DNA from: Neoroseomonas eburnea
Lineage (GTDB): Bacteria > Pseudomonadota > Alphaproteobacteria > Acetobacterales > Acetobacteraceae
Length of the DNA stretch: 64,000 nt
Assembly (NCBI RefSeq): GCF_018129005.1
Contig: NZ_JAAEDL010000009.1
Coordinates: 1 to 64,000 of the forward strand
Direction of reading: 5' to 3'
Part shown: one piece after another, positions 1 through 64,000 of the stretch
How positions within the stretch are numbered: position 1 is the first letter of the stretch
How the letters are laid out: each line of letters starts with the position of its first letter
The notes under the pieces: model-generated
Seen by the model: the letters and a program-made list of their open reading frames with translations, nothing else
What the model was told of the DNA's origin: nothing
Database searches by the model: none
Program-made: the position numbers and the translations under genes

Positions 1-480
1 CACCCGCCCGGCCGAGGCCGCCCGCGCCGCCGCCACCAGGGCTGCCGCCTGCGCGCGCGGCAGCTCGATGGTCGCGTCGGCCGCCAGCGCCAGCCGCACG
101 CCGGCCGCCAGCGCGTCCGCGTGCTGCTCGATCGGCGGAGGGAAGACGTTCAGCCAGTGGGAACCCGCGAGATGCAGCCGCAGCGCGCCGCCCGGCTGGC
201 AGTCCTCGATCCGCACCGGGACCAGCGCGAGGGACTGGGACACGGCGGTGACGACCTCGTTCCTGACATGGACGGAACCCGCCGTGTTGCGCGACAGGAT
301 CAGGACCATGGCGTGGGCGCGGCCGATCGCGGTCAGGATCGCCTCGCCCCAATCGGCGCCGGCGGGCACGTTGCGCGGCGCCATCCAGCAGCGGATGCCG
401 CGCGCCTCCAGCGCCACGCACACGGCATCGGCCGCGGCGCGGTCGGCAGACGCGTAGCTCAGGAAGACATCGTGCGGCAT
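1..480 (-). CDS. TIR-domain protein (3' part beyond window edge)
   Basis: A Toll/interleukin-1 receptor (TIR) domain of the bacterial TIR_2 type. It starts with ATG at 480 and stays open for 160 codons to the left edge, so its C-terminus is not visible. The N-terminus MPHDVFLSYASADR, the box CWMAPRNVPAGADW (residues 31-44), HVRNEVV (71-77) and VRIEDCQPGGALRLHL match the family pattern. Glu75 in VRNEV sits where TIR NADases carry the catalytic glutamate. Bacterial TIR domains often hydrolyse NAD+ or make cyclic ADP-ribose isomers, so NADase activity here is an inference. The gene is divergent from the nucleotide cyclase at 602, with 121 bp between the two start codons. In relatives TIR modules are often found with TPR/cyclase proteins. 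Whether the missing part carries a sensor or TPR domain cannot be seen. Confidence 0.85.
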   Translation of the reverse strand, partial: MPHDVFLSYASADRAAADAVCVALEARGIRCWMAPRNVPAGADWGEAILTAIGRAHAMVLILSRNTAGSVHVRNEVVTAVSQSLALVPVRIEDCQPGGALRLHLAGSHWLNVFPPPIEQHADALAAGVRLALAADATIELPRAQAAALVAAARAASAGRV

Positions 481-546
481 CGGCGGCGTCCGGGGTGATC
501 GTTTCTGGCACAGCGCGCGCCGCGACGCCATTGCATCACCGCCACG

Positions 547-575
547 TTGCCCGCCCTTCGCCGGACACCTAGACT
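547..575 (+). promoter_or_regulatory. candidate sigma-70-like promoter for the cyclase-crp pair
   Basis: TTGCCC at 547-552 and TAGACT at 570-575 are separated by exactly 17 bp, and each matches the consensus at four of six positions. Transcription would start near 582, which fits the ATG at 602 and argues against the in-frame TTG at 575. This is a pattern match only; in DNA this rich in GC such matches are weak evidence. Confidence 0.3.
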
Positions 576-601
576 TGTATCTTTCCCGTGGCCGAGGGCC
601 G

Positions 602-2329
602 ATGTCCGAACCGCTCGCGGAGGTCCTGGCACTGGAGGCCGAGGGCCTTCTCTTTTCCGCCCATGACCGCGCCATGTCGGCGCTGGCCGAACGGCCCGAC
701 GACGTCGCGCTGCGCTACCGCGCCACGCTGACCATCGCGCGGGCCGGGGCCACGGGCATGGCGCTCGACCTCTTCCACCGCCTCCGCCTCGATGCCGAAT
801 CGGACCCGGAGGTCGCGGCCCTCGGCGCCCGCCTGATCAAGGACCGCGCCTTCGAGCAGCCGGCCGCCGTGCGCGGCCCCCTGCTGGCCGAAGCGGCGCG
901 GCGTTACGACGTGCTCTGGCGCCGCGGCGGCGCCGGCTGGCACGGGGTGAACGCGGCCGCGCTCGGCCTGCTGGGCGGCGACCGCCAGACCGCCGCCGCG
1001 ATCGCCGAGCAGGTGCTGCAAGGCCACCGCGACGCCGGCGACTACTGGTCCGCCGCCACCGAGGCCGAGGCCCTGCTGCTCGCCGGCCGCACCATGGAGG
1101 CCCGGCGCGCGCTCGAGGAGGCGGAGGCGCGCGCCGGCAACGACCTGTCCGCGCGCGCCACCACGAGGCGGCAGATGCGGCGGGAAGCGGCGGCGCTCGG
1201 CCTGGCGCCGGGCTTCGTCGACGCGCTGCGCGTCCCCGCCGTGCTGCACTACACCGGCCACATGCCGAAGCCAGGGCAGGACGACGCCGCGACCGAGGCC
1301 GGGCTCGCCGCCGCGCTCGATGCGGTCATCGCCGCGGAACATGTCGGCGCCGCCTTCGGTGGCCTTGCCGCCGGGCTCGACATCCTGGCCGTCGAGGCGC
1401 TGCTGCGCGCCGGCATCGTGCCGACCGCCGTGCTGCCCTGCGACCCCGTCACCTACGAGACCGATTCCGTCGCCCCCGCCGGCGAGCGCTGGGTGCCGCG
1501 CTTCCGCGCCCTGCTGCCGCGGGTGCGCATCATCCAGCTCGACGAACGGCCCTATGCCGGGGACGACCTGCATCTCGCCATGGCCGCGCGCCGGGCCATG
1601 GGCCTCGCACGGCTGCATGCCCGCCATCGCGACGGGCTCGCGGTGCAGGTCACCGCCTGGGACGGCCAGGCGTCGCGCGGCGCCGCCGGGACGGGGGCGG
1701 ACGTGCAGTCCTGGACGGCCGCGGGCGGCCGGTCGATCCACCTCGGCTGGCCGTGGCCGCGCAACGGATCGGCCAACGGCAATGGCCCGCCGGAGGTGCA
1801 GCGCCGCCCCATGGCCGTGCTGTTCGGCGACCTGCCGCGCTTCAGCGCACTCGACGATGCCGGCCTCGCGCGCTTCTACGAAGGACCGCTGATCGCCATG
1901 GGCGCGGCCCTCGACCGCCACCCGTCGGTTTACCGCAATGCCTGGGGCGATGCGGTGCAGGTCGCCTTCGAGCAGGTCACCACCGCCGCCGCCTGCGCCT
2001 TCGACATGCGCGCCGCGCTGGAATCGCAGACCCCGCCGATCCACCCGCGCTTCGCGATCGATTTCGGTCCGCTGCTGCCGGTCTACGACGCCGTGCAGCG
2101 GGCGGGAAAATTCTCCGGCCGGGCCATGACGCGCGCCGCGCGCATCGAGCCGGTCACGCCGCCCGGCCGCATCTTCGCCACCGAGGCCTTCGCCTGCGAG
2201 GTGGCGCTGCTGCCGCGCGGCGCGGGCCTCGCCTGCGACTATGCCGGCCGCATTCCGACGGCGAAGGGCTTCGGGTCACTGCCGCTCTACGCGCTGCGGC
2301 GCGCGGGCGCCGAGGAGGAGATGGCATGA
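602..2329 (+). CDS. TPR / SLOG-like / class III nucleotide cyclase protein
   Basis: A 575-residue cytosolic signalling protein. Residues 1-210 are Ala/Leu-rich helical repeats of TPR type. Residues 214-350 look like a SLOG-type nucleotide-binding Rossmann domain: HYTGHM at 216-221, FGGLAAGLDILAVEALL from about 253, then LPCDP and SVAPAGERWVPRF. The C-terminus (from 404) is a class III adenylate/guanylate cyclase domain with both metal aspartates, D410 in LFGD and D450 in WGDAVQ, and the RAARIEPVTPPGRIF block. The usual Asn before the Ala-Ala-Arg segment is replaced (MTRAARIE), as in the TPR/TIR-associated cyclase group I recall. The product (cAMP or cGMP) cannot be told from sequence. ATG 602 is chosen over the in-frame TTG 575 because of the promoter match. 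Its stop overlaps the crp start by 4 bp, so cyclase and cyclic-nucleotide receptor are translationally coupled. Confidence 0.8.
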   Translation: MSEPLAEVLALEAEGLLFSAHDRAMSALAERPDDVALRYRATLTIARAGATGMALDLFHRLRLDAESDPEVAALGARLIKDRAFEQPAAVRGPLLAEAARRYDVLWRRGGAGWHGVNAAALGLLGGDRQTAAAIAEQVLQGHRDAGDYWSAATEAEALLLAGRTMEARRALEEAEARAGNDLSARATTRRQMRREAAALGLAPGFVDALRVPAVLHYTGHMPKPGQDDAATEAGLAAALDAVIAAEHVGAAFGGLAAGLDILAVEALLRAGIVPTAVLPCDPVTYETDSVAPAGERWVPRFRALLPRVRIIQLDERPYAGDDLHLAMAARRAMGLARLHARHRDGLAVQVTAWDGQASRGAAGTGADVQSWTAAGGRSIHLGWPWPRNGSANGNGPPEVQRRPMAVLFGDLPRFSALDDAGLARFYEGPLIAMGAALDRHPSVYRNAWGDAVQVAFEQVTTAAACAFDMRAALESQTPPIHPRFAIDFGPLLPVYDAVQRAGKFSGRAMTRAARIEPVTPPGRIFATEAFACEVALLPRGAGLACDYAGRIPTAKGFGSLPLYALRRAGAEEEMA

Positions 2330-3045
2330 GCGACACGCGCCTCGCCGAGGATCTCGGGCGCATCGCCCTGTTTCGCGACCTGTCGCCGGCGGGCCTTGCC
2401 CGCCTAGCCGAGGGCGCACGCAGGGTCGCACCCGCGGACGGCGCGCCGCTCTTCACCCAGGGCGACCCGCCGGACGCCGTCTATGCGGTGATCGAAGGCC
2501 GTGGCCGCGTGCGCGTCGGCGCGCCCGATTCCGCCGCCAAGCGCCTGATGGTCGAGGTCTTCCGCACCGGCGACGTCTTCGGCGAGATCGGCGTGCTCGA
2601 CGGCGCCGCCCGCAGCGCGGACGCGGTGGTGATCGGGGAAGTGAAGCTCGTGCGCATCCCCGCCGCCGCCTTCCTGGAGGCCGCGCAGACCGAGCCCAGC
2701 CTCGGCCTTGCGCTGGCGCGGCTGCTCTCCGGCCGGCTGCGCCGCACCTTCGGCCTGCTGCAGGATGCGACCTTCGCGCCGCTCGAAGTACGCTTGGCGC
2801 GCCAGGTGCTCTACCTGCTCAAGGCCGACAGCGTGAAGACCGAGAAGGGCGTGCGGCTCGCCGCCCGGTTCCGCCAGGGGGATCTCGCGGACCTGCTGGG
2901 CGCGACCACGCGCAGCATCATCTCGATCCTGAACGCCTGGCGCGCGGCCAACCTCGTCGCCTACGACACCGAGAAGGCGTACCTGTTCGTGCTCGACGAA
3001 GCGGGGCTCGGCGCCGTGGCCGCCGGCCCGCGGGACGGCGGGTGA
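2326..3045 (+). CDS. Crp/Fnr-family cyclic nucleotide-responsive regulator
   Basis: A 239-residue transcription regulator. An N-terminal cNMP-binding beta-roll (residues about 15-125) carries the phosphate-binding cassette FGEIGVLDGAARSA at 85-98, with Glu87, Arg96 and Ser97 in the positions that contact cyclic nucleotide in Crp. No Fnr-type cysteine cluster is present. The C-terminal winged helix contains RFRQGDLADLLGATTRSII, a Crp-type HTH. Start and stop are joined to the upstream cyclase by an ATGA overlap, so the simplest reading is that it responds to the nucleotide made by that enzyme. The target genes are not known; the divergent TIR gene is an obvious candidate. A general Crp/Dnr-like role is the alternative. 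Confidence 0.88.
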   Translation: MSDTRLAEDLGRIALFRDLSPAGLARLAEGARRVAPADGAPLFTQGDPPDAVYAVIEGRGRVRVGAPDSAAKRLMVEVFRTGDVFGEIGVLDGAARSADAVVIGEVKLVRIPAAAFLEAAQTEPSLGLALARLLSGRLRRTFGLLQDATFAPLEVRLARQVLYLLKADSVKTEKGVRLAARFRQGDLADLLGATTRSIISILNAWRAANLVAYDTEKAYLFVLDEAGLGAVAAGPRDGG

Positions 3046-3088
3046 AGCGATTCATGGCGCACCGGCCGGCGATCGGCTGCTCTGCGGA

Positions 3089-3781
3089 ATGACGATGCGC
3101 CGCAAGCCCACCGCCCCGCCGACGCCGCGCTGGCCGATCACGGCCGCGCTGCTGCTGCTGCTCGCGGCCCCCGCCCTGGCCGACCTGCCCACCGACAAGC
3201 CGCCGCCGCTCGAACGCAACGAGCGCGTGCTGCAGGTGGAACTGCCCACCAGCAAGCCGCCCCCGCTCGAACGCGGCCCGGCCGATATTCCCGGCCCCCT
3301 CTGCACGGTCGAGCACCGGCCGGTGCTCGACGAGGCCCTCGCGGAAGCGCGCCTCCGCATCGCCGAGGCCGTCCGCCTGGTGCGCGAGGAGCCGGAGCAC
3401 CCGCATATCCGCCGCTGGTTCGGCGACGCGCCGCGCAAGGGCATCCGCATCACGCTGGAACTGACGGCGCAGCGGCTGGCGAGCACCGAGGGGCTCGATA
3501 TCCGCTGCAACGACCCTGCCTCCTGCCCGGGTGGACGCTTCGCCTATGCGCGCGAACGGGACCTGGTGCTGGGCGTCTGCCCGCCCTTCTTCCGGGCACG
3601 GATGGACGGCACCGATTCGCGCTGGGGAATCCTGATCCACGAGGCGACGCACATCGCGGCCAATACGCGCGACCACGTCTACCGGCCGAACGGGGCACTG
3701 GCGCTCGCGAAGGAGGACGGGATGCGGGCGGCGGAGAACGCGGACAATTTCGAGTACTTCGTGGAGACGCTGCCGCGGTGA
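3089..3781 (+). CDS. secreted aspzincin-like zinc metallopeptidase
   Basis: A 230-residue exported protein. Residues 1-31 form a signal peptide (basic N-region, then a run of leucines, AAPALA cleavage site). Two copies of KPPPLER lie close together just after it. The C-terminal part has the zinc motif HEATH (184-188) followed by NTRDHVY (192-198), which matches the aspzincin pattern of two His plus an Asp ligand (Asp195) seen in peptidyl-Lys metalloendopeptidases and deuterolysin. ENADNFEYF (216-224) matches the conserved NAD-x-aromatic segment that closes the domain. Function as a periplasmic or secreted peptidase is inferred. It follows the crp gene after 43 bp, but a shared role is not shown. 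Its 3' end runs into a palindromic repeat. Confidence 0.7.
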   Translation: MTMRRKPTAPPTPRWPITAALLLLLAAPALADLPTDKPPPLERNERVLQVELPTSKPPPLERGPADIPGPLCTVEHRPVLDEALAEARLRIAEAVRLVREEPEHPHIRRWFGDAPRKGIRITLELTAQRLASTEGLDIRCNDPASCPGGRFAYARERDLVLGVCPPFFRARMDGTDSRWGILIHEATHIAANTRDHVYRPNGALALAKEDGMRAAENADNFEYFVETLPR

Positions 3782-3783
3782 AG

Positions 3784-3910
3784 GCCGGGGGAGGGTGAAC
3801 CTCCCCCGAACCCCCTCCCTTCTTTGGGACCCGGGAACTGACTGCGGCGGTCAGTTCCCAAGGAATCAAGGAAGGAGGGGGGATCGGGGGGAGTTCACTC
3901 CCCCCGACCT
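3784..3910. repeat. family A intergenic palindromic repeat, copy 1 (probable bidirectional terminator)
   Basis: About 125 bp with three clear stem-loops: CGGGGGAGG/CCTCCCCCG (3786-3808), GGGAACTGAC/GTCAGTTCCC (3833-3859) and GGGGGGAGT/ACTCCCCCC (3886-3905). It lies between the convergent peptidase and MFS genes, and the MFS stop codon falls in the loop of the last hairpin. Related copies lie at 15643, 31771 and 46561. Termination is a plausible role, but there is no clean U-tract. Confidence 0.75.
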
Positions 3911-5064
3911 TTCATCCGCAGCAGAAACAGCGCCGCCACCGCCATCATCCCCAGCCCCGCCGTCAGCCACAGCGCCTGCGCCCCATGGGCATCGACCAGC
4001 AGCCCGAAGCCGAAGGGCGCGAGTGCCTGCGCCGCCCGCGCCGGGGCGGTGATCAGGCCCTGCCGCCGCCCGTAGCCGACCGGCCCGAACAGCGCGAGCG
4101 GCAGCGTGCCGCGCGTGATGGTGAGCATCCCGTTGCCCGCCCCGTGGATCAGCACGAAGACCGCCGCCATGGGCGCACCGCCCGCAAGCAGCACGGCGAC
4201 GGCGACAGGATGCGCCGCCGCCGCGATGCGGGCGGAGACCAGCGGGCTGATCCGGCGCAGGAAGCCGAATTCCAGAATGCGCGCGCCGACCTGGGCGGGA
4301 CCGAGCAGCGCGCCGGCCGCCACCGCCGCCGCCGCCGTCGCCCCCGTCGCCTGGAGCACGCCCGGCAGATGCGCCCCGAGTGCCGAGGCGCTGAACCCCG
4401 CCGTGGCGAGCACGAAGGCCAGCAGCGCCATGTCGGCGAGGCGGGGCGCCGGCCCGTTTCCGTTCGCGGCCGACGCGGCGGCCTTCGCCGGCGGCGGCAC
4501 GCGCGGGATCAGCAGCCGGTTGAGCGGCAGGCCGAGCAGGAGCTGCAGCGCCGCCCAGCCGAAGCAGGCGCCGCGCCAGCCCCATTCGGCCTCCATCAGC
4601 GCCGTCATCGGCCAGCCCACCGTGCTGGCGAAGCCGGCGATCAGGGTGATGCCGGTGATGCTGTTGCGCGCCTCCTTGCCGTAGAGCGCGGCGAGGGCCG
4701 CGAAGGCGGCGTCGTAGAGGCCCATCGCCATGGCCACGCCCATCACCGCCCAGGCCAGGCCGAAGACCAGCGGCCCGGGCGCCAGCCCCATCAGCGCCAG
4801 CCCGGCGGCGAAGACCAGGTTGGAGACGGCGAGCACGTCCCGCCCGCCGCGCGTGTCGATCGCCCGGCCCGCCGCCGGCCCGAGCACCGCCGTCAGCAGC
4901 AGCGCCGACGAGAAGATGCCGAAGACCATGGCGCGGGAGATGCCGAACTCCGCCGCGATCGGCGCGGCGAGGATGGCCGGCAGGTAGTAGGAGGATCCCC
5001 AGGAGAGGGTCTGCGTCGTGCCCAGCACGGCAACGGTCAGGGCGCGGCTCGGAGTGGCGGTCAT
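3895..5064 (-). CDS. MFS transporter
   Basis: A 389-residue inner-membrane major facilitator with about 12 hydrophobic segments, such as TLSWGSSYYLPAIL, VFGIFSSALLLTAVLG and LFGPVGYGRRQGLI. The N-terminal half has the motif GRAIDTRGGRDVL, the A-like loop between helices 2 and 3. The substrate cannot be read from sequence; related proteins are annotated only as MFS exporters. The ATG at 5064 is preferred because GGGAGG lies 9 nt upstream, whereas the ATG at 5073 directly abuts that Shine-Dalgarno and a further in-frame TTG at 5100 lacks support. It is followed by a family A repeat that includes its stop codon. It is the downstream neighbour of a 2-hydroxyacid dehydrogenase on the same strand (53 bp gap). 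Confidence 0.85.
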   Translation of the reverse strand: MTATPSRALTVAVLGTTQTLSWGSSYYLPAILAAPIAAEFGISRAMVFGIFSSALLLTAVLGPAAGRAIDTRGGRDVLAVSNLVFAAGLALMGLAPGPLVFGLAWAVMGVAMAMGLYDAAFAALAALYGKEARNSITGITLIAGFASTVGWPMTALMEAEWGWRGACFGWAALQLLLGLPLNRLLIPRVPPPAKAAASAANGNGPAPRLADMALLAFVLATAGFSASALGAHLPGVLQATGATAAAAVAAGALLGPAQVGARILEFGFLRRISPLVSARIAAAAHPVAVAVLLAGGAPMAAVFVLIHGAGNGMLTITRGTLPLALFGPVGYGRRQGLITAPARAAQALAPFGFGLLVDAHGAQALWLTAGLGMMAVAALFLLRMKGRGE

Positions 5065-5117
5065 CGCCGCCATCCTCCCGCCGTCGCGCCCGGCCGCCAA
5101 GCCGGATCAGCGCGAGG

Positions 5118-6179
5118 TTAGTCCGTGATGGGGCGCCCGAGCGCGGCCTGATACCGTTCCGCCACACGCGCCTTGACCGCCGGGTTGATGATGCGCGGCG
5201 GGAAGCGGCCGGCGGCGAAGGCGGAGAAGGCCTCGGCCGCAATGCGGGTGATCATCGCGCGGCTTTCATGCGTGACGCCGGCCGTGTGCTGCGTGCAGAT
5301 CACCGCCGGGTGCGACAGCAGCGGGTGGTCGGCCGGCGGCGGCTCCTGCTCCCACACGTCGAGGCCGGCGCCGGCGATGTGCCCGGAGTTCAGCGCGGCG
5401 AGCAGCGCGCCCTCGTCGTGGATCGAGCCGCGCGCGGTGGTGACGAGCACCGAGCCGGGCTTCATCACCGCGAAGGCGTCGGCCGCCATCATGGCGCGGC
5501 TTTCCGGCGTCAGCGGGCAGTGCAGGGAGACGACGTCGCATTCGGCGAGCATCTTCCGCAAGTCGTCCACCTTCTCCGCGCCGCGGTCGGCGACCGTCGC
5601 GGCATCCACATAGGGATCGTAGGCCAGCACGCGGCAATGGAAGGCGGCGTTGAGGATGCCGGCCGTGCGGGTGCCGACATTGCCGATGCCGACGAGGCCG
5701 ACCGTCTTGCCGTAGAGGTTGCGGCCCATGAACTCCTCGCGCCGCTGCGCCCGGCCCTCGCGCATGGCCGCGTGGCATTCCGGGAAGCGCTTGAGCAGCG
5801 CGAGCATCATGCCGACGGCGTGTTCCGCCACCGCTTCCGCATTGCCGCCGGCCTGGTTGACCAGCAGCACACCGGCGCGGGTGCAGGCGGCGGGATCGAT
5901 GGTGTCGTACCCCGCGCCCTGGGAGGCCGCCATCAGCAGATTCGGCAGCCGCGCCAGCAACGTGTCGTTGACATGGAAGGGCTTCGGCAGCTCATCCCGC
6001 GACGCCTTCACGTAGTAGCCCTGGCAGGTGGAGAGCAGCTTCAGCGCCGCCTCCTCGCCCTCGTCGAGCGTCATGCGCACCACCTCGAGCCGCGGATCCT
6101 GCGCCGCGGTATCGAGGAAGGACTGGTGCGGCACCCGGATCAGGTAGGCGATGCGGAAGCGGTCAGCGGCAGCGGACAC
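5118..6179 (-). CDS. D-isomer-specific 2-hydroxyacid dehydrogenase
   Basis: A 353-residue NAD-dependent dehydrogenase of the D-2-hydroxyacid/phosphoglycerate dehydrogenase family. GIGNVG (164-169) is the nucleotide-binding loop followed by the acidic AYDPYVD. The catalytic triad is visible as Arg250 in TTARGS, Glu279 in WEQEPP and His298 in CTQHTAG. The family interconverts 2-keto acids and D-2-hydroxyacids; the exact substrate is not evident. The start is GTG at 6179 with GGGGGA 9 nt upstream. It may form a small unit with the MFS transporter downstream. Confidence 0.88.
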   Translation of the reverse strand: MSAAADRFRIAYLIRVPHQSFLDTAAQDPRLEVVRMTLDEGEEAALKLLSTCQGYYVKASRDELPKPFHVNDTLLARLPNLLMAASQGAGYDTIDPAACTRAGVLLVNQAGGNAEAVAEHAVGMMLALLKRFPECHAAMREGRAQRREEFMGRNLYGKTVGLVGIGNVGTRTAGILNAAFHCRVLAYDPYVDAATVADRGAEKVDDLRKMLAECDVVSLHCPLTPESRAMMAADAFAVMKPGSVLVTTARGSIHDEGALLAALNSGHIAGAGLDVWEQEPPPADHPLLSHPAVICTQHTAGVTHESRAMITRIAAEAFSAFAAGRFPPRIINPAVKARVAERYQAALGRPITD

Positions 6180-6245
6180 CTGGCGTTTTCCCCCAATGAT
6201 CTGCGCTTTGCGTAGCGCGGACCGCGGGATCCCGCCAGACCGGGT

Positions 6246-6385
6246 GCTCAGAGCCCGTCCGGAAACGCACCTCGCGGCGCGTTTCCGGGTCCGGCAGCGG
6301 CCCGGGCCCCACCCATGTCAGTATGCTGGAATGGGTGGCCGGGTGGGGGTGCGGGCCGGTGCCGGACTTTCCAAACGGTCTCTCA
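6246..6385 (-). repeat. family C intergenic element, copy 1
   Basis: On the minus strand it begins with the TGA stop of the cytochrome c gene, continues with GAGACCGTTTGGAAAGTCC, then a GC-rich core that includes CCCACCCGGCCACCCATTCC, and ends with an inverted segment containing GGAAACGCG/CGCGTTTCC-like arms. The core of about 75 bp is repeated almost exactly in copy 2 (19918-20064), and the outer parts recur at 44295-44372. Confidence 0.7.
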
Positions 6386-6700
6386 GCGCTTCAGGGAGAT
6401 CAGGTAGGCGACCACGTCGTCCAGTTCCTCCCGCGTCAGCCGGTAGTCCGGCATGCTCGGGTGGGGAGTCTGGAGAAAGGCGCGCAGCGACATGGAGGTG
6501 GTGGAGGTCATCCGCGCGATGGAGCGGAAGGTCGGCGCCGCATCCGTGGAGGGTCCCGGCCCGCCCGGCGCGACCTGGTGGCAGTTCGCGCACCAGGTGG
6601 CAGCAAGGCGCAGGCCGGCGCGCGCGTCGCCGGGCTCGGGCTGGGCGGCGGCCGGCATCGCCGCCACCGCGAGAAGCACGGCAAGCGTCAGGGCGCGCAT
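6383..6700 (-). CDS. periplasmic class I cytochrome c
   Basis: A 105-residue monohaem c-type cytochrome. Signal peptide at residues 1-19 (ending AAA-Q), haem motif WCANCH with Cys37, Cys40 and His41, and a probable distal Met83 in HPSMPDYRLT followed by the terminal helix EELDDVVAYLISL. It acts as a small periplasmic electron carrier; its partner is not evident. The ATG at 6700 has GGAGAT 4 nt upstream. Its TGA is the first base triplet of a family C repeat. Confidence 0.88.
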   Translation of the reverse strand: MRALTLAVLLAVAAMPAAAQPEPGDARAGLRLAATWCANCHQVAPGGPGPSTDAAPTFRSIARMTSTTSMSLRAFLQTPHPSMPDYRLTREELDDVVAYLISLKR

Positions 6701-6764
6701 GGGGATCTCCGTCGTGGGGCAATGAATCCTGCCGCGCGGCGGCGGCGCGGTCCAGCCCGCTCCT

Positions 6765-7508
6765 TCAGGCGAGGTAGACGCCGCCATTGATGTGGTAGAC
6801 CTGCCCGGTGATCCACTCGGCGGCGTCCGAGGCGAGATAGGCCATCAACCCCGCGATCTCCTCCGGCCGCCCCATCCGCCCGAGCGGCATGGCCTTCGCC
6901 ATCTCGGCCAGTTCCGCCTCCGTGTTGCCGTGGCGCGGCTGTGCCGTGTCGGTCAGGCCCGGGGCGATCGCGTTCACGCGGATGCCATGCGGCGCCAGCG
7001 CCAGCGCCATCGACCGGGTGATGCCGATGACGCCCGTCTTGGTGGCGGAATAGTGCACGCCGAGCACGGCGCCGCGCACCGAGGAGGAGGAGAGGTTCAG
7101 GATCACCCCCTTCGTGCCGGTCGCGACCATGTGGCGCGCCGCCGCCTGGGCGCAGAAGGCGCTGCCCTTCAGGTTCACGTCCAGCACGCGGTCCCATTCC
7201 GCTTCGGTCATGTCGAGGAAGGGCACGCGCGGAAAGATGCCGGCATTGTTGACCAGCACGTCGAGCCGGCCGAGCCCTTCGATCGCAGCCTGCACCAGCG
7301 CGGCGCAGGACGCCGCGGTGCCGACATCGCCCTGGACCATCACGGCGCGGCGGCCGGCGGCGCGGATGTCGGCGGCGACCGCCTCGGCCGCGGCGAGGTC
7401 GTCCAGCCAGTTCACCGCCACGTCGTAGCCGGCGACGGCGAAGGCCCGCGCCGCGGCGGCGCCGATGCCCTGCTGCGCGCCCGTCACCAGCGCCGTCCTT
7501 GCCGTCAT
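6765..7508 (-). CDS. SDR-family oxidoreductase (3-oxoacyl reductase-like)
   Basis: A 247-residue classical short-chain dehydrogenase. TGAQQGIG (9-16) is the nucleotide-binding loop, NNAG is at 87-90, the serines at 140-143 precede Tyr153 and Lys157 (YSATK), and the C-terminal block is YHINGGVY. FabG-like enzymes reduce 3-oxoacyl or sugar carbonyls; the substrate is unknown. It is transcribed away from the lva-like operon, with 94 bp between start codons, so the two units could share a control region. Confidence 0.85.
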   Translation of the reverse strand: MTARTALVTGAQQGIGAAAARAFAVAGYDVAVNWLDDLAAAEAVAADIRAAGRRAVMVQGDVGTAASCAALVQAAIEGLGRLDVLVNNAGIFPRVPFLDMTEAEWDRVLDVNLKGSAFCAQAAARHMVATGTKGVILNLSSSSVRGAVLGVHYSATKTGVIGITRSMALALAPHGIRVNAIAPGLTDTAQPRHGNTEAELAEMAKAMPLGRMGRPEEIAGLMAYLASDAAEWITGQVYHINGGVYLA

Positions 7509-7602
7509 CGGGTGTCTCCTGCGGTGCCGGGCAGCATCGCGGGGCTTGCCGGCGGGCGCAACGGGTGGCACCCCTCGGGGCAAGCAAGGGAAGGAGACGG
7601 GC

Positions 7603-8370
7603 GTGGACATCGCCGGGCTGTTTTCGCTGCAAGGGCGGCGGGCCTTCGTGACCGGGGCCTCGGGCGTGCTCGGTTCGCATTTCGCCCGGGTGCTGCACGG
7701 GGCGGGGGCGCGGGTGGCGCTCGCGGCCCGGCGCATGGAGGCCGTCACGGCGCTGGCGGCGAAGCTCGGCGAAGGTGCGGCGGCGGTGCCGCTGGACGTG
7801 ACCGACCCCGCCACCATCCCCGCCGCCTTCGACGCCGCCGAAGCCGCCCTCGGCGGGCCGTGCGACATCATCGTCAACAATGCCGGCATCGCGGTGACCA
7901 GGCCGCTGCTGCAGCAGGGCATCGAGGACTGGGACGGCGTCATGGCCGTGAACCTGCGCGGCTGCTTCCTGGTCGGCCAGGAAGCGGCGAAGCGCCTGGC
8001 CGCGGCGAAGCTGCCGGGGTCGATCATCAACATCGCCTCGGTGCTGGGGAAGCGCGTGATCCCGGGCGTCGCGGGCTATACGGCCGCCAAGGCCGGGCTG
8101 CTGCACCTGACGCGGCAGATGGCGGTTGAGCTCGCACGGCATTCGATCCGCGTGAACGCGCTGGCGCCGGGCTACCTCGCCACCGACCTCAATCGCGAGT
8201 TCTTCGCCTCCGAACCCGGCCAGGCGATGATCCGGCGCGTGCCGCAGCGCCGGCTGGGCAACCCGGACGACCTCACCGGTCCGCTTCTGCTGCTCGCCTC
8301 CGCCGCGGGTGCCCACATGACGGGGGCGACGCTGACGGTGGATGGCGGCCACTCGGTCAACCCGCTCTAG
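7603..8370 (+). CDS. SDR oxidoreductase, LvaD-like position in a 4-hydroxyacid operon
   Basis: A 255-residue short-chain dehydrogenase with TGASGVLG near the N-terminus, NNAG, catalytic Ser146, Tyr159 and Lys163 (YTAAK), and TVDGGHSV at the end. It starts with GTG at 7603 preceded by AAGGAGA. It is the first gene of a tight operon with an acyl-CoA dehydrogenase, an APH-fold kinase, a DUF6285 protein and an acyl-CoA synthetase. In the Pseudomonas putida levulinate pathway LvaD is an SDR that reduces the 4-keto group of levulinyl-CoA. By context this gene could do the same, but SDR identity alone would not show it. Confidence 0.8.
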   Translation: MDIAGLFSLQGRRAFVTGASGVLGSHFARVLHGAGARVALAARRMEAVTALAAKLGEGAAAVPLDVTDPATIPAAFDAAEAALGGPCDIIVNNAGIAVTRPLLQQGIEDWDGVMAVNLRGCFLVGQEAAKRLAAAKLPGSIINIASVLGKRVIPGVAGYTAAKAGLLHLTRQMAVELARHSIRVNALAPGYLATDLNREFFASEPGQAMIRRVPQRRLGNPDDLTGPLLLLASAAGAHMTGATLTVDGGHSVNPL

Positions 8371-8381
8371 GATCCCGCCCC

Positions 8382-9611
8382 ATGGATTTCGTGCTCCCCC
8401 CCGAGATCGAGGACGTCCGCGTCAGGGTGCGACGCTTCGTCGACGAGCGGCTGATCCCGCTGGAATCCGACCGCGCCAACTACGACGAGCACGACAACAT
8501 CGCGCCGCACGTCCTGACGGACATGCGCCGGCAGGCGAAGGCCGAAGGTCTCTGGGCCTTGCAGATGCCGAAGCGCCTGGGCGGGATGGAACTGCCGCGC
8601 ATCGGCATGGCCGCCTGCTACGAGGAGATGAACCGATCCATCTTCGGCCCCGTCGTGTTCAACAGCGCCGCACCCGACGACGGCAACATGATGATCCTCG
8701 ACAAGGTGTTGCCGGAAGCGATGAAGGAACGCTGGCTGCGGCCCATCGTGGACGGCGCCGTGCAGTCGGCCTTCGCGATGACCGAGCCGGACGGCTGCGG
8801 CTCCGACCCCAACCTGACCTACACGAAGGCCGAGCGCGTCGGCAACGACCGCTGGCGCATCACCGGCCGCAAGCACTTCATCACCGGCGCGGGCAACGCC
8901 AAGGTCTTCATCATCATCGCGCGCACCTCCGACGATGACCGCAAGGGCCTGTCCGCCTTCCTGTTCGATGCCGACACGCCGGGCTGGAAGATCCTCCGCC
9001 GCATCCCGATCATGGGGCCTGAGGAGCATGGCGGGCATTGCGAGCTGGAGTTCGACGGGCTGGAAGTGCCGGATTCCCAGCGGCTGCTCGGCGTCGGCGA
9101 CGGGCTGAAGCTGACGCAGATGCGCCTCGGCGTGGCGCGGCTGACGCATTGCATGCGCTGGCTCGGCCTGGCGCGGCGTTCGCTCGAGATCGCCATGGCG
9201 CGCATCAAGCAGCGCGAATCATTCGGGGCGAAGCTGATCGACCGCGAAAGCGTGCAGGGCCTGGTGGGCCAGGCGGCGATGGAGATCGAGATCGGCCGCC
9301 TGCTGACCATGAAGGCCGCCTGGGCGCTCGACCAGGGCTCCTTCGCGCGCAAGGAGGTGTCGATGGCCAAGATCGTCGTCGCCGACGCGCTGCAGAAATC
9401 CGTGGACACGGCGCTGCAGCTTCTCGGCGCACGCGGCTATTCGAAGGACACCGTGATCGAGTGGATCTACCGCTACGCCCGCCAGGCGCGGCTGGTCGAC
9501 GGTGCCTCCGAAGTGCACCGCATGGTGCTGGCGAATGTGCTGCGCACCGAAGGCGACGGCTTCTTCGCCTGGGGCCAGCCAGATGTCGCGGGCAAGGCCC
9601 GGCATGGATGA
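8382..9611 (+). CDS. acyl-CoA dehydrogenase-fold enzyme, LvaC/ACAD10-11-like
   Basis: A 409-residue ACAD-fold flavoprotein with AFAMTEPDGCGSD (substrate/FAD loop), WRITGRKHFITGAGNAKV and LLGARGYSKDT. The position usually holding the catalytic Glu near the C-terminus reads LVDGASEVHR, with Asp373. As I recall, mammalian ACAD11-type proteins also carry Asp-Gly there. In LvaC and ACAD10/11 the enzyme removes a 4-phosphate from a 4-phosphoacyl-CoA rather than simply dehydrogenating. It sits 11 bp after the SDR and its stop overlaps the kinase start by 8 bp. Assignment to this subgroup rests on operon context plus the Asp. Confidence 0.8.
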   Translation: MDFVLPPEIEDVRVRVRRFVDERLIPLESDRANYDEHDNIAPHVLTDMRRQAKAEGLWALQMPKRLGGMELPRIGMAACYEEMNRSIFGPVVFNSAAPDDGNMMILDKVLPEAMKERWLRPIVDGAVQSAFAMTEPDGCGSDPNLTYTKAERVGNDRWRITGRKHFITGAGNAKVFIIIARTSDDDRKGLSAFLFDADTPGWKILRRIPIMGPEEHGGHCELEFDGLEVPDSQRLLGVGDGLKLTQMRLGVARLTHCMRWLGLARRSLEIAMARIKQRESFGAKLIDRESVQGLVGQAAMEIEIGRLLTMKAAWALDQGSFARKEVSMAKIVVADALQKSVDTALQLLGARGYSKDTVIEWIYRYARQARLVDGASEVHRMVLANVLRTEGDGFFAWGQPDVAGKARHG

Positions 9612-10590
9612 CGCCCGCCGCGCCCGGCTGACGGAATGGCTGCGCGCCGCCTCCGGCGATGCGGCGCTGGCGATCGGGGGGATGACGCTGCTTTCGGGCG
9701 GCGCCATCCAGCAGAACTGGGCGCTCGATGTCTCCGGCGAGCGGTCCTGGGTGCTGCGGACGGACAATGCGGCGACGCTCGCCGTCTCGCATGGCCGCGC
9801 GCAGGAATACGCGCTGCTGCGCGCCGCGCACGCGGCCGGCGTGACGGTGCCGGAGCCGCTGTTCCTGTGCGAGGATCCTTCGATCGTCGGCGCGCCCTTC
9901 TTCGTCATGCGGCGCGTGGCCGGCACCGCCGCGGCGCATCGCGTGGTGAAGGGCGAAACCTTCGGCGGCGGGCGGGAAGCCTGCGTGCGCGCCCTCGGGC
10001 GGGAACTCGCGCGCATCCACACCATCCGGCCGCCGCGCGAGGATCTGCGGTTCCTCGGCGAACCGCCCGCCGACCCCTGCCTCGCCTTCGTGGCCGACCA
10101 GCGTTCAGCGCTCGACCGCCAGCGCCATGCGCGGCCCGTGCTGGAATGGGGCCTGCGGCATCTCGAGCGCACCGCGCCCCCGCCGGTCCCCGCCGTGCTG
10201 GTCCACAACGACTTCCGCACCGGCAACATCATGCTGGACGAGCGCGGCGTGACCGCGGTGCTCGACTGGGAATTCGCCCTGTGGTCGGACCCGCATGCCG
10301 ATCTCGGCTGGCTCTGCGCGAAGTGCTGGCGCTTCGGCAATGACGCGCAGGAGGCCGGCGGCATCGGCCCGCGCGCGGCGCTGTATGAAGGCCATGGCGG
10401 CGTCGACGATGCGCGCGTGCGCTGGTGGGAACTCGCCGCCCATATCCGCTGGGCCTCGATCGCGGTGGACCAGGCGGAACGGCACATCTCCGGCGTCGAG
10501 CGCAACCTGGAACTGGCGCTGACCGGCCACATCGTGCCCGGGCTGGAATGGGAGATCCTGCGCATGGTGGAAGCCCGCAATGCTGCGTGA
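9604..10590 (+). CDS. APH-fold kinase, LvaA-like (4-hydroxyacyl-CoA kinase)
   Basis: A 328-residue aminoglycoside-phosphotransferase-fold kinase. VLVHNDFRTGNIML contains the catalytic loop (His201, Asp203, Asn208), and VLDWEFA contains the metal-binding Asp221. LvaA, and the N-terminal kinase half of ACAD10/11, phosphorylate the 4-hydroxyl of 4-hydroxyacyl-CoA. This gene lies between an LvaC-like dehydrogenase and a DUF6285 protein, the same set as lva. It overlaps its upstream neighbour by 8 bp and its downstream neighbour by 11 bp, which indicates coupled translation. An antibiotic kinase is unlikely in this context. Confidence 0.82.
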   Translation: MDDARRARLTEWLRAASGDAALAIGGMTLLSGGAIQQNWALDVSGERSWVLRTDNAATLAVSHGRAQEYALLRAAHAAGVTVPEPLFLCEDPSIVGAPFFVMRRVAGTAAAHRVVKGETFGGGREACVRALGRELARIHTIRPPREDLRFLGEPPADPCLAFVADQRSALDRQRHARPVLEWGLRHLERTAPPPVPAVLVHNDFRTGNIMLDERGVTAVLDWEFALWSDPHADLGWLCAKCWRFGNDAQEAGGIGPRAALYEGHGGVDDARVRWWELAAHIRWASIAVDQAERHISGVERNLELALTGHIVPGLEWEILRMVEARNAA

Positions 10591-10927
10591 ACCGCCGGAA
10601 GGCCCCGACCTGCTCGCGACCGCGCGGGCGGTGCTGCTGGACGAGCTGCTGCCGGCGCTCCCCGCGGAGAAGGCCTTCGCGGCGCGCATGGTCGCGAACG
10701 CCATCGCGATCGCCTCGCGCGAGGCCGCGCAGGATTCCGCCTGGGAAGCCGAAGCGGTCGCGCGCATGGCCGCGCTCGCCGGCGACCCGCGCGCCTTCGC
10801 CGCCGCCATTCGCGCCGGCCGCTTCGACCCCGGCGCGGCCGGCCATGCCGAGGCCGCAGCGCTGCTGGACGACATCACGCGCGCGCGCTGCGCCGTCAGC
10901 GCGCCGCGCGCCCTCGGCAAGGGATGA
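10580..10927 (+). CDS. DUF6285 small protein, LvaB-like kinase partner
   Basis: A 115-residue, mostly helical, Ala-rich protein beginning MLREPPEGPDLLATARAVLLDELLPALP and containing ARMVANAIAIASRE. These features recall DUF6285, the family of LvaB, a small protein needed together with LvaA for phosphorylation of 4-hydroxyvaleryl-CoA. It has no membrane segment and no recognisable catalytic motif. It overlaps the kinase by 11 bp and the acyl-CoA synthetase by 4 bp (ATGA), so expression in fixed proportion with the kinase is likely. Confidence 0.75.
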   Translation: MLREPPEGPDLLATARAVLLDELLPALPAEKAFAARMVANAIAIASREAAQDSAWEAEAVARMAALAGDPRAFAAAIRAGRFDPGAAGHAEAAALLDDITRARCAVSAPRALGKG

Positions 10928-12543
10928 ACCGGATGGAAGACGACCTGCCGAAATCGGCGGCCAACCACGTCCCGCTCTCGCCGGTCTCCTTCCTCCCCCG
11001 GGCTGCGCGCATCTGGCCGGACCGCACCGCGATCATCCACGGCGCGCGGCGCCTGACCTATGCGCAGTATCTCGAGCGCTGCCGGCGGCTTGCCTCCGCG
11101 CTGCGCCGGGCGGGCGTCGCGCCGGGCGATGTCGTCGCCGCCCTGCTGCCGAACATCCCGGAGATGCTGGAAGCGCACATGGCGGTGCCGATGGCGCATG
11201 CCGTGCTGTGCCCGATCAACACGCGGCTGGATGCGCCGACGGTGCGCTTCATCCTCGGCCATTCCGGCGCGAAGGTGCTGCTGCTGGACCGGGAATTCGC
11301 CGCATTGGCCGCGGCGGCGCTGGACGGCGCCGAGAAACCGCCGCACGTCGTCATCGTGGACGATCCGGAAGGCCCCGGCGGCGCCGCGATCGACGCCACC
11401 CCCTACGAGGAGTTCATCGCCAGCGGCGACGCAGGCTTCCCGGTGGCGCCGCCGCCCGATGAATGGCAGGCGATCTCGCTCTCCTACACCTCCGGCACCA
11501 CGGGCGATCCCAAGGGCGTGGTGGTGCATCACCGCGGCGCCTACCTGAATGCCTGCGGCAATGCGCTGGCCTTCGCGCTGACGCCACGCAGCGTCTATCT
11601 CTGGACGCTGCCGATGTTCCACTGCAATGGCTGGACCTACACTTGGGCGGTCACACTGCAGGGCGGCACGCATGTCTGCCTGCGCCGCGTCGAACCGGTG
11701 CGCATCTTCGCGCTGATCGCGGAACACGGTGTCACGCATCTCTGCGCCGCGCCCGTCGTGCTGACGATGCTGATCCACGCGCCGGCGGACCAGCGCCGAG
11801 CCTTTCCGCACCGGGTCGGCATCGCCACCGGCGGGGCCGCGCCGCCCTCCCCTGTCATCGCCGCGATGGAGGGACTCGGCTTCGACGTCACCCATCTCTA
11901 TGGCCTGACGGAATGCTACGGCCCGTCGCTGCTGTGCGCCTGGCAGCCGGAACTGGCGAACCTCGCCTTGCCGGAGAAGGCCGCCTTCATGGCGCGCCAG
12001 GGCGTGCCGCTGCCCACGCTGGAAGACGCGACGGTGCTCGACCAGGCGACCGGCGCGCGCGTGCCGGCGGACGGCGCGACGCTCGGGGAAATCGCCCTGC
12101 GCGGCAACACGGTGATGAAGGGCTACCTGCGCAATCCGCGTGCGAATGCGGCCGCCTTCGTCGATGGCTGGTTCCGCACCGGGGACCTCGGTGTGCTGCA
12201 CCCCGACGGCTACATCGAGGTGAAGGACCGCGCCAAGGACATCGTCATCTCCGGCGGCGAGAACATCAGCAGCCTGGAGGTGGAAGAAGCGCTCTACCGC
12301 CACCCGGATGTGATGGAAGCCGCCGTCGTCGCCCACCCCGACCCGACATGGGGCGAGGTGCCGCACGCCTTCGTCACGCTGAAGCCCGGCGCTCGCGTGA
12401 CGGAAGCGGACATCATCGCGCATTGCCGCGCGAACCTCGCGCATTTCAAGGCGCCGCGGCACGTCACCTTCGGCGAGCTGCCCAAGACCGCCACCGGCAA
12501 GATCCAGAAGTTCGAGCTGCGCCGAGCCCTGCGGGAGGACTGA
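10924..12543 (+). CDS. acyl-CoA synthetase (AMP-binding), LvaE-like
   Basis: A 539-residue adenylate-forming ligase. SYTSGTTGDPKG (187-198) is the P-loop, LYGLTECYGPS the A5-type motif, FRTGDLGVLHPDGYIEVKDRAKD the A7-A8 region, and TATGKIQKFELR holds the catalytic Lys526. The motif MFHCNGWTYTW is typical of medium-chain acyl-CoA synthetases. As the last gene of the lva-like operon it would activate the free 4-oxo- or 4-hydroxyacid to its CoA ester, the entry step. The true chain length is not evident. Confidence 0.87.
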   Translation: MNRMEDDLPKSAANHVPLSPVSFLPRAARIWPDRTAIIHGARRLTYAQYLERCRRLASALRRAGVAPGDVVAALLPNIPEMLEAHMAVPMAHAVLCPINTRLDAPTVRFILGHSGAKVLLLDREFAALAAAALDGAEKPPHVVIVDDPEGPGGAAIDATPYEEFIASGDAGFPVAPPPDEWQAISLSYTSGTTGDPKGVVVHHRGAYLNACGNALAFALTPRSVYLWTLPMFHCNGWTYTWAVTLQGGTHVCLRRVEPVRIFALIAEHGVTHLCAAPVVLTMLIHAPADQRRAFPHRVGIATGGAAPPSPVIAAMEGLGFDVTHLYGLTECYGPSLLCAWQPELANLALPEKAAFMARQGVPLPTLEDATVLDQATGARVPADGATLGEIALRGNTVMKGYLRNPRANAAAFVDGWFRTGDLGVLHPDGYIEVKDRAKDIVISGGENISSLEVEEALYRHPDVMEAAVVAHPDPTWGEVPHAFVTLKPGARVTEADIIAHCRANLAHFKAPRHVTFGELPKTATGKIQKFELRRALRED

Positions 12544-12547
12544 CCGC

Positions 12548-13279
12548 TCAGCCTCCGCGCGTCGTCGCGGAGGCGACCGCGAGGCGGCGCCGCAGCGCCG
12601 TCCGCATGTCCTCCATCGTCTCCTGCAGGCAGTCCACCGGGATGCGGCCGAGGGCGCGCGCGCAGGCCTCGCGCTGCGTGACGTAGCGCGCGAGCGCTGC
12701 CTCGATCTCCGCCAGCACCGCCGGCTGCGCCGCGAAGCGCGCCCGCGCCGTCTGCGCTTCCTGCACCACCGCGGCGTCGAGTTCCCGCATCCCCTGCACG
12801 GTGCAGATGCGCTGCGCCGCCCATCCGGCGGGCGATGCGCAATCCGCCGCGCGCAGCACGGTCTGCGGCGGTGTCGGCGCCGCCGCCGGCTTGGCCGTCG
12901 GCACGGCGGAGGAACTCGCCGAGGACCCGCCCCCCGGCGCCGCCTGGGCCATCGCCTCCAGGTCCCGCGCCCGTGCCCGCATCGTCCGTCGCAGGCAGGA
13001 CACGGCCTCGCGCTCCACCGGCCCCTGGCAGGCGCGCCGCTCGCCGAGCCAGGCGCGCTGTTCGGCCTGGAGCCGCGCGCGGTCCTGTTCCGGGGCGCGC
13101 TCGTTCACCGCGCGCCAGGCCGCGGCGATCTGGCGGTCCAGCGCGGCGAGATCGCCGAAGGCGCAGATGTTGCGTTCGTCCCAGGCGCGGGCGCGGGCGC
13201 AGTCGAAGGAAGGCCCGGTCTGCGCCAGGGCGGGCAGCGGCAGGGCGAGCAGGGCGGTCAGGAGCGCGCGGCGGATCAT
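12548..13279 (-). CDS. secreted protein with two LprI/DUF1311-like domains
   Basis: A 243-residue exported protein. Signal peptide MIRRALLTALLALPLPALAQ. Two similar cysteine-bearing helical modules follow, FDCARARAWDERNICAFGDLAALDRQ and CASPAGWAAQRICTVQGMRELDAA, each with RAC and CL segments, joined by an Ala/Pro/Ser-rich linker around residues 115-140. The pattern matches DUF1311 (lysozyme inhibitor LprI-like). A role against lysozyme is known for some members only. ATG 13279 is chosen rather than the in-frame GTG at 13288, because it gives a compact signal peptide. It converges on the lva-like operon with a 4 bp gap. Confidence 0.75.
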   Translation of the reverse strand: MIRRALLTALLALPLPALAQTGPSFDCARARAWDERNICAFGDLAALDRQIAAAWRAVNERAPEQDRARLQAEQRAWLGERRACQGPVEREAVSCLRRTMRARARDLEAMAQAAPGGGSSASSSAVPTAKPAAAPTPPQTVLRAADCASPAGWAAQRICTVQGMRELDAAVVQEAQTARARFAAQPAVLAEIEAALARYVTQREACARALGRIPVDCLQETMEDMRTALRRRLAVASATTRGG

Positions 13280-13325
13280 GGCGCGCACCGCAGCACGGCT
13301 TGGCCCGCCGCGTCCACCACGCAGG

Positions 13326-14303
13326 TCACTCGATCGAAACGCCCGCCGCCTGCACCACAGCGCGCCACTTCGTCACCTCCCCGGACAGGAAGCGCAGGGT
13401 CTGCTCCGGCCCGCTGTCGGCCACCGGCTCGATGCCGATCGACAGCAGCTCGGCCTGGAACTCGCCGTCCGCCATGACGCGCCGCGTGGCGTCCGAGAGC
13501 ACCGCCAGCACCTCCCGCGGCGTTCCGGCCGGGGCGGCGAGGATGTTGAAGGTGCTGGCCTCCGCCCCGGCAATGCCCTGTTCGGCGAGCGTCGGGATGT
13601 CGCGGTCCACGGCGCTGCGCGCCGGATGCATCACGGCGGTGATGCGGATGCGCCCGTCCCTGTGCAGCCCGTGCAGCGTGCCGAAGGTATCCACCTGGAA
13701 GGCCGTGGTGCCGGCGACAAGGTCCTGGATCGCCGGCCCGCTGCCGCGATAGGGGATGTGCTCGGCCCGCAGGTCCCCCGCACGCGCCAGGAACAGCGCG
13801 CCCGCCAGGTGGTTCGACGTCCCGACGCCCGAGGAGCCGTAGGACAGCCGGCCGGGCTGCTCCCGCAGCTTCGCCACCAGCTCCGCGGTCGTGCGCGCCC
13901 CCGTCTGCGGTCCCACGCCGAGCACGAAGGGCACCACGCCCAGCAGCGCGATCTGCTCGAAGTCCTTCACCGGGTCGTAGAGCGGCCGCCGGTACACCAG
14001 CGGGCTGGTCACCGCCGAGGACGAGGCATGGAAGATCAGCGAATACCCGTCCGGCCGCGACCGCGCGACATCCTGCGCCCCGATCATCCCGCCGGCGCCG
14101 GCCTTGTTCTCGATCACCACCGTCTGGCCAAGCGCGCGCTGCAGCCGGTCCACGAAGCGCCGCGCGAAGACATCGGTCGGCCCGCCCGGCGCGAAGGGCA
14201 CCACCACGCGCACGGCCCGTGCCGGGAACCGTTCCTGCCCCCACACGACCGGCGCTGCCAGCAGCATGCCGGCCCCGCCACCCAGGAAAACCCTGCGGTC
14301 CAT
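13326..14303 (-). CDS. TctC/Bug-family periplasmic substrate-binding protein
   Basis: A 325-residue tripartite tricarboxylate transporter receptor. Signal peptide MDRRVFLGGGAGMLLAAPVVWG, then RVVVPFAPGGPTDVFARRF and VVIENKAGAGGMIGAQDVARSRPDGYSL, which are the Bug ligand-binding loops. These proteins bind carboxylates such as citrate, tricarballylate or aromatic acids. No TctA or TctB membrane subunit is encoded nearby, which is common for the greatly expanded Bug family. GGGAGG lies 6 nt before the ATG. It is divergent from the CoA-transferase operon, whose substrate it might supply. Confidence 0.9.
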   Translation of the reverse strand: MDRRVFLGGGAGMLLAAPVVWGQERFPARAVRVVVPFAPGGPTDVFARRFVDRLQRALGQTVVIENKAGAGGMIGAQDVARSRPDGYSLIFHASSSAVTSPLVYRRPLYDPVKDFEQIALLGVVPFVLGVGPQTGARTTAELVAKLREQPGRLSYGSSGVGTSNHLAGALFLARAGDLRAEHIPYRGSGPAIQDLVAGTTAFQVDTFGTLHGLHRDGRIRITAVMHPARSAVDRDIPTLAEQGIAGAEASTFNILAAPAGTPREVLAVLSDATRRVMADGEFQAELLSIGIEPVADSGPEQTLRFLSGEVTKWRAVVQAAGVSIE

Positions 14304-14420
14304 GACGTTCCCTCCCTGTCGTTGCCGCCATCCTGCCGTGCGACCCCGCCTTGCGCCAGCCGGGCTTTTCGCGTCGCCCGTCCTGGGCCACCCTGCACGG
14401 CGAAATCCACAGGAGGAAAC

Positions 14421-15629
14421 ATGGCCGGGGCACTCGATGGCCTGCGCGTGGTGGACCTGACGCGGGTGGTGGCAGGCCCGCTCTGCGCGCAGATGCTCGG
14501 CGACCTCGGCGCCGACGTCGCCAAGGTGGAACGCCGCGGCGACGGCGACGACCTGCGCGCCCTCGGCCCGCCCTTCGTCAAGGACAGCGAGGACAGCACC
14601 TATTTCGTCTCGCTGAATCGCAACAAGCGCTCCGTCTCGGTGAATTTCGCCAAGCCCGAGGGCGCGGCGATCCTCAAGCGCATGGCTGCGAAGGCCGACG
14701 TGCTGATCGAGAATTTCCGCGCCGGCACGCTGGCCCGCTACGGCCTCGGCTACGAGGATCTGCGCGCCGTCAACCCGCGGCTGATCTACTGCTCGATCAC
14801 CGGATTCGGCCAGTCCGGCCCCTATGCCGGCCGCTCCGGCTACGACTTCGTCGCCCAGGCGATGGCGGGGCTGATGGAAGTCACCGGCGAGGCCGACGAC
14901 ATCCCCGGCGGCGGCCCGCAGCGCGTCGGCGTGCCGGTCGCCGACATGTTCACCGGCTTCGCCGCGACCGTCGCCATCCTCGCCGCCCTTCGCCACCGCG
15001 ACGCGACGGGCGAAGGCCAGTGCATCGACGTCAACCTGTTCGAGACCATGTCGTCGCTGATGCAGGCGCCGATGTCGTCCTGGCTGAACGCCGGAAGGCT
15101 GTTTCCGCGCAGCGGCAACGACAGCCCGGTCGCCGTGCCCTACGGGGTCTTCGAGGGCTCGGACGCGAAATTCGTCATCGGCGTGCTGAACGACCGCGAA
15201 TTCGTCCGCCTGGCCGAAGCCCTCGGCCATCCCGAATGGTCGGACGACCCGCGCTTCAAGCGCGCGCGAGACCGCTCGGAACATCGCGCCGCGCTGCTCG
15301 ACCGCATGCGCACGTTGCTGAAGACGCGGCCACGCGCCGAATGGCTCGCGAAGCTGGAGGTGGCGAAGATCACCTCCGGGCCGATCAACACCGCGGCGGA
15401 TGTCGAAGCCGACCCGCATATCAGGGCACGCGGGTTGATCGTCGAGATCCCGCACCACAAGGGCGGCACCGTGCGCGTGCCGGGCTCCCCGCTGCATCTT
15501 TCAGCAACGCCGGTCGAGTACCGGCACGGCATCCCGGCACCGGGGGGCGATACCGACGACGTGCTTGCGGATTTCGCGGGGATGACAGCGGAGGAGATCG
15601 GCACCGCCAGGGCGAAGGGGATCGTCTGA
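14421..15629 (+). CDS. CaiB/BaiF family III CoA-transferase
   Basis: A 402-residue CoA-transferase starting LDGLRVVDLTRVVAGP, with LGADVAKVE, ENFRAGTLARYGLGYEDL and YCSITGFGQSGPYA. Asp175 in VPVADMFTG is the expected nucleophile that forms the aspartyl-CoA intermediate. It would activate a carboxylic acid for the dehydrogenases encoded downstream. AGGAGGA lies 5 nt before the ATG. A half-copy of the family A repeat separates it from the next gene (70 bp gap), but the four genes have the same direction and complementary functions. Confidence 0.9.
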   Translation: MAGALDGLRVVDLTRVVAGPLCAQMLGDLGADVAKVERRGDGDDLRALGPPFVKDSEDSTYFVSLNRNKRSVSVNFAKPEGAAILKRMAAKADVLIENFRAGTLARYGLGYEDLRAVNPRLIYCSITGFGQSGPYAGRSGYDFVAQAMAGLMEVTGEADDIPGGGPQRVGVPVADMFTGFAATVAILAALRHRDATGEGQCIDVNLFETMSSLMQAPMSSWLNAGRLFPRSGNDSPVAVPYGVFEGSDAKFVIGVLNDREFVRLAEALGHPEWSDDPRFKRARDRSEHRAALLDRMRTLLKTRPRAEWLAKLEVAKITSGPINTAADVEADPHIRARGLIVEIPHHKGGTVRVPGSPLHLSATPVEYRHGIPAPGGDTDDVLADFAGMTAEEIGTARAKGIV

Positions 15630-15642
15630 TGAACACGCGCGA

Positions 15643-15694
15643 CAAGGTCGGGGGGAGGGAACTCCCCCCGAATCCCCCCTCCTTCTTCGGAGAC
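15643..15694. repeat. family A repeat, partial copy 2
   Basis: The G-run hairpin GGGGGGAGGGAACTCCCCCC plus CCCCCTCCTTCTTCGG, matching one end of the element at 3784-3910. It lies inside the CoA-transferase/dehydrogenase operon, between two genes that are otherwise expected to be cotranscribed. Confidence 0.6.
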
Positions 15695-15699
15695 CGGCC

Positions 15700-16839
15700 A
15701 TGACAGGATTGCGCTTCGACCTTCGCGACCCGCCACCCGGGGCAACGGCACTGCGCGGGGAGGTGCGTGCCTTCATCGCGGAACATGGGCACCGCTGGAC
15801 GCCGGAAGTGCGTGCCAGGTCCTGGATGGGCTTCGATCGCGACTTCACCCGCGCGGTCGGCGCCCGCGGCTGGATCGGGATGTGCTGGCCCAAGCGATAC
15901 GGCGGCGGGGAACGCAGCTTCCTCGACCGCAACATCGTGCTGGAGGAAATGCTCGCCGCCGGCGCGCCGGTCGGCGCGCACTGGATCGGCGACCGGCAAT
16001 CCGGGCCGCTGATCCTGCGTCTCGGCACGGAAGCGCAGCGGGCAAAGTTCCTGCCGAAGATCGTGACGGGCGAATACGCCTTCTGCATCGGGCTGTCCGA
16101 ACCCGATTCCGGCTCCGACCTCGCCTCCCTGCGCACGCGCGCCGACAAGGTCGATGGCGGCTGGAAGCTCAGCGGCCGCAAGATCTGGACCACCTTCGGC
16201 CATCTCTGCGATTGGATGATCGCGCTGGTGCGGACCTCGCCCGCGCCTGAAGGGGGATCCAGGCACCAGGGCCTGTCGCAGGTGCTGGTCGATCTGCGCG
16301 CCCCGGGCGTGACCATCCGCCCGATCCGCGACCTGGTGGGCGAGCAGGGCTTCAACGAGATCACCTTCGACGACGTGATGCTGCCGGACGACGCGCTGGT
16401 CGGAAAGGAAGGTGCCGGCTGGGCGCAGTCGACCAGTGAGCTCGCCTTCGAGCGCAGCGGGCCGGATCGCTACCTGTCCTCGCATCCGCTGCTGGAGGCC
16501 TCGCTCGGCGCAATGAAGGACGACGCCACGGCGGCACCGGCGCTCGGCAGGCAGGTGGCGCGGCTCTGGACGCTGCGTGCCATGTCCACGGCCGTCGCCG
16601 GCATGCTGCAGGACGGCACCGACCCGGTGCGCCAGGCAGCATTGGTGAAGGACCTCGGCAATGATTTCGAACAGGCGCTGCCGCACCGGATGCGAGAGCT
16701 GATGGACGTCGAGGCCATGCCGCAGGAGATGCGACGCATGCACGACTACCTGACGCAGATCACGCCGACCTTCTCCCTGCGTGGCGGCACGCGGGAGATC
16801 ATGCGCGGCATCATCGCCCGCGAACTGGGGCTCCGCTGA
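15700..16839 (+). CDS. acyl-CoA dehydrogenase, probable catalytic subunit of a heteromer
   Basis: A 379-residue ACAD-fold protein with CIGLSEPDSGSDLASLRTRA, WKLSGRKIWTTFGHLCDWM and a C-terminal FSLRGGTREIMRGIIARELGLR. The usual C-terminal Glu position reads Arg-Gly-Gly. A candidate catalytic base is Glu251 in LAFERSGP, the site used by isovaleryl-CoA dehydrogenase and by the alpha subunit of heteromeric FadE enzymes. Its stop and the start of the next, shorter ACAD share one base, so the two probably form an alpha/beta pair. The start is the ATG directly after a partial family A repeat. Confidence 0.87.
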   Translation: MTGLRFDLRDPPPGATALRGEVRAFIAEHGHRWTPEVRARSWMGFDRDFTRAVGARGWIGMCWPKRYGGGERSFLDRNIVLEEMLAAGAPVGAHWIGDRQSGPLILRLGTEAQRAKFLPKIVTGEYAFCIGLSEPDSGSDLASLRTRADKVDGGWKLSGRKIWTTFGHLCDWMIALVRTSPAPEGGSRHQGLSQVLVDLRAPGVTIRPIRDLVGEQGFNEITFDDVMLPDDALVGKEGAGWAQSTSELAFERSGPDRYLSSHPLLEASLGAMKDDATAAPALGRQVARLWTLRAMSTAVAGMLQDGTDPVRQAALVKDLGNDFEQALPHRMRELMDVEAMPQEMRRMHDYLTQITPTFSLRGGTREIMRGIIARELGLR

Positions 16840-17846
16840 TGGATACCGGGATCGCCGCGGAACTCGCGGAACAGGTTTCGCGCGCGCTGGCCGACGCAAC
16901 CGGTGTGGAAACGCTGCGCGCGCTGGAATCCGGCGCCTTCCCGGAAGGCGCCTGGACGGCGCTGGACGGACTCGGCCTCGCCACCGCGCTGGTGCCGGAA
17001 GACCAGGGCGGCGCCGGCCTCGGCTTCCAGGACGCGATGCCGCTGCTGGAAGCCCTCGGCCGCGCAGGCGCACCCGTGCCGCTGGCCGAAGGCATCGCCG
17101 CCGCCGCGCTGCTCTCCGCCGCCGGCATCACGCCGCCGGACGGCACGCTGACCTTTGCCTCCGCCGGCGCGCCGGTCCCCTGGGGCCGCCACGCCGCACA
17201 TATGGTTCTGGTCGATGGCGCCCGTGTGGCCCTCTACCCCGCCGCTTCGCTGCGCTGGGCGGAAGGCACCAACATCGGGCGCGAGCCTCGCGACACCGCG
17301 ACCGTCACCGGCACACCGCTCGCCGAGGGCACGCTGCCGAACGGCTGGGGCGCAGAAGCGGCGCTGCTGCTGACGGCGCTGCTGCGCTCGGCGCAGATCG
17401 CAGGCGCCATGTCGGCGGCACTGGCGCTGGCCGTGGAGCACGCCAACACGCGCAAGCAGTTCGGCCGCCCGATCGGACGCTTCCAGGCCGTGCAGCAGCA
17501 GCTCGCGGTCTTCGCCGCGGAAACGTCGGCGGCCTCGGTCGCCGCCGCCGCCGCCGCGCGCGCCGCCGACCGCCGCGGCCTGGCCGGCGCCGCCTTCGAG
17601 ATCGGCTGCGCCAAGGTCACGGCAGGGGAGGCCGCGGCCAAGGGCGCCGCCATCGCCCACCAGGTGCTCGCCGCCATGGGCATCACCGAGGAGCATGCGC
17701 TCCATCACCTCACGCGCCGCCTGTGGTCCTGGCGCGACGAGGGCGGTTCCGAACGCCTCTGGTCCGCGCGCATCGGCGCGACCGCCCAGGCCGGCGGCCA
17801 CCTCTGGACCTTCCTGACATCCCGCGACGAGGACACCACCGCATGA
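16839..17846 (+). CDS. acyl-CoA dehydrogenase-like partner subunit
   Basis: A 335-residue, divergent and shorter ACAD-fold protein. The N-terminal helical domain contains LGLATALVPEDQGGAGLGFQDAMPLLEALGRAGAPVPL. The C-terminal part retains NTRKQFGRPIGRFQAVQQQLA, which contacts FAD, and GITEEHALHHLTRRLWSW. The middle beta-domain is reduced and the SEPD-type substrate loop is absent. That pattern is typical of the non-catalytic or FAD-completing partner in alpha2-beta2 acyl-CoA dehydrogenases. It is fused by a 1-base overlap to the preceding ACAD and by ATGA overlap to the crotonase gene. Confidence 0.85.
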   Translation: MDTGIAAELAEQVSRALADATGVETLRALESGAFPEGAWTALDGLGLATALVPEDQGGAGLGFQDAMPLLEALGRAGAPVPLAEGIAAAALLSAAGITPPDGTLTFASAGAPVPWGRHAAHMVLVDGARVALYPAASLRWAEGTNIGREPRDTATVTGTPLAEGTLPNGWGAEAALLLTALLRSAQIAGAMSAALALAVEHANTRKQFGRPIGRFQAVQQQLAVFAAETSAASVAAAAAARAADRRGLAGAAFEIGCAKVTAGEAAAKGAAIAHQVLAAMGITEEHALHHLTRRLWSWRDEGGSERLWSARIGATAQAGGHLWTFLTSRDEDTTA

Positions 17847-18646
17847 CCGGCTTCCTGAACATCTCGCGCGACGGCCATGTCGTCACCCTCACGCTGAACC
17901 GGCCGGACAAGCGCAATGCCATCTCCTCCGCCGAGGAATGCGCCGAGGTCGCCGACACCTGCCGCGCCCTGAACCGCGACGACGCCGTGCGCGTGGTGAT
18001 CGTGACCGGCGCCGGCTCCGCCTTCTGCGCCGGCGGCGACCTCAAGGGCATGCGCGACAAGACCGGCATCACCGGCGGCAACAGCGGCGCCGAGATCCGC
18101 GAATCCTACCGGCGTGGCATCCAGATGATCCCGCTCGCCCTCTACGAGATGGACGTGCCGACCATCGCGGCGATCAACGGGCCGGCGATCGGCGCGGGGC
18201 TCGACCTCGCCTGCATGTGCGACATCCGCATCGCCTCCGAGAGCGCGCGCTTCGCCGAATCCTTCGTGAAGGTCGGCATCGTGCCGGGCGACGGCGGCGC
18301 CTACCTGCTGCCGAAGGTCGTCGGCATGTCGAAGGCGCTGGAGATGTCGCTCACCGGCGATGCCATCAACCCGGCCGAGGCGCTGGCCTGCGGCCTCGTC
18401 TCCAGGGTGGTGGCGCCGGACGACCTGCTGCCGGCGGCCCGCGACATGGCGGCACGCATCGCGGTCAATCCGCCCCAGGCGGTGCGCCTGACCAAGCGCC
18501 TGCTGCGCGAGAGCCAGCACATGCGGCTGTCCACGCTGCTCGAGATGTCGGCGGCCTACCAGGCGCTGGCGCACGGGACGCGCGATCATCGCGAAGCGGT
18601 GGACTCGATGCTGGAGAAGCGCGCGCCGCAGTTCGAGGGACGCTGA
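17843..18646 (+). CDS. enoyl-CoA hydratase/isomerase (crotonase) family protein
   Basis: A 267-residue crotonase-fold enzyme with LNRPDKRNAIS, FCAGGDLKGM (oxyanion hole), PTIAAINGPAIGAGLDLACMCDIRIAS and GIVPGDGGAYLLPKVVG. The two glutamates that act in the classical hydratase are not both kept. The first position is Asp121 in GAGLDLA and the second is Phe141 in ESFVKVG. The reaction could therefore be isomerisation or another crotonase chemistry rather than simple hydration. It is the last gene of the CoA-transferase/ACAD operon, with a 4 bp overlap. Confidence 0.88.
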   Translation: MTGFLNISRDGHVVTLTLNRPDKRNAISSAEECAEVADTCRALNRDDAVRVVIVTGAGSAFCAGGDLKGMRDKTGITGGNSGAEIRESYRRGIQMIPLALYEMDVPTIAAINGPAIGAGLDLACMCDIRIASESARFAESFVKVGIVPGDGGAYLLPKVVGMSKALEMSLTGDAINPAEALACGLVSRVVAPDDLLPAARDMAARIAVNPPQAVRLTKRLLRESQHMRLSTLLEMSAAYQALAHGTRDHREAVDSMLEKRAPQFEGR

Positions 18647-18700
18647 CGCGGCTGGAGAGGCGCCGCGCCATGCGCGCGAGCATGGGGCGATGAGGGAAGC

Positions 18701-18927
18701 GGAGAGGGGCGTCGCCCCTCTCCGGACCTCTCCCCACCAAAGGCCGAAGGGCCTTTGGAAACCGTCACCTGGTGTCGGGCACAGCAGGAATTCCGCGGCG
18801 ACGCAGGATGCGCCGCGCCCTTCTTGTTGCCGGCGGGGCAATCATGCCCGGTCCCCGGTATCGGCCGGTCCAGGGTGCACTGCACCCTGGCGGGGTGAGG
18901 TCTGGAGAGGGGCAGAGCCCCTCTCCA
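18701..18927. repeat. family B intergenic repeat, copy 1
   Basis: Most of the gap between convergent genes. GGAGAGGGGC-gtc-GCCCCTCTCC (18701-18723), CCAAAGGCC-gaag-GGCCTTTGG (18737-18758) and a second GGAGAGGGGC-aga-GCCCCTCTCC (18904-18927) are clean hairpins, with a CCAGGGTGCACTGCACCCTGG palindrome between them. Related blocks occur at 40250, 50987, 55355 and 58407. No gene is seen in this 335 bp gap. Confidence 0.7.
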
Positions 18928-18981
18928 ATCAACAGCGCAAATGTTCGCGCGTATGGGGCGCCGCCCCTCCGGTTCCCCTCT

Positions 18982-19842
18982 TCAGCCGAACGCCTTATCC
19001 AGCCGTTGGAAGCGCGGCAGTTCCACGAGTTCGCTGAATTCCGCATACCCCATCATGGCCCCTGCCGCCGCGGCGGGCGTGCCGTCCCGCTTGAGCACCG
19101 CGAGCGCATCGGCCATCGCCTTCGCCGCGGTGAACAGCGCGGTGACGGCGTAGAGCACGACCGAGAATCCCATCTGCTCCAGTGCCTGCGCCGTCAGTGC
19201 GGTGGTCTCGTTGCCGTCCACGATGCTGACCACCTTCGGGCCGGGCACGTGGCGCGCCACGTGCTCGACCTCGGCGATGCGCTTGATGCCGTCGACGAAC
19301 ACCAGGTCCACCCCGGCGTCGCGGTAGATCAGCGCGCGGCGCACCGCTTCCTCCGGGCCCATCGCCGGCATCGCATCGGTGCGGCCGATCACCAGCGGGC
19401 CGTCCGGCGCGCGTGACGCGTTCGCGCAGCGCAGCCGGCGCGCCGCCTCCTCCGCCGGGATCAGCCGGATGCCGGCGAGCTGCCCGCAGCGCTTCGGCGC
19501 CACCTGGTCCTCCAGATGCACGGCGGCGACGCCGGCCTGCGCGTATTCCTCCATCGTGCGGGCGATGTTCGCCGGCCCGCCATAGCCGGTGTCGGCATCG
19601 GCGATGATCGGGATGGAGACGGCGCGCGCCATGTCGCGCGCATGCGTCGTCATCTCGGTCTGGGTCAGCAGGCCGATGTCCGGCCGCCCGAGCCGCGAGG
19701 CCGTGGCGCCGAAACCCGTCATGTAGATCGCCTCGAAACCTGCCCGTTCGATCAGCCGCGCGGCCAGCGTGTCGGGCGCACCTGGCGCGGAGAGGATGCC
19801 GCCCGCGGCGAGGCGGGCGCGAAGGCGATCGGCGGCAGTCAT
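18982..19842 (-). CDS. isocitrate lyase/PEP mutase superfamily enzyme
   Basis: A 286-residue TIM-barrel enzyme. Visible signatures are IYMTGFGATASRLG, PIIADADTGYGG, VHLEDQVAPKRCGQL (the mutase/lyase KRCG loop), VIGRTDAM and VVSIVDGNETTALT. Members cleave or rearrange 2-methylisocitrate, oxaloacetate, carboxyphosphoenolpyruvate or dimethylmalate; the substrate here is not identifiable. The ATG at 19842 is preferred over an in-frame upstream start at 19905 because it begins directly before the first helix (MTAADRLRARL) and has GGAAA upstream. Confidence 0.85.
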   Translation of the reverse strand: MTAADRLRARLAAGGILSAPGAPDTLAARLIERAGFEAIYMTGFGATASRLGRPDIGLLTQTEMTTHARDMARAVSIPIIADADTGYGGPANIARTMEEYAQAGVAAVHLEDQVAPKRCGQLAGIRLIPAEEAARRLRCANASRAPDGPLVIGRTDAMPAMGPEEAVRRALIYRDAGVDLVFVDGIKRIAEVEHVARHVPGPKVVSIVDGNETTALTAQALEQMGFSVVLYAVTALFTAAKAMADALAVLKRDGTPAAAAGAMMGYAEFSELVELPRFQRLDKAFG

Positions 19843-19917
19843 GGCGGGCGTTTCCGTGATGTCCGGCGTTGCCGCCAGCATGGCGCGCCCCCGTCGCCGC
19901 GCCAATGCGCCCGCGGC

Positions 19918-20064
19918 TCAGAGACCGTTTGGAAAGTCCGGCACCGGCCCGCACCCCCACCCGGCCACCCATTCCAGGATACTGACGTGGGTGGCCGGGT
20001 GGGGGTGCGGGCCGGTGCCGGACATGGAAAAGCGCCGCACGGCGCTCTTCCAAACAGACTCTCA
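19918..20064 (-). repeat. family C intergenic element, copy 2
   Basis: It runs on the minus strand from the TGA stop of the sugar dehydrogenase gene: GAGTCTGTTTGGAAGAGCGCC, a hairpin AAGCGCC/GGCGCTT, then GTCCGGCACCGGCCCGC, the CCCACCCGGCCACCC core in both orientations, and an inverted end AGACCGTTTGGAAAGTCC. The core matches copy 1 (6246-6385) in opposite orientation. Confidence 0.72.
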
Positions 20065-21177
20065 CGCCGGGTCGAGCCGCAGGATCCGCCCTTCCTCCCC
20101 GAAGGTCAGCAGGTAGATCAGCCCGTCCGGCCCCACCACGACCTGGCGCAGGGCGACCCTGTCCCAGAGCAGCCGCTCCTCCCCCGTCACCCGGTCACCG
20201 TCGACGGTCAGCCGCACCAGCCCCGGCGTCGCCTGCGCCGCGACGAAAAGGCTGCCGCGCCAGCCCGGAAACGCCGCGCCGTCATAGAAGGCGATGCCGG
20301 AAGGGCTGACCGAGGGCACCCAGACATGGATCGGGTCCTCGATCCCGGGCGCCGATGTTTCACGGGAAATGCGCGGCCCCCAGTATTCCCGCCCGTGGCT
20401 GACCACCGGCCAGCCGTAGTTCGCGCCGCGGCGGACGACATTGATCTCGTCCCCGCCGCGCGGCCCGAACTCAGCTTCCCACAGGCTGCCGGTCCAGGGG
20501 TTCACGGCGAGGCCCTGCGGGTGGCGATGGCCATAGGACCAGATCTCGGGCCGCGCGCCGGCGCGGCCGACGAAGGGGTTGTCCGCCGGCACCTGGCCCT
20601 CGCGCGTCAGGCGGATCACCTTGCCGGCCAGGTCGTCGAGTCGCTGGGCGCGGGCGCGCTCGTTCCGCTCCCCGGTCGAGAGGTAGAGATGCCCGTCCCG
20701 CCCGAAGGCGATGCGGCAGCCGAAATGCAGCCGGCCGCTCGCCTGCGCCGGCGTCGCGTCGAGCAACCGGCGCAGGCCTGTGAGTCCGTCATTGGCCGGC
20801 GACAGCCGCGCGGCGACGAGCCGCGTCAGCGCGCCGCCCTGCACCGCCGCCGCCTGGCAGAGAAAGACCTCCCGCGTGCGGGAAAAATCCGGCGCCAGCG
20901 CGATGTCGAGCAGCCCGCCCTGGCCGCCCTGCTCCACCTGCGGCACGCCGCCGAGCGGCACGGAGAGTCGGCCATCCGGCGTCACCCGCCGCAGCCTTCC
21001 CGGCCGCTCCGTCACCAGCATCGACCCGTCGGGCAGGAAGACGGCGCCCCAGGGGTGCTCCAGCCCGGAGGCGAAGACCGAGACGCGGAAGGTCGCGCGT
21101 TCGGAGGCGATGGGGCCCTCCTGCGCCGCGGCCGGCGCGGCGAGGAGCATCAGGGCGAGAAGGGCGCGGCGCATCAT
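20062..21177 (-). CDS. PQQ-dependent aldose/sorbosone dehydrogenase-type beta-propeller
   Basis: A 371-residue periplasmic soluble quinoprotein. Signal peptide MMRRALLALMLLAAPAAAQ. The six-bladed propeller shows GLEHPWGAVFLPDGSMLVTERPGRL, HFGCRIAFGRDGHLYLSTGERN, SYGHRHPQGLAVNPWTGSLWEAEFGPRGGDEIN and GPDGLIYLLTFGEEGRILRL, characteristic of the Asd/YliI group. It oxidises aldose sugars with PQQ and passes electrons to the respiratory chain. Start ATG 21177, the first of two adjacent ATGs. Its TGA begins a family C repeat. Confidence 0.88.
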   Translation of the reverse strand: MMRRALLALMLLAAPAAAQEGPIASERATFRVSVFASGLEHPWGAVFLPDGSMLVTERPGRLRRVTPDGRLSVPLGGVPQVEQGGQGGLLDIALAPDFSRTREVFLCQAAAVQGGALTRLVAARLSPANDGLTGLRRLLDATPAQASGRLHFGCRIAFGRDGHLYLSTGERNERARAQRLDDLAGKVIRLTREGQVPADNPFVGRAGARPEIWSYGHRHPQGLAVNPWTGSLWEAEFGPRGGDEINVVRRGANYGWPVVSHGREYWGPRISRETSAPGIEDPIHVWVPSVSPSGIAFYDGAAFPGWRGSLFVAAQATPGLVRLTVDGDRVTGEERLLWDRVALRQVVVGPDGLIYLLTFGEEGRILRLDPA

Positions 21178-21275
21178 GCGGCCGAGGTGGCCCCGCCCCG
21201 CGCGCCGCGCAAGCACCCTGCCCTTTGCGGCACCGCGCGGCGGGTGCAGGCTCGGCGTACAGGAGGAAGCCAACC

Positions 21276-22109
21276 ATGCAGGACAACACCCGCTTCGACG
21301 GGCGCGTCGCCATCGTCACCGGCGCCGGATCGCGCGACCCGGGCACCGGCACCACCACCATCGGCAATGGAAGGGCGATCTCCGTGCTGCTCGCCCGCCG
21401 CGGCGCGCGCGTGCTGCTGCTCGATGTCGAGCGCGGCTGGCTGCACGGCACCGAGGAGATGATCCGCGCCGAGGGCGGCACCTGCGCCGGCGCCGTCTGC
21501 GACGTGTCGAAGCCGGCCGATTGCGCGCGCGCGGTGGCGGAGGCGGTGCGCCTCTGGGGCCGCGTCGATGTGCTGGTGAACAATGTCGGCATCAGTGGCC
21601 CGCCCGGCGACGCCACCGCAGTGGATGAGGTCGCCTGGGACCACGCCATGCAGGTCAACGTGAAGTCGGTGATGCTGATGGCGAAGTACGCGGTGCCGGA
21701 GATGCGGCGCCAGGGGGCCGGCGCGATCGTGAACCTCTCCTCCGTCGCCGGGTTGCAGGGCGGGCATCCGGGACTTGCCTACGCCACCACCAAGGGCGCC
21801 ATCGTGCAGATGACGCGCGCCATGGCCGCGCATCACGGCGGCGACCTGATCCGCGTGAACGCGGTGGCGCCGGGCTACGTCTACACGCCGATGGTCGCCT
21901 CCCGCGGCATGCCGGAGGAGCTGCGCCAGCAGCGCGCGACGGCGGGCCTGCTGAAGGTCGAGGGCAGCGCCTGGGATGTGGCGGAGGCCGCCTGCTTCCT
22001 TGCTTCCCCCGCCGCGCGCTGGATCACCGGGGTGACGCTGCCGGTCGATGCCGGGCGGTCCGCCGGCAATGTCGGCGCCACCCCGAAGCCGAGCGGACTG
22101 GCGCGCTGA
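21276..22109 (+). CDS. SDR-family oxidoreductase with extended glycine loop
   Basis: A 277-residue short-chain dehydrogenase. NNVG is at 102-105, and catalytic Ser155/156, Tyr169 and Lys173 (YATTK) are present. The nucleotide loop is unusual: after TGAGS come about ten extra residues (RDPGTGTTTIGN) before GRAIS, compared with the compact TGxxxGIG loop of other SDRs here. This longer loop is seen in some SDR subgroups and may change cofactor binding. The substrate is unknown. AGGAGGAA lies upstream of the ATG. Confidence 0.85.
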   Translation: MQDNTRFDGRVAIVTGAGSRDPGTGTTTIGNGRAISVLLARRGARVLLLDVERGWLHGTEEMIRAEGGTCAGAVCDVSKPADCARAVAEAVRLWGRVDVLVNNVGISGPPGDATAVDEVAWDHAMQVNVKSVMLMAKYAVPEMRRQGAGAIVNLSSVAGLQGGHPGLAYATTKGAIVQMTRAMAAHHGGDLIRVNAVAPGYVYTPMVASRGMPEELRQQRATAGLLKVEGSAWDVAEAACFLASPAARWITGVTLPVDAGRSAGNVGATPKPSGLAR

Positions 22110-22270
22110 AGGGGGCTTGTCCCGCGCGCGGGCGGGCCGGATCGGCCGCGCCCGCAAGCGGGTGAACCGAATTTCAACAATTCATTAACACGCCTGTCAC
22201 CGGCACATGCGAGCGGACCTTCGGATCTCCCTTCTATCGGGCTCGTGACGTTTCACAGCCGGAGCTCCCC

Positions 22271-25200
22271 ATGTCAGGCACCCAACTCAGCGCCACCGCC
22301 ACGTCCACCGTGGCCCATACGGGGGCGAACGGTTCCGCCGCGCTGAACGCGGAAGTCGCGGCCTTCGATGCGGCGACCGGCCTCCTCTTCGTGGTGGCGC
22401 CGGACGGCCTCGACGTGATCGATCCGGCAACCGGCGCCATCCTCACGAGCCTCGACACCGGGGCCTTCGGCAACATCAACAGCGTCGCCGCGCATGACGG
22501 CGTCATCGCCCTGGCCCTCGAAGCCGTGCCGAAGACCGAGCCGGGCACGGTGCTGGTCTTCGACGTGGCGCGCAGCGGCGACGAGGTGACGCTGACCGAG
22601 CGTGGCTATGGCGCGATCACGGTCGGCGCGCAGCCCGACCAGATCACCTTCTCCCCGGACGGCACGAAGCTGCTGACGGCCAACGAGGGCGAGCCGAATT
22701 CCTACGGCCAGGTTGACAGCGTCGATCCCGTGGGGTCGGTCAGCATCATCGACGTCGCCACCGGCAGCGTCGCCACGGCCGACTTCACGGCCTTCAACGC
22801 GGCCAGGGACGCACTCATCGCCGACGGCGTGCGCATTTTCGGACCCGATGCGACGGTCGCGCAGGACCTCGAGCCCGAATACATCACGATCGACCCGAAC
22901 GATCCCGGCACGGCCTATGTGACGCTGCAGGAGGCCAACGCGATCGGCGTGCTCGACATCGAGACGGCGACCTTCACCGGCATCCTGCCGCTCGGCTTCA
23001 AGGACCATTCGCTGCCCGGCAACGAGATCTCGCTGAACGACCAGGACAATGTCTTCGCCCCGGTCAGCGCGCCGGTCTTCGGCATGTACCTGCCGGATGC
23101 GATCAAGGCGGTGGACATCGGCGGCACCACCTACCTGATCACCGCGAACGAGGGCGATGCCCGCGCCGACTGGCCCGGCTTCAACGAGGAGGCGCGCGTC
23201 TCCTCCCTGACGCTCGACCCGGTTGCCTTCCCCGATGCCGAGGTGAACGCCGCGCTCGGCCGGCTCACCGTCACCACCACCATGGGCGACACCGACAGCG
23301 ACGGCGACTACGACCAGCTCTACGCCTTCGGCGGGCGTTCCTTCAGCGTCTGGACCACGGACGGCACGCTGGTCTTCGACAGCGGCAACATGCTGGACGA
23401 GATCATCGCCACGGAGTTCCCGGCCAACTACGACGAGAACCGCGACGACAACAAGGGCGTCGAGCCGGAAGGCCTGACCATCGGCCAGATCGACGGCGAA
23501 ACCTACCTCTTCGTCGGGCTGGAGCGCGCCAACGGCGTCGCCTCCTTCCGCATCGACGGGGCGGACGAGTTCACCTTCACCGGCTTCATCACCACCCCGG
23601 ACGACGAGGCGCCGGAGGTGATCACCTTCATCCCCGCCGAGGAGTCGCCGGACGGGACCCCGCTGCTGGTCGTGCCGAACGAGGGCAGCGCCACCACCTC
23701 CCTCTACGAGCTCTCCGGGACCTTCACCCTCCAGCTCCTGCACTTCTCCGACGGCGAGGCCGGGCTGCTCGCCTCCGACACGGCGCCGAACCTCGCCGCG
23801 CTGGTCGACGCCTTCGACGACGACTACGCCAATACGCTGATCCTCTCGGGCGGCGACAACTACATCCCGGGGCCCTTCCTGGCGGCGGGCACGGATGCCT
23901 CGGTCGCCGCGACGCACAGCCGCGGCAACAATCCCGGCGCGGCGGATATCGAGATCCACAACCGGATCGGCGTCGAGGCCTCCACCGTCGGCAACCATGA
24001 ATTCGACCTCGGCACCAATGCCTTCGCCGATGCCGTGGCCGACGCGGCCTTCCCCTACCTGACCTCGAACCTGGACTTCTCCGGCGACGGTGCGCTGTCG
24101 GGCCGTTACACCGACACCACGGCGACGGCGGGCCTCGAGAACGCCGCCGGCCTCGCCGGCCGCATCGTGCCCTCCGCCGTGGTGGAAAAGGGCGATGAGC
24201 TGATCGGCCTGGTCGGCGTCACGACGCAGATCCTCGAGGCGATCTCCTCGACGGGCGGCGTCGAGGTCGAAGGCTTCGCCGGCGACGGCAGCGAGACCAA
24301 CGACATGGCGCTGCTCGCGGCCCAGCTCCAGCCGGTCATCGACGACCTGATCGCGCAGGGCGTCAACAAGATTGTGCTGATGGCGCACCTGCAGCAGATC
24401 GACTTCGAGCAACAGCTCGCGCCGCTGCTGTCGGGCGTGGACATCATCCTCGCCGCCGGCTCCAACACCCGCCTCGGCGATGCCGACGACGAGGCGGTGG
24501 AGTTCCCCGGCCACGCGGCGGACTTCGCCGACACCTACCCGATCCTCACCAACGGCGCGGACGGCGGCACCACGCTGATCGTCAACACCGACAACGAGTA
24601 CACCTATCTCGGCCGCCTGGTCGTCGAGTTCGACGCCGAAGGCCGCATCATCACCGACAGCCTCGACCCGGCGATCAACGGCGCCTACGCCGCGACGACG
24701 GAGAACGTGGCCGAAGCCTGGGGCGTGACCGAGGCGGAACTCGACACCACCGCCTTCGCCGAAGGCACCAAGGGCGACCAGGTCGCCGAGATCACCGAGG
24801 CCGTGCAGGCGGTGATCAGCGCAAAGGATGGCGAAATCTGGGGCTACACCGACGTCTATCTCGAAGGTGAGCGCAACCAGGTCCGCAACCAGGAGACCAA
24901 CCTCGGCAACATCACCGCCGATGCCAACCTGCTGGCGGCGCAGGATGCCCTCGGCGGCGGGCTGCTGGTCGGCTCGCTGAAGAACGGCGGCGGCATCCGC
25001 AGCCAGATCGGCGCCATCGACGTGGTGACCGGGGACAAGGAGCCGCCGCTCGCCAACCCGGATGCCGGCAAGGCGGAAGGCGGCGTCTCGACCCTCGACA
25101 TCGAGAACGCGCTGCGCTTCGACAACAAGCTGATGGTGTTCGACACCACGGCGGCCGGGCTCAAGGCCATCCTGGAGCACGGCGTCGCCTCGCTGGGCAA

Positions 25201-26605
25201 CCAGGGGCGCTATCCGCAGATCGGCGGCCTCAGTGTCTCCTACGACCCGGATGCGCCGGCGGGCTCGCGCGTCGTCAACCTCGCGGTGATCGACGCGGAC
25301 GGCAATGTCATCGCCCGCCTGATCGAGAATGGCGAGGTCAGCGCCGATGCGCCGGACAGCATCTCCGTCGTGACCCTGAACTTCATCGCCAATGGCGGCG
25401 ACGGCTACCCGGTGAAGGCGAACGGCGAGAACTTCCGCTACCTGCTCGCCGACGGCACGCTCGGGCCGGCGCTCGACGAGAGCGTGGACTTCGTCTCCGT
25501 CACCCCGGCCGACGCGCTGGGCGAACAGCAGGCGATGAAGGAGTACATGGCGGCGAAGCATGCCACGCCGGAGACCGCCTACGACGAGGCGGACACCTCG
25601 GCGACGGGCGACGAGCGACTGCAGGACCTCAACGTCCGGGCCACGGACACGGTGTTCGAAGGCATCACCCTGGCCGGCACGGGTGTGCTCGACGGCACGG
25701 CGGGCGACGATGCGCTGACCGGCGGCCACGGTGCCGATACCCTGCTCGGCGGCCTCGGCGACGACAGCCTCACGGGTCGCACCGGTGCCGACAGCATCGA
25801 TGCGGGCGGCGGCGCCGACAGCATCGACGCGGGGAGCAATCACGACGTGGTGCTGGCCGGCGGCGGCAACGACACGGTGGATGGCGGCTACCAGCACGAT
25901 CTCCTGGACGGCGGCGACGGCGACGATGTCCTGCTCACGGGCCACGGCAACGACACCGCCCTCGGCGGCGCCGGCCACGACCTGCTGATCGGCGATGCCG
26001 GCGAGGACAGCCTGCTCGGCGGCGAGGGCAACGACACGCTCGACGGCGGCTTCTATCGCGACATCCTGGACGGCGGCGAGGGCGACGACATTCTCGACGG
26101 CGGCATCGGCGACGACACGCTGATCGGCGGGGAGGGCAACGACACGCTCGACGGCGGCGTATTCCACGATACGCTCGACGGCGGCAGCGGCGACGACCTG
26201 CTGATGGGCGGCCTCGGCAACGATATCCTGGACGGCGGCGCAGGCAACGACTCCATGCTCGGCGGAATCGGCCACGACATCCTGCTCGGGGGCGAGGGCA
26301 ACGACACCATCCTCGGCGAGATGGGCGGCGACATCATCACGGGCGGTGCCGGCGACGACGTGCTGACCGGCGGCATGGGGTTCGACATCTTCGTCTTCGG
26401 ATCCGGCACCGGCGACGACGTCATCACCGACTTCCATCCGGCGGACAGGATCGCGCTGGAAGACGGCGTCGGCGTGCTCGGCTACCGCACCGACCATGTC
26501 GGCGGGACGGCGAAGGTGGACTTCGTCATCGACCTCGACGATGGCGGGTCGATCACCCTGCTCGACTTCTGGACCAATCACCCGGAAGTCATGTTCGTGG
26601 TGTGA
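22271..26605 (+). CDS. secreted choice-of-anchor I / 5'-nucleotidase-type phosphoesterase with RTX tail
   Basis: A 1444-residue modular protein with no classical signal peptide. Residues about 20-480 form a choice-of-anchor I beta-propeller (TANEGEPNSYGQVD, ITANEGDARADWPGF). A metallophosphoesterase begins near 487: LLHFSDGEAG (His491, Asp494), ILSGGDNYIPG, VGNHEFDLG (Asn575, His576) and MAHLQQI. The 5'-nucleotidase C-terminal domain follows (QETNLGNITAD, LKNGGGIRSQIG). Residues 1151-1375 are 25 consecutive RTX nonapeptides, and the tail ends LLDFWTNHPEVMFVV, typical of an uncleaved type I secretion signal. It would be exported by a type I system (not in the window), fold with calcium outside the cell and release phosphate from nucleotides or other organophosphates. 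The 160 bp upstream contain the most AT-rich stretch in this area (22168-22190), a likely promoter zone. Confidence 0.9.
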   Translation: MSGTQLSATATSTVAHTGANGSAALNAEVAAFDAATGLLFVVAPDGLDVIDPATGAILTSLDTGAFGNINSVAAHDGVIALALEAVPKTEPGTVLVFDVARSGDEVTLTERGYGAITVGAQPDQITFSPDGTKLLTANEGEPNSYGQVDSVDPVGSVSIIDVATGSVATADFTAFNAARDALIADGVRIFGPDATVAQDLEPEYITIDPNDPGTAYVTLQEANAIGVLDIETATFTGILPLGFKDHSLPGNEISLNDQDNVFAPVSAPVFGMYLPDAIKAVDIGGTTYLITANEGDARADWPGFNEEARVSSLTLDPVAFPDAEVNAALGRLTVTTTMGDTDSDGDYDQLYAFGGRSFSVWTTDGTLVFDSGNMLDEIIATEFPANYDENRDDNKGVEPEGLTIGQIDGETYLFVGLERANGVASFRIDGADEFTFTGFITTPDDEAPEVITFIPAEESPDGTPLLVVPNEGSATTSLYELSGTFTLQLLHFSDGEAGLLASDTAPNLAALVDAFDDDYANTLILSGGDNYIPGPFLAAGTDASVAATHSRGNNPGAADIEIHNRIGVEASTVGNHEFDLGTNAFADAVADAAFPYLTSNLDFSGDGALSGRYTDTTATAGLENAAGLAGRIVPSAVVEKGDELIGLVGVTTQILEAISSTGGVEVEGFAGDGSETNDMALLAAQLQPVIDDLIAQGVNKIVLMAHLQQIDFEQQLAPLLSGVDIILAAGSNTRLGDADDEAVEFPGHAADFADTYPILTNGADGGTTLIVNTDNEYTYLGRLVVEFDAEGRIITDSLDPAINGAYAATTENVAEAWGVTEAELDTTAFAEGTKGDQVAEITEAVQAVISAKDGEIWGYTDVYLEGERNQVRNQETNLGNITADANLLAAQDALGGGLLVGSLKNGGGIRSQIGAIDVVTGDKEPPLANPDAGKAEGGVSTLDIENALRFDNKLMVFDTTAAGLKAILEHGVASLGNQGRYPQIGGLSVSYDPDAPAGSRVVNLAVIDADGNVIARLIENGEVSADAPDSISVVTLNFIANGGDGYPVKANGENFRYLLADGTLGPALDESVDFVSVTPADALGEQQAMKEYMAAKHATPETAYDEADTSATGDERLQDLNVRATDTVFEGITLAGTGVLDGTAGDDALTGGHGADTLLGGLGDDSLTGRTGADSIDAGGGADSIDAGSNHDVVLAGGGNDTVDGGYQHDLLDGGDGDDVLLTGHGNDTALGGAGHDLLIGDAGEDSLLGGEGNDTLDGGFYRDILDGGEGDDILDGGIGDDTLIGGEGNDTLDGGVFHDTLDGGSGDDLLMGGLGNDILDGGAGNDSMLGGIGHDILLGGEGNDTILGEMGGDIITGGAGDDVLTGGMGFDIFVFGSGTGDDVITDFHPADRIALEDGVGVLGYRTDHVGGTAKVDFVIDLDDGGSITLLDFWTNHPEVMFVV
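25721..26395 (+). repeat. 25 tandem RTX nonapeptide repeats (coding)
   Basis: A 27-bp periodicity encodes GGxGxDxLx units, for example GGEGNDTLD and GGEGDDILD, with no interruption over 225 residues. Some units lack the second glycine pair (GGYQHDLLD, GGFYRDILD, GGVFHDTLD), roughly every fifth to sixth unit. These repeats bind calcium and form a parallel beta-roll. Confidence 0.95.
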
Positions 26606-26738
26606 CGCGAGCGGGGCGGGGGTGGGCCGCGTGCCCTCCCCCCGTTCCGCCTGCGGCGATCCGGGCAGGCCGCCGCCTCCGAGGTGGGGGCAAGCCGCGC
26701 CCCTTGCCTCATCTCGAACGAAGCGCGAACATCGCCGC

Positions 26739-27200
26739 ATGGACGCGCCCGCCCGCACCCTCGCCGTCACCCGCGCCGCTGCCCGCTTCTGCGCGCTGCG
26801 CGGCTGGGCGCCGGTCGAGCAGGTGCCGCTGCCGGATGGCCGCCGCGCCGACATCCTCGCCCTGCAGCCGAGCGGCGACTTCGTCATCCTCGAAGTGAAG
26901 TCCTGCGCGCGGGATTTCCTCTCGGACGCCAAATGGCCCGACTACCGCGCCTGGTGCGACCGGCTCTATTTCGCCGTGGACCTCGACTTCCCCCAGGAAC
27001 TGCTGCCGCAGGACACCGGCCTGGTGATCGCGGAGGACCGCGACGCCGCCCTGCTGCGGGACGCGCCGGACCATCGGCTCGCGCCGGCGCGCCGGCGGGC
27101 GCTGCTGCATCGCTATGCGATGCTCGCCGGCGGCCGCCTCGCCGCGCTGGCGGATCCGGCCGGTGCCGCCGAACTGCGTGCGGCGCTTCGGCTGGAATAG
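26739..27200 (+). CDS. mmcB: MmcB-family DNA repair putative endonuclease
   Basis: A 153-residue protein of the alphaproteobacterial MmcB family. The PD-(D/E)xK-like core is visible: DGRRADILAL supplies the Asp and FVILEVKSC supplies Glu-x-Lys, followed by DFLSDAKWPDYRAWCDRLYFAV. In Caulobacter the gene is part of the SOS/imuABC mutagenesis response. No LexA box was identified here. The start is the ATG at 26739, chosen because it directly precedes the conserved N-terminus; longer in-frame extensions look non-coding. Confidence 0.88.
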   Translation: MDAPARTLAVTRAAARFCALRGWAPVEQVPLPDGRRADILALQPSGDFVILEVKSCARDFLSDAKWPDYRAWCDRLYFAVDLDFPQELLPQDTGLVIAEDRDAALLRDAPDHRLAPARRRALLHRYAMLAGGRLAALADPAGAAELRAALRLE

Positions 27201-27216
27201 GGCAGGCGCCGATCGC

Positions 27217-27305
27217 GCGGAATCAGTCGACCGGGCGAGGCTGCACGCGAATCCGGACGGCAGCAGCCATGCCGTGAGCCGCTGCGAACGGAAGCGACTC
27301 CGACG
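27217..27305. repeat. degenerate copy of a dispersed intergenic repeat
   Basis: The segment contains GGAATC, CCGTGAGC and GCGAACGGAA in the same order as the better preserved element at 38284-38391. No gene is seen in the 227 bp between mmcB and the methyltransferase gene. The similarity is partial. Confidence 0.35.
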
Positions 27306-27427
27306 GCGTCGCTTGACCTCTGCACGGCGCGCCACGAATCGTGCGACCGGCTCGATGGGCGAGCATCTCCACGCAGACGGTCGGTGCCGGGCGCCTGCGA
27401 CATATTCCGGTCGGCGGGGCTGGGGGC

Positions 27428-28600
27428 ATGGGACGTCTTCCTTGGTGGTTCTCGCCGGCAGGCCGGCGACAGCGGCGGGAGGCCGCCCGCCGCAGGGAGG
27501 CGCAGGACCTTCTCGACCTTCTCGCCGGCGATGCCGAATTCGCGCCGCGCCTCCACGCGCTGGTGGTCGAGGCGATCGGCCATCGCCTCGCCTCGCCCAA
27601 CGACGCGGAGGGCCGGCCGCATCTCGACCCGCTCTCGCTCGCCCTGCGCGAGCTGCCGAACACCGTCCTGAACGTGAAGACGCTCGCCGCGGACCTGGCG
27701 CGCCGGCAGGCCGAGCGCCTGCCGGCCGTGCCGCCGCCTGCGGCGCCGCGCCGCATCCGCCTGACCAGCCGCGTCTGCCGCCAGGCGGACATGGAACAGC
27801 CCTGGATGGCGCATTGGCGGGAGGCGCTGGGCGCACGGCTCTCCTATCACCGCAAGGCCTGGGAATACGGCTTCATCCTGCAGGCGCTGTGGGAAGCCGG
27901 CATGCTGGCGCCCGGGAAACGCGGCGTCGGCTTCGCGGTCGGGCAGGAGCCCCTGCCCTCGTTCCTCGCCGCGCGCGGCGTGGAAGTGCTGGCGACCGAC
28001 CTCGATTCCGCCGATGGCCGCGCCGCCGCCTGGGCCGCCACGCGGCAGAACGCCGCGCGGCTCGACGACCTGCACCACGCGCGCCTGGTCGACCGCGAGA
28101 CCTTCCTCGCCCGCTGCAGCTTCCGCCCGGTGGACATGAACCACGTGCCGGCGGACCTTGCCGGCGGCTTCGACTTCGTCTGGTCCTCCTGCTCCTTCGA
28201 GCATCTCGGCTCGATCGAGCAGGGGCTCGCCTTCGTCGAGGCGACGATGGCGTGCCTGAAGCCCGGCGGCATCGCGGTGCACACGACCGAGTACCGCTTC
28301 TCGGAGGACGGGCCGAAGCTCGACAACTGGCCCTGCGTGGCCTTCTCCTGGCAGGACATGAAGATGCTCGCCGGGCGGCTCGCCGTGCGCGGCCACCGCA
28401 TGCTGCCGATCGAGGAAGCCGCGGGGCGGCTGCCGCTCGACGGCTACATCGATACGCCGCCCTATGCGCCGATGTCGGGCAAGGGGCTGGCCCTGCCGGC
28501 GCCGCCGCATCTGCGTGTCAGCGTGGAAGGGATACCGGCGACCTCGCTCGGGATCATCGTGCAGGCTGGGCCGGCCGGGCCTTCGGTTGCCTCGCCATGA
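27428..28600 (+). CDS. class I SAM-dependent methyltransferase
   Basis: A 390-residue protein. The central Rossmann methyltransferase domain shows GVGFAVGQEPLPSFLAARGVEVLATDLDS (motif I and II, SAM binding), FDFVWSSCSFEHLGSIEQGLAFV (motif IV) and CLKPGGIAVHTTEY (motif VI). An N-terminal helical region with a basic RRQRREAARRREAQDLL segment precedes it. The target is unknown; similar proteins occur in polysaccharide and glycan loci. The ATG at 27428 is chosen because upstream codons lack coding character. Confidence 0.75.
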   Translation: MGRLPWWFSPAGRRQRREAARRREAQDLLDLLAGDAEFAPRLHALVVEAIGHRLASPNDAEGRPHLDPLSLALRELPNTVLNVKTLAADLARRQAERLPAVPPPAAPRRIRLTSRVCRQADMEQPWMAHWREALGARLSYHRKAWEYGFILQALWEAGMLAPGKRGVGFAVGQEPLPSFLAARGVEVLATDLDSADGRAAAWAATRQNAARLDDLHHARLVDRETFLARCSFRPVDMNHVPADLAGGFDFVWSSCSFEHLGSIEQGLAFVEATMACLKPGGIAVHTTEYRFSEDGPKLDNWPCVAFSWQDMKMLAGRLAVRGHRMLPIEEAAGRLPLDGYIDTPPYAPMSGKGLALPAPPHLRVSVEGIPATSLGIIVQAGPAGPSVASP

Positions 28601-28642
28601 AGGCCGTTGCTGCGCGCGCGGCCGCCACGCCAATGCTGCGCA

Positions 28643-30136
28643 TCAGCCCCTGATCCGCGCCACCGTCGCCGTGGTGGAATTGCCCGGCAGGAGTTCGGCC
28701 AGCTTCACCTGGCCGCCGTAGTCGAGCACGATGTTGCCGCCGACCACCTGCTCCACCGTGTAGTCCGCGCCCTTCACCAGCACCTCGGGGCGCAGCGCGC
28801 GGATCAGCTCGATCGGCGTGTCCTCGTCGAACAGCGTCACGCAATCGACCGTGGCGAGCGAGGCCAGCACCGCCGCGCGCGCGGCCTCCGACTGGATCGG
28901 CCGCGCGGCGCCCTTCAGGCGCTTCACGGAGGCATCCGTGTTCAGCCCCACCACCAGCCGGTCGCACCAGGATCGCGCCTGCTCCAGCAGATGGACATGG
29001 CCGGGATGCAGCAGGTCGAAGCAGCCATTGGTGAAGCCGATGCGCCAGCCACGGCGGCGCCAGCGTTCCACCTGCTCGATCGCGGCCGAACGCGACATCA
29101 CCTTTCGCAGGGCGCCGCGCTCGGGCGTCAGCGCCTCGAGCAGTTCCTCCTCGCGCGCCACCGCGGTGCCGACCTTGCCGACCACGATGCCGGCGGCGAT
29201 GTTCGCCAGGCGCGCCGCGACCGGCAGCCCCAGCCCGGCCGCCAGCCCCGCCGAGAGCGCCGCCACCACCGTATCCCCGGCGCCGGAGACGTCGTGGACC
29301 TCCTCGGCCTCGGCCGGGAAGTGATGGACGCGGTCGCCGTCGAGCAGCGTCATGCCGTCCTCGCTGCGCGTCACCAGCACGGCACCGAAGCCATGCGCCG
29401 CCTTGAGAGCGCGCATGGCAGCGAGGATCCCCTCCTCGCTGTCCACCTTCATGCCGGTGGCTTCGGCGAGCTCGGCCCGGTTGGGCGTGACGATGTCAGC
29501 GCCGGCGTAGCGGGCATAGTCCCGGCCCTTGGGGTCCACCACCACCGGGCGGCCGGCGGCATGCGCGGATTCGATCAGCCGCTTCGCCGTATCGCCGTCG
29601 AGCACGCCCTTGCCGTAGTCGGACAGCACCAGCACGGTCGTCGCGGCCACCGCATCGCCGGCGATCTTCACCATGCGGTCGGCAAGGCGCGGATGGATGC
29701 CCTGCACCACCTCCTGGTCCGCGCGCAGCATGTGCTGGCCGTTGGCGATGAAGCGGGTCTTGGTGGTTGTGTGCCGGCCGCCCTGCACCAGCAGCCAGGG
29801 TTCGACGCCAGGCTGGCCGCCGATCAGGCCGGTCAGGTCGCTGCCCGCCTGGTCGTCGCCGACCACGGAGACGAAGGCGACCGCAGCGCCGAGCGCCGTG
29901 AGGTTGCGTACCACGTTGCCGGCGCCGCCGGGCATGGCGACCTCGCGCTCCACCGCCAGCACGGGCACGGGGGCCTCCGGACTGATGCGGCGGACCACGC
30001 CATAGACGTAGCGGTCGAGCATGGCGTCGCCCACCACCAGTACCGAGGCGCGGCGCAAGGCACGCACGGCGGCGACGAGGTCGGCGACGGGGAGTTCCGG
30101 CATCGGCCGGTCTGCGTCGGAGGCGGGGCCTTCCAT
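28643..30136 (-). CDS. hldE: bifunctional heptose 7-phosphate kinase / heptose 1-phosphate adenylyltransferase
   Basis: A 497-residue cytosolic enzyme of ADP-heptose synthesis for lipopolysaccharide core. The N-terminal ribokinase-fold domain has GDAMLDRYVYG, GGAGNVVRNLTALGA and EVHDVSGAGDTVVAAL (catalytic GAGD). The C-terminal nucleotidyltransferase has RIGFTNGCFDLLHPGHVHLLEQA (HxGH motif) and VKGADYTVEQVVGG. Full family length and gene fusion as in E. coli HldE. Start ATG 30136, with an in-frame TTG two codons upstream as an unlikely alternative. Its presence indicates heptose-containing LPS. Confidence 0.95.
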   Translation of the reverse strand: MEGPASDADRPMPELPVADLVAAVRALRRASVLVVGDAMLDRYVYGVVRRISPEAPVPVLAVEREVAMPGGAGNVVRNLTALGAAVAFVSVVGDDQAGSDLTGLIGGQPGVEPWLLVQGGRHTTTKTRFIANGQHMLRADQEVVQGIHPRLADRMVKIAGDAVAATTVLVLSDYGKGVLDGDTAKRLIESAHAAGRPVVVDPKGRDYARYAGADIVTPNRAELAEATGMKVDSEEGILAAMRALKAAHGFGAVLVTRSEDGMTLLDGDRVHHFPAEAEEVHDVSGAGDTVVAALSAGLAAGLGLPVAARLANIAAGIVVGKVGTAVAREEELLEALTPERGALRKVMSRSAAIEQVERWRRRGWRIGFTNGCFDLLHPGHVHLLEQARSWCDRLVVGLNTDASVKRLKGAARPIQSEAARAAVLASLATVDCVTLFDEDTPIELIRALRPEVLVKGADYTVEQVVGGNIVLDYGGQVKLAELLPGNSTTATVARIRG

Positions 30137-30209
30137 GGGCAAGCCCTAACCCAGGCCCGTGTTGCGACGCAAGGTAACGAAAGAGTCTTTGTGTGCCCTC
30201 AGACGCCGG

Positions 30210-30265
30210 GCGGCGGCCCTCCGGCCGCCTTGGCTTCGCGCGGGCATGGCGTACCGGCGGCGGCG
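30210..30265. repeat. 56-bp direct repeat, copy 1
   Basis: A 56-bp GC-rich block (starting GGCGGCGGCCCTCCGG, ending CGTACCGGCGGCGGC) that recurs unchanged, by eye, at 30352-30407. Both copies sit in the non-coding gap between pmbA and hldE. No gene is seen in the 285 bp gap. Confidence 0.8.
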
Positions 30266-30351
30266 ATCGGTCGCGCGCGGTCGCGCATGCGCGCTCCCGG
30301 CCCGACGCCAAGGGCCTCGGGCCGCGGGGTCTGGCCGCAACTCGCCCGCCA

Positions 30352-30407
30352 GGCGGCGGCCCTCCGGCCGCCTTGGCTTCGCGCGGGCATGGCGTACCGG
30401 CGGCGGC
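30352..30407. repeat. 56-bp direct repeat, copy 2
   Basis: Same orientation as the copy at 30210-30265, with 86 bp between them. The intervening DNA is GC-rich and shows no open reading frame with coding character. Confidence 0.8.
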
Positions 30408-30421
30408 CCGGCGACCGGAGC

Positions 30422-31747
30422 CTAAGCGCCGGCCAGGGTCAGCCCGTCCACCCGGACCGTCGGACTGTCCGTGCCCCGGCGGAAGACGAGGTCGTCAGCC
30501 GGCGCCATGTTCAGGAACATCTCCCTGAGGTTGCCGGCGATGGTCACCTCGCTGACCGGTTCGGCCAATTGGCCGTTGCGGATCATGAAGCCGGCGGCCC
30601 CGCGGCTGTAGTCGCCGGTCAGGCCGTTCACACCCATCCCGATCAGGTCCGTGACGTAGAGGCCTTCCGCGATGTCGGCCATCAGCGCCGCCGGGGTCAG
30701 CCCGCCAGGTTCCAGCCAGAGGTTGGTCGGCGCCGGCCCCGGCGGGCCGCCGGCCCCGCGGCTGGCATGGCCTGTGGACGCAAGGCCGAGCTGCCGTGCC
30801 GACCGCCAGTCGAGCAGCCAGGTGGTGAGCACCCCGTCGGCGACGATCGCACGCCCTTCCCCGGGCATGCCCTCCCCGTCGAACGGCCGCGACCGCAGGC
30901 CGCGCCGGCGCAGCGGGTCGTCGCGCACGGTCAGCCCGGCGGCCAGCACCTGCTGCCCCATCCGGTCCTTCAGGAACGACGTCCCGCGCGCCACCGCCGC
31001 GCCGTTGATCGCGCCCGCCAGATGGCCGAGCAGGCTGCCCGCCACGCGCGGATCGAACACCACCGGAAGGCGTGTGGTCTTCGGCCGCGTCGGGTTCAGC
31101 CGGCGCACCGCCTGCTCTCCCGCCCGCCGGCCGATCGCGACGGGGTCATCCAGATCCGCGAGATGGACGGTCGAGGACCAGTCGTAGTCCCGCTCCATCG
31201 CCGTGCCGCTGCCGGCGAGCGCGGTGGCGGAAATGGCATGCGAGGTCCGGGCGTAGCCCCCGGCAAAGCCGTTGGAGGCCGCGAGGGCGATATCGTAGCG
31301 CCCCCAGCTCGCATCCGCCCCGTCGCTGTTGGTCACGCCGGGGACAGCGAGTGCCGCCTCCTCCGCCGCCGCCGCGCGGGCGAGCAGGTCCTGCGCGGAG
31401 GGTTCGACGGCATCCGTCAGATCGAGGTCGCGCGGCGGGGTCGCCACGGCCGTCGGCAGGCCGCCAAAGGGATCCTCCGGCACCACGCGGGCCATCGCCA
31501 CGGCGCGCTCCGCCAGCGCCGCGAAGCCCTTCGGATCAGGATCGGTGGAGGAGACGATCGCCTGGCGCTGGCCGAGGAAGACACGCAGACCGAGATCGCA
31601 CCCCTCGGAGCGTTCCAGCTGCTCGATCTGACCGAGGCGGCGACGGACGGAGAGCGAGGCGGACGCCACCAGCAAGGCGTCGGCAGCATCGGCGCCGGCA
31701 CGCTTCGCGGCGGCGATCAGGTCCTGAAGGGCGGCGAGACGGTCCAT
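30422..31747 (-). CDS. pmbA: TldE/PmbA-family metalloprotease subunit
   Basis: A 441-residue member of the TldD/PmbA family. It contains ERSEGCDLGLRVFLGQRQAIVSSTD, GASFGGY-like AASNGFAGGYARTSHAIS, DPRVAGSLLGHLAGAINGAAVARGTSFLKD and LIGMGVNGLTGDYSRGAAGFMIRNGQ, which are PmbA signatures. It lacks the HExxxH motif of the catalytic TldD partner, as expected for TldE. The TldD/TldE heterodimer degrades unfolded or modified peptides. TldD is not in the window. Start ATG 31747; a family A repeat separates it from the M16 gene upstream. Confidence 0.92.
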   Translation of the reverse strand: MDRLAALQDLIAAAKRAGADAADALLVASASLSVRRRLGQIEQLERSEGCDLGLRVFLGQRQAIVSSTDPDPKGFAALAERAVAMARVVPEDPFGGLPTAVATPPRDLDLTDAVEPSAQDLLARAAAAEEAALAVPGVTNSDGADASWGRYDIALAASNGFAGGYARTSHAISATALAGSGTAMERDYDWSSTVHLADLDDPVAIGRRAGEQAVRRLNPTRPKTTRLPVVFDPRVAGSLLGHLAGAINGAAVARGTSFLKDRMGQQVLAAGLTVRDDPLRRRGLRSRPFDGEGMPGEGRAIVADGVLTTWLLDWRSARQLGLASTGHASRGAGGPPGPAPTNLWLEPGGLTPAALMADIAEGLYVTDLIGMGVNGLTGDYSRGAAGFMIRNGQLAEPVSEVTIAGNLREMFLNMAPADDLVFRRGTDSPTVRVDGLTLAGA

Positions 31748-31770
31748 CTGAAAAATCCCCCGGGCGGGCA

Positions 31771-31905
31771 GAAGGCCGGGGGGAAGGGAACTTCCCCCCG
31801 GACCCCCCAACCTTCTTTGGCACCTGGAGACTGACCTCCGAGATCAGTTCCCAAAGGACAAAGAAGGGAGGGGGATCGGGGGAGGTTCTCCTCCCCCGAC
31901 CTTAC
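31771..31905. repeat. family A repeat, copy 3
   Basis: A CCGGGGGGAAG/CTTCCCCCCGG hairpin at the left end, a GAACTGATCTC/GAGGTCAGTCTCC-type imperfect central stem and a GGGGGAGG/CCTCCCCC right hairpin that overlaps the stop codon region of the M16 peptidase gene. Same layout and length as the copy at 3784-3910. Confidence 0.72.
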
Positions 31906-33167
31906 GCCGCCAGCTTCTCCATGATCGCATCCACCGACGGCACGTGTTCCGCCGGCCCCATCGCCGCCAGCGTCGGCCGTGCGCGAAAGGCCATCGCGGC
32001 CGCCTGCTGCACCTGTTCGACGGTGACGGCCGCGATCTTCGCCTTGGTCTCCTCGACCGGGATCACCCGGCCGAAGACCTGGAGCTGCCGCGCGAGCTGT
32101 TCGCAGCGGCTGCCGGTGGACTCCAGCGACATCAGCAGCGAGGCCCGAAGCTGCGCCTTGGCGCGCGCGAGTTCTTCTTCCGTCACGTCGCGCTGCACGG
32201 CGCGCAGCGCCTCGATCGTCACGGGCATCAGCTCGGCCGCTTCCTTCTCGCCGGTGCCGGCGTAGATCTGGAACAGCCCGCCGTCCCGGAAGGGCGAGGC
32301 GAAGGAGTAGATGGAATAGACCAGCCCGCGCTTCTCGCGGATCTCCTGGAACAGCCGCGACGACATGCCGCCGCCGAGCAGGGTGGACAGAAGCTGCGTC
32401 GGATAGTGCATCGGGTCGCCATGCTTCACCGAGGGGAAGCCGAGCACGATGTGCACCTGGTCGAGGTCGCGCGCCTCGCGGAACTCGCCGCCGGCATAGC
32501 GCGCGGCTTCCGCCGTCGCGGTGGAGGTCGCCGGCAGGTCGGCGAAATGGGTGCGCACCAGGTCGAGCAGCGCCTCGTGCTCCAGCGCGCCAGCGGCGGC
32601 GACGACCATCGCCTCCGGCCCGTAATGCGTGCGCATGTAGCCGATCAGCGCCTCGCGGCTCATCGCCTTGATGGTGTCCTCGGTGCCGAGCACCGGGCGG
32701 CCCATCGCCTGGGCGGGGAAGGCGGTCTCCTGGAAGTGGTCGAAGACGATGTCGTCCGGCGTGTCGTTGGCCTGGCCGATTTCCTGCAGGATCACGCCGC
32801 GCTCGCGCTCGATCTCGTCCGGCGCGAAGGTGGAGTGGGTCAGGATGTCGCCGATGATGTCGACGGCGAGGCCCGTGTCCTCCTTCAGCACCTTGGCGTA
32901 GAAGGCGGTCTGCTCGCGCGCTGTGTAGGCGTTGAGATGCCCGCCGACATTCTCGATCTCGCGGGAGATGGCGGCGGCATCGCGCCGCGCCGTGCCCTTG
33001 AAGGCCATGTGCTCGAGGAAGTGGGAGACGCCGTTGACCTCCGGCGCCTCATGCCGCGTGCCGACGCCGACATAGGCGCCGACCGAGACGGTCTCGACGC
33101 GCGGCATGGTCTCGGAGACGACGGTGAGCCCGTTCTGCAGGCGCGTGACGCGGACGGCATCGTTCAT
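31902..33167 (-). CDS. M16-family (processing peptidase-like) zinc peptidase
   Basis: A 421-residue peptidase. The inverted zinc motif HFLEH (His49, Glu52, His53) and Glu129 in VILQEIGQ form the metal site, and the second half has GGGMSSRLFQEIREKRGLVYSIYSF, the glycine-rich loop of the family. Such bacterial homologues of the mitochondrial processing peptidase occur widely in alphaproteobacteria beside thrC. The 19 bp gap to thrC upstream supports cotranscription. Confidence 0.93.
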   Translation of the reverse strand: MNDAVRVTRLQNGLTVVSETMPRVETVSVGAYVGVGTRHEAPEVNGVSHFLEHMAFKGTARRDAAAISREIENVGGHLNAYTAREQTAFYAKVLKEDTGLAVDIIGDILTHSTFAPDEIERERGVILQEIGQANDTPDDIVFDHFQETAFPAQAMGRPVLGTEDTIKAMSREALIGYMRTHYGPEAMVVAAAGALEHEALLDLVRTHFADLPATSTATAEAARYAGGEFREARDLDQVHIVLGFPSVKHGDPMHYPTQLLSTLLGGGMSSRLFQEIREKRGLVYSIYSFASPFRDGGLFQIYAGTGEKEAAELMPVTIEALRAVQRDVTEEELARAKAQLRASLLMSLESTGSRCEQLARQLQVFGRVIPVEETKAKIAAVTVEQVQQAAAMAFRARPTLAAMGPAEHVPSVDAIMEKLAA

Positions 33168-33186
33168 GGTGCGGGGGGTGTTTCCT

Positions 33187-34584
33187 TCAGGCGGCGTTGC
33201 GGAGGGCATGGGCGCGGACCGCCGCCTCGATGGCGGCGAGGTCGTTCGGCAGGACGCCGAAGCGCTCCTCCCGCTCATATAGGTCGGAAAGCCGCGCCGG
33301 CAGGGGGGGGCGGATGCCGGTCGCGCGTTCCACGGCATCGGGGAACTTCGCCGGATGCGCGGTGGCGGCGACGACGACCGGGACAGCCGGGTCGGCCGGC
33401 GCCAGGGCGCGTGCCGCGGCGGTGCCGACCGCGGTGTGCGGGTCCGCGAGGTAGCCCGCCGCCGACCATTGATGCCGGATCTCCGCCAGCGTGCCGGCAT
33501 CGTCCAGGGTGAAGCCGCGAAAGATCTCGGTCGCGCGGCGCCAGGCGGCGTCGGGCACCGGCATGCGGCCCTCGGTGCGGAAGCGCGTCATGGTCTCGGC
33601 CGTCGCAGTGCCGTCGCGGCCGAGCAGCTCGAAGAGCAGCCGCTCGAAATTGGACGAGACCTGGATATCCATCGACGGCGAGAGCGAAGGTTCGACCGGC
33701 TTCGCGCTCATGTCGTTGCTGGCGAGGAAGCGCGCCAGGATGTCGTTGCGGTTGGACCCGATGATCAGGTTGCTGATGGGCAGCCCCATGCGCCGCGCCG
33801 CCCAGGCCGCCAGGACATTGCCGAAATTGCCCGTCGGCACGCTGAAGGCCACTTCGCGATCCGGCGCGCCGAGAGCCAGGGCGGCCGCGACGTAGTAGGG
33901 GATCTGCGCCGCGATGCGCGCCCAGTTGATGGAATTGACGGCGGACAGCCGCATCTCGGCGCGGAAGGGGGCGTCGTTGAACATCGCCTTCACCAGGTCC
34001 TGGCAGGCGTCGAAATCGCCCTGCACCGCGATGTTCTTCACGTTCGGCGCCAGCACCGTGGTCATCTGCCGGCGCTGCACCTCGGAGGTGCGATTCTCGG
34101 GGTGCAGGATGACGATGTCGACCGCGCGACGGTCGCGGCAGGCCTCGATGGCGGCGGAGCCGGTGTCTCCGGAGGTCGCGCCCACGATAGTCACCCGTTC
34201 GCCGCGCTTCTCCAGCACGTGGTCGAACATCCGCCCGAGCAGTTGCAGCGCCATGTCCTTGAAGGCGAGCGTCGGCCCGTGGAAGAGCTCGAGGGCGAAG
34301 GTCCGGTGGTCGAGCTGTACAAGCGGCACCACGGCCGGATGACCGAAGCCGGCATAGGCCTCGGCGCAGATCGTTTCCAAAGGCAGGCCGGTGGCGCCGA
34401 ACAGGCCGATGATTCGTGCCGCCAGCGCCGGATAGGGCAGGCCCCGCAGCGCCCGCCATTGCGCGGCTGTGAGCACCGGCCATTCCTCCGGCACGAAGAG
34501 CCCGCCATCCTCGGCGAGCCCCGCCAGCAGGACGGCTTCGAAGTCGCGCGGGGCGGCCTGCCCGCGGGTGGAGACGTAGCGCAT
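33187..34584 (-). CDS. thrC: threonine synthase
   Basis: A 465-residue PLP enzyme converting O-phosphohomoserine to threonine. RYVSTRGQAAPRDFEAVLLAGLAEDGGLFVPE at the start is diagnostic. Lys109 in PTLAFKDMALQ is the Schiff-base lysine, TSGDTGSAAIEA binds the substrate phosphate and SVPTGNFGNVLAAW the cofactor phosphate. The length is normal for the long (class I) form. It is followed by the M16 peptidase gene, a common alphaproteobacterial pairing. Confidence 0.96.
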   Translation of the reverse strand: MRYVSTRGQAAPRDFEAVLLAGLAEDGGLFVPEEWPVLTAAQWRALRGLPYPALAARIIGLFGATGLPLETICAEAYAGFGHPAVVPLVQLDHRTFALELFHGPTLAFKDMALQLLGRMFDHVLEKRGERVTIVGATSGDTGSAAIEACRDRRAVDIVILHPENRTSEVQRRQMTTVLAPNVKNIAVQGDFDACQDLVKAMFNDAPFRAEMRLSAVNSINWARIAAQIPYYVAAALALGAPDREVAFSVPTGNFGNVLAAWAARRMGLPISNLIIGSNRNDILARFLASNDMSAKPVEPSLSPSMDIQVSSNFERLLFELLGRDGTATAETMTRFRTEGRMPVPDAAWRRATEIFRGFTLDDAGTLAEIRHQWSAAGYLADPHTAVGTAAARALAPADPAVPVVVAATAHPAKFPDAVERATGIRPPLPARLSDLYEREERFGVLPNDLAAIEAAVRAHALRNAA

Positions 34585-34714
34585 GGGGCGGAGTGATACA
34601 GACCCGGCCGGCACGGGGCGAGAGGGCATCCGCCGGATTGCGCCTCCGGGCCGTCTTTCCTAGGGTCCCTCGGCGTCCGGGCCCGAACAGGCAGGCCCCG
34701 CAGGAACCCGACCG

Positions 34715-35590
34715 ATGCACGTCGCCCTGCTGGGCAATTGCCAGGTGCCGCTGCTCGCCGAGGCACTGCGGCGGGCCAGCCCACGGCTCAGGGTGGAAGC
34801 GATACGGGAGATCCACCTGCTCGGCCCGGCCGACGAAGCGGGGGCCCTGGCACGGCTCGCCGAGGCGGAAGTGATCCTGTGCCAGCGGGTCACCCACCAG
34901 TTCACCGATGCCCGCGGCATCCCCGGCCTCAGCACCACCGCCCTCGCGAGGCGCTTCCCAGGGCGGGTGATCACCTTCCCGAATGTCTATTTCGGCGGCT
35001 ACACGCCGGATGTCCGCCACCTGCTGACAGACGGTCTCCAGCCGATCGGCGGGCCGCTCGGGGACTACCATGTCGGCCAGGTGCTGGAGGCGTACCGCCG
35101 CGGCGAGCCGGCCGCCGCCGCATCGGCACGGCTGGATGGCGAGGAACTCCTCGCCGCCGCCCCCGACCCCTTCGCCACGGCGCTCGACCAGATCCGCGCG
35201 AGGGAGAAGGACACCGACATCGTCATCAGCGACGTCATCGGGCGCGTCATGAGGAATGGCCGCCACTTCCACACGCCGAACCACCCGTCGAACCTGCTGC
35301 TGCTCTGGCTGGCGATGCGCCTCGCCCAGGCGGCCAGGCTCGAATTCGACCCGGCCGCGGCCGGGCCGCTGCCCATGGCGCTGGACCAGATCGACCTGCC
35401 GGCCTATCCGGCGATCCTCCGCCGCTATGGCATGGCGCCGGAAACGGAGCGCGCCTATCGCGGCGTCAGCGTCATCCAGGCGGCGGCGGGCAGGGTGCGC
35501 TACGGCGGCGCGCAGACCTACACCCCGGCCGGGCTCACCGAGGCGTTCTACCGCGTCTACGACGCGCTCGATGCTCTCCCGCCGGGCTGA
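34715..35590 (+). CDS. WcbI-like polysaccharide biosynthesis putative acetyltransferase
   Basis: A 291-residue cytosolic protein beginning VALLGNCQVPLLAEALRR. The GNCQ start, ITFPNVYFGGYTPD and HTPNHPSNLLLLWLAMRL match the WcbI family, which binds CoA/acetyl-CoA and takes part in capsule export or acetylation in Burkholderia. No other capsule genes are adjacent. It is divergent from thrC (130 bp) and converges on an M32 peptidase gene. A related fold with another substrate is possible. Confidence 0.7.
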   Translation: MHVALLGNCQVPLLAEALRRASPRLRVEAIREIHLLGPADEAGALARLAEAEVILCQRVTHQFTDARGIPGLSTTALARRFPGRVITFPNVYFGGYTPDVRHLLTDGLQPIGGPLGDYHVGQVLEAYRRGEPAAAASARLDGEELLAAAPDPFATALDQIRAREKDTDIVISDVIGRVMRNGRHFHTPNHPSNLLLLWLAMRLAQAARLEFDPAAAGPLPMALDQIDLPAYPAILRRYGMAPETERAYRGVSVIQAAAGRVRYGGAQTYTPAGLTEAFYRVYDALDALPPG

Positions 35591-35608
35591 CGGGCGTCGG
35601 CACGCCCG

Positions 35609-37093
35609 TCAGGCGAGGTACCTCGCCCGCAGGTGATCGATGAAGTCCTGCGGGTCAAGCGGCTTGCCGGTCGCCGCGCGCAGCAGGTCCTGGAAGCCGA
35701 GCAGCGAGCCCTTGCCGTGGACATTCCTCCGCAGCCAGGCGAGCAGCGGCGCCATGTCCCCCTCCGCCAGCGCGGCATCGAGACCGGGCTCGGCAGCGCG
35801 CGCCGCCTTCATGAGCTGCGCCGCCGCCATGGCGCCGAGGGTATAGGAGGGGAAGTAGCCGAAGGCGCCGTCGTGCCAATGGATGTCCTGCAGGCAGCCC
35901 CTGGCGTCGTCCGGCGGGGTGATGCCGAGCATGCGGTGCAGCGCCTCGTTCCAGGCGCCGGGCAGGTCGGCGACCTCGAGGTCGCCGGCGATCATCGCGC
36001 GCTCCAGCCGGAAGCGCAGGATGACATGGGCGGGGTAGGTGATCTCGTCGGCGTCGACGCGGATGAAGCCGCGTTCGACGTGCCGCCACAGGCCGGCGAG
36101 GTTTTCCGCGGCATAGGGCGCCGCCGGCCCGCCGAAAACGCTGCGCAGCTCCCGCCCGAGGAAGCCGAGGAAGGCATCGGACCGGCAGGCCTGCATCTCG
36201 ACGATCAGCGACTGCGATTCATGCACCGCCATGCCGGCGGCGTCGCCCACCGGCTGGCGCGCGAAGGCTTCCGGCAGGCCGCGCTCGTAGAGGGCGTGGC
36301 CGGTCTCGTGCAGCACGCCGAGCAGCGCCTTGGAGGCATCCTTCTCGTCGTAGAAGGTGGTCAGCCGCACGTCGGCCGGCGTGCCGCCGCAGAAGGGATG
36401 CAGCGATTCATCGAGGCGCGCATGCTCGTAGTCGAGGCCGACCCGCTCGGAGAGACGCCGGCAGAGCGCACGCTGCAGTTCGGTCGGGAAGGGCCCCGGC
36501 AGCGGCACCGGGGCGGGCTTCGCGGCCTGGATCGCTTCGGCACGCGGCAGGGCCTCGGCGAGAAAGGCTTCGTAGGCGGCGAAGACCGGCTCGACATCGG
36601 CGGCGGTGATGCCGCGCTGGTAGCCGTCCATCAGCGCGTCATAGGGGCCCATGGACAGCGCCGCGGCGAGCGCCTGCGCCGTCTCCCGCTGCAGGCGCAC
36701 CACCTCGGTCAGGGCCGGGCGGACGAGCGCGAAATCGGCGCGCGCCTTCGCCTCCCGCCAGAGCTTCTCGCAGGCGGAATTGGCCCGCGCGGTCGCCTCG
36801 ACGAGGTCCGTCGGCAGGGCGGTGCCGCGGGCATGGGCGTGCTCCATCAGCGCGAGGTTCGCCTCTTCCCACTCGCCTTCGGCGCGGGCGATCTCGAGAT
36901 CCTCCTCGACCACCGGGGCGATCAGCAGCTCATGCGCCAGGCCGGCGAGGGCGGCGAGCTGCTCCCCGCGCGATTCGCCGCCGCCGGGCGGCATCATGGT
37001 CGAGGCGTCCCAGTGCAGCATGGCGGCCGCCTCCCCTAGCGCGGCGATGCGCGCGAAGCGGGCCTTCAGGCGGTCATAGGCGGCGTTGTGCAT
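35609..37093 (-). CDS. M32-family metallocarboxypeptidase
   Basis: A 494-residue carboxypeptidase Taq-like enzyme. HETGH (His262, Glu263, His266) with Glu292 in VHESQS forms the zinc site. MHWDASTMMPPGGGESRGEQLA-like residues 25-47, DESLHPFCGG and DVRLTTFYDE are family signatures, and VDADEITYPAHVILRFRLE is near the C-terminus. It removes C-terminal residues from peptides in the cytosol. Full length for the family. It lies 7 bp downstream of surf1 on the same strand, so it may be cotranscribed with the cox locus. Confidence 0.94.
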   Translation of the reverse strand: MHNAAYDRLKARFARIAALGEAAAMLHWDASTMMPPGGGESRGEQLAALAGLAHELLIAPVVEEDLEIARAEGEWEEANLALMEHAHARGTALPTDLVEATARANSACEKLWREAKARADFALVRPALTEVVRLQRETAQALAAALSMGPYDALMDGYQRGITAADVEPVFAAYEAFLAEALPRAEAIQAAKPAPVPLPGPFPTELQRALCRRLSERVGLDYEHARLDESLHPFCGGTPADVRLTTFYDEKDASKALLGVLHETGHALYERGLPEAFARQPVGDAAGMAVHESQSLIVEMQACRSDAFLGFLGRELRSVFGGPAAPYAAENLAGLWRHVERGFIRVDADEITYPAHVILRFRLERAMIAGDLEVADLPGAWNEALHRMLGITPPDDARGCLQDIHWHDGAFGYFPSYTLGAMAAAQLMKAARAAEPGLDAALAEGDMAPLLAWLRRNVHGKGSLLGFQDLLRAATGKPLDPQDFIDHLRARYLA

Positions 37094-37100
37094 GTCGCTT

Positions 37101-37781
37101 TCAATCCTTCAGCCGCCGCCGCGCCCAGACGAGGAAGACCCCGACGAGGGCGGCCGCGAGGCCGTACCAGGTGATGGCATAGCCCAGGTGATTGTTCCTG
37201 GGACGGGGCAGGAGGCGGTCCGGCTCGGGCAGGCCCCGCGGCTCGCCGAGGGCCACCAGGCCGAAGGGCGCGACCTCCGGCAGGCCGAGCGCGGCGCCGA
37301 TCGCGGCCGGGTCGAAGCTGTGGAAGTGCCGGCCCGGCACGTCGTCCCGCGCGGCGAACATGCCCGCGGTCTCGCCCGGCCTCACCCAGCCGGTGACGCG
37401 GAGCGGGCCCTCGGGCCGGTCGATCGGGGCGCTGCGCTGCAGGGGCACCCAGCCGCGATCGACCAGGACCGGCGGCGCGCCGTCCCGCAGCAGGGGGACG
37501 AGAAGCCGAGCGCCGAGGGTGGTGCCGCGCACCTCGAGGCCGAGCAGGGCTTCGCGGGTATGGTCGAAGCGGCCGGCGGCCTCGACCTTGGCGAAGGCGT
37601 CGGGGGCGGCGGGAAGCGGGGCGGCAGGGCCGGCCTCGGCCGCGGCGATGCGGTCGAGGATGCCGGTCTTCCAGGCGAGGCGTCCGACCTGCCAGGTGCC
37701 GAGGCCGAGCAGCACCGCCAGGACGGGCACTGCGACCAGGATCGGCAGGAGCAGCCGGCGCAGGCCGTGGGGGGACGCCAT
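37101..37781 (-). CDS. SURF1-family cytochrome oxidase assembly protein
   Basis: A 226-residue membrane protein. One transmembrane helix near the N-terminus (LLLPILVAVPVLAVLLGLGTWQ, with the family GTWQ/RL motif) and one near the C-terminus (LGYAITWYGLAAALVGVFLVW) flank a periplasmic domain containing VLVDRGWVP. SURF1 helps insert haem a into subunit I. The gene follows the other cox assembly genes on the same strand. Confidence 0.9.
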   Translation of the reverse strand: MASPHGLRRLLLPILVAVPVLAVLLGLGTWQVGRLAWKTGILDRIAAAEAGPAAPLPAAPDAFAKVEAAGRFDHTREALLGLEVRGTTLGARLLVPLLRDGAPPVLVDRGWVPLQRSAPIDRPEGPLRVTGWVRPGETAGMFAARDDVPGRHFHSFDPAAIGAALGLPEVAPFGLVALGEPRGLPEPDRLLPRPRNNHLGYAITWYGLAAALVGVFLVWARRRLKD

Positions 37782-37886
37782 GGAGGGTGGCTATACGGGG
37801 TCGCGCAGGGGCCCGGAAGAGCCCGGGGCGGAAGGCGCGGCCGGGGTGGGGAACAGGTGCCGCACGGGACGCCCGGGGCCCCTCCG

Positions 37887-38237
37887 TCAGGCCGAGTCGC
37901 GCCGGTGGCGCCATTGCAGCGCGACCAGCGCCGCCTTCGCCACCCGCATGGTCAGGACCGAAAGGGGCAGGACCAGCGCCGGCCACAGTACCGCGTGGAC
38001 CCAGAGCGGCGGCTCGAACCGGACATCGACCCAGAGGGCGAGGCCGACCGTGACGGCACCGATGAAAAAGATACCCGCGACCGCCGGCCCGTCCCCCGCA
38101 TCATGCGCCCGCAGGTCGAGGCCGCAGGACTCGCAGCTTTCGCGAATGTCGAGCACGCCGCGGAACAGCTTGCCCTTGCCGCAGCGCGGACAACGGCCGA
38201 GCAGCGCCACGGTTGCGAAGGAAGCCCCTTCAGTCAC
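37887..38237 (-). CDS. DUF983 zinc-ribbon membrane protein
   Basis: A 116-residue protein. The N-terminus has GRCPRCGKGKLF and ESCESCGLDL, two CxxC pairs resembling a zinc ribbon. Two hydrophobic segments follow (AVAGIFFIGAVTVGLALWV and AVLWPALVLPLSVLTM). DUF983 proteins are regularly encoded in alphaproteobacterial cox clusters; the function is unknown. The GTG at 38237 is chosen because GGAGGG lies 5 nt upstream and codons further upstream look non-coding. Confidence 0.8.
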   Translation of the reverse strand: MTEGASFATVALLGRCPRCGKGKLFRGVLDIRESCESCGLDLRAHDAGDGPAVAGIFFIGAVTVGLALWVDVRFEPPLWVHAVLWPALVLPLSVLTMRVAKAALVALQWRHRRDSA

Positions 38238-38283
38238 CAGCACCCTCCACGGAAGCCCCGGAAAAAACACGCGGCCGGGCCCT

Positions 38284-38391
38284 AGAGCAGAGCCCGATCC
38301 GGTGGAATCACCCGATCGGACAAAGATGCTCGCGAAAACAAAAGGCTGGAGCGGTTGCCGTGAGCCAAGGCGAACGGAAACCGCTCTTAGG
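38284..38391. repeat. dispersed intergenic repeat (GGTGGAATCACC type)
   Basis: The segment begins AGAGCAGAGCCCGATCC and contains GGTGGAATCACC and CAAAGATGCTCG. This looks like an intergenic repeat I recall from other alphaproteobacterial genomes. It lies in the 305 bp gap between DUF983 and ctaE, which holds no gene. A degenerate relative lies at 27217-27305. Confidence 0.55.
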
Positions 38392-38447
38392 CCAGGCCGG
38401 GAGCGCGACTGCGCCACCTCGGCGGACTGTCCCCCACCCGCCAGGGC

Positions 38448-38492
38448 CAGACATGAAAAAGCGCCGCACGGCGCTTTTCCGAACGGGCTCCA
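38448..38492. repeat. family C end fragment (hairpin)
   Basis: GACATG followed by the perfect stem AAAAGCGCC-gcac-GGCGCTTTT and CCGAACGGGCTC. The same hairpin ends the element at 19918-20064, and a sequence-variant counterpart (AAACGCGCC/GGCGCGTTT) occurs at 44295-44372. Confidence 0.6.
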
Positions 38493-38542
38493 AGGTCGGG
38501 GCGGCCGGATGGCCGCCGCCCGGCGCCCGCGGGGGCATCAGA

Positions 38543-39394
38543 TCAGTGCTGCGCGATCTCGCCCGCGCCCCACCAGTAGATGCAGACGAAGAGGAACAGC
38601 CACACCACGTCCACGAAGTGCCAGTACCAGGCCGCGGCCTCGAAGCCGAAATGCTTCTCCGGCGTGAAGTGGCCCTTCATCGCGCGCAGCAGGCAGACCG
38701 CGAGGAAGGTGGTGCCGACGATCACGTGGAAACCGTGGAAGCCGGTGGCGAGGAAGAACACCGAGGGATAGACGCCGCCGTCCCGGAAGGGGAAGGGCGC
38801 CATCGAGTATTCCCAGGCCTGCAGCGAGGTGAAGAGGACGCCGAGCAGCACCGTCAGCGCCAGACCCTGGACCAGCGCCTTGCGGTCGTTGTTGATCAGC
38901 GCCGCATGCGCCCAGGTCACCGTGCAGCCCGAGAGCAGCAGGATCATGGTGTTGAGGAAAGGCAGGCCCCACGGGTCGAAGGTATGGATGCCGCGCGGCG
39001 GCCAGACCGCCGGCGCCGCCGCGCCGGAGACATGGTCCGGATACAGCGCGAAGTGGAAATAGGCCCAGAAGAAGGCGACGAAGAACATCACCTCGGAGGC
39101 GATGAACAGCGTCATGCCGTAACGCAGGCCGATGCGCACGATCGGCGAATGCAGGCCCGGCGTGCTGCTTTCCTTCACCACGTCCCGCCACCAGAAGAAC
39201 ATGGTGGAGAGCACGCCGAGCAGGCCGAGCCAGAACACCCACTGGCTGCCGTTGTGGGCCCAGAGAACGATGCCGAGCACCAGCGCGCCGCCGCTGAAGG
39301 AACCCATCAACGGCCAGGGCGAGGGATCCACCAGATGGTACGGGTGCTTGTAGGGCGATGCGCCGTTGCCGTGCGCTTCAGTGGTGGTGGCCAT
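38543..39394 (-). CDS. ctaE: cytochrome c oxidase subunit III
   Basis: A 283-residue integral membrane subunit with seven hydrophobic helices. HPYHLVDPSPWPLMGSF at the N-terminus, FWAYFHFAL (conserved Glu region SEVMFFVAFFW), SLQAWEY, and GFHGFHVIVGTTFL with FEAAAWYWHFVDVVWLFLF near the C-terminus are diagnostic. It stabilises proton uptake by subunit I. ATG 39394 has AGGAA 5 nt upstream. The 146 bp gap to ctaG shows no other gene. Confidence 0.96.
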   Translation of the reverse strand: MATTTEAHGNGASPYKHPYHLVDPSPWPLMGSFSGGALVLGIVLWAHNGSQWVFWLGLLGVLSTMFFWWRDVVKESSTPGLHSPIVRIGLRYGMTLFIASEVMFFVAFFWAYFHFALYPDHVSGAAAPAVWPPRGIHTFDPWGLPFLNTMILLLSGCTVTWAHAALINNDRKALVQGLALTVLLGVLFTSLQAWEYSMAPFPFRDGGVYPSVFFLATGFHGFHVIVGTTFLAVCLLRAMKGHFTPEKHFGFEAAAWYWHFVDVVWLFLFVCIYWWGAGEIAQH

Positions 39395-39540
39395 CGTAAT
39401 TCCTGGACCTGAGGGCGCGCGCGGAAAGGCCGGCTGGGCCGCCCGCATCTCGGCGCATCAATCCCGAAATCGCCTGCCGGATCAAGTCCGGCGGGGCGAA
39501 GAATGCCGCTCGGACCGCGGCCGCAACCAGCTTCGCGGCG

Positions 39541-40167
39541 TCAGTTGGCCCGCGGTGCCGCGACACGCCCGACATGCGGCCCGGCGCTGGCCAGGGCGCC
39601 CGCGCGCTGCGCGTCCTCCAGCGTGCGATAGAAGGTGTAGGAGAGCGTGATGGTGGTGACCTCGCGCGTGTTCGGGTCCTCGGCGATGCGCGGGTCGACC
39701 CAGAAGGTGACCGGCATGTCCGCGCGCTGGCCCGGAGCGAGCGTCTGCTCGTCGAAGCAGAAGCAGGCCACCTTGTGGAAGTAGCGGCCCACCTTCTCCG
39801 GCGTGACGTTGTAGACCGAGATGCCGGTGACCGGCGTCTCCGCCCGGTTGTCCGCGCTGTAGAAGGCGAGACCTTCCTCGCCGAGCCGGATGGTCATGGC
39901 GGGCTGCTCGGCGCGGAAGTTCCAGGGCAGGCTGCGGTCGGTCTGGGCGGCGAAGCGGACGGTGATGGTGCGGTCCGTCGCGCCCGGCGCCAGCTCGCCG
40001 CGCTGCACCGTGCCGTTGTAGCCGGTGACGCGGCAGAAGAGGTCATAGAGCGGCACCGCGGCGAAGGAGACGCCGACCATGCCGGCGGCCACCGCGGCAA
40101 TGCCATAGCCCATGCGCCTGTTGCGGCGGCGCATCGCCTCCGCGCGTGTCGTGTCCATGGGCGTCAT
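39541..40167 (-). CDS. ctaG: cytochrome c oxidase assembly protein CtaG/Cox11 (CuB insertion)
   Basis: A 208-residue membrane-anchored copper chaperone. One N-terminal transmembrane helix (MGYGIAAVAAGMVGVSFAAVPLYDLFC) and a periplasmic immunoglobulin-like domain with VACFCFDEQTL, the CFCF copper-binding motif. YNGTVQRG and EVTTITLSYTFY are family landmarks. It delivers copper to the CuB site of subunit I. The ATG at 40167 is chosen because AGGGG lies just upstream; ATG 40158 is an alternative. Confidence 0.95.
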   Translation of the reverse strand: MTPMDTTRAEAMRRRNRRMGYGIAAVAAGMVGVSFAAVPLYDLFCRVTGYNGTVQRGELAPGATDRTITVRFAAQTDRSLPWNFRAEQPAMTIRLGEEGLAFYSADNRAETPVTGISVYNVTPEKVGRYFHKVACFCFDEQTLAPGQRADMPVTFWVDPRIAEDPNTREVTTITLSYTFYRTLEDAQRAGALASAGPHVGRVAAPRAN

Positions 40168-40249
40168 CTGCCCCTGGTGGCGCGAGGGCGCAAGGGCATC
40201 CGCCGGCATAAGGGGTTGAGAGAGGCGCTGCCCCGCTCAAACTCCCCGC

Positions 40250-40355
40250 GCCAGAGGCTTAAGGCCTTCGGAAACCGGTACCTTGGGTCTCCGCGGGTCC
40301 AGGGGACCGCAGTCCCCTGGTGGGGGAGTTCGAGGGGGCAAAGCCCCCTCGATCC
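40250..40355. repeat. family B intergenic repeat, copy 2
   Basis: AGGCTTAAGGCCTTCGG, then GGTCCAGGGGACC, CCCCTGGTGGGGGAG and GAGGGGGCAAAGCCCCCTC. The last 65 bp are almost identical to 51055-51120. It ends next to the stop codon of the small coxF-like gene. Confidence 0.75.
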
Positions 40356-40483
40356 TAGCCTCGCAGCACCCGCGCCATGCCGATGAAATACACCAGCACG
40401 ACCAGCGCGATCAGCGCCAGCAGCAGCGCGATGTTGCGCCCCCGCCGCCGCTTCTCGAAGACCGCGCGTTCTTCCGGCGTCAT
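40355..40483 (-). CDS. CoxF-like 42-residue single-span protein
   Basis: [19 protein letters not shown] followed by one transmembrane helix ([16 protein letters not shown]) and a short basic tail. Its ATG overlaps the ctaB stop by 4 bp, so it is translationally coupled. Small proteins of this form lie between ctaB and ctaG in many Rhodospirillales and are annotated CoxF or oxidase small subunit. The role is not established. It was found by reading the gap between ctaB and ctaG. Confidence 0.75.
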
Positions 40484-41439
40484 GGCGAGAAGACCAGGCG
40501 ATCCACCGCGACCGCCGCGAAGATCGTGAACAGATAGGTCAGCGAGAAGCGGAAGCACGCCTTGGCCGGCGCATCCCCGGTCAGGCTGCGGCCGGCCTCG
40601 TCCTGCCGATCGCGCAGCACGGCGACCGCATGGCGCAGGAACAGTGCCCCCAGCAGCGCGGCGACCGCGGCGTAGGCGGGGCCGGAGAAGCCCGCCAGCC
40701 ACGGCACGAGGCCGAGCGGCGCGAGCAGCACGGTGTAGATCACGATCTGCCGCCGCGTCTCCTTCGCCCCGGCCGAGACGGGCAGCATCGGCACGCCGGC
40801 GCGCGCGTAGTCGTCATGCGCCCAGAGCGCGAGCGCCCAGAAATGCGGCGGCGTCCAGAAGAAGATGATGGCGAACAGCAGGATCGGCACCAGCGTGACG
40901 TCGCCGGTGACGGCCGCCCAGCCGATCACCGGCGGGAAGGCGCCGGCCGCGCCGCCGATGACGATGTTCTGCGGCGTCCGCCGCTTCAGCCACATGGTGT
41001 AGACGAAGACGTAGAAGGCGATGGACAGGGCCAGGATCGTCGCCGCGGCGACATTCGTCGCCAGCCACATCACGGTGACGGAAGCGACCGAGAGCCACAC
41101 ACCGAAGGCGAGCGCCGCCCCCGGCGCGATGCGTCCGGCCGGGATCGGCCGCCTTGATGTCCGCCGCATCACCGCGTCGATGTCGCGGTCGTACCACATG
41201 TTGATGGCACCCGCGGCGCCGGAGGCGACCGCGATGCACAGGATGGCCGTCGCCGCCAGCACCGGGTGCATGGACAGCGCGCCGGGCGCCACCAGCATCC
41301 CGATCAGGCCGGTGAAGACCACGAGTGTCATCACCCGCGGCTTCAGCAGCGCGATCCAGTCCCGCACTTCCGACATGTCGTAGGAAGCAGGAAGGGGGGC
41401 AGCGCCCCCCTGTCCCCTTTCCATGGCGCTGTCGCTCAT
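40480..41439 (-). CDS. ctaB: protohaem IX farnesyltransferase (haem O synthase)
   Basis: A 319-residue UbiA-type prenyltransferase. [26 protein letters not shown] holds the first Asp-rich motif (NxxxDxxxD), and the second Asp region is in [18 protein letters not shown]. About nine membrane helices. It converts haem B to haem O for the aa3 oxidase. ATG 41439 with GGAG 5 nt upstream. Residues 10-17 (QGGAAPLP) are encoded by a GGGGGGC-agc-GCCCCCC palindrome that resembles the intergenic repeats. Confidence 0.95.
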
Positions 41440-41463
41440 GGTCACTCCATCGGGCCACGCGCC

Positions 41464-43059
41464 TCAGCGCACGCGCGGCAGCTCATCGAAGGTGTGGAAC
41501 GGCGGCGGGGAGGAGACCTGCCACTCGAGCGTCGTTGCGCCGGCACCCCAGGGGTTGTTCGCCACCTTCTCGGTCGAACGGAAGGTCAGCCACACCACGT
41601 AGAGGAACAGCAGCAGCGACGCGGCCGAGATGTAGGACCCCACCGAGGCGATGAAGTTCCACGCGGTCAGCGCCTCCGGATAATCCGGGTAACGGCGCGG
41701 CATGCCCTGGTTGCCCGAGAAGTGCATCGGGAAGAAGGTCAGGTTCACACCGATGAAGGTCATCCAGAAGTGCACCTTGCCCCAGAATTCGGGGTACTGC
41801 TTGCCGCTCATCTTGCCGATCCAGTAGTAGAAGCCGGCATAGATGGTGAACACCGCACCCAGGCTGAGCACGTAGTGGAAGTGCGCAACCACGTAGTAGG
41901 TGTTGTGCAGGATCTGCGTCAGCGGCGCATTGGCCAGCACCACGCCGGTCACGCCGCCCACGGTGAACAGGAAGATGAAGCCGATGGCGAAGAGCATCGG
42001 CGTCTTCAGCTCGATGGAGCCGCCCCACATGGTGGCAATCCAGGAGAAGATCTTGATGCCGGTCGGCACGGCGATGACCATCGTCGCGGCCATGAAGTAG
42101 GCGCGGGTGTCCACGTCGATGCCCGACTGGAACATGTGGTGCGCCCACACGATGAAGCCGACGAAGCCGATCGCGACCATGGCGTAGGCCATGCCGAGGT
42201 AGCCGAACACCGGCTTGCGGCTGAAGGTCGAGATCACGTGGCTGATGATGCCGAAGCCCGGCAGGATCATGATGTAGACTTCGGGGTGGCCGAAGAACCA
42301 GAACAGGTGCTGGAACAGCACCGGGTCGCCGCCGCCTTCCGGCTTGAAGAAGGCCGTGCCGAAGTTGCGGTCGGTGATCAGCATGGTGATCGCGCCCGCC
42401 AGCACCGGCACCGCGAGCAGCAGCAGGAAGGCGGTGACCAGCATCGACCACACGAACAGCGGCATCTTGTGCAGGGTCATGCCCGGCGCGCGCATGTTCA
42501 GGATGGTGGTGATGAAGTTCGCCGCACCCATGATGGAGGAGGCACCCGCCAGGTGCAGCGAGAACAGCGCGAGATCCATCGCCATGGACGGATGGAACTG
42601 GTTGCTCGACAGCGGCGGGTAGATCGTCCAGCCCGCGCCCGGCCCCTCACCGATGAAGGCGGAGGCGCCCAGCAGCAGGAAGGCCGGCACCAGAAGCCAG
42701 AAGCTGATGTTGTTCATGCGCGGGAAGGCCATGTCCGGCGCGCCGATCATCAGCGGCACGAACCAGTTGCCGAACCCGCCGATCAGCGCCGGCATGACCA
42801 CGAAGAACACCATGATCAGGCCATGCGCCGACACCAGGGCGTTCCACACCTGCCCGTCGGCGAAGATCTGCATCCCCGGCTGCTGCAGCTCCATGCGCAT
42901 CAGCACCGAGATGCCGACGCCGATCAGCGCCGCGAAGACGGAGAAGATGATGTAGAGCGTCCCGATGTCCTTGTGGTTCGTCGAGAACAGCCAGCGGGCG
43001 ACGAAGCCCGGCTTGTGGTCGTGATGATCGTCGTGATGCGCGTCGGTTGCGGTCGCCAT
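41464..43059 (-). CDS. ctaD: cytochrome c oxidase subunit I (aa3 type)
   Basis: A 531-residue catalytic subunit with 12 helices. Present are [14 protein letters not shown], the D-channel Asp in [26 protein letters not shown] (CuB His and the proton-gating Glu), the K-channel Lys in [10 protein letters not shown], and [15 protein letters not shown] for the haem ligands. So this is an A-type proton pump. One oddity: the Mg/Mn-site His-Asp pair reads His385-Asn386 (ILHNTYYVV). AGGGA lies upstream of ATG 43059. It follows ctaC by 23 bp. Confidence 0.97.
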
Positions 43060-43082
43060 CGTCTGTCCCTTTCGGCCGCGTC

Positions 43083-43976
43083 TTACTGGCGCGCCTGAGC
43101 GATCTGAAGGGTGCCCTGGGCGGCGGCCACGATCGGCGCCGCCGGCTCCTCGGCCCGGGCGAAGCGCGTGCGCGCCTCGGCCACCCACTTGTCGAAGTCC
43201 TCGCGGCTCACCGCGCGCACCGCGATCGGCATGAACCAATGGTTGGTCCCGCAGATCTGGTTGCACTGGCCGTAGAACACGCCCTCGCGGTCGGCCCGCA
43301 TCCAGGTCTCGAGCGTGCGACCCGGGATGCTGTAGCGCTGGATGCCGAGGGCGGGCACGAAGAAGGAATGGATCACGTCGTAGCCCGTGGTCAGCACGCG
43401 GACATTGGCGCCCACCGGGATCACCAGCTCATTGTCCACCGCGAGGCGGTACAGGTTGCGGCGTTCCGGCGGAAGCTGGTCCTCGGCGACCGGGTAGCTG
43501 TCGAAGCTGAAGTTGCCGTGGTCCGGATAGGTGTAGTTCCAGTACCACTGGCGGCCCTGCACGCTGATCGTGATGTCCGCGTTCGGCGTGCGGTCCTGGT
43601 AGTAGATCAGCCGGAAGGACGGGATCGCGATGACCACCAGGATCAGCACCGGCACCACCGTCCAGGCCACTTCCAGCAGCGTGTGGTGGCTGGTTGTGGA
43701 CGGGTTCGGATTGGCCGAGGCGCGATAGCGCCACACGCACCAGGCCAGCAGCAGCATCACGAAGATCGTGATGCCGACGATGATGCTGAAGACCAGCGTG
43801 TTGAAGTGGTGGATGGCGTCCTTGATCGGACCGCCCGATTCCTGCAGCCCCATGCCCCAGGCATGCGGCGCGCCGACCGCGCCTTCCGCCAAGGCCGGAG
43901 CCGCCGCCATCATCGTGGCCATGCCGGCCAGACCGGCGATCGCCGCCAAGATGCGCTTCCCGTCGCTCACCCGCAT
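43083..43976 (-). CDS. ctaC: cytochrome c oxidase subunit II (CuA)
   Basis: A 297-residue subunit: signal peptide ending APALA, two membrane helices ([20 protein letters not shown] and [20 protein letters not shown]), then the cupredoxin domain with [11 protein letters not shown] and the CuA loop. The loop reads [15 protein letters not shown]: Cys238, Cys242, His246 and Met249 are present, but the usual Glu between the cysteines is Gln240. No fused cytochrome c domain. ATG 43976 is favoured by GGGGA 6 nt upstream; an ATG two codons earlier is possible. Confidence 0.96.
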
Positions 43977-44092
43977 CACCATTCCCCGTGCGCGTCGGCC
44001 GCGCAGCCCCTAGAAAACCGATTCATCGCAGCCTGCCGCCACGCCGGGCGCAGCGCACGCCGCACCCCTCCCGGATGATGCGCCGCGCGCGG

Positions 44093-44122
44093 ACCATAAT
44101 CGCGCCAGCCCGCACCGCACAA
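44093..44122 (-). promoter_or_regulatory. candidate promoter upstream of ctaC
   Basis: Read on the minus strand, TTGTGC (44117-44122) and TATGGT (44093-44098) are separated by 18 bp, four of six matches each. It lies about 115 bp upstream of ctaC in the 393 bp gap to the regulator gene. The remainder of that gap holds GC-rich DNA and a family C element, and no gene. Confidence 0.3.
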
Positions 44123-44294
44123 GTGAGCACTCTCTGATGAAAGGCATTCCCGTGCCCGCGCTGATCCGGCCAGGAAATGCCGGCGGGCCTTCGGGAATGC
44201 CGGCGCCGGGCCCGGCCCCGCGCCGATGGCGCCAGGATCCCCGGCCGCGCGGCGCCGCCCCGCCGAACGGGCGCGCCAGCACGCATCGCGGATC

Positions 44295-44372
44295 GGCCGC
44301 TCGGAGCCCGTTCGGAAACGCGCCTCATGGCGCGTTTGCGGGCCGGCGCCGGACTTTCCAGACGGTTTCTCA
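44295..44372 (-). repeat. family C intergenic element, copy 3 (short)
   Basis: On the minus strand: TGA stop of the regulator gene, then GAAACCGTCTGGAAAGTCC, GGCGCCGGCCCGC, the hairpin AAACGCGCC-atga-GGCGCGTTT and CCGAACGGGCTCCGAG. It lacks the long CCCACCC core of copies 1 and 2. Confidence 0.65.
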
Positions 44373-44708
44373 GGTCTCGGTCTCCGTCTGGTCCTCCTCG
44401 CTGACGTGGTCGACCATGTCCGTCAGCATCGACCGGATGTGCTCATCCCCCACCACGTAGAAGACCTGCCGCCCGCGCCGGTCCGCCTGCAGCAGCCGCG
44501 CCGCGCGCAACAGCCGCAGATGGTGCGACACGAGCGAGGCCGAGATGCCGAGCCGCTCGGCCATCTCCCCCACCGCCGCCGGCGCATCCAGGCAGGCCAG
44601 GATGATCTTCAGCCGCGTCGGATCGCTCATCAGGCGGAAGGTCTCCGCCAGTTCCACCACCAGGTCCTCGCCGATCCTCGTCCGCGCGCGCACCCGCCAC
44701 TCCTTCAC
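44370..44708 (-). CDS. ArsR/SmtB-family zinc-sensing repressor
   Basis: A 112-residue winged-helix regulator (start GTG 44708). FRLMSDPTRLKIILACL and GEMAERLGISASLVSHHLRLLRAARLL form the HTH. The C-terminal helix carries Asp88-x-His90, then His101 and Glu104 (spacing +2, +11, +3). This is exactly the arrangement of the alpha-5 zinc site of SmtB (Asp104, His106, His117, Glu120). There is no Cys-based alpha-3 site. It is divergent from a zinc-type ABC importer, and a palindrome of SmtB type lies over the importer start codon. The likely role is zinc-dependent control of uptake. That is unusual, because SmtB proteins normally lose DNA binding on zinc. Confidence 0.85.
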   Translation of the reverse strand: MKEWRVRARTRIGEDLVVELAETFRLMSDPTRLKIILACLDAPAAVGEMAERLGISASLVSHHLRLLRAARLLQADRRGRQVFYVVGDEHIRSMLTDMVDHVSEEDQTETET

Positions 44709-44829
44709 GATCCCGCAGCCTCGCCCGCGGCAGCCCACCACCGCAAGACCCGCCCTTGACATGCCGCGCCAACAGGGCAACTTCCGCCATACCGTCTAAC
44801 TTATTGAAAAACAAAGGATAATTGAAGAC

Positions 44830-44845
44830 ATGAATACGTGTTCAT
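44830..44845. promoter_or_regulatory. candidate SmtB/ArsR operator overlapping the importer start codon
   Basis: ATGAATACGTGTTCAT is an imperfect 16-bp palindrome (14 of 16 positions symmetric) with the TGAAxA...TxTTCA form typical of SmtB-family sites. It begins on the ATG of the binding-protein gene. The stretch just upstream (44796-44826) is the most AT-rich part of this region and contains TTGAAA and GGATAATT, suitable for a promoter. Confidence 0.6.
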
Positions 44846-45798
44846 CCGTTCGCCGCCGGACACTGCTCGGCGCCGCCGTCCTCGGCCTGCCCGCCCGGGC
44901 CCAGGCGCAGGCGCGGCGGCCGCCCCTGGCGCTCGCCACCGTCGGCATGGTCGGCGACATGGTGCGCAGCCTCGCCGGGCCCCATCTGCACACCGAGACG
45001 CTGATCGGCGAGGGCGTCGACCCGCACCTTTTCCGCCCGACGCGCAACGACATCTCCCGCCTGCTCGCCGCCGACCTGGTTTTCGGCAATGGCCACCGCC
45101 TGGAAGGGCGGATGGGCGACGTGCTGGAACGCGCCCGCGGCGCCGGCAAGCCGGTGGTGCTGGTGGCCGAGACGCTGCCCCGCGCCCGGCTGCGCGCGAG
45201 CCCCGACTACCCCGATGCCGCCGACCCACATGTCTGGATGGACCCGACCCTCTGGGCGGAGGCCGCCGGCGGCGCGGCGGAGGCACTCGCCCGCTACATG
45301 CCCGCCCAGCAGGCAACCTTCGCGGAAGGCTTGGCGGCATTCCGGACCCGCCTCGCCCGCCTCGACGCCTATGGGCGGGAGGCGCTGGGCTCCATCCCCG
45401 CCCCGCAACGCCTGCTGGTCACCGCCCATGATGCCTTCGCCTATTTCGGCGCCCGCTACGGCCTCGAGGTGGACAGCATCCAGGGTCTCTCGACCGAAGC
45501 CGAGGCGAACCTTGCCCGCATCGAGGCGCTGGTCCGCACCCTGGTCGATCGCCAGGTGCCCGCCGTCTTTGCCGAATCCTCTGTGCCCGACCGCGCGGTG
45601 CGGGCGCTGATCGAAGGGGCCGGCGCGCGCGGCCAGCGAGTCGCGCTCGGCGGCAACCTCTTCTCCGATTCGATGGGCCGGCCAGGGACCTACGAGGGCA
45701 CCTATGAAGGGATGCTCGACCACAACATCACCACCATCGCCCGCGCCCTGGGCGGCCGCGTCCCCGCCCGTGGCCTGAACGGGAGGCTGGCGGCGTGA
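44830..45798 (+). CDS. zinc (or manganese) ABC transporter periplasmic binding protein
   Basis: A 322-residue cluster A-I binding protein. Signal peptide with an RRR motif near residues 8-10 and cleavage near ARAQA. Metal ligands are visible as His66 (GVDPHLF), His134 (DPHVWMDP), His200 (TAHDAFAYF) and Asp280 (FSDSMG), matching TroA His68/His133/His199/Asp279. The third ligand is His, not the Glu of Mn-selective PsaA-like proteins, which favours zinc. There is no His-rich loop of the ZnuA kind. EGTYEGMLDHN is typical of the TroA group. It is the first gene of a four-gene import operon, GTGA-coupled to the ATPase. Confidence 0.9.
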   Translation: MNTCSSVRRRTLLGAAVLGLPARAQAQARRPPLALATVGMVGDMVRSLAGPHLHTETLIGEGVDPHLFRPTRNDISRLLAADLVFGNGHRLEGRMGDVLERARGAGKPVVLVAETLPRARLRASPDYPDAADPHVWMDPTLWAEAAGGAAEALARYMPAQQATFAEGLAAFRTRLARLDAYGREALGSIPAPQRLLVTAHDAFAYFGARYGLEVDSIQGLSTEAEANLARIEALVRTLVDRQVPAVFAESSVPDRAVRALIEGAGARGQRVALGGNLFSDSMGRPGTYEGTYEGMLDHNITTIARALGGRVPARGLNGRLAA

Positions 45799-46553
45799 CC
45801 ACGGCCCCGCCGCTCGAGATCCGCAGCCTGACGGTCGCCTACGGGGACCATCCGGTGCTGTGGGACGTCACCTGGGTGGCGCCGGAGGGGCTGACCGCCA
45901 TCGTCGGCCCGAATGGCGCCGGCAAGTCCACGCTGATCAAGGCGGCGCTCGGGCTCATCCCCGCGCTGTCCGGCAGCGCGGCCTTCTTCGGCCGGCCGCT
46001 GGACGAGGTGCGCAACCGGGTCGGCTACCTCCCGCAGCGCGCAAGCGTGGACTGGGACTTCCCGGCAACCGCGCTCGATGTCGTCTGCATGGCGCGCTAT
46101 CCGCGCATGGCCTGGTGGGGCCGCGTGCCGCGCGCCGAGCGCGAGGCCGCCCGTGCCGCGCTCGCCGAGGTGGGTCTCGAGGAATTCGCCGAACGCCAGA
46201 TCGGCCGCCTGTCCGGCGGCCAGCAGCAGCGCGTCTTCCTCGCCCGGGCGCTGGCGCAGGATTCCGACCTCTACCTGATGGACGAGCCCTTCGCCGCGGT
46301 GGACGCGGCGACGGAACAGGCGATCGTCGCCGTGCTGCGCCGCCTGACCGAGGCCGGGCGCAGCGTCGTCGCGGTGCATCACGACCTCTCGACCGTGCCG
46401 GACTACTTTTCCAACGTGTTGCTGCTGAACGGGCGGGCGGTTGCGGCCGGCACGGTCCAGCAGGCCTTCACGCCGGAGACGATCGCGGCGGCCTATGGCG
46501 GCAGGCTGAACCTGCTGGAAGGAGCTTCGGTGGCGGCGGGGGCGCGGGCATGA
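45795..46553 (+). CDS. metal ABC transporter ATPase
   Basis: A 252-residue ATPase. Walker A GPNGAGKST (38-46), Q-loop near YLPQRASVDWDFP (the family's SVDW element), signature LSGGQQQR (139-146), Walker B LYLMDEP (159-165) and the switch His in VHHDLSTV. It energises import of the metal delivered by the binding protein. It starts with GTG overlapping the preceding stop (GTGA). A family A repeat follows directly and separates it from the permease gene. Confidence 0.93.
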   Translation: MTTAPPLEIRSLTVAYGDHPVLWDVTWVAPEGLTAIVGPNGAGKSTLIKAALGLIPALSGSAAFFGRPLDEVRNRVGYLPQRASVDWDFPATALDVVCMARYPRMAWWGRVPRAEREAARAALAEVGLEEFAERQIGRLSGGQQQRVFLARALAQDSDLYLMDEPFAAVDAATEQAIVAVLRRLTEAGRSVVAVHHDLSTVPDYFSNVLLLNGRAVAAGTVQQAFTPETIAAAYGGRLNLLEGASVAAGARA

Positions 46554-46560
46554 GGCGTTC

Positions 46561-46697
46561 GAACAGGGCGGAGGGAAGGGAACTTCCCCCCGCGCGCCCC
46601 GACCTTCCTTGGCAGCCGGGAACCGACTTCGGAGGGCAGTCTCCAGGTGACAAGGAAGGGCGGGGGTTCGGAGGAGCTTCCCCTCCCCCGACCTTTG
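46561..46697. repeat. family A repeat, copy 4, inside the metal-import operon
   Basis: GGAGGGAAGGGAACTTCCCCCC, CCTTCCTTGG, a degenerate central GGGAACCGACTTCGGAGG stem and GGGTTCGGAGGAGCTTCCCCTCCCCCGACCTT. It fills the 145 bp between the ATPase and permease genes, where such genes usually overlap. Confidence 0.72.
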
Positions 46698-46698
46698 G

Positions 46699-48003
46699 GT
46701 GGGCACGTCCGTGACGCTCGGCTACAACACCCTTGTCGTCCTTGCCGGCTGTGCCCTTCTCGGCCTCGCTGCCGGCACGGTCGGCGCCTTCGCCCTGCTG
46801 CGCGGCCGTGCGCTCGTTGCCGACGCGGTGGGCCATGCCGCCCTGCCCGGCGTGGTGCTGGCCGCGCTCATCGTCGCCACGCTCGGCCATGATCCGCGCG
46901 ACCTGCCGCCGCTGCTCGCGGGCGCGGCGATCGCCGGCATCGCCGGCGTGCTCTCCGTGCAGGCGCTCGCACGCACGCGCCGCATCCGGGAGGACGCGGC
47001 CATCGCCATCGTGCTCTCCGCCTTCTACGCCGCCGGCGTCGCGCTGCTTTCCTATGTGCAGACGCTGCCTGACGCGGCACAGGCGGGGCTGACGAAGTTC
47101 ATCCTCGGACAGGCGGCGGCGATGCGGGCGGAGGACGCCTTCTGGGCCGCTGCCGTCGCGATGCTGGCACTGCTGCTTTGCCTGCTGCTGTTCCAGCGCC
47201 TGCGCGCTGCCTGCTTCGACCCCGACTTCGCGCGGGTGTTGGGTCTTCGCACGGCGCGCACCGACCTGGCGCTGCTCGGGCTGATCGTGACGGTGACGGT
47301 GGCCGGCCTGCAGGCGGTGGGGCTGGTGCTGATCGTGGCGCTGCTGGTGCTGCCGGCGGCGACAGCGCGGCTGCTGACCTTCCGCCTGCCGCGCCTGCTG
47401 CTGCTCTCGGCGATGGTGGGTGCGGTGTGCGGTGCGGCAGGCGCCGCGGCCTCGGCGATCGATCCCGACCTGCCGACCGGTGCCGCGGTGGTGCTGGTCG
47501 GCGCGGCCTGCTTCACCCTGGCGCTGCTCTTCTCCCCCGACCGCGGGCTGGTGGCGGAGGCATTGCGCAGCGCGAACCGGCGCCTTGCCATGGCGCAGGA
47601 CCATTTCCTGCGCGCCGCCTGGGAAGCGCAGGAGGCCGCCGGCGCCGGCCCGGGCACGGCGGGCGACCGCTGGACGCCGATCGCGGCAATCGCCGCCGCG
47701 CGCGGCTGGGGGGAAGGCCGCGCCTGGCGGCTGGCGCGCTGGCTTGCCTTGCGTGATCTGGTGGCACTGTCGGAACGCCAGGTCCATCTGACGCCGAGGG
47801 GTGCGGCCGCCGCGCGGCGGGCGGTGCGCGCGCATCGCGCGGTGGAACATCACCTGCTGGCCCTCGGCGCCGCCGATACCGCCGGAGCGGACCGGTTGGC
47901 GGACCTGGTGGAGCACGGGCTGACGCCCGAGGTCGCCACCCGGCTGCTGCCGGAACCTTCGGCGCTGCCCGCCTCACCCCATGCGCTCGGAGGCAGGCCA
48001 TGA
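46699..48003 (+). CDS. metal ABC transporter permease with C-terminal winged-helix extension
   Basis: A 434-residue TroC-type permease. About eight membrane helices in residues 1-285 (ABC-3 fold: GALVADAVGHAALPGVVLA-like motif at 35-55, RTDLALLGLIVTVTVAGLQAVGLVLIVALLVLP). Residues about 300-434 are soluble and resemble a DtxR-type winged helix: WRLARWLALRDLVALSERQVHLTPRGAAAARRAVRAHRAVEHHLL. This extension is known in TroC/MntC-like permeases. The start is uncertain (GTG 46699 or GTG 46711), because the upstream DNA is a repeat and offers no clear ribosome site. Confidence 0.88.
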   Translation: MGTSVTLGYNTLVVLAGCALLGLAAGTVGAFALLRGRALVADAVGHAALPGVVLAALIVATLGHDPRDLPPLLAGAAIAGIAGVLSVQALARTRRIREDAAIAIVLSAFYAAGVALLSYVQTLPDAAQAGLTKFILGQAAAMRAEDAFWAAAVAMLALLLCLLLFQRLRAACFDPDFARVLGLRTARTDLALLGLIVTVTVAGLQAVGLVLIVALLVLPAATARLLTFRLPRLLLLSAMVGAVCGAAGAAASAIDPDLPTGAAVVLVGAACFTLALLFSPDRGLVAEALRSANRRLAMAQDHFLRAAWEAQEAAGAGPGTAGDRWTPIAAIAAARGWGEGRAWRLARWLALRDLVALSERQVHLTPRGAAAARRAVRAHRAVEHHLLALGAADTAGADRLADLVEHGLTPEVATRLLPEPSALPASPHALGGRP

Positions 48004-48935
48004 GCGCCCCCGACTTCCTCCGCCTCGACCTGCCGGCGCTGGTCGCGGCGATGCTCGCCTGCGGCACCTGCGGGCTGCTCGGCTCCTTCCTGCTCCTGCG
48101 GCGGGACAGCCTGCTCGGCGATGCGCTGTCGCATGCGGTCCTGCCGGGCATCATCGCCGGCTTCGCGCTGACCGGGGCGCGGAGCGGGCTGCCGATGCTG
48201 GCGGGTGCGCTCGCGGCCGCCCTGGCGGCGACCGTGCTGATCACGGTGGTCCGCCGCGCCGCGCGGATCGAATCCGGCGCGGCGACCGGCGCGGTCTTCA
48301 CTACCTTCTTCGCCGGCGGGCTGGTGCTGATGGAGGTTTCCGGCGCGCGCAGCGTGGACCTCGACCTCGACTGCGTATTGTTCGGGCAGCTCGAGACGGT
48401 GGTGTGGCTCGAAGCCCAGGGCTGGTCATCGCTGCTCGACCCGGCGGCGCTGGCGCACCTGCCCCGGCAGCTGCACCTGCTGGCAGGCGTGGCGGCGGCG
48501 GTGGTGCTGATCGTCGCGTTGCTGTGGCGGCCGCTGCATCTGCTCTGCTTCGATCCGGACTATGCGGCGGCGCTCGGCCTGCCCGCGCGACGGCTCGAAA
48601 TGGCGCTGAACCTGATGGTGGCCGCCGCAGCGGTCGCCGCCTTCGAGGCTGTGGGCAGCATCCTGGTCGTCGCCATGCTGGTCTGCCCGGCGGCAGCGCT
48701 GCGCCTGCTGACCGACGACTACCGCGTGCAGGTGCTGGGCGGAGCCGCGCTCGGGGCGGGCCTCGGCGTCGCCGGCTATGCGCTGGCGGGGCCGCTGCCG
48801 GCGGCGGCGGGGCTGACGCTCTCGCTCAACGCGGCGGGGGCGATCGGGACATTGGGCGGCATCGTGGTTGCGGCCGCCGCCCTGCTCCGCCCCCGCGCGG
48901 CGGCCGGACGGCGGGAAGAACCCGCCATCGCATGA
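48000..48935 (+). CDS. metal ABC transporter permease
   Basis: A 311-residue ABC-3 permease with LLRRDSLLGDALSHAVLPGIIAGF (the conserved cytoplasmic loop motif), FTTFFAGGLVLMEV and AFEAVGSILVVAMLVCPAAALRLLTDDYR. It overlaps the previous permease by 4 bp, and the two would form a heterodimeric channel. It lacks the winged-helix tail of its partner. Last gene of the operon. Confidence 0.92.
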   Translation: MSAPDFLRLDLPALVAAMLACGTCGLLGSFLLLRRDSLLGDALSHAVLPGIIAGFALTGARSGLPMLAGALAAALAATVLITVVRRAARIESGAATGAVFTTFFAGGLVLMEVSGARSVDLDLDCVLFGQLETVVWLEAQGWSSLLDPAALAHLPRQLHLLAGVAAAVVLIVALLWRPLHLLCFDPDYAAALGLPARRLEMALNLMVAAAAVAAFEAVGSILVVAMLVCPAAALRLLTDDYRVQVLGGAALGAGLGVAGYALAGPLPAAAGLTLSLNAAGAIGTLGGIVVAAAALLRPRAAAGRREEPAIA

Positions 48936-49249
48936 CCCGCGGCGGGCGGACCCGGCCTTCCGCCGGGGTCCAGGGCTTGCAGTACGGCAGGGTCCGGCCG
49001 GCGAAGACGACGAACCGCCGCGCTCCGGCCGGACGGCCGGCAGCGACCTCCGCGCCCGCCGCTTGCCTCGCCTAATCGACGCCGGGGCACCGTTCCGGGC
49101 GGCTCGCAGCAGGCGGGAGCAGGCACGGCGCCTGGTATCCCGCCCGCGAAGCGCGCTTGATCTCCAGAGTACGGAGCGGACGATCGGGCCAGCGGAGACA
49201 CGGGCTGGTGGCCCAAGCACGAAGTCCGCAGGACTTCGGAACCAGGACG
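48936..49249. other. non-coding gap, nothing recognised
   Basis: 314 bp between the permease stop and the stop of the convergent hypothetical gene. It is GC-rich, lacks the family A, B or C repeats, and no open frame in it has plausible coding character. No clear terminator was seen. Confidence 0.6.
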
Positions 49250-50449
49250 CTAGTTGGTCGACGTCACCGCCGGCGCCAGAGCTGCCAGCCGGCCCGCCGG
49301 ATGCGAAGGGTTGCGGAAGCGCAGCTCGCCCTCCGGCGCGGCGTCCGGCGGCGCCATGCCGAACATCTCCATGCGCGAGGAACAGGCCGCGGCGACCACG
49401 CGCCGCGACCCCGGCTCTGTCAGGAAGCGCCGCGCGGCACCCTCCAGTTCCAGCGTCTCCCGCAGGGATCGCCATTCGGCGCGGTCGATGTCCTCGACGA
49501 ACATGGCGAGGATGCCGGGCGCCGCGCCGGTCAGGCGCGATCCGGCCGCCTGCCGCATGCGCGAGACGACGGCGCCCGCCACCGCATTCTCGCGCCCCGC
49601 CCGCGCCGCCATGACGAAGACAGACCCGCCCGACGGGTCCGCGGTGACGGCGAGATGCGCCTCCGGCCCGAACTGCTCGCGCAGGCGCTTCGGCAGCGCC
49701 GATCCCGCCAGCGCGCCGGCCAGCACCAGCGGGTCGAGCTTCAGCACCGCGTCCGCGCTCGCATCCTGCCGCTTCTCGGCGGCGAGCAGGGCCATGATCC
49801 GCGCATGCAGCTCGGCCGTCTTGTCGGGGCCGGCGAAGCCCTCGGGCAGCGTCATCTTCAGCAGGTAGCGGCCCGGATGGGCGGCGAGCCAGGTCTGCAG
49901 CCCGGGATGCACGCGATCGACCAGCGCGCACCAGTCGCCGCGATGCACCGGGCGGCCCTCCTCGGCCGAGACCGTTTCACAGGCCACCTCGGCCGTCGCT
50001 CCGTCGCGCGTGACGCGCAGGTCGTAGGGCGTCTCCTCGGCCAGGCCGGCGAAGTCCACCGCGAAGCCGCGGTTGCGCAACAGCGCGGCGGTGCGCAACA
50101 GGTGGAACAGGGGGATCAGCGTCGCCTCCCCGGTCAGCCCTTCCTGGACCAGCGCCCGCAGGCGGTCGCGCGGCCCCTTGGGCAGGCTGCGCGCCAGGCG
50201 CACCGCCTCCTGCGCGAAGGCCAGCACGCGGCGTTCGGCGTGGCCGAGCTTGCCCGCCGCGCCCGGATCCGCGGCGCGGGCAAGCACGAATTCCAGCGCA
50301 TGCCGCTGCTGCACCGCGCGGCCGGACAGCGGGCCGGCCTGCGCCCGCCGAGCGAGGTCGGCGAGGCGCGACGACCATGCCCGGCCGCCGCACAGCCGCG
50401 CAAAGGCGGCGGGGATGGAAGGATCGGGGCACGGATCGGCATATGGCAT
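49250..50449 (-). CDS. hypothetical protein, possible nuclease-like core
   Basis: A 399-residue soluble protein that I do not recognise. Residues about 20-120 are helical (RAVQQRHALEFVLARAADP, AERRVLAFAQEAVRLARSLPKGPRDRLRAL). The middle contains LLRNRGFAVDFAGLAEETPYDLRVTRDGATAEVACETVSAEEGR, where an Asp in PYDL and an Ala-Glu-Val-x-x-Glu strand faintly resemble a PD-(D/E)xK nuclease core; this is a guess. No signal peptide or membrane helix. ATG 50449 has GAAGG 7 nt upstream. No operon partner. Confidence 0.65.
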   Translation of the reverse strand: MPYADPCPDPSIPAAFARLCGGRAWSSRLADLARRAQAGPLSGRAVQQRHALEFVLARAADPGAAGKLGHAERRVLAFAQEAVRLARSLPKGPRDRLRALVQEGLTGEATLIPLFHLLRTAALLRNRGFAVDFAGLAEETPYDLRVTRDGATAEVACETVSAEEGRPVHRGDWCALVDRVHPGLQTWLAAHPGRYLLKMTLPEGFAGPDKTAELHARIMALLAAEKRQDASADAVLKLDPLVLAGALAGSALPKRLREQFGPEAHLAVTADPSGGSVFVMAARAGRENAVAGAVVSRMRQAAGSRLTGAAPGILAMFVEDIDRAEWRSLRETLELEGAARRFLTEPGSRRVVAAACSSRMEMFGMAPPDAAPEGELRFRNPSHPAGRLAALAPAVTSTN

Positions 50450-50708
50450 GGTGCGGCCTTCGTCTCGCGGCGGCTCCGGCGGGGGCCGCAGAAGCCCGGA
50501 AGCGCGAGCGCCGCCGGTCCACAGTGGAGGGTGCCTTGCCTTCCTCGCGCAGCGGGTCTGCCCGGTGCGGAGGCGCTTCCGGTCTTGATGCCGGTCAGCT
50601 TCCCTACCCCGATCGATGGGGGGTGCGTCAAGCCGGTGGCCATGACGCGCGGCAGCCACGCGGTCCCGCGTCCACGGAGCCGCAATCTTTGCCGTCCAGG
50701 ATGGCGCC

Positions 50709-51008
50709 ATGCACCGCCTGGCCGCGCTCCTGCTCCTGCTCGCCTTGCCCGCCGCCGCCCAGGCGCCGCCCGCCTGCACCCGCGCGCGGGAAGGGCAGGT
50801 CGCCTGCATGGCGGGGAAGCTCTGCGAATGCCGCTTCGAGCGCGGCGGGCAGTTGACCGGGCGGCCGGACCACTTCGCCTGGGATTGCGGCGCCCTGCGG
50901 CCGATGTGCCCGCCGGATCCGACCATCACGCAGCAGCAGCCCTGGGTGCCGCCGGTCGGGGTCGGGGTCTGGGTCGGGCCGGGACGCAGGGGGGCGCCGC
51001 CCCCCTGA
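50709..51008 (+). CDS. small secreted Cys-containing hypothetical protein
   Basis: A 99-residue exported protein. Signal peptide MHRLAALLLLLALPAAAQA, then six cysteines (ACTRAREGQVACMAGKLCECRFERGG, WDCG, PMCPPD), probably disulfide-bonded, and a Gln/Pro/Gly-rich tail. No family was recognised. The last codons (GRRGAPPP and the stop) lie inside a GGGGGGCGCCGCCCCCC palindrome of family B, so the C-terminus may have been extended or trimmed by that repeat. Confidence 0.7.
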   Translation: MHRLAALLLLLALPAAAQAPPACTRAREGQVACMAGKLCECRFERGGQLTGRPDHFAWDCGALRPMCPPDPTITQQQPWVPPVGVGVWVGPGRRGAPPP

Positions 51009-51120
51009 CCCCCCGCCAAAGGCCGAAAGGCCTTTGCAAACCAGTACTTCGAGTCACCGCGGGTCCAGGGGACCGTGTCCCCTGGTGGGGGAGCTCGAGG
51101 GGGTAAAGCCCCCTCGATCC
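50987..51120. repeat. family B intergenic repeat, copy 3
   Basis: AGGGGGGC/GCCCCCCT hairpin, AAAGGCC-gaa-AGGCCTTT, CCGCGGGTCCAGGGGACC, then CCCCTGG and GAGGGGGTAAAGCCCCCTC. The second half is nearly identical to 40290-40355. It lies between convergent genes. Confidence 0.75.
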
Positions 51121-51127
51121 GCCTCAG

Positions 51128-51727
51128 CTAGATGTCGTACCCGGTCCCCTTCAGGAACTGCTTCGCCTCCGACCCGGTGAAGGTCCGCCGCGGGCGCAAG
51201 CCCCATTCGTCGCGCAGGCCGTTCTCGGTGAGCGGCTCGCCCTCCCACGGCCCGAGGCCGATGGTCCGCGCTTCCTCCACGGCCTTGTCGTCCCAGCGGT
51301 TCCTGGTGCGCGTGACCATGCCGGTCAGGCTGTGCATGGCGTGGATCAGCTCATGGCCGAGGATGATGAAGGCCGGGATGCCGTCGAGCTGGTCGAAGTC
51401 ATCGCCCGAGACCGGCATCGGCTCCGGGTTCCACCGCACCAGAAGAAGTTCATCCGACCAGCCGGAGCCGGCCTGCCCGTCGAAATCCGTGGCAGGCTCG
51501 ATGGTGATGGCATGGCCCCGGCTGCCGAGCGCCGCGCTGACCCCGTCGATGATCATCCGCCCGCGCCCCATCGGCCCGGAGGCGAGTTCCAGCAGCGCCG
51601 CGCGCGCCTTTTCGACGAAGGTCCCACCCCAGTCGGTGATGTCGTCGAAGACCTCGCCCTCGATCACCGAGCTGCTGTTCCGGATCCGGATGCCCGGAAT
51701 GGACATGTAGGCCAGCACCTCGCTCAT
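51128..51727 (-). CDS. M91 (NleD/HopH1-like) zinc metallopeptidase
   Basis: A 199-residue protein with HELIH (125-129) in IILGHELIHAMHSLTG, followed by EEARTIGLGPWEGEPLTENGLRDEWGLRPRRTF (151-183). This layout matches the M91 effector-peptidase family, which includes the type III effectors NleD and HopH1. RIRNSSSVIEGEVF and IDGVSAALGSRGHAITIEP are in the N-terminal half. No signal peptide and no secretion system nearby. ATG 51727 has GGGAGGG 6 nt upstream, preferred over an in-frame start at 51793. An effector or toxin role is an inference from the family. Confidence 0.72.
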   Translation of the reverse strand: MSEVLAYMSIPGIRIRNSSSVIEGEVFDDITDWGGTFVEKARAALLELASGPMGRGRMIIDGVSAALGSRGHAITIEPATDFDGQAGSGWSDELLLVRWNPEPMPVSGDDFDQLDGIPAFIILGHELIHAMHSLTGMVTRTRNRWDDKAVEEARTIGLGPWEGEPLTENGLRDEWGLRPRRTFTGSEAKQFLKGTGYDI

Positions 51728-51909
51728 GGAACGCCCTCCCGCCTGTCTGCGCGCCTCGGCGATGCGACGCTCGCCGGCAGGCGGGCGGGACATCGCCGGG
51801 TGTTCGTTTCGGCAACCGAGAGCTGAGGCCCCGCACTCCCTCGCTTCAAGTCACGCTTGCCGGAGCGGCGCCGCTTTCACTTCCGGTACCAGCCGGGCCA
51901 TCCTGCGTC

Positions 51910-52158
51910 GTGCCCTACCTGCTCGAACTGCTGCTCTTCCTCGCGCCCTTCGCGGCCTACGGCCTGTGGCGGAAGCTCAACCCGAACACCGAACCGAGCA
52001 CCGTCCTGCTGGTCCTCGCCGGGATCGGCGTGGCGCTGATGCTGGCCGGCGCGGTGTGGTTCGGCCTGTCGCGCAGCGGGCCGCCGGGCACCACCTACGT
52101 CCCCGCCCACCTGGAAGGCGACCGCGTCGAGCCGGGGCATGCGGAGCCGCGCAGATGA
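51910..52158 (+). CDS. DUF6111-like small membrane protein
   Basis: An 82-residue protein with two hydrophobic helices (LLELLLFLAPFAAYGLW and TVLLVLAGIGVALMLAGAVWFGL) and a polar tail PGTTYVPAHLEGDRVEPG, which I recognise as the DUF6111 pattern. It starts with GTG and its stop overlaps the cca start (ATGA), a pairing seen in alphaproteobacteria. Function unknown. Confidence 0.75.
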   Translation: MPYLLELLLFLAPFAAYGLWRKLNPNTEPSTVLLVLAGIGVALMLAGAVWFGLSRSGPPGTTYVPAHLEGDRVEPGHAEPRR

Positions 52159-53426
52159 GCGACACACCGGCCGCGACCATCCAGCGGCCTGCCTTCCTCG
52201 ACGCGCCGGCGGTCGCCGCCGTGCTCGCTTCCCTGCCAGGCGCGCGGGCGGTCGGCGGCTGCGTTCGGGATGCTCTGGCCGGGCGCGACTCGGCCGATGT
52301 CGACATCGCCGCCCCCTTCCCGCCGGGGGAGATTGCCGCCCGCCTGCTCGCGGCGGGGCTGAAGGTGTTCGAAACCGGCCTTGCCCACGGCACCGTCACG
52401 GCGGTGAAGGACCGGCAGCCGGTCGAGGTCACCTCCCTGCGGCGCGACGTGCTGACCGATGGCCGCCACGCGGTGGTCGAATGGACCACCGACTGGCGGG
52501 AGGACGCGGCCCGGCGGGACTTCACCATCAACGCCATGTCCCTCGCCCCGGATGGTGCGCTGTTCGACTATTTCTCGGGCCTTGCGGACCTCGCGGCGGG
52601 CAAGGTGCGCTTCGTCGGGAACCCCGACACGCGGCTCGCCGAGGACTACCTGCGGGCGTTGCGCTTCTTCCGCTTCCAGGCGCGCTACGGGACCGGCGAG
52701 CCCGATGCCGCGGCGGTCGCGGCGATCCGCCGCGCCGTGCCGGGGCTGGCGCGGCTTTCGGCCGAACGGGTGTGGATGGAGCTCAAGCGCATCCTCGCCG
52801 TGCCGGATCCGGTCGCGACGCTGGGGCTGATGGCGGAGACGGGGGTGCTCGGCGCGGTGCTGCCGGAAGCCGGCGCGCCGGATGTGCTGCTGAGGCTCGT
52901 CGCGGCCGGCGCGCCGGCGGAGCCGCTGCTGCGGCTCGCTGCCCTGCTGCCCGAAGGGGTCGCGACTGCCGCGGTGGCGCAGCGGCTGAAGGTTTCGGCG
53001 GAGGAGCGGAGCTGGCTGGAGGCCCTGCGCGACGTCAGCGCGGCGCTCATCCCGGGCGCCGACGATGCCGCGATTCGCCGCGCCCTCGCACGGGCCGATG
53101 CGACGCGGCTCGGCGCGCCGGCGCGGCTCGTCCTGCTGCGCACGTGGCTCGCCGAGGCGCGCGAGGTGGCGCCGGAGGCGGACTGGCCCGACCTGCGCAA
53201 GCGCATCGAAGCGATCGTCGCCGAAGAGGGCATTCCCGTCTTCCCGCTGCTCGGCCGCGACCTGATCGAGGAAGGCATCCCTCCAGGCCCCGAGATGGGC
53301 CGGATCCTGACGGAGCTGCGGGGCTGGTGGCTGTCCGACGGCTGCGCCGCGACCCGCGAAGACTGCCTCGCGGAACTGCGCCGGCGCCTCGCCCAGGGCG
53401 GCGGCGGGACCGCACTCGGGGGCTGA
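52155..53426 (+). CDS. cca: CCA tRNA nucleotidyltransferase / poly(A) polymerase family
   Basis: A 423-residue class II nucleotidyltransferase. ARAVGGCVRDALAGRDSADVDIA holds the GG motif (34-35) and the catalytic Asp48/Asp50 pair. RRDFTINAMSL (motif B), EDYLRALRFFRFQARYG (ERxxR-like region) and PDLRKRIEAIVAEEGI follow. It adds CCA to tRNA 3' ends. It is coupled to the DUF6111 gene. Confidence 0.93.
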   Translation: MSDTPAATIQRPAFLDAPAVAAVLASLPGARAVGGCVRDALAGRDSADVDIAAPFPPGEIAARLLAAGLKVFETGLAHGTVTAVKDRQPVEVTSLRRDVLTDGRHAVVEWTTDWREDAARRDFTINAMSLAPDGALFDYFSGLADLAAGKVRFVGNPDTRLAEDYLRALRFFRFQARYGTGEPDAAAVAAIRRAVPGLARLSAERVWMELKRILAVPDPVATLGLMAETGVLGAVLPEAGAPDVLLRLVAAGAPAEPLLRLAALLPEGVATAAVAQRLKVSAEERSWLEALRDVSAALIPGADDAAIRRALARADATRLGAPARLVLLRTWLAEAREVAPEADWPDLRKRIEAIVAEEGIPVFPLLGRDLIEEGIPPGPEMGRILTELRGWWLSDGCAATREDCLAELRRRLAQGGGGTALGG

Positions 53427-53564
53427 GTGGGGGATCCGGTCCCGCCGCCTTCACCGGAACGAAACAAGAACTAGCACAGGCCGCAGCAGCGCCGCAAGGG
53501 CATTCCCGTGACAAGCCCGCGGCGCCGGATACCGCCCGGCGCCGGTCCGGGCTATCCCGCCCGC

Positions 53565-55322
53565 ATGGCCGCCTCCCTCGACACCACCACCCGCTCCCTG
53601 CTCGCCCGCCTCTGGCGCCTCTATGTCCGCGGGCACCGGCGCGGGATCGCCCTGGCCCTGGTCTGCACCCTGGGGGTGGCGGGGCTGACCGCGCTCTACC
53701 CGGTGGTGATCCAGCAATCCTTCGACCTCTTCACCGCAGGGCGGCAGGACCTGCTCTGGGCCATCCCCCTCGTCATCATCCTCGTCACCGCGTTCAAGGC
53801 GCTGGCGCAGTACGGCCAGGCGGTCGCCATCCAATCCGTCGTGCTGCGGGTGATCGAGGCGATCCAGAACGACCTGTTCCGCGCCCTGACGCGCGCCGAC
53901 CTCGCCGTGGTGGCGCGCGAGGCGCCGGCCCGCCACGCCGCCCGCTTCACCACCGACGCCGCGCTGATCCGCGAGGCCCTGACCAAATCCATCAACGCCA
54001 TCGCCGACGCGCTGACCGTGGTCGGCCTGGTCGCGTCCATGGTCTGGCTCGACTGGCAGATGTCGCTGGTCGCGGCGCTGCTCTACCCGATCGCCATCGT
54101 GCCGATCCTGAAACTCGGCAAGCGCATCCGCCGCGCCTCGGGCGGCATGCAGGAACGGGTCGGCGAGGCCGCGGCGACACTGACGGAATCCTTCGGCGCC
54201 GCCCGCGTGGTGCGCGCCTATCGCCTGGAAGCGGCCGAGGAAGCGCGCGCCGCCGGCCTCTTCGCCAGGCTGCGGGAAAGCCTCTACGGCATCGCCCGCA
54301 CCCGCGCCTCGCTCGACCCGATGCTCGAGGCGCTCGGCGGGCTCGCCGTCGCCGCCGTGCTGGTCGTGGTCGGCTGGCGGGTCGCCTCCGGCGGCGGGAC
54401 GATCGGCGAGTTCACCGGCTTCGTCGCCGCGCTGCTCATCGCCTCCCGCCCCGCGCGCGCGCTCGGTTCGCTGAACGCGGCACTGCAGGAAGGGCTGGCG
54501 GGGCTGTCGCGCGTCTTCGGCGTGATGGACGAGCGGCGGCGCATCCTCGATGCCCCCGACGCCGCGCCACTGCCCGCCGGCCGCGGGCGCATCGCCTTCG
54601 AGCATGTCGGCTTCACCTATGAGGGCGTGCCGGATGCCGCGCTCGCCGGGCTGAGCTTCACGGCGGAGCCGGGGCAGACCGTGGCGCTCGTCGGCCCGTC
54701 CGGCGCCGGCAAATCCACCGCCATCGCGCTGGTGCCGCGGCTCTACGACGTCACGGAAGGCCGCGTGGTGATCGATGGCGCCGACATCCGCGGCGTGACG
54801 CTCGCCTCGCTGCGCGACGCCATCGCCTATGTCGGGCAGGACGCGGTGATCTTCGACGACACGGCGCGGGCCAATATCGCCGCCGGGCACGAGGGCGCGA
54901 CGCAGGCCGAGGTCGAGGCGGCTGCCCGCGCCGCCGCCGCGCACGACTTCATCGCCGCGCTGCCGCAGGGCTACGATACGCGACTCGGTTCCGGCGGGTC
55001 GCGGCTGTCGGGCGGGCAGCGGCAGCGCATCGCCCTCGCCCGCGCCCTGCTGCGCAACCCGCGCATCCTGCTGCTGGACGAGGCGACCTCCGCCCTCGAC
55101 GCCGAGAACGAGGCGCTGGTGCAGCAGGCCCTGGCCCGGCTGCGCAGCGGGCGGACCACGCTGGTGATCGCCCACCGGCTCGCCACCGTGCGCGATGCCG
55201 ACCGCATCGTGGTGATGGAAGGCGGGCGCGCGGTCGAGCAGGGGCGGCACGGCGAACTGATGGTGGCGGATGGGCTCTATGCGCGGCTGGTGAAGACCCA
55301 GGCCTTCGGGACGGAGGGCTGA
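53565..55322 (+). CDS. MsbA-like ABC exporter (fused membrane and ATPase domains)
   Basis: A 585-residue half-transporter. Six membrane helices in residues 25-310 (for example GIALALVCTLGVAGLTALYPVVIQQSF). ATPase with Walker A GPSGAGKST, signature LSGGQRQRIALARALL, Walker B ILLLDEATSALD and HRLATV. Homology suggests a lipid or lipid A flippase, but drug exporters look the same. ATG 53565 is preferred; a GTG at 53508 would add 19 Pro/Arg-rich residues. Confidence 0.9.
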   Translation: MAASLDTTTRSLLARLWRLYVRGHRRGIALALVCTLGVAGLTALYPVVIQQSFDLFTAGRQDLLWAIPLVIILVTAFKALAQYGQAVAIQSVVLRVIEAIQNDLFRALTRADLAVVAREAPARHAARFTTDAALIREALTKSINAIADALTVVGLVASMVWLDWQMSLVAALLYPIAIVPILKLGKRIRRASGGMQERVGEAAATLTESFGAARVVRAYRLEAAEEARAAGLFARLRESLYGIARTRASLDPMLEALGGLAVAAVLVVVGWRVASGGGTIGEFTGFVAALLIASRPARALGSLNAALQEGLAGLSRVFGVMDERRRILDAPDAAPLPAGRGRIAFEHVGFTYEGVPDAALAGLSFTAEPGQTVALVGPSGAGKSTAIALVPRLYDVTEGRVVIDGADIRGVTLASLRDAIAYVGQDAVIFDDTARANIAAGHEGATQAEVEAAARAAAAHDFIAALPQGYDTRLGSGGSRLSGGQRQRIALARALLRNPRILLLDEATSALDAENEALVQQALARLRSGRTTLVIAHRLATVRDADRIVVMEGGRAVEQGRHGELMVADGLYARLVKTQAFGTEG

Positions 55323-55354
55323 CGCTCGCAAGAGGGCGCCGGCCTGTCGGGGCG

Positions 55355-55590
55355 AGGGGCTGGAGGGGCGCTGCCCCCCCAAGCCGCCCGGCCGGCACGC
55401 GGACCTCGGCGAGTCGGTGCCCGGCACGGGCGGGTCGGCCACCATCGACTGCTGACCACGGGGACCCGGCGCCCGCATCGTTCGGGCCCAGCCCTATCGC
55501 CCTGCGCGAGGTGCCGCTGTCCAAAGGCCCTGCGGGCGTTGGCGGGGAGAGGTCCGGAGAGGGGCAAAGCCTCTCTCCGGCTCCCATCTT
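55355..55590. repeat. family B intergenic repeat, copy 4 (divergent)
   Basis: GGAGGGGCGCTGCCCCCCC near 55363, CCAAAGGCCCTGCGGGC near 55512 and GGAGAGGGGC-aaa-GCCTCTCTCC near 55556-55580. It makes up most of the 363 bp gap between the ABC exporter and DUF4170 genes; no gene is seen there. Confidence 0.6.
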
Positions 55591-55685
55591 CCCCCTATCG
55601 GGCGGCGCCCCTTCCAGGCGCCTCGGCGCGATCTCGCCACGCCGCGTGCAGTGCAGCATAATGGGCGTGCACGGCTACGGAGAGC

Positions 55686-55907
55686 ATGATGGCGGCGCGC
55701 AAACTCTGGTTCGTCTGGGGCGGGGTCTTCACGGATTCCGAATGGCAGGATCTCGAGCCCGGCACGGAGGAATGTTTCGGCCCCTACCATGACGCCACGA
55801 CGGCCGAACGCGTCTGGCGCGACGAGATGCGCCGCCGCGTCGACACGGCGCAGCACCGGCTTTTCGTGATCGAAGTCCCCCGTCCCGGCGGCAAGGTCGC
55901 CGCCTGA
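55686..55907 (+). CDS. DUF4170 small protein
   Basis: A 73-residue soluble protein: KLWFVWGGVFTDSEWQDLEPGTEE, FGPYHDATTAERVWRDEMRRRVD and HRLFVIEVP match the alphaproteobacterial DUF4170 pattern. Function unknown. Two adjacent ATGs; GGAGA lies immediately upstream. Transcription probably ends at the hairpin that begins 9 bp after its stop. Confidence 0.82.
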   Translation: MMAARKLWFVWGGVFTDSEWQDLEPGTEECFGPYHDATTAERVWRDEMRRRVDTAQHRLFVIEVPRPGGKVAA

Positions 55908-55915
55908 ACAGCAGA

Positions 55916-55945
55916 ACGGCCGGCTTTCGCCGGCCGTCGCTTCTT
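55916..55945. terminator. hairpin terminator between convergent DUF4170 and rpsO
   Basis: ACGGCCGGC-tttc-GCCGGCCGT, a perfect 9-bp stem (55916-55937), followed by CGCTTCTT on the plus strand. It lies between convergent genes and could serve both, though the minus-strand side lacks a T-run. Confidence 0.65.
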
Positions 55946-55967
55946 CGGTCCGAAACCCGGCGTCGGC

Positions 55968-56237
55968 TCAGCGGCGCAGGTTGAGTCGCCCGATCAGCGT
56001 CTCGTAGCGCTTCTGGTCCTTGCGCTTCAGGTAGTCCAGCAGCCCCCGGCGCTGGCCGACCAGCACCAGCAGGCCACGGCGCGAATGGAAGTCCTTCGCG
56101 TGGGTCTTGAGGTGCTCGGTCAGGTTCGAGATGCGCTCCGACAGGATCGCGACCTGCACTTCCGGGCTGCCCGTGTCGTTCGGGCCGGTCGCATAGTCCT
56201 TGATCAGCGCCTGGCGGCGCTCCGCAGTGATCGACAT
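55968..56237 (-). CDS. rpsO: 30S ribosomal protein S15
   Basis: An 89-residue ribosomal protein with [54 protein letters not shown] and LIGRLNLRR. It binds 16S rRNA early in 30S assembly. AAGGAT lies 6 nt before ATG 56237; an in-frame ATG at 56252 lacks such a site. It lies 100 bp downstream of truB in the conserved order. Confidence 0.97.
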
Positions 56238-56337
56238 CGGGTTATCCTTCATGTTGGCCGGGGGTCGTGCCCCTGCGGCATCGGTTTTGGCTGGCCGGAA
56301 GCCCTGGCGCCGCGCGGCGCCATGGTCATCGGGCAGC

Positions 56338-57288
56338 CTAGGAACCGCCCTGGCCCAGCCACCGCTCCGGCTTCAGCAAGCCGTCCTCGAAGCGGGCGAG
56401 GCCCATCAGGCGCCCCCCCGCCATCGCCCTGGCCAAGCCCCCATCGGGGTTGGCCTCGCGCGGAACCCGGCCCATCAGTTCGACCAGCGGAATCGGCTGG
56501 CCGAACGACATGCGGGCGGCCTCGGCCTCGGTGAGGGCCAGCGCCGGGATGTCGGCCAGCGCGGTCGTCACCGGAAGCAGCAGGTCCGGAGAAGGGGGCG
56601 GGGTATCGCCGGAAACCGCGATCCTGTCCAGCGGAACCGAGTCCTTTTCCAGGAACGGCCCCACCCGCAGCCGGCGCAGGGCAGCGATATGCCCCACCGT
56701 GCCGCAGGCGCGGGCGATGTCCCGCGCCAGGGAACGCATGTACACGCCCTTGCCGGATTCCACGAAGAACACCGCGGTATCGGCATCCGGCCGCTCGATC
56801 AGCTCGAAGCGGTCCACGCGCGCGGGGCGGGCGGCCAGTTCCACGGTTTCGCCGGCCCGCGCCAGGTCATAGGCGCGCTCCCCGGCCACCTTGATGGCGG
56901 AATAGATCGGCGGGACCTGCATGATGTCGCCGATGAAGGCCGGCAGGGCGGCGCGGATCTGGTCGTCGGTCGGGCGGGCATCGCTGGTGGCGGTGACGTT
57001 GCCGTCCGCGTCGTCGGAATCCCGCGCTTCGCCCAGGCGCAGCGTGAAGCGGTACTGCTTCGTGCCGTCCATCACATAGGGCACGGTCTTGGTCGCCGCG
57101 CCGAAGGCGATCGGCAGCACGCCGGTCGCCAGCGGATCGAGCGTCCCGCCATGCCCACATTTCTGCGCCTGGAAGGCGCGCTTGCAGATGGCGACGACGT
57201 CCGTGCTGCCGATCGCGGTCGGCTTGTCGATGATCAGCCAGCCGTCGATCGGCCGGCCTTTCGGCTTGCGGTGGCGGTGATGGGCCAT
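56338..57288 (-). CDS. truB: tRNA pseudouridine-55 synthase
   Basis: A 316-residue enzyme. [22 protein letters not shown], the catalytic Asp in [39 protein letters not shown] and [16 protein letters not shown] are diagnostic. A C-terminal PUA-like region is degenerate ([20 protein letters not shown]). It isomerises U55 in the T-loop of tRNAs. It continues the infB-rbfA operon after the thioesterase gene, with a small opposite-strand gene between. Confidence 0.96.
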
Positions 57289-57352
57289 GAGATGATCCGA
57301 AGAAGGTGTCAGGGGCGCCCGGCGGGCGCCGTTTCAGAGGGTCTGGCCGTCC

Positions 57353-57589
57353 ATGCCGGAGGACGAGAAGGAAGGCACCGGCCGTGGCCACCCGCTGTGG
57401 GCCCGCATCCTGATCGCCGCGATGATGCTGGCGACCGGCGCGGGGATCGGCGGGATTGCCGGCGAAAGCTGGACCGCCGCATTCTTCGGGGCGCTGGTCG
57501 CGGCACCTTTCGCGGCGCTCGGCTTCATGGTGCCGGGCCTCGTCATCGGCGTCCTGTACGTGCTGCAGGTCTTCAGCTGCGCCTCCTGA
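57353..57589 (+). CDS. small two-helix membrane protein, hypothetical
   Basis: A 78-residue protein with an acidic N-terminus (MPEDEKEGTGRG) and two hydrophobic segments (ILIAAMMLATGAGIGGIAG and FFGALVAAPFAALGFMVPGLVIGVLYVL). No family recognised. It lies on the plus strand between truB and the thioesterase gene, both minus, and abuts the thioesterase stop with no gap. It could be a spurious frame, but the hydrophobic pattern looks genuine. Confidence 0.5.
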   Translation: MPEDEKEGTGRGHPLWARILIAAMMLATGAGIGGIAGESWTAAFFGALVAAPFAALGFMVPGLVIGVLYVLQVFSCAS

Positions 57590-57979
57590 TCAGGCGCCGT
57601 CGGGCGGCACGGTCCGCGGCCGGCCGGTCGCGTCGAGCGCGACGAAGGTGAAGGTGGCCTCGGTGACGCGCGCCGCCTCCTCGCTGGTGCGGTCGCGGCG
57701 CCAGGCCTCGACATGCACACGGATGGAGCTTCGCCCAACACCGAGCAGCCTGCCGTAGAGGCTGACCTCATCGCCCACCGCGACGGGCAGGTGGAAGGAC
57801 ATCGCCTCCACCGCCACGGTGGCGACGCGCCCGCGCGCGCGGCGCAGCGCCACCGATGCGCCCGCCTGGTCCATATGCGCCATCAGCCAGCCGCCGAAGA
57901 TGTCGCCGGCCGGGTTGGCATCCGCCGGCATGGCGATGACACGGATCTGCGGCGCCTCGTCGGGCGGGGTGGCGGTCAT
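57590..57979 (-). CDS. acyl-CoA thioesterase, YciA/hotdog family
   Basis: A 129-residue hotdog-fold thioesterase. MPADANPAGDIFGGWLMAHMDQAGASVALRRARG has the catalytic Asn/Asp region (PADANPAGDIFGGW), followed by VEAMSFHLPVAVGDEVSLYGRLLGVGRSSI and TFTFVALDATGRPRTV. It hydrolyses acyl-CoA to free CoA and acid. Its start overlaps the rbfA stop by 4 bp, so it is translated with a ribosome-maturation gene. Confidence 0.9.
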   Translation of the reverse strand: MTATPPDEAPQIRVIAMPADANPAGDIFGGWLMAHMDQAGASVALRRARGRVATVAVEAMSFHLPVAVGDEVSLYGRLLGVGRSSIRVHVEAWRRDRTSEEAARVTEATFTFVALDATGRPRTVPPDGA

Positions 57980-58386
57980 TCCTCGCCTTCCGCTTTCGGC
58001 GAGAGATCACGCTGCACTTCCGGCCGGTGCAGCACCTCGTTGATGTGCATGGCATAGTTCAGCGCGGTGTCGGGCTGGAAATGGAGGTCCGGCGCGAATT
58101 TCAGCCGCACGGCATGCGCCACCTCCCGCCGCAGGAAGGGGGAGACACGCTTCAGCGCGGCAAGCTGCGCATCGGTCAGGTCGCGGCCCAGGGCGGAGAC
58201 GAAGGCCGTCATGTGCTTGAGATCGGGCGAGGCACGGACCTCGGTGACCGTGACATGCACGCCGTGCAGTTCGGGGTCACGGAACTCCTCGCGCGCGAAG
58301 ACGGCGGAGAGGGCGTGACGGATCTCCTCGGCGACGCGGAGCATGCGCTGCGAGGGGGCGCCAGGGCGGGAATGCTTTGCTGTCAT
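57976..58386 (-). CDS. rbfA: ribosome-binding factor A
   Basis: A 136-residue 30S maturation factor. RMLRVAEEIRHALSAVFARE, VTVTEVRASPDLKHMTAFVSALG and LKFAPDLHFQPDTALNYAMHINEVL are typical. ATG 58386 has GGAGG 9 nt upstream, whereas ATG 58395 directly abuts that site. It lies downstream of infB, but 206 bp away across a family B repeat. Confidence 0.95.
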   Translation of the reverse strand: MTAKHSRPGAPSQRMLRVAEEIRHALSAVFAREEFRDPELHGVHVTVTEVRASPDLKHMTAFVSALGRDLTDAQLAALKRVSPFLRREVAHAVRLKFAPDLHFQPDTALNYAMHINEVLHRPEVQRDLSPKAEGEE

Positions 58387-58406
58387 GGTCTTCATCCTCC
58401 GCGGAT

Positions 58407-58592
58407 GGAACCGGAGGGGCGCCGCCCCTCCGGACCGCCCCGCCAAAGGCCGAAAGGCCTTTGGAAACCGGAAACTGGCACCGGGCAGGAAGGGCCGCCC
58501 TTGCTCTCCCCGCACCAAGGGACGGTCTCCAGAGGCCTTTCGGCCGATGGGAATCCGTGGCGGAGAGGCTTGGAGGGGCAGAGCCCCTCCGG
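58407..58592. repeat. family B intergenic repeat, copy 5, between infB and rbfA
   Basis: GGAGGGGC-gcc-GCCCCTCC (58410-58430), CCAAAGGCCGAAAGGCCTTTGG (58444-58465) and GGAGGGGC-aga-GCCCCTCC (58572-58591), the last ending directly at the infB stop. It fills the whole gap inside a conserved operon. Confidence 0.75.
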
Positions 58593-61313
<2,721 letters not shown>

Positions 61314-61374
61314 CCGCCGATCCGAACCCGATCCCAAAAAACAACGTCCGAGAGGCGCGCCGACGACGTGCCCC

Positions 61375-61981
61375 TCACGAATTCACCTCCGGCTCGGCAC
61401 GGGCGAACCCCGCCAGCCGCTCCGCCTCCAACCGGATGGCATCCGCCAACCGGCCGGGCGCCACCACCACGTGCACGGCGTGGTCGCGCCCGAACACCAC
61501 GCCAAGTTCCGCCGCGGTCAACGGCGTCACCACCGGCAGGCCGCGCCCGCCGAACCGCGCACGTTCCGCCGGGCTGCCGTCGGAGGCCTGAACCAGCAGC
61601 CCCGCGCGCCCGGCCTGAAGCCATTCCCGCCCGGCCTGCCAGCCCGAAACCGCCTGGCCCGCCCGCCGGGCAAAGCCCAGAAGGTCGCGGACACGGGCGC
61701 GAAGACCGTCCTCGATCCGCGCGCGAAGGTCGGAGGGAAGCGTCACGGGCCCGCGCGCGGCTCTCGTGAAGGCCCCGCGGTTCAGCGCGCGTTCTAGCAC
61801 ATCGCCCCGCGCGCTCAACCACATTCCCCGGCCGGGCAGCTTCCCGGCGAGATCCGGCACCACTTCCCGCCCGGGGCCCAGCACGAAGCGGATCATCCGC
61901 TCCTTCGGCAGGCTCTCGCGCTCGACAATGCAGCGTCGCAGGGGGCCGGTTTCGTCCGGCTCCTCCTCCGGCGCCCCGGGG

Positions 61982-61998
<17 letters not shown>
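61375..61998 (-). CDS. YlxR (DUF448) fused to a YlxQ/L7Ae-like domain
   Basis: A 207-residue RNA-binding protein. [43 protein letters not shown] is the YlxR domain (residues 20-75). The second half, [35 protein letters not shown] and [26 protein letters not shown], is an L7Ae/YlxQ-like fold. In B. subtilis these are separate genes and YlxR (RnpM) modulates RNase P. It begins with GTG 17 bp inside the 3' end of nusA. Confidence 0.9.
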
Positions 61999-63535
<1,537 letters not shown>

Positions 63536-63546
63536 GGACCTCTCTC

Positions 63547-64000
63547 CTAGTTCTTCGTCTGGGGCGCCGCGGTGGCGGCGATGAGTTCGTCGGTCAGCAC
63601 CAGCTTGGCCTTGCGGATGTTGCTCCGCGGGAAGGCGATCTCGGTCCCGTCATCGAGGCGCAGCCGGGCCGTCTCGGCATCCGCGCCGAGGGCGATGCCG
63701 CGGTAGCGCTTGCGCCCGTCCTGCGGGATGCCGAGCTCGACCGTCGCGACATGGCCGGCGAAGCGGTTCCAATCCTTGGCACGGGTCAGCGGCCGGTCGA
63801 TCCCGGCCGAGGAGACCTCCAGCATCCACTCGCCCTTGATCGGGTCCGCCACGTCCAGCACGGCGCCGACGGCGTGGCTGATCGCCTCGCAGTCATCGAC
63901 CGTGAAGACGGCGCCATCTGCGCGGTCGGCCATGATCTGCACCGTCGGCCGTTCCTTGCCCGAAACCTGGACGCGCACGAGCTCATAGCCCAGATGGCCG
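63547..64000 (-). CDS. rimP: ribosome maturation factor RimP (5' part beyond window edge)
   Basis: The last 150 or so residues of RimP; the start lies outside the window. The visible frame reads [29 protein letters not shown], then [51 protein letters not shown], the RimP signature, and a C-terminal SH3-like domain with [25 protein letters not shown]. It aids 30S assembly and heads the nusA operon. Confidence 0.95.

Follow-up and report, generated by a model that had tools for sequence, protein, structure and literature searches.

A recurrent TIR, TPR-SLOG-like-cyclase and Crp gene module that probably forms one bacterial signalling pathway

Background

Most of what is known about TIR domains in bacteria concerns suicidal NADases and makers of messengers for NADase effectors. 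At the end of a contig of Neoroseomonas eburnea (NZ_JAAEDL010000009.1, assembly GCF_018129005.1) a TIR gene lies beside genes for a nucleotide cyclase with additional domains and for a Crp-family regulator, which raises the question of whether the three form one system and, if so, which protein makes a signal and which one reads it. The window, by which we mean the whole stretch of 64,000 nt analysed, starts at base 1 of this contig, and the TIR gene is therefore cut. We find that genes of these three kinds lie side by side again and again in many bacteria; their products probably act in one signalling pathway.

Organization of the locus

The divergence of the TIR and cyclase genes by 121 bp and the 4 bp overlap of the crp start with the end of the cyclase gene, both reported in a preliminary description of this DNA, were borne out (Table 1). 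The cyclase protein combines TPR-S, putative SLOG-like and class III cyclase regions and is hereafter called TSC (P0002 in the window). Both divergent genes start with ATG. In 8 of the 14 loci aligned, a candidate alternative ATG lies in frame 51 nt upstream of the TIR start; in the other 6 it is 52 nt away, out of frame and soon followed by a stop. What stood out in the alignment of the gap from these 14 loci was a promoter-like sequence of the cyclase gene and a single block with no evident dyad symmetry, and inspection by eye found no Crp-binding palindrome in it. Of the 13 close-relative loci L021-L033, all but L028, which ends before this point, have a homologue of the M35-type peptidase gene behind crp (12 loci); the peptidase is a possible member of the module.

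Table 1. Features at the start of the window
Feature	Position	Strand	Evidence or remark
TIR gene truncated at the contig end (first 160 codons)	1..480	-	PF13676 E=1e-21
Divergent TIR/TSC spacer, 121 bp	481..601	.	
Block TTCTnGCACAG directly upstream of TIR start	503..513	.	almost unchanged across the 14 loci aligned; no evident palindrome
Promoter-like elements of cyclase gene (TTGCCC, 17 bp, TAGACT)	547..575	+	TAG identical in all 14 loci of the alignment
TSC gene (TPR-S / SLOG-like / class III cyclase)	602..2329	+	
TPR / TPR-S region, residues 1-205	602..1216	+	PF20308 E=2e-7
Putative SLOG-like region, residues 207-385	1220..1756	+	motifs GGLAAGLD...E, AMGLA, AGTGADV
Cyclase domain, residues 401-567	1802..2302	+	metal Asp D410, D450; Arg514 kept
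Crp-family regulator gene	2326..3045	+	cNMP_binding 6e-17, HTH_Crp_2 7e-9
M35-type zinc peptidase gene, 43 bp downstream of crp	3089..3781	+	

The nearby genes are metabolic (MFS, dehydrogenases, cytochrome c, gamma-glutamyltranspeptidase), and the locus has been kept by descent in this neighbourhood. Known defence genes, as expected of a defence island, were not detected, the sole PADLOC match among the 10 proteins scanned being the TIR itself; the TSC protein of the window had no PADLOC match at E<=1 and 17 members of its family had none at E<=1e-3. A mobile origin was considered and rejected: P0002 has no phage match, and its three plasmid matches are partial (28-29% of the query, 30-38% identity).

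Conserved features of the three proteins

The residues on which the preliminary description relied, namely Glu75 of catalytic type in the TIR, both metal-binding aspartates of the cyclase (D410, D450) and an intact cNMP cassette in Crp (E87, R96, S97), are all in place. The catalytic-type Glu is found in all 16 aligned partner TIRs. Relatives supply the C-terminus that the contig end removes: nine full-length proteins show a TIR domain (91% mean pairwise identity), a Pro/Ala linker, a hydrophobic segment (computed for L016 and L030, read by eye in the remainder), a further Pro/Ala linker and a C-terminal domain of about 80 aa with two Cys. A cyclic-nucleotide-binding domain (CNBD) was not detected in the full-length TIR of L016. 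In another family of the class (f13) the hydrophobic segment is present in 56 of 62 partner TIRs, and Pfam searches with 11 hand-picked ones recovered an LprI, SH3 or YARHG domain in 6. The predicted span is absent from the partner TIRs of L082, L126, L127, L130 and L162-L165, and those of L036 and L091 are STAND fusions; the proposed role as membrane receptor is therefore not universal. TIR-NACHT, TIR-nSTAND1-WD40 and nSTAND1 partners likewise occur in relatives.

By motif reading alone, residues 207-385 of the TSC protein constitute a putative SLOG-like region; profile searches against PDB sequences and Pfam searches with this region returned no SLOG match. Neither a SIR2 nor a macro domain was detected in the TSC protein or its family members. 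The cyclase match of the window protein taken singly is weak (3mr7, E=0.003; no PF00211 match at E<=1), whereas a family profile finds the domain firmly (3mr7, 1e-14; PF00211 in 14 of 17 members). D410, D450 and the transition-state arginine R514, the hallmarks of class III nucleotide cyclases, are each present in 35 of 38 aligned rows.

Base specificity in class III cyclases depends on a Lys/Asp(Thr) or Glu/Cys pair together with a transition-state Asn. At the positions which we take to be equivalent, the TSC protein has Asn446 for the canonical Lys, Lys503 for Asp and Thr510 for Asn, and thus does not show the pattern of adenylate and guanylate cyclases of known base specificity. Asn stands at the Lys position in 32 of the 38 rows, which include 14 near-identical ones, and again in all but one of the 33 f13 members with an intact cyclase; ordinary cyclases had 16 Lys, 2 Arg, 1 Ser and no Asn at this position (19 readable of 20 hand-picked, non-random controls). 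As judged from these alignments the base pocket is non-canonical, and the product is therefore possibly not cAMP. Thr127 contacts adenine in CRP and its equivalent in the regulator of the module is kept as T141, but the Ser128 position, placed by eye, is occupied by F142. A role of Ser128 in adenine contact is cited in PMC11224242.

Linkage of the three genes

The arrangement of TIR, TSC and Crp is a module and not a chance association. Within the genus, the TIR gene is present in 15 of 35 genomes and an orthologous TSC gene in the same 15, the two being divergent neighbours in every case with gaps of 121-280 bp. All three genes are present in each of the 13 close-relative loci L021-L033, which partly come from the same organisms as these 15 genomes. 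Across genomes of the class, 6 of 19 TSC genes have a TIR no more than 5 kb away (0.07 expected by chance), as against none of the 149 class III cyclases outside the family in the same genomes (Fisher 9.5e-7), the controls being the non-family cyclases among the matches listed (203 matches in all). A Crp gene occurs within 1 kb of 6 of the 19 TSC genes and 1 of the 149 controls, counted over the 110 Crp rows among the matches listed, with those weaker than 5e-8 left out. A second set showed a TIR within 5 kb in 11 of 21 loci, and in 9 of the 15 loci of this set that have the TPR-SLOG part. Of the 76 TSC loci of f13, 62 have a TIR no more than 3 kb away; five of these loci also belong to the earlier sets, and L214, with no TPR-SLOG ORF, was left out. 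Orientation and gene order are not fixed across these recurrences.

The expectation that homologous cyclase-crp pairs keep the TIR gene held for the close relatives (15 of 15), but not for L034 and L035, two TSC-Crp pairs of more remote kinship, which lack it. Nor did a TIR turn up beside L083-L086, L089, L090, L092, L095, L096, L099-L101, L128, L131, L132 and L134-L136, and 12 of the 33 f13 loci with an intact cyclase have none within 3 kb. Among these 33 a neighbouring Crp at E<1e-20 was found in only 1, the weak match of L157 being uncounted at this threshold; the Crp partner is thus either not obligatory or located elsewhere.

Joint degeneration of the cyclase and the Crp cassette

Evidence as to which protein reads whose signal comes from the loci that have lost the cyclase. 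An intact cyclase goes with an intact Crp cassette in 22 loci and a damaged or lost cyclase with a lost cassette in 38, with no discordant case, the cyclase state of rows outside f13 having been assigned by hand from alignments. On a tree of 42 rows, which omits 10 close-relative rows that are nearly identical and a short N-terminal fragment of L036, two changes suffice to account for the loci with a damaged cyclase, and the number of independent events is therefore small. Because cassette and cyclase degenerate together, what Crp reads is most likely the product of the cyclase, as the preliminary description had proposed. In L101 Crp is fused to the TSC protein, whose cyclase is degenerate.

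The TIR gene remains in 40 of the 42 loci in which the cyclase is lost. In 43 cyclase-less f13 members G253 of the SLOG-like region is kept in 42, G258 in 43 and D260 in 43; G294 and W353 of the same region decay. As some lineages have lost cyclase and cassette but retained TIR, SLOG-like part and Crp, the regulator looks like a constant output there.

A proposed relay and its alternatives

We favour, at roughly even confidence, a relay from TIR to SLOG-like region to cyclase to Crp with a transcriptional output. An inner-membrane TIR protein with an outer C-terminal domain, as its architecture suggests, would sense an envelope event. Its TIR domain, retaining the catalytic-type Glu, may then convert NAD+ or another nucleotide to a small messenger, or else dock on its partner. 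The SLOG-like/TPR part of TSC would receive this signal, by analogy with the ThsA SLOG of Thoeris, a step suggested by the TIR-TSC linkage and the conserved SLOG-like motif. The cyclase domain, whose metal sites are present, would make a cyclic nucleotide, possibly other than cAMP, and Crp would bind it and alter transcription, the step for which co-degeneration argues strongly. The TIR is favoured as upstream receptor or signal maker because it and the core SLOG-like residues outlast the cyclase, most such TIRs having the hydrophobic segment.

The reverse order, in which TSC senses, its cyclic nucleotide activates Crp, and Crp induces the divergent TIR to deplete NAD+ in conflict or abortive infection, accords with the divergent layout, the conserved intergenic region, the retained Glu and the NACHT and nSTAND1 partners of relatives. 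We nevertheless judge it unlikely: TIRs persist beside cyclase-less TSC proteins that are accompanied by a Crp without its former nucleotide cassette, orientation and order vary, the TIR domain is highly similar among the nine full-length relatives and kept by descent, and PADLOC matched neither the 17 TSC members nor scanned neighbours other than the TIR. The preliminary suggestion that Crp controls the TIR gene found nothing in its favour beyond the conserved block, in which no palindrome is evident by eye. By staying when the cyclase goes, TIR resembles a receptor at the head of the pathway more than an effector induced by Crp. That persistence could also be accommodated if TIR were an immune effector regulated directly by the TPR-SLOG part, the cyclase-Crp branch merely reporting infection to transcription, and there are lineages in which STAND NTPases accompany TIR or take its place; yet the exchangeable outer domains of some membrane TIRs look sensor-like and P0002 has no phage match and only three partial plasmid matches, making this rather improbable. 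An ordinary cAMP-Crp stress switch with TIR as bystander would explain the intact cassette and Thr127 equivalent, the metabolic surroundings and the TSC-Crp loci lacking TIR (L034, L035, L089, L090, L092), but is hard to reconcile with a TIR linkage that greatly exceeds chance expectation in several sets, the Asn that none of the 19 readable control cyclases shares and the Phe at the Ser128 position; we regard it as very improbable.

Should the favoured relay hold, a widespread chromosomal TIR-SLOG-cyclase-Crp pathway would feed TIR signalling into a normal transcriptional programme, adding a receptor-like class of membrane TIRs, and the ligand of the SLOG-like domain and the product of the odd cyclase would be directly testable. 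More tentatively, and with some doubt, we suggest a counterpart of Toll-like receptor pathways: transmembrane TIRs with exchangeable periplasmic sensors (cell-wall-binding or lysozyme-inhibitor-like) would make an NAD-derived messenger for the SLOG of the TPR-SLOG-cyclase, whose non-canonical cyclic nucleotide would act on a dedicated Crp, giving two messengers in series and a transcriptional rather than suicidal output.

Comparison with known systems

The regulator shares the Crp fold and the E-R-S phosphate cassette with cAMP-CRP; unlike that system, the module has a non-canonical cyclase base pocket and Phe at the Ser128 position, and its recognition helix is altered relative to that of E. 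coli CRP. No CD-NTase, the mark of CBASS, was detected among the module genes and scanned neighbours. The conflict systems based on nucleotide signals that Kaur et al. described in 2020 (PMC7159879) include cNMP cyclases, TIR and SLOG domains and occasional CRP-like genes; unlike them, the module has no VMAP, vWA or MoxR among its genes. The triad is not described in the accessible portions of PMC7159879, PMC8195603, PMC11224242, PMC11204291, PMC10952713 and PMC9503650, and an earlier description of the TPR-S/SLOG/cyclase protein is possible. Pycsar, in which PycC is paired with PycTIR or PycTM, resembles the module in bringing a class III cyclase, a CNBD and a TIR into one locus (PMC11224242). 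The module differs in that the CNBD sits on a DNA-binding Crp rather than being fused to a TIR or TM effector, and in that the cyclase has TPR and SLOG-like domains and no PycC match. In Thoeris, the SLOG pocket reads TIR-made cADPR isomers (PMC11204291 and PMC9503650). Like Thoeris (ThsB TIR, ThsA SIR2-SLOG), the module pairs a Glu-retaining TIR with a partner that is, here, putatively SLOG-like; unlike it, that partner is a TPR, putative SLOG-like and class III cyclase protein rather than a SIR2 or TM-macro protein, the TIRs often have a hydrophobic segment and outer domains, and the output is a Crp transcription factor.

Locus layout

We confirmed the three-gene layout of the preliminary description, with its coordinates, the 121-bp gap between the divergent TIR and TSC (TPR/SLOG-like/class III cyclase) genes and the 4-bp overlap of TSC and crp; the Pfam domains agree with it. 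The first base of the window is also base 1 of its contig in this draft genome, whose closest relatives bearing a name are Neoroseomonas and Roseomonas. The cyclase domain of the window TSC protein is divergent (match to 3mr7 at E=0.003 for this single protein), and this protein alone gave no Pfam match to PF00211; the TSC family profile clearly matches class III cyclases. Searches of Pfam and PDB sequences returned no SLOG-fold match for the SLOG-like region.

In 14 loci a conserved ATG precedes the TIR start by 51 or 52 nt; it is in frame with TIR in eight and begins a 20-codon ORF that stops at the TIR start in six. An M35-type zinc peptidase gene follows crp, as it does in 12 of 13 close-relative loci, the contig of the thirteenth ending first; L027, L029 and L030 have two copies.

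Features of the window and of relatives' loci
Feature	Location	Strand	Domains or remarks
TIR gene	window 480..1	(-)	Pfam TIR_2
TSC gene	window 602-2329	(+)	Pfam TPR-S
Crp gene	window 2326-3045	(+)	Pfam cNMP_binding + HTH_Crp_2
Conserved upstream ATG	window 481-531		
M35-type zinc peptidase gene	window 3089-3781		
Small-protein gene	L031:6221-6592		
Small-protein gene	L029:6218-6586		
Hydrophobic-segment TIR protein	L143:3228-4424		
Hydrophobic-segment TIR protein	L144:3249-4436		
Single fused protein, same genus as window	L101:4876-7545		Crp (cNMP + HTH) + TPR + SLOG-like + degenerate cyclase

Conservation and linkage of the module

TIR, TSC and Crp form a real, conserved module. The window TIR was found in 15 of 35 genus genomes and an orthologous TSC in the same 15, always as divergent neighbours (15/15; gaps 121-280 bp); a sixteenth, G175, has a distant TSC (32% identity) in which Crp, TPR-SLOG and a degenerate cyclase make up one fusion protein. 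The expectation that the three genes stay together held in 13/13 close-relative loci (L021-L033; by title 8 Neoroseomonas, 3 Roseomonas and 2 MAGs, organisms partly overlapping the 35 genus genomes), but not in L034 and L035, which lack TIR, nor in many deeper family members, where a TIR neighbour is likewise absent. L034 and L035 share TSC-Crp with a third more distant Acetobacteraceae locus, L036, the only one of the three with a TIR gene (an upstream TIR-NACHT); its TSC gene is frame-broken.

TSC occurs in 26/385 class genomes (four-row profile), 24/398 phylum genomes (17-row profile) and 76/298 genomes of f13, another family of the class and that of G424 (17-row profile). In the first set TIR (PF13676) lay within 5 kb of 6/19 TSC members versus 0/149 other class III cyclases, and Crp within 1 kb of 6/19 versus 1/149, these controls being the others among matches listed for the same 19 genomes; four added genomes made the TIR count 6/23. 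The second set gave 11/21 within 5 kb, nine of them among the 15 with a TPR-SLOG part, and f13 gave 62/76 loci within 3 kb, five f13 loci being shared with earlier sets. In six genomes (G655, G804, G834, G876, G878 and G904) the TSC-neighbouring TIR is the sole TIR found. Gene order and orientation vary between loci, so that simple synteny does not account for the linkage. When 42 TPR-SLOG parts are placed on a tree, TIR neighbourhood takes nine changes and Crp neighbourhood four. Among f13 loci with intact cyclase, TIR is absent within 3 kb in 12/33 and a neighbouring Crp at E<1e-20 is present in only 1/33. Other TSC partners are nSTAND1 or DUF4062-NB-ARC proteins (L083, L084, L095, L101). 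Two f13 loci have unusual forms: L183 carries two TPR-SLOG ORFs and L184 a TPR-SLOG form of 987 aa.

Cyclase, messenger and Crp receptor

The proposal that Crp reads the cyclase product is most likely correct, the strongest evidence being that the two degenerate together. We compared the Glu/Arg/Ser(Thr) phosphate cassette of 60 Crp neighbours with the state of the adjoining cyclase: the cassette is present beside an intact cyclase in 22/22 (13 being near-identical Neoroseomonas-type rows) and absent beside a lost or degenerate one in 37/37, and in L171, where a single metal Asp of the cyclase is lost, it is absent too. Independent cyclase-loss events are few, since loss takes only two changes on the 42-row tree, in which L101 sits on a long branch and outside which most f13 loci fall; both changes agree with cassette loss.

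In the window lineage the messenger may be other than cAMP, because the canonical base-contacting Lys of the cyclase is replaced by Asn and the residue of the window Crp that corresponds to E. coli Ser128 is Phe. Asn occupies the Lys position in 32/38 TSC family rows and 32/33 intact-cyclase f13 members; 20 control class III cyclases, hand-picked from the same genomes, have Lys (16), Arg (2) or Ser (1), one being unreadable. The Crps of L089, L090 and L092 retain Thr-Ser at the Ser128 position, the site at which PycTIR carries its uracil-reading Asn (PMC11224242).

TIR is tied to the TPR-SLOG part, not to what the cyclase makes, because it and the core SLOG-like residues outlast the cyclase. 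Of the 42 f13 loci that lost the cyclase, 40 still have a TIR gene within 3 kb, and cyclase-lost members keep G253 (42/43), G258 (43/43), D260 (43/43) and E265 (40/43). Their cyclase region has decayed, with a mean majority fraction of 0.21 against 0.61, and so have SLOG-like G294 and W353.

The TIR protein as a candidate receptor

The TIR C-terminus, cut off in the window copy, could be followed in nine full-length relatives: the TIR domain, a Pro/Ala-rich linker, a hydrophobic segment (computed for L016 and L030, by eye in the others), and, beyond a second linker, a C-terminal domain in which two Cys are conserved. Mean pairwise identity is 91% in TIR, 38-53% in the linkers and 72% in the C-terminal domain. 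A catalytic-type Glu is present in 16/16 aligned partner TIRs. In L031 a short paralogue of the C-terminal domain (BLASTP 3e-10) has a signal-peptide-like start, which suggests that this domain lies outside the cytoplasm. The small-protein genes of L031 and L029, both encoding a product with such a start, directly follow the TIR gene, ahead of gamma-glutamyltranspeptidase; paralogy was shown for L031.

A Kyte-Doolittle scan found a hydrophobic segment in 56/62 nearest TIRs of f13. Pfam domains of 11 hand-picked f13 TIRs include extra SH3_3 with YARHG (L167, L169, L172, L175), SH3 (L174), TPR (L155, L161), FHA without a span (L162) and, C-terminal to the hydrophobic segment, LprI, a lysozyme inhibitor domain (L143); L147 and L199 have no further Pfam domain. 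Some partner TIRs are STAND fusions or lack a span. From this constant TIR with exchangeable outer domains we infer that the partner TIR would act as a receptor.

The L143 and L144 TIR genes each diverge from an intact TSC gene, the arrangement seen in the window. L172-L175 encode SLOG-cyclase proteins (376-403 aa) that lack the TPR part; these lie directly downstream of hydrophobic-segment TIR genes, whose products carry SH3 and YARHG in L172 and L175 and SH3 in L174.

Comparison with known systems

The check for defence surroundings found none in the part covered: the scanned neighbourhood is metabolic, and PADLOC matched none of 10 neighbourhood proteins besides TIR itself. The preliminary description was partly right, in the module and in its probable Crp receptor; the defence role that it proposed is possible. 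By analogy, the module would work like a Thoeris-type path from TIR to a SLOG-like sensor, joined to a cNMP-Crp switch. Despite this shared TIR-to-SLOG logic it falls outside the definition of Thoeris, and it falls outside that of Pycsar as well.
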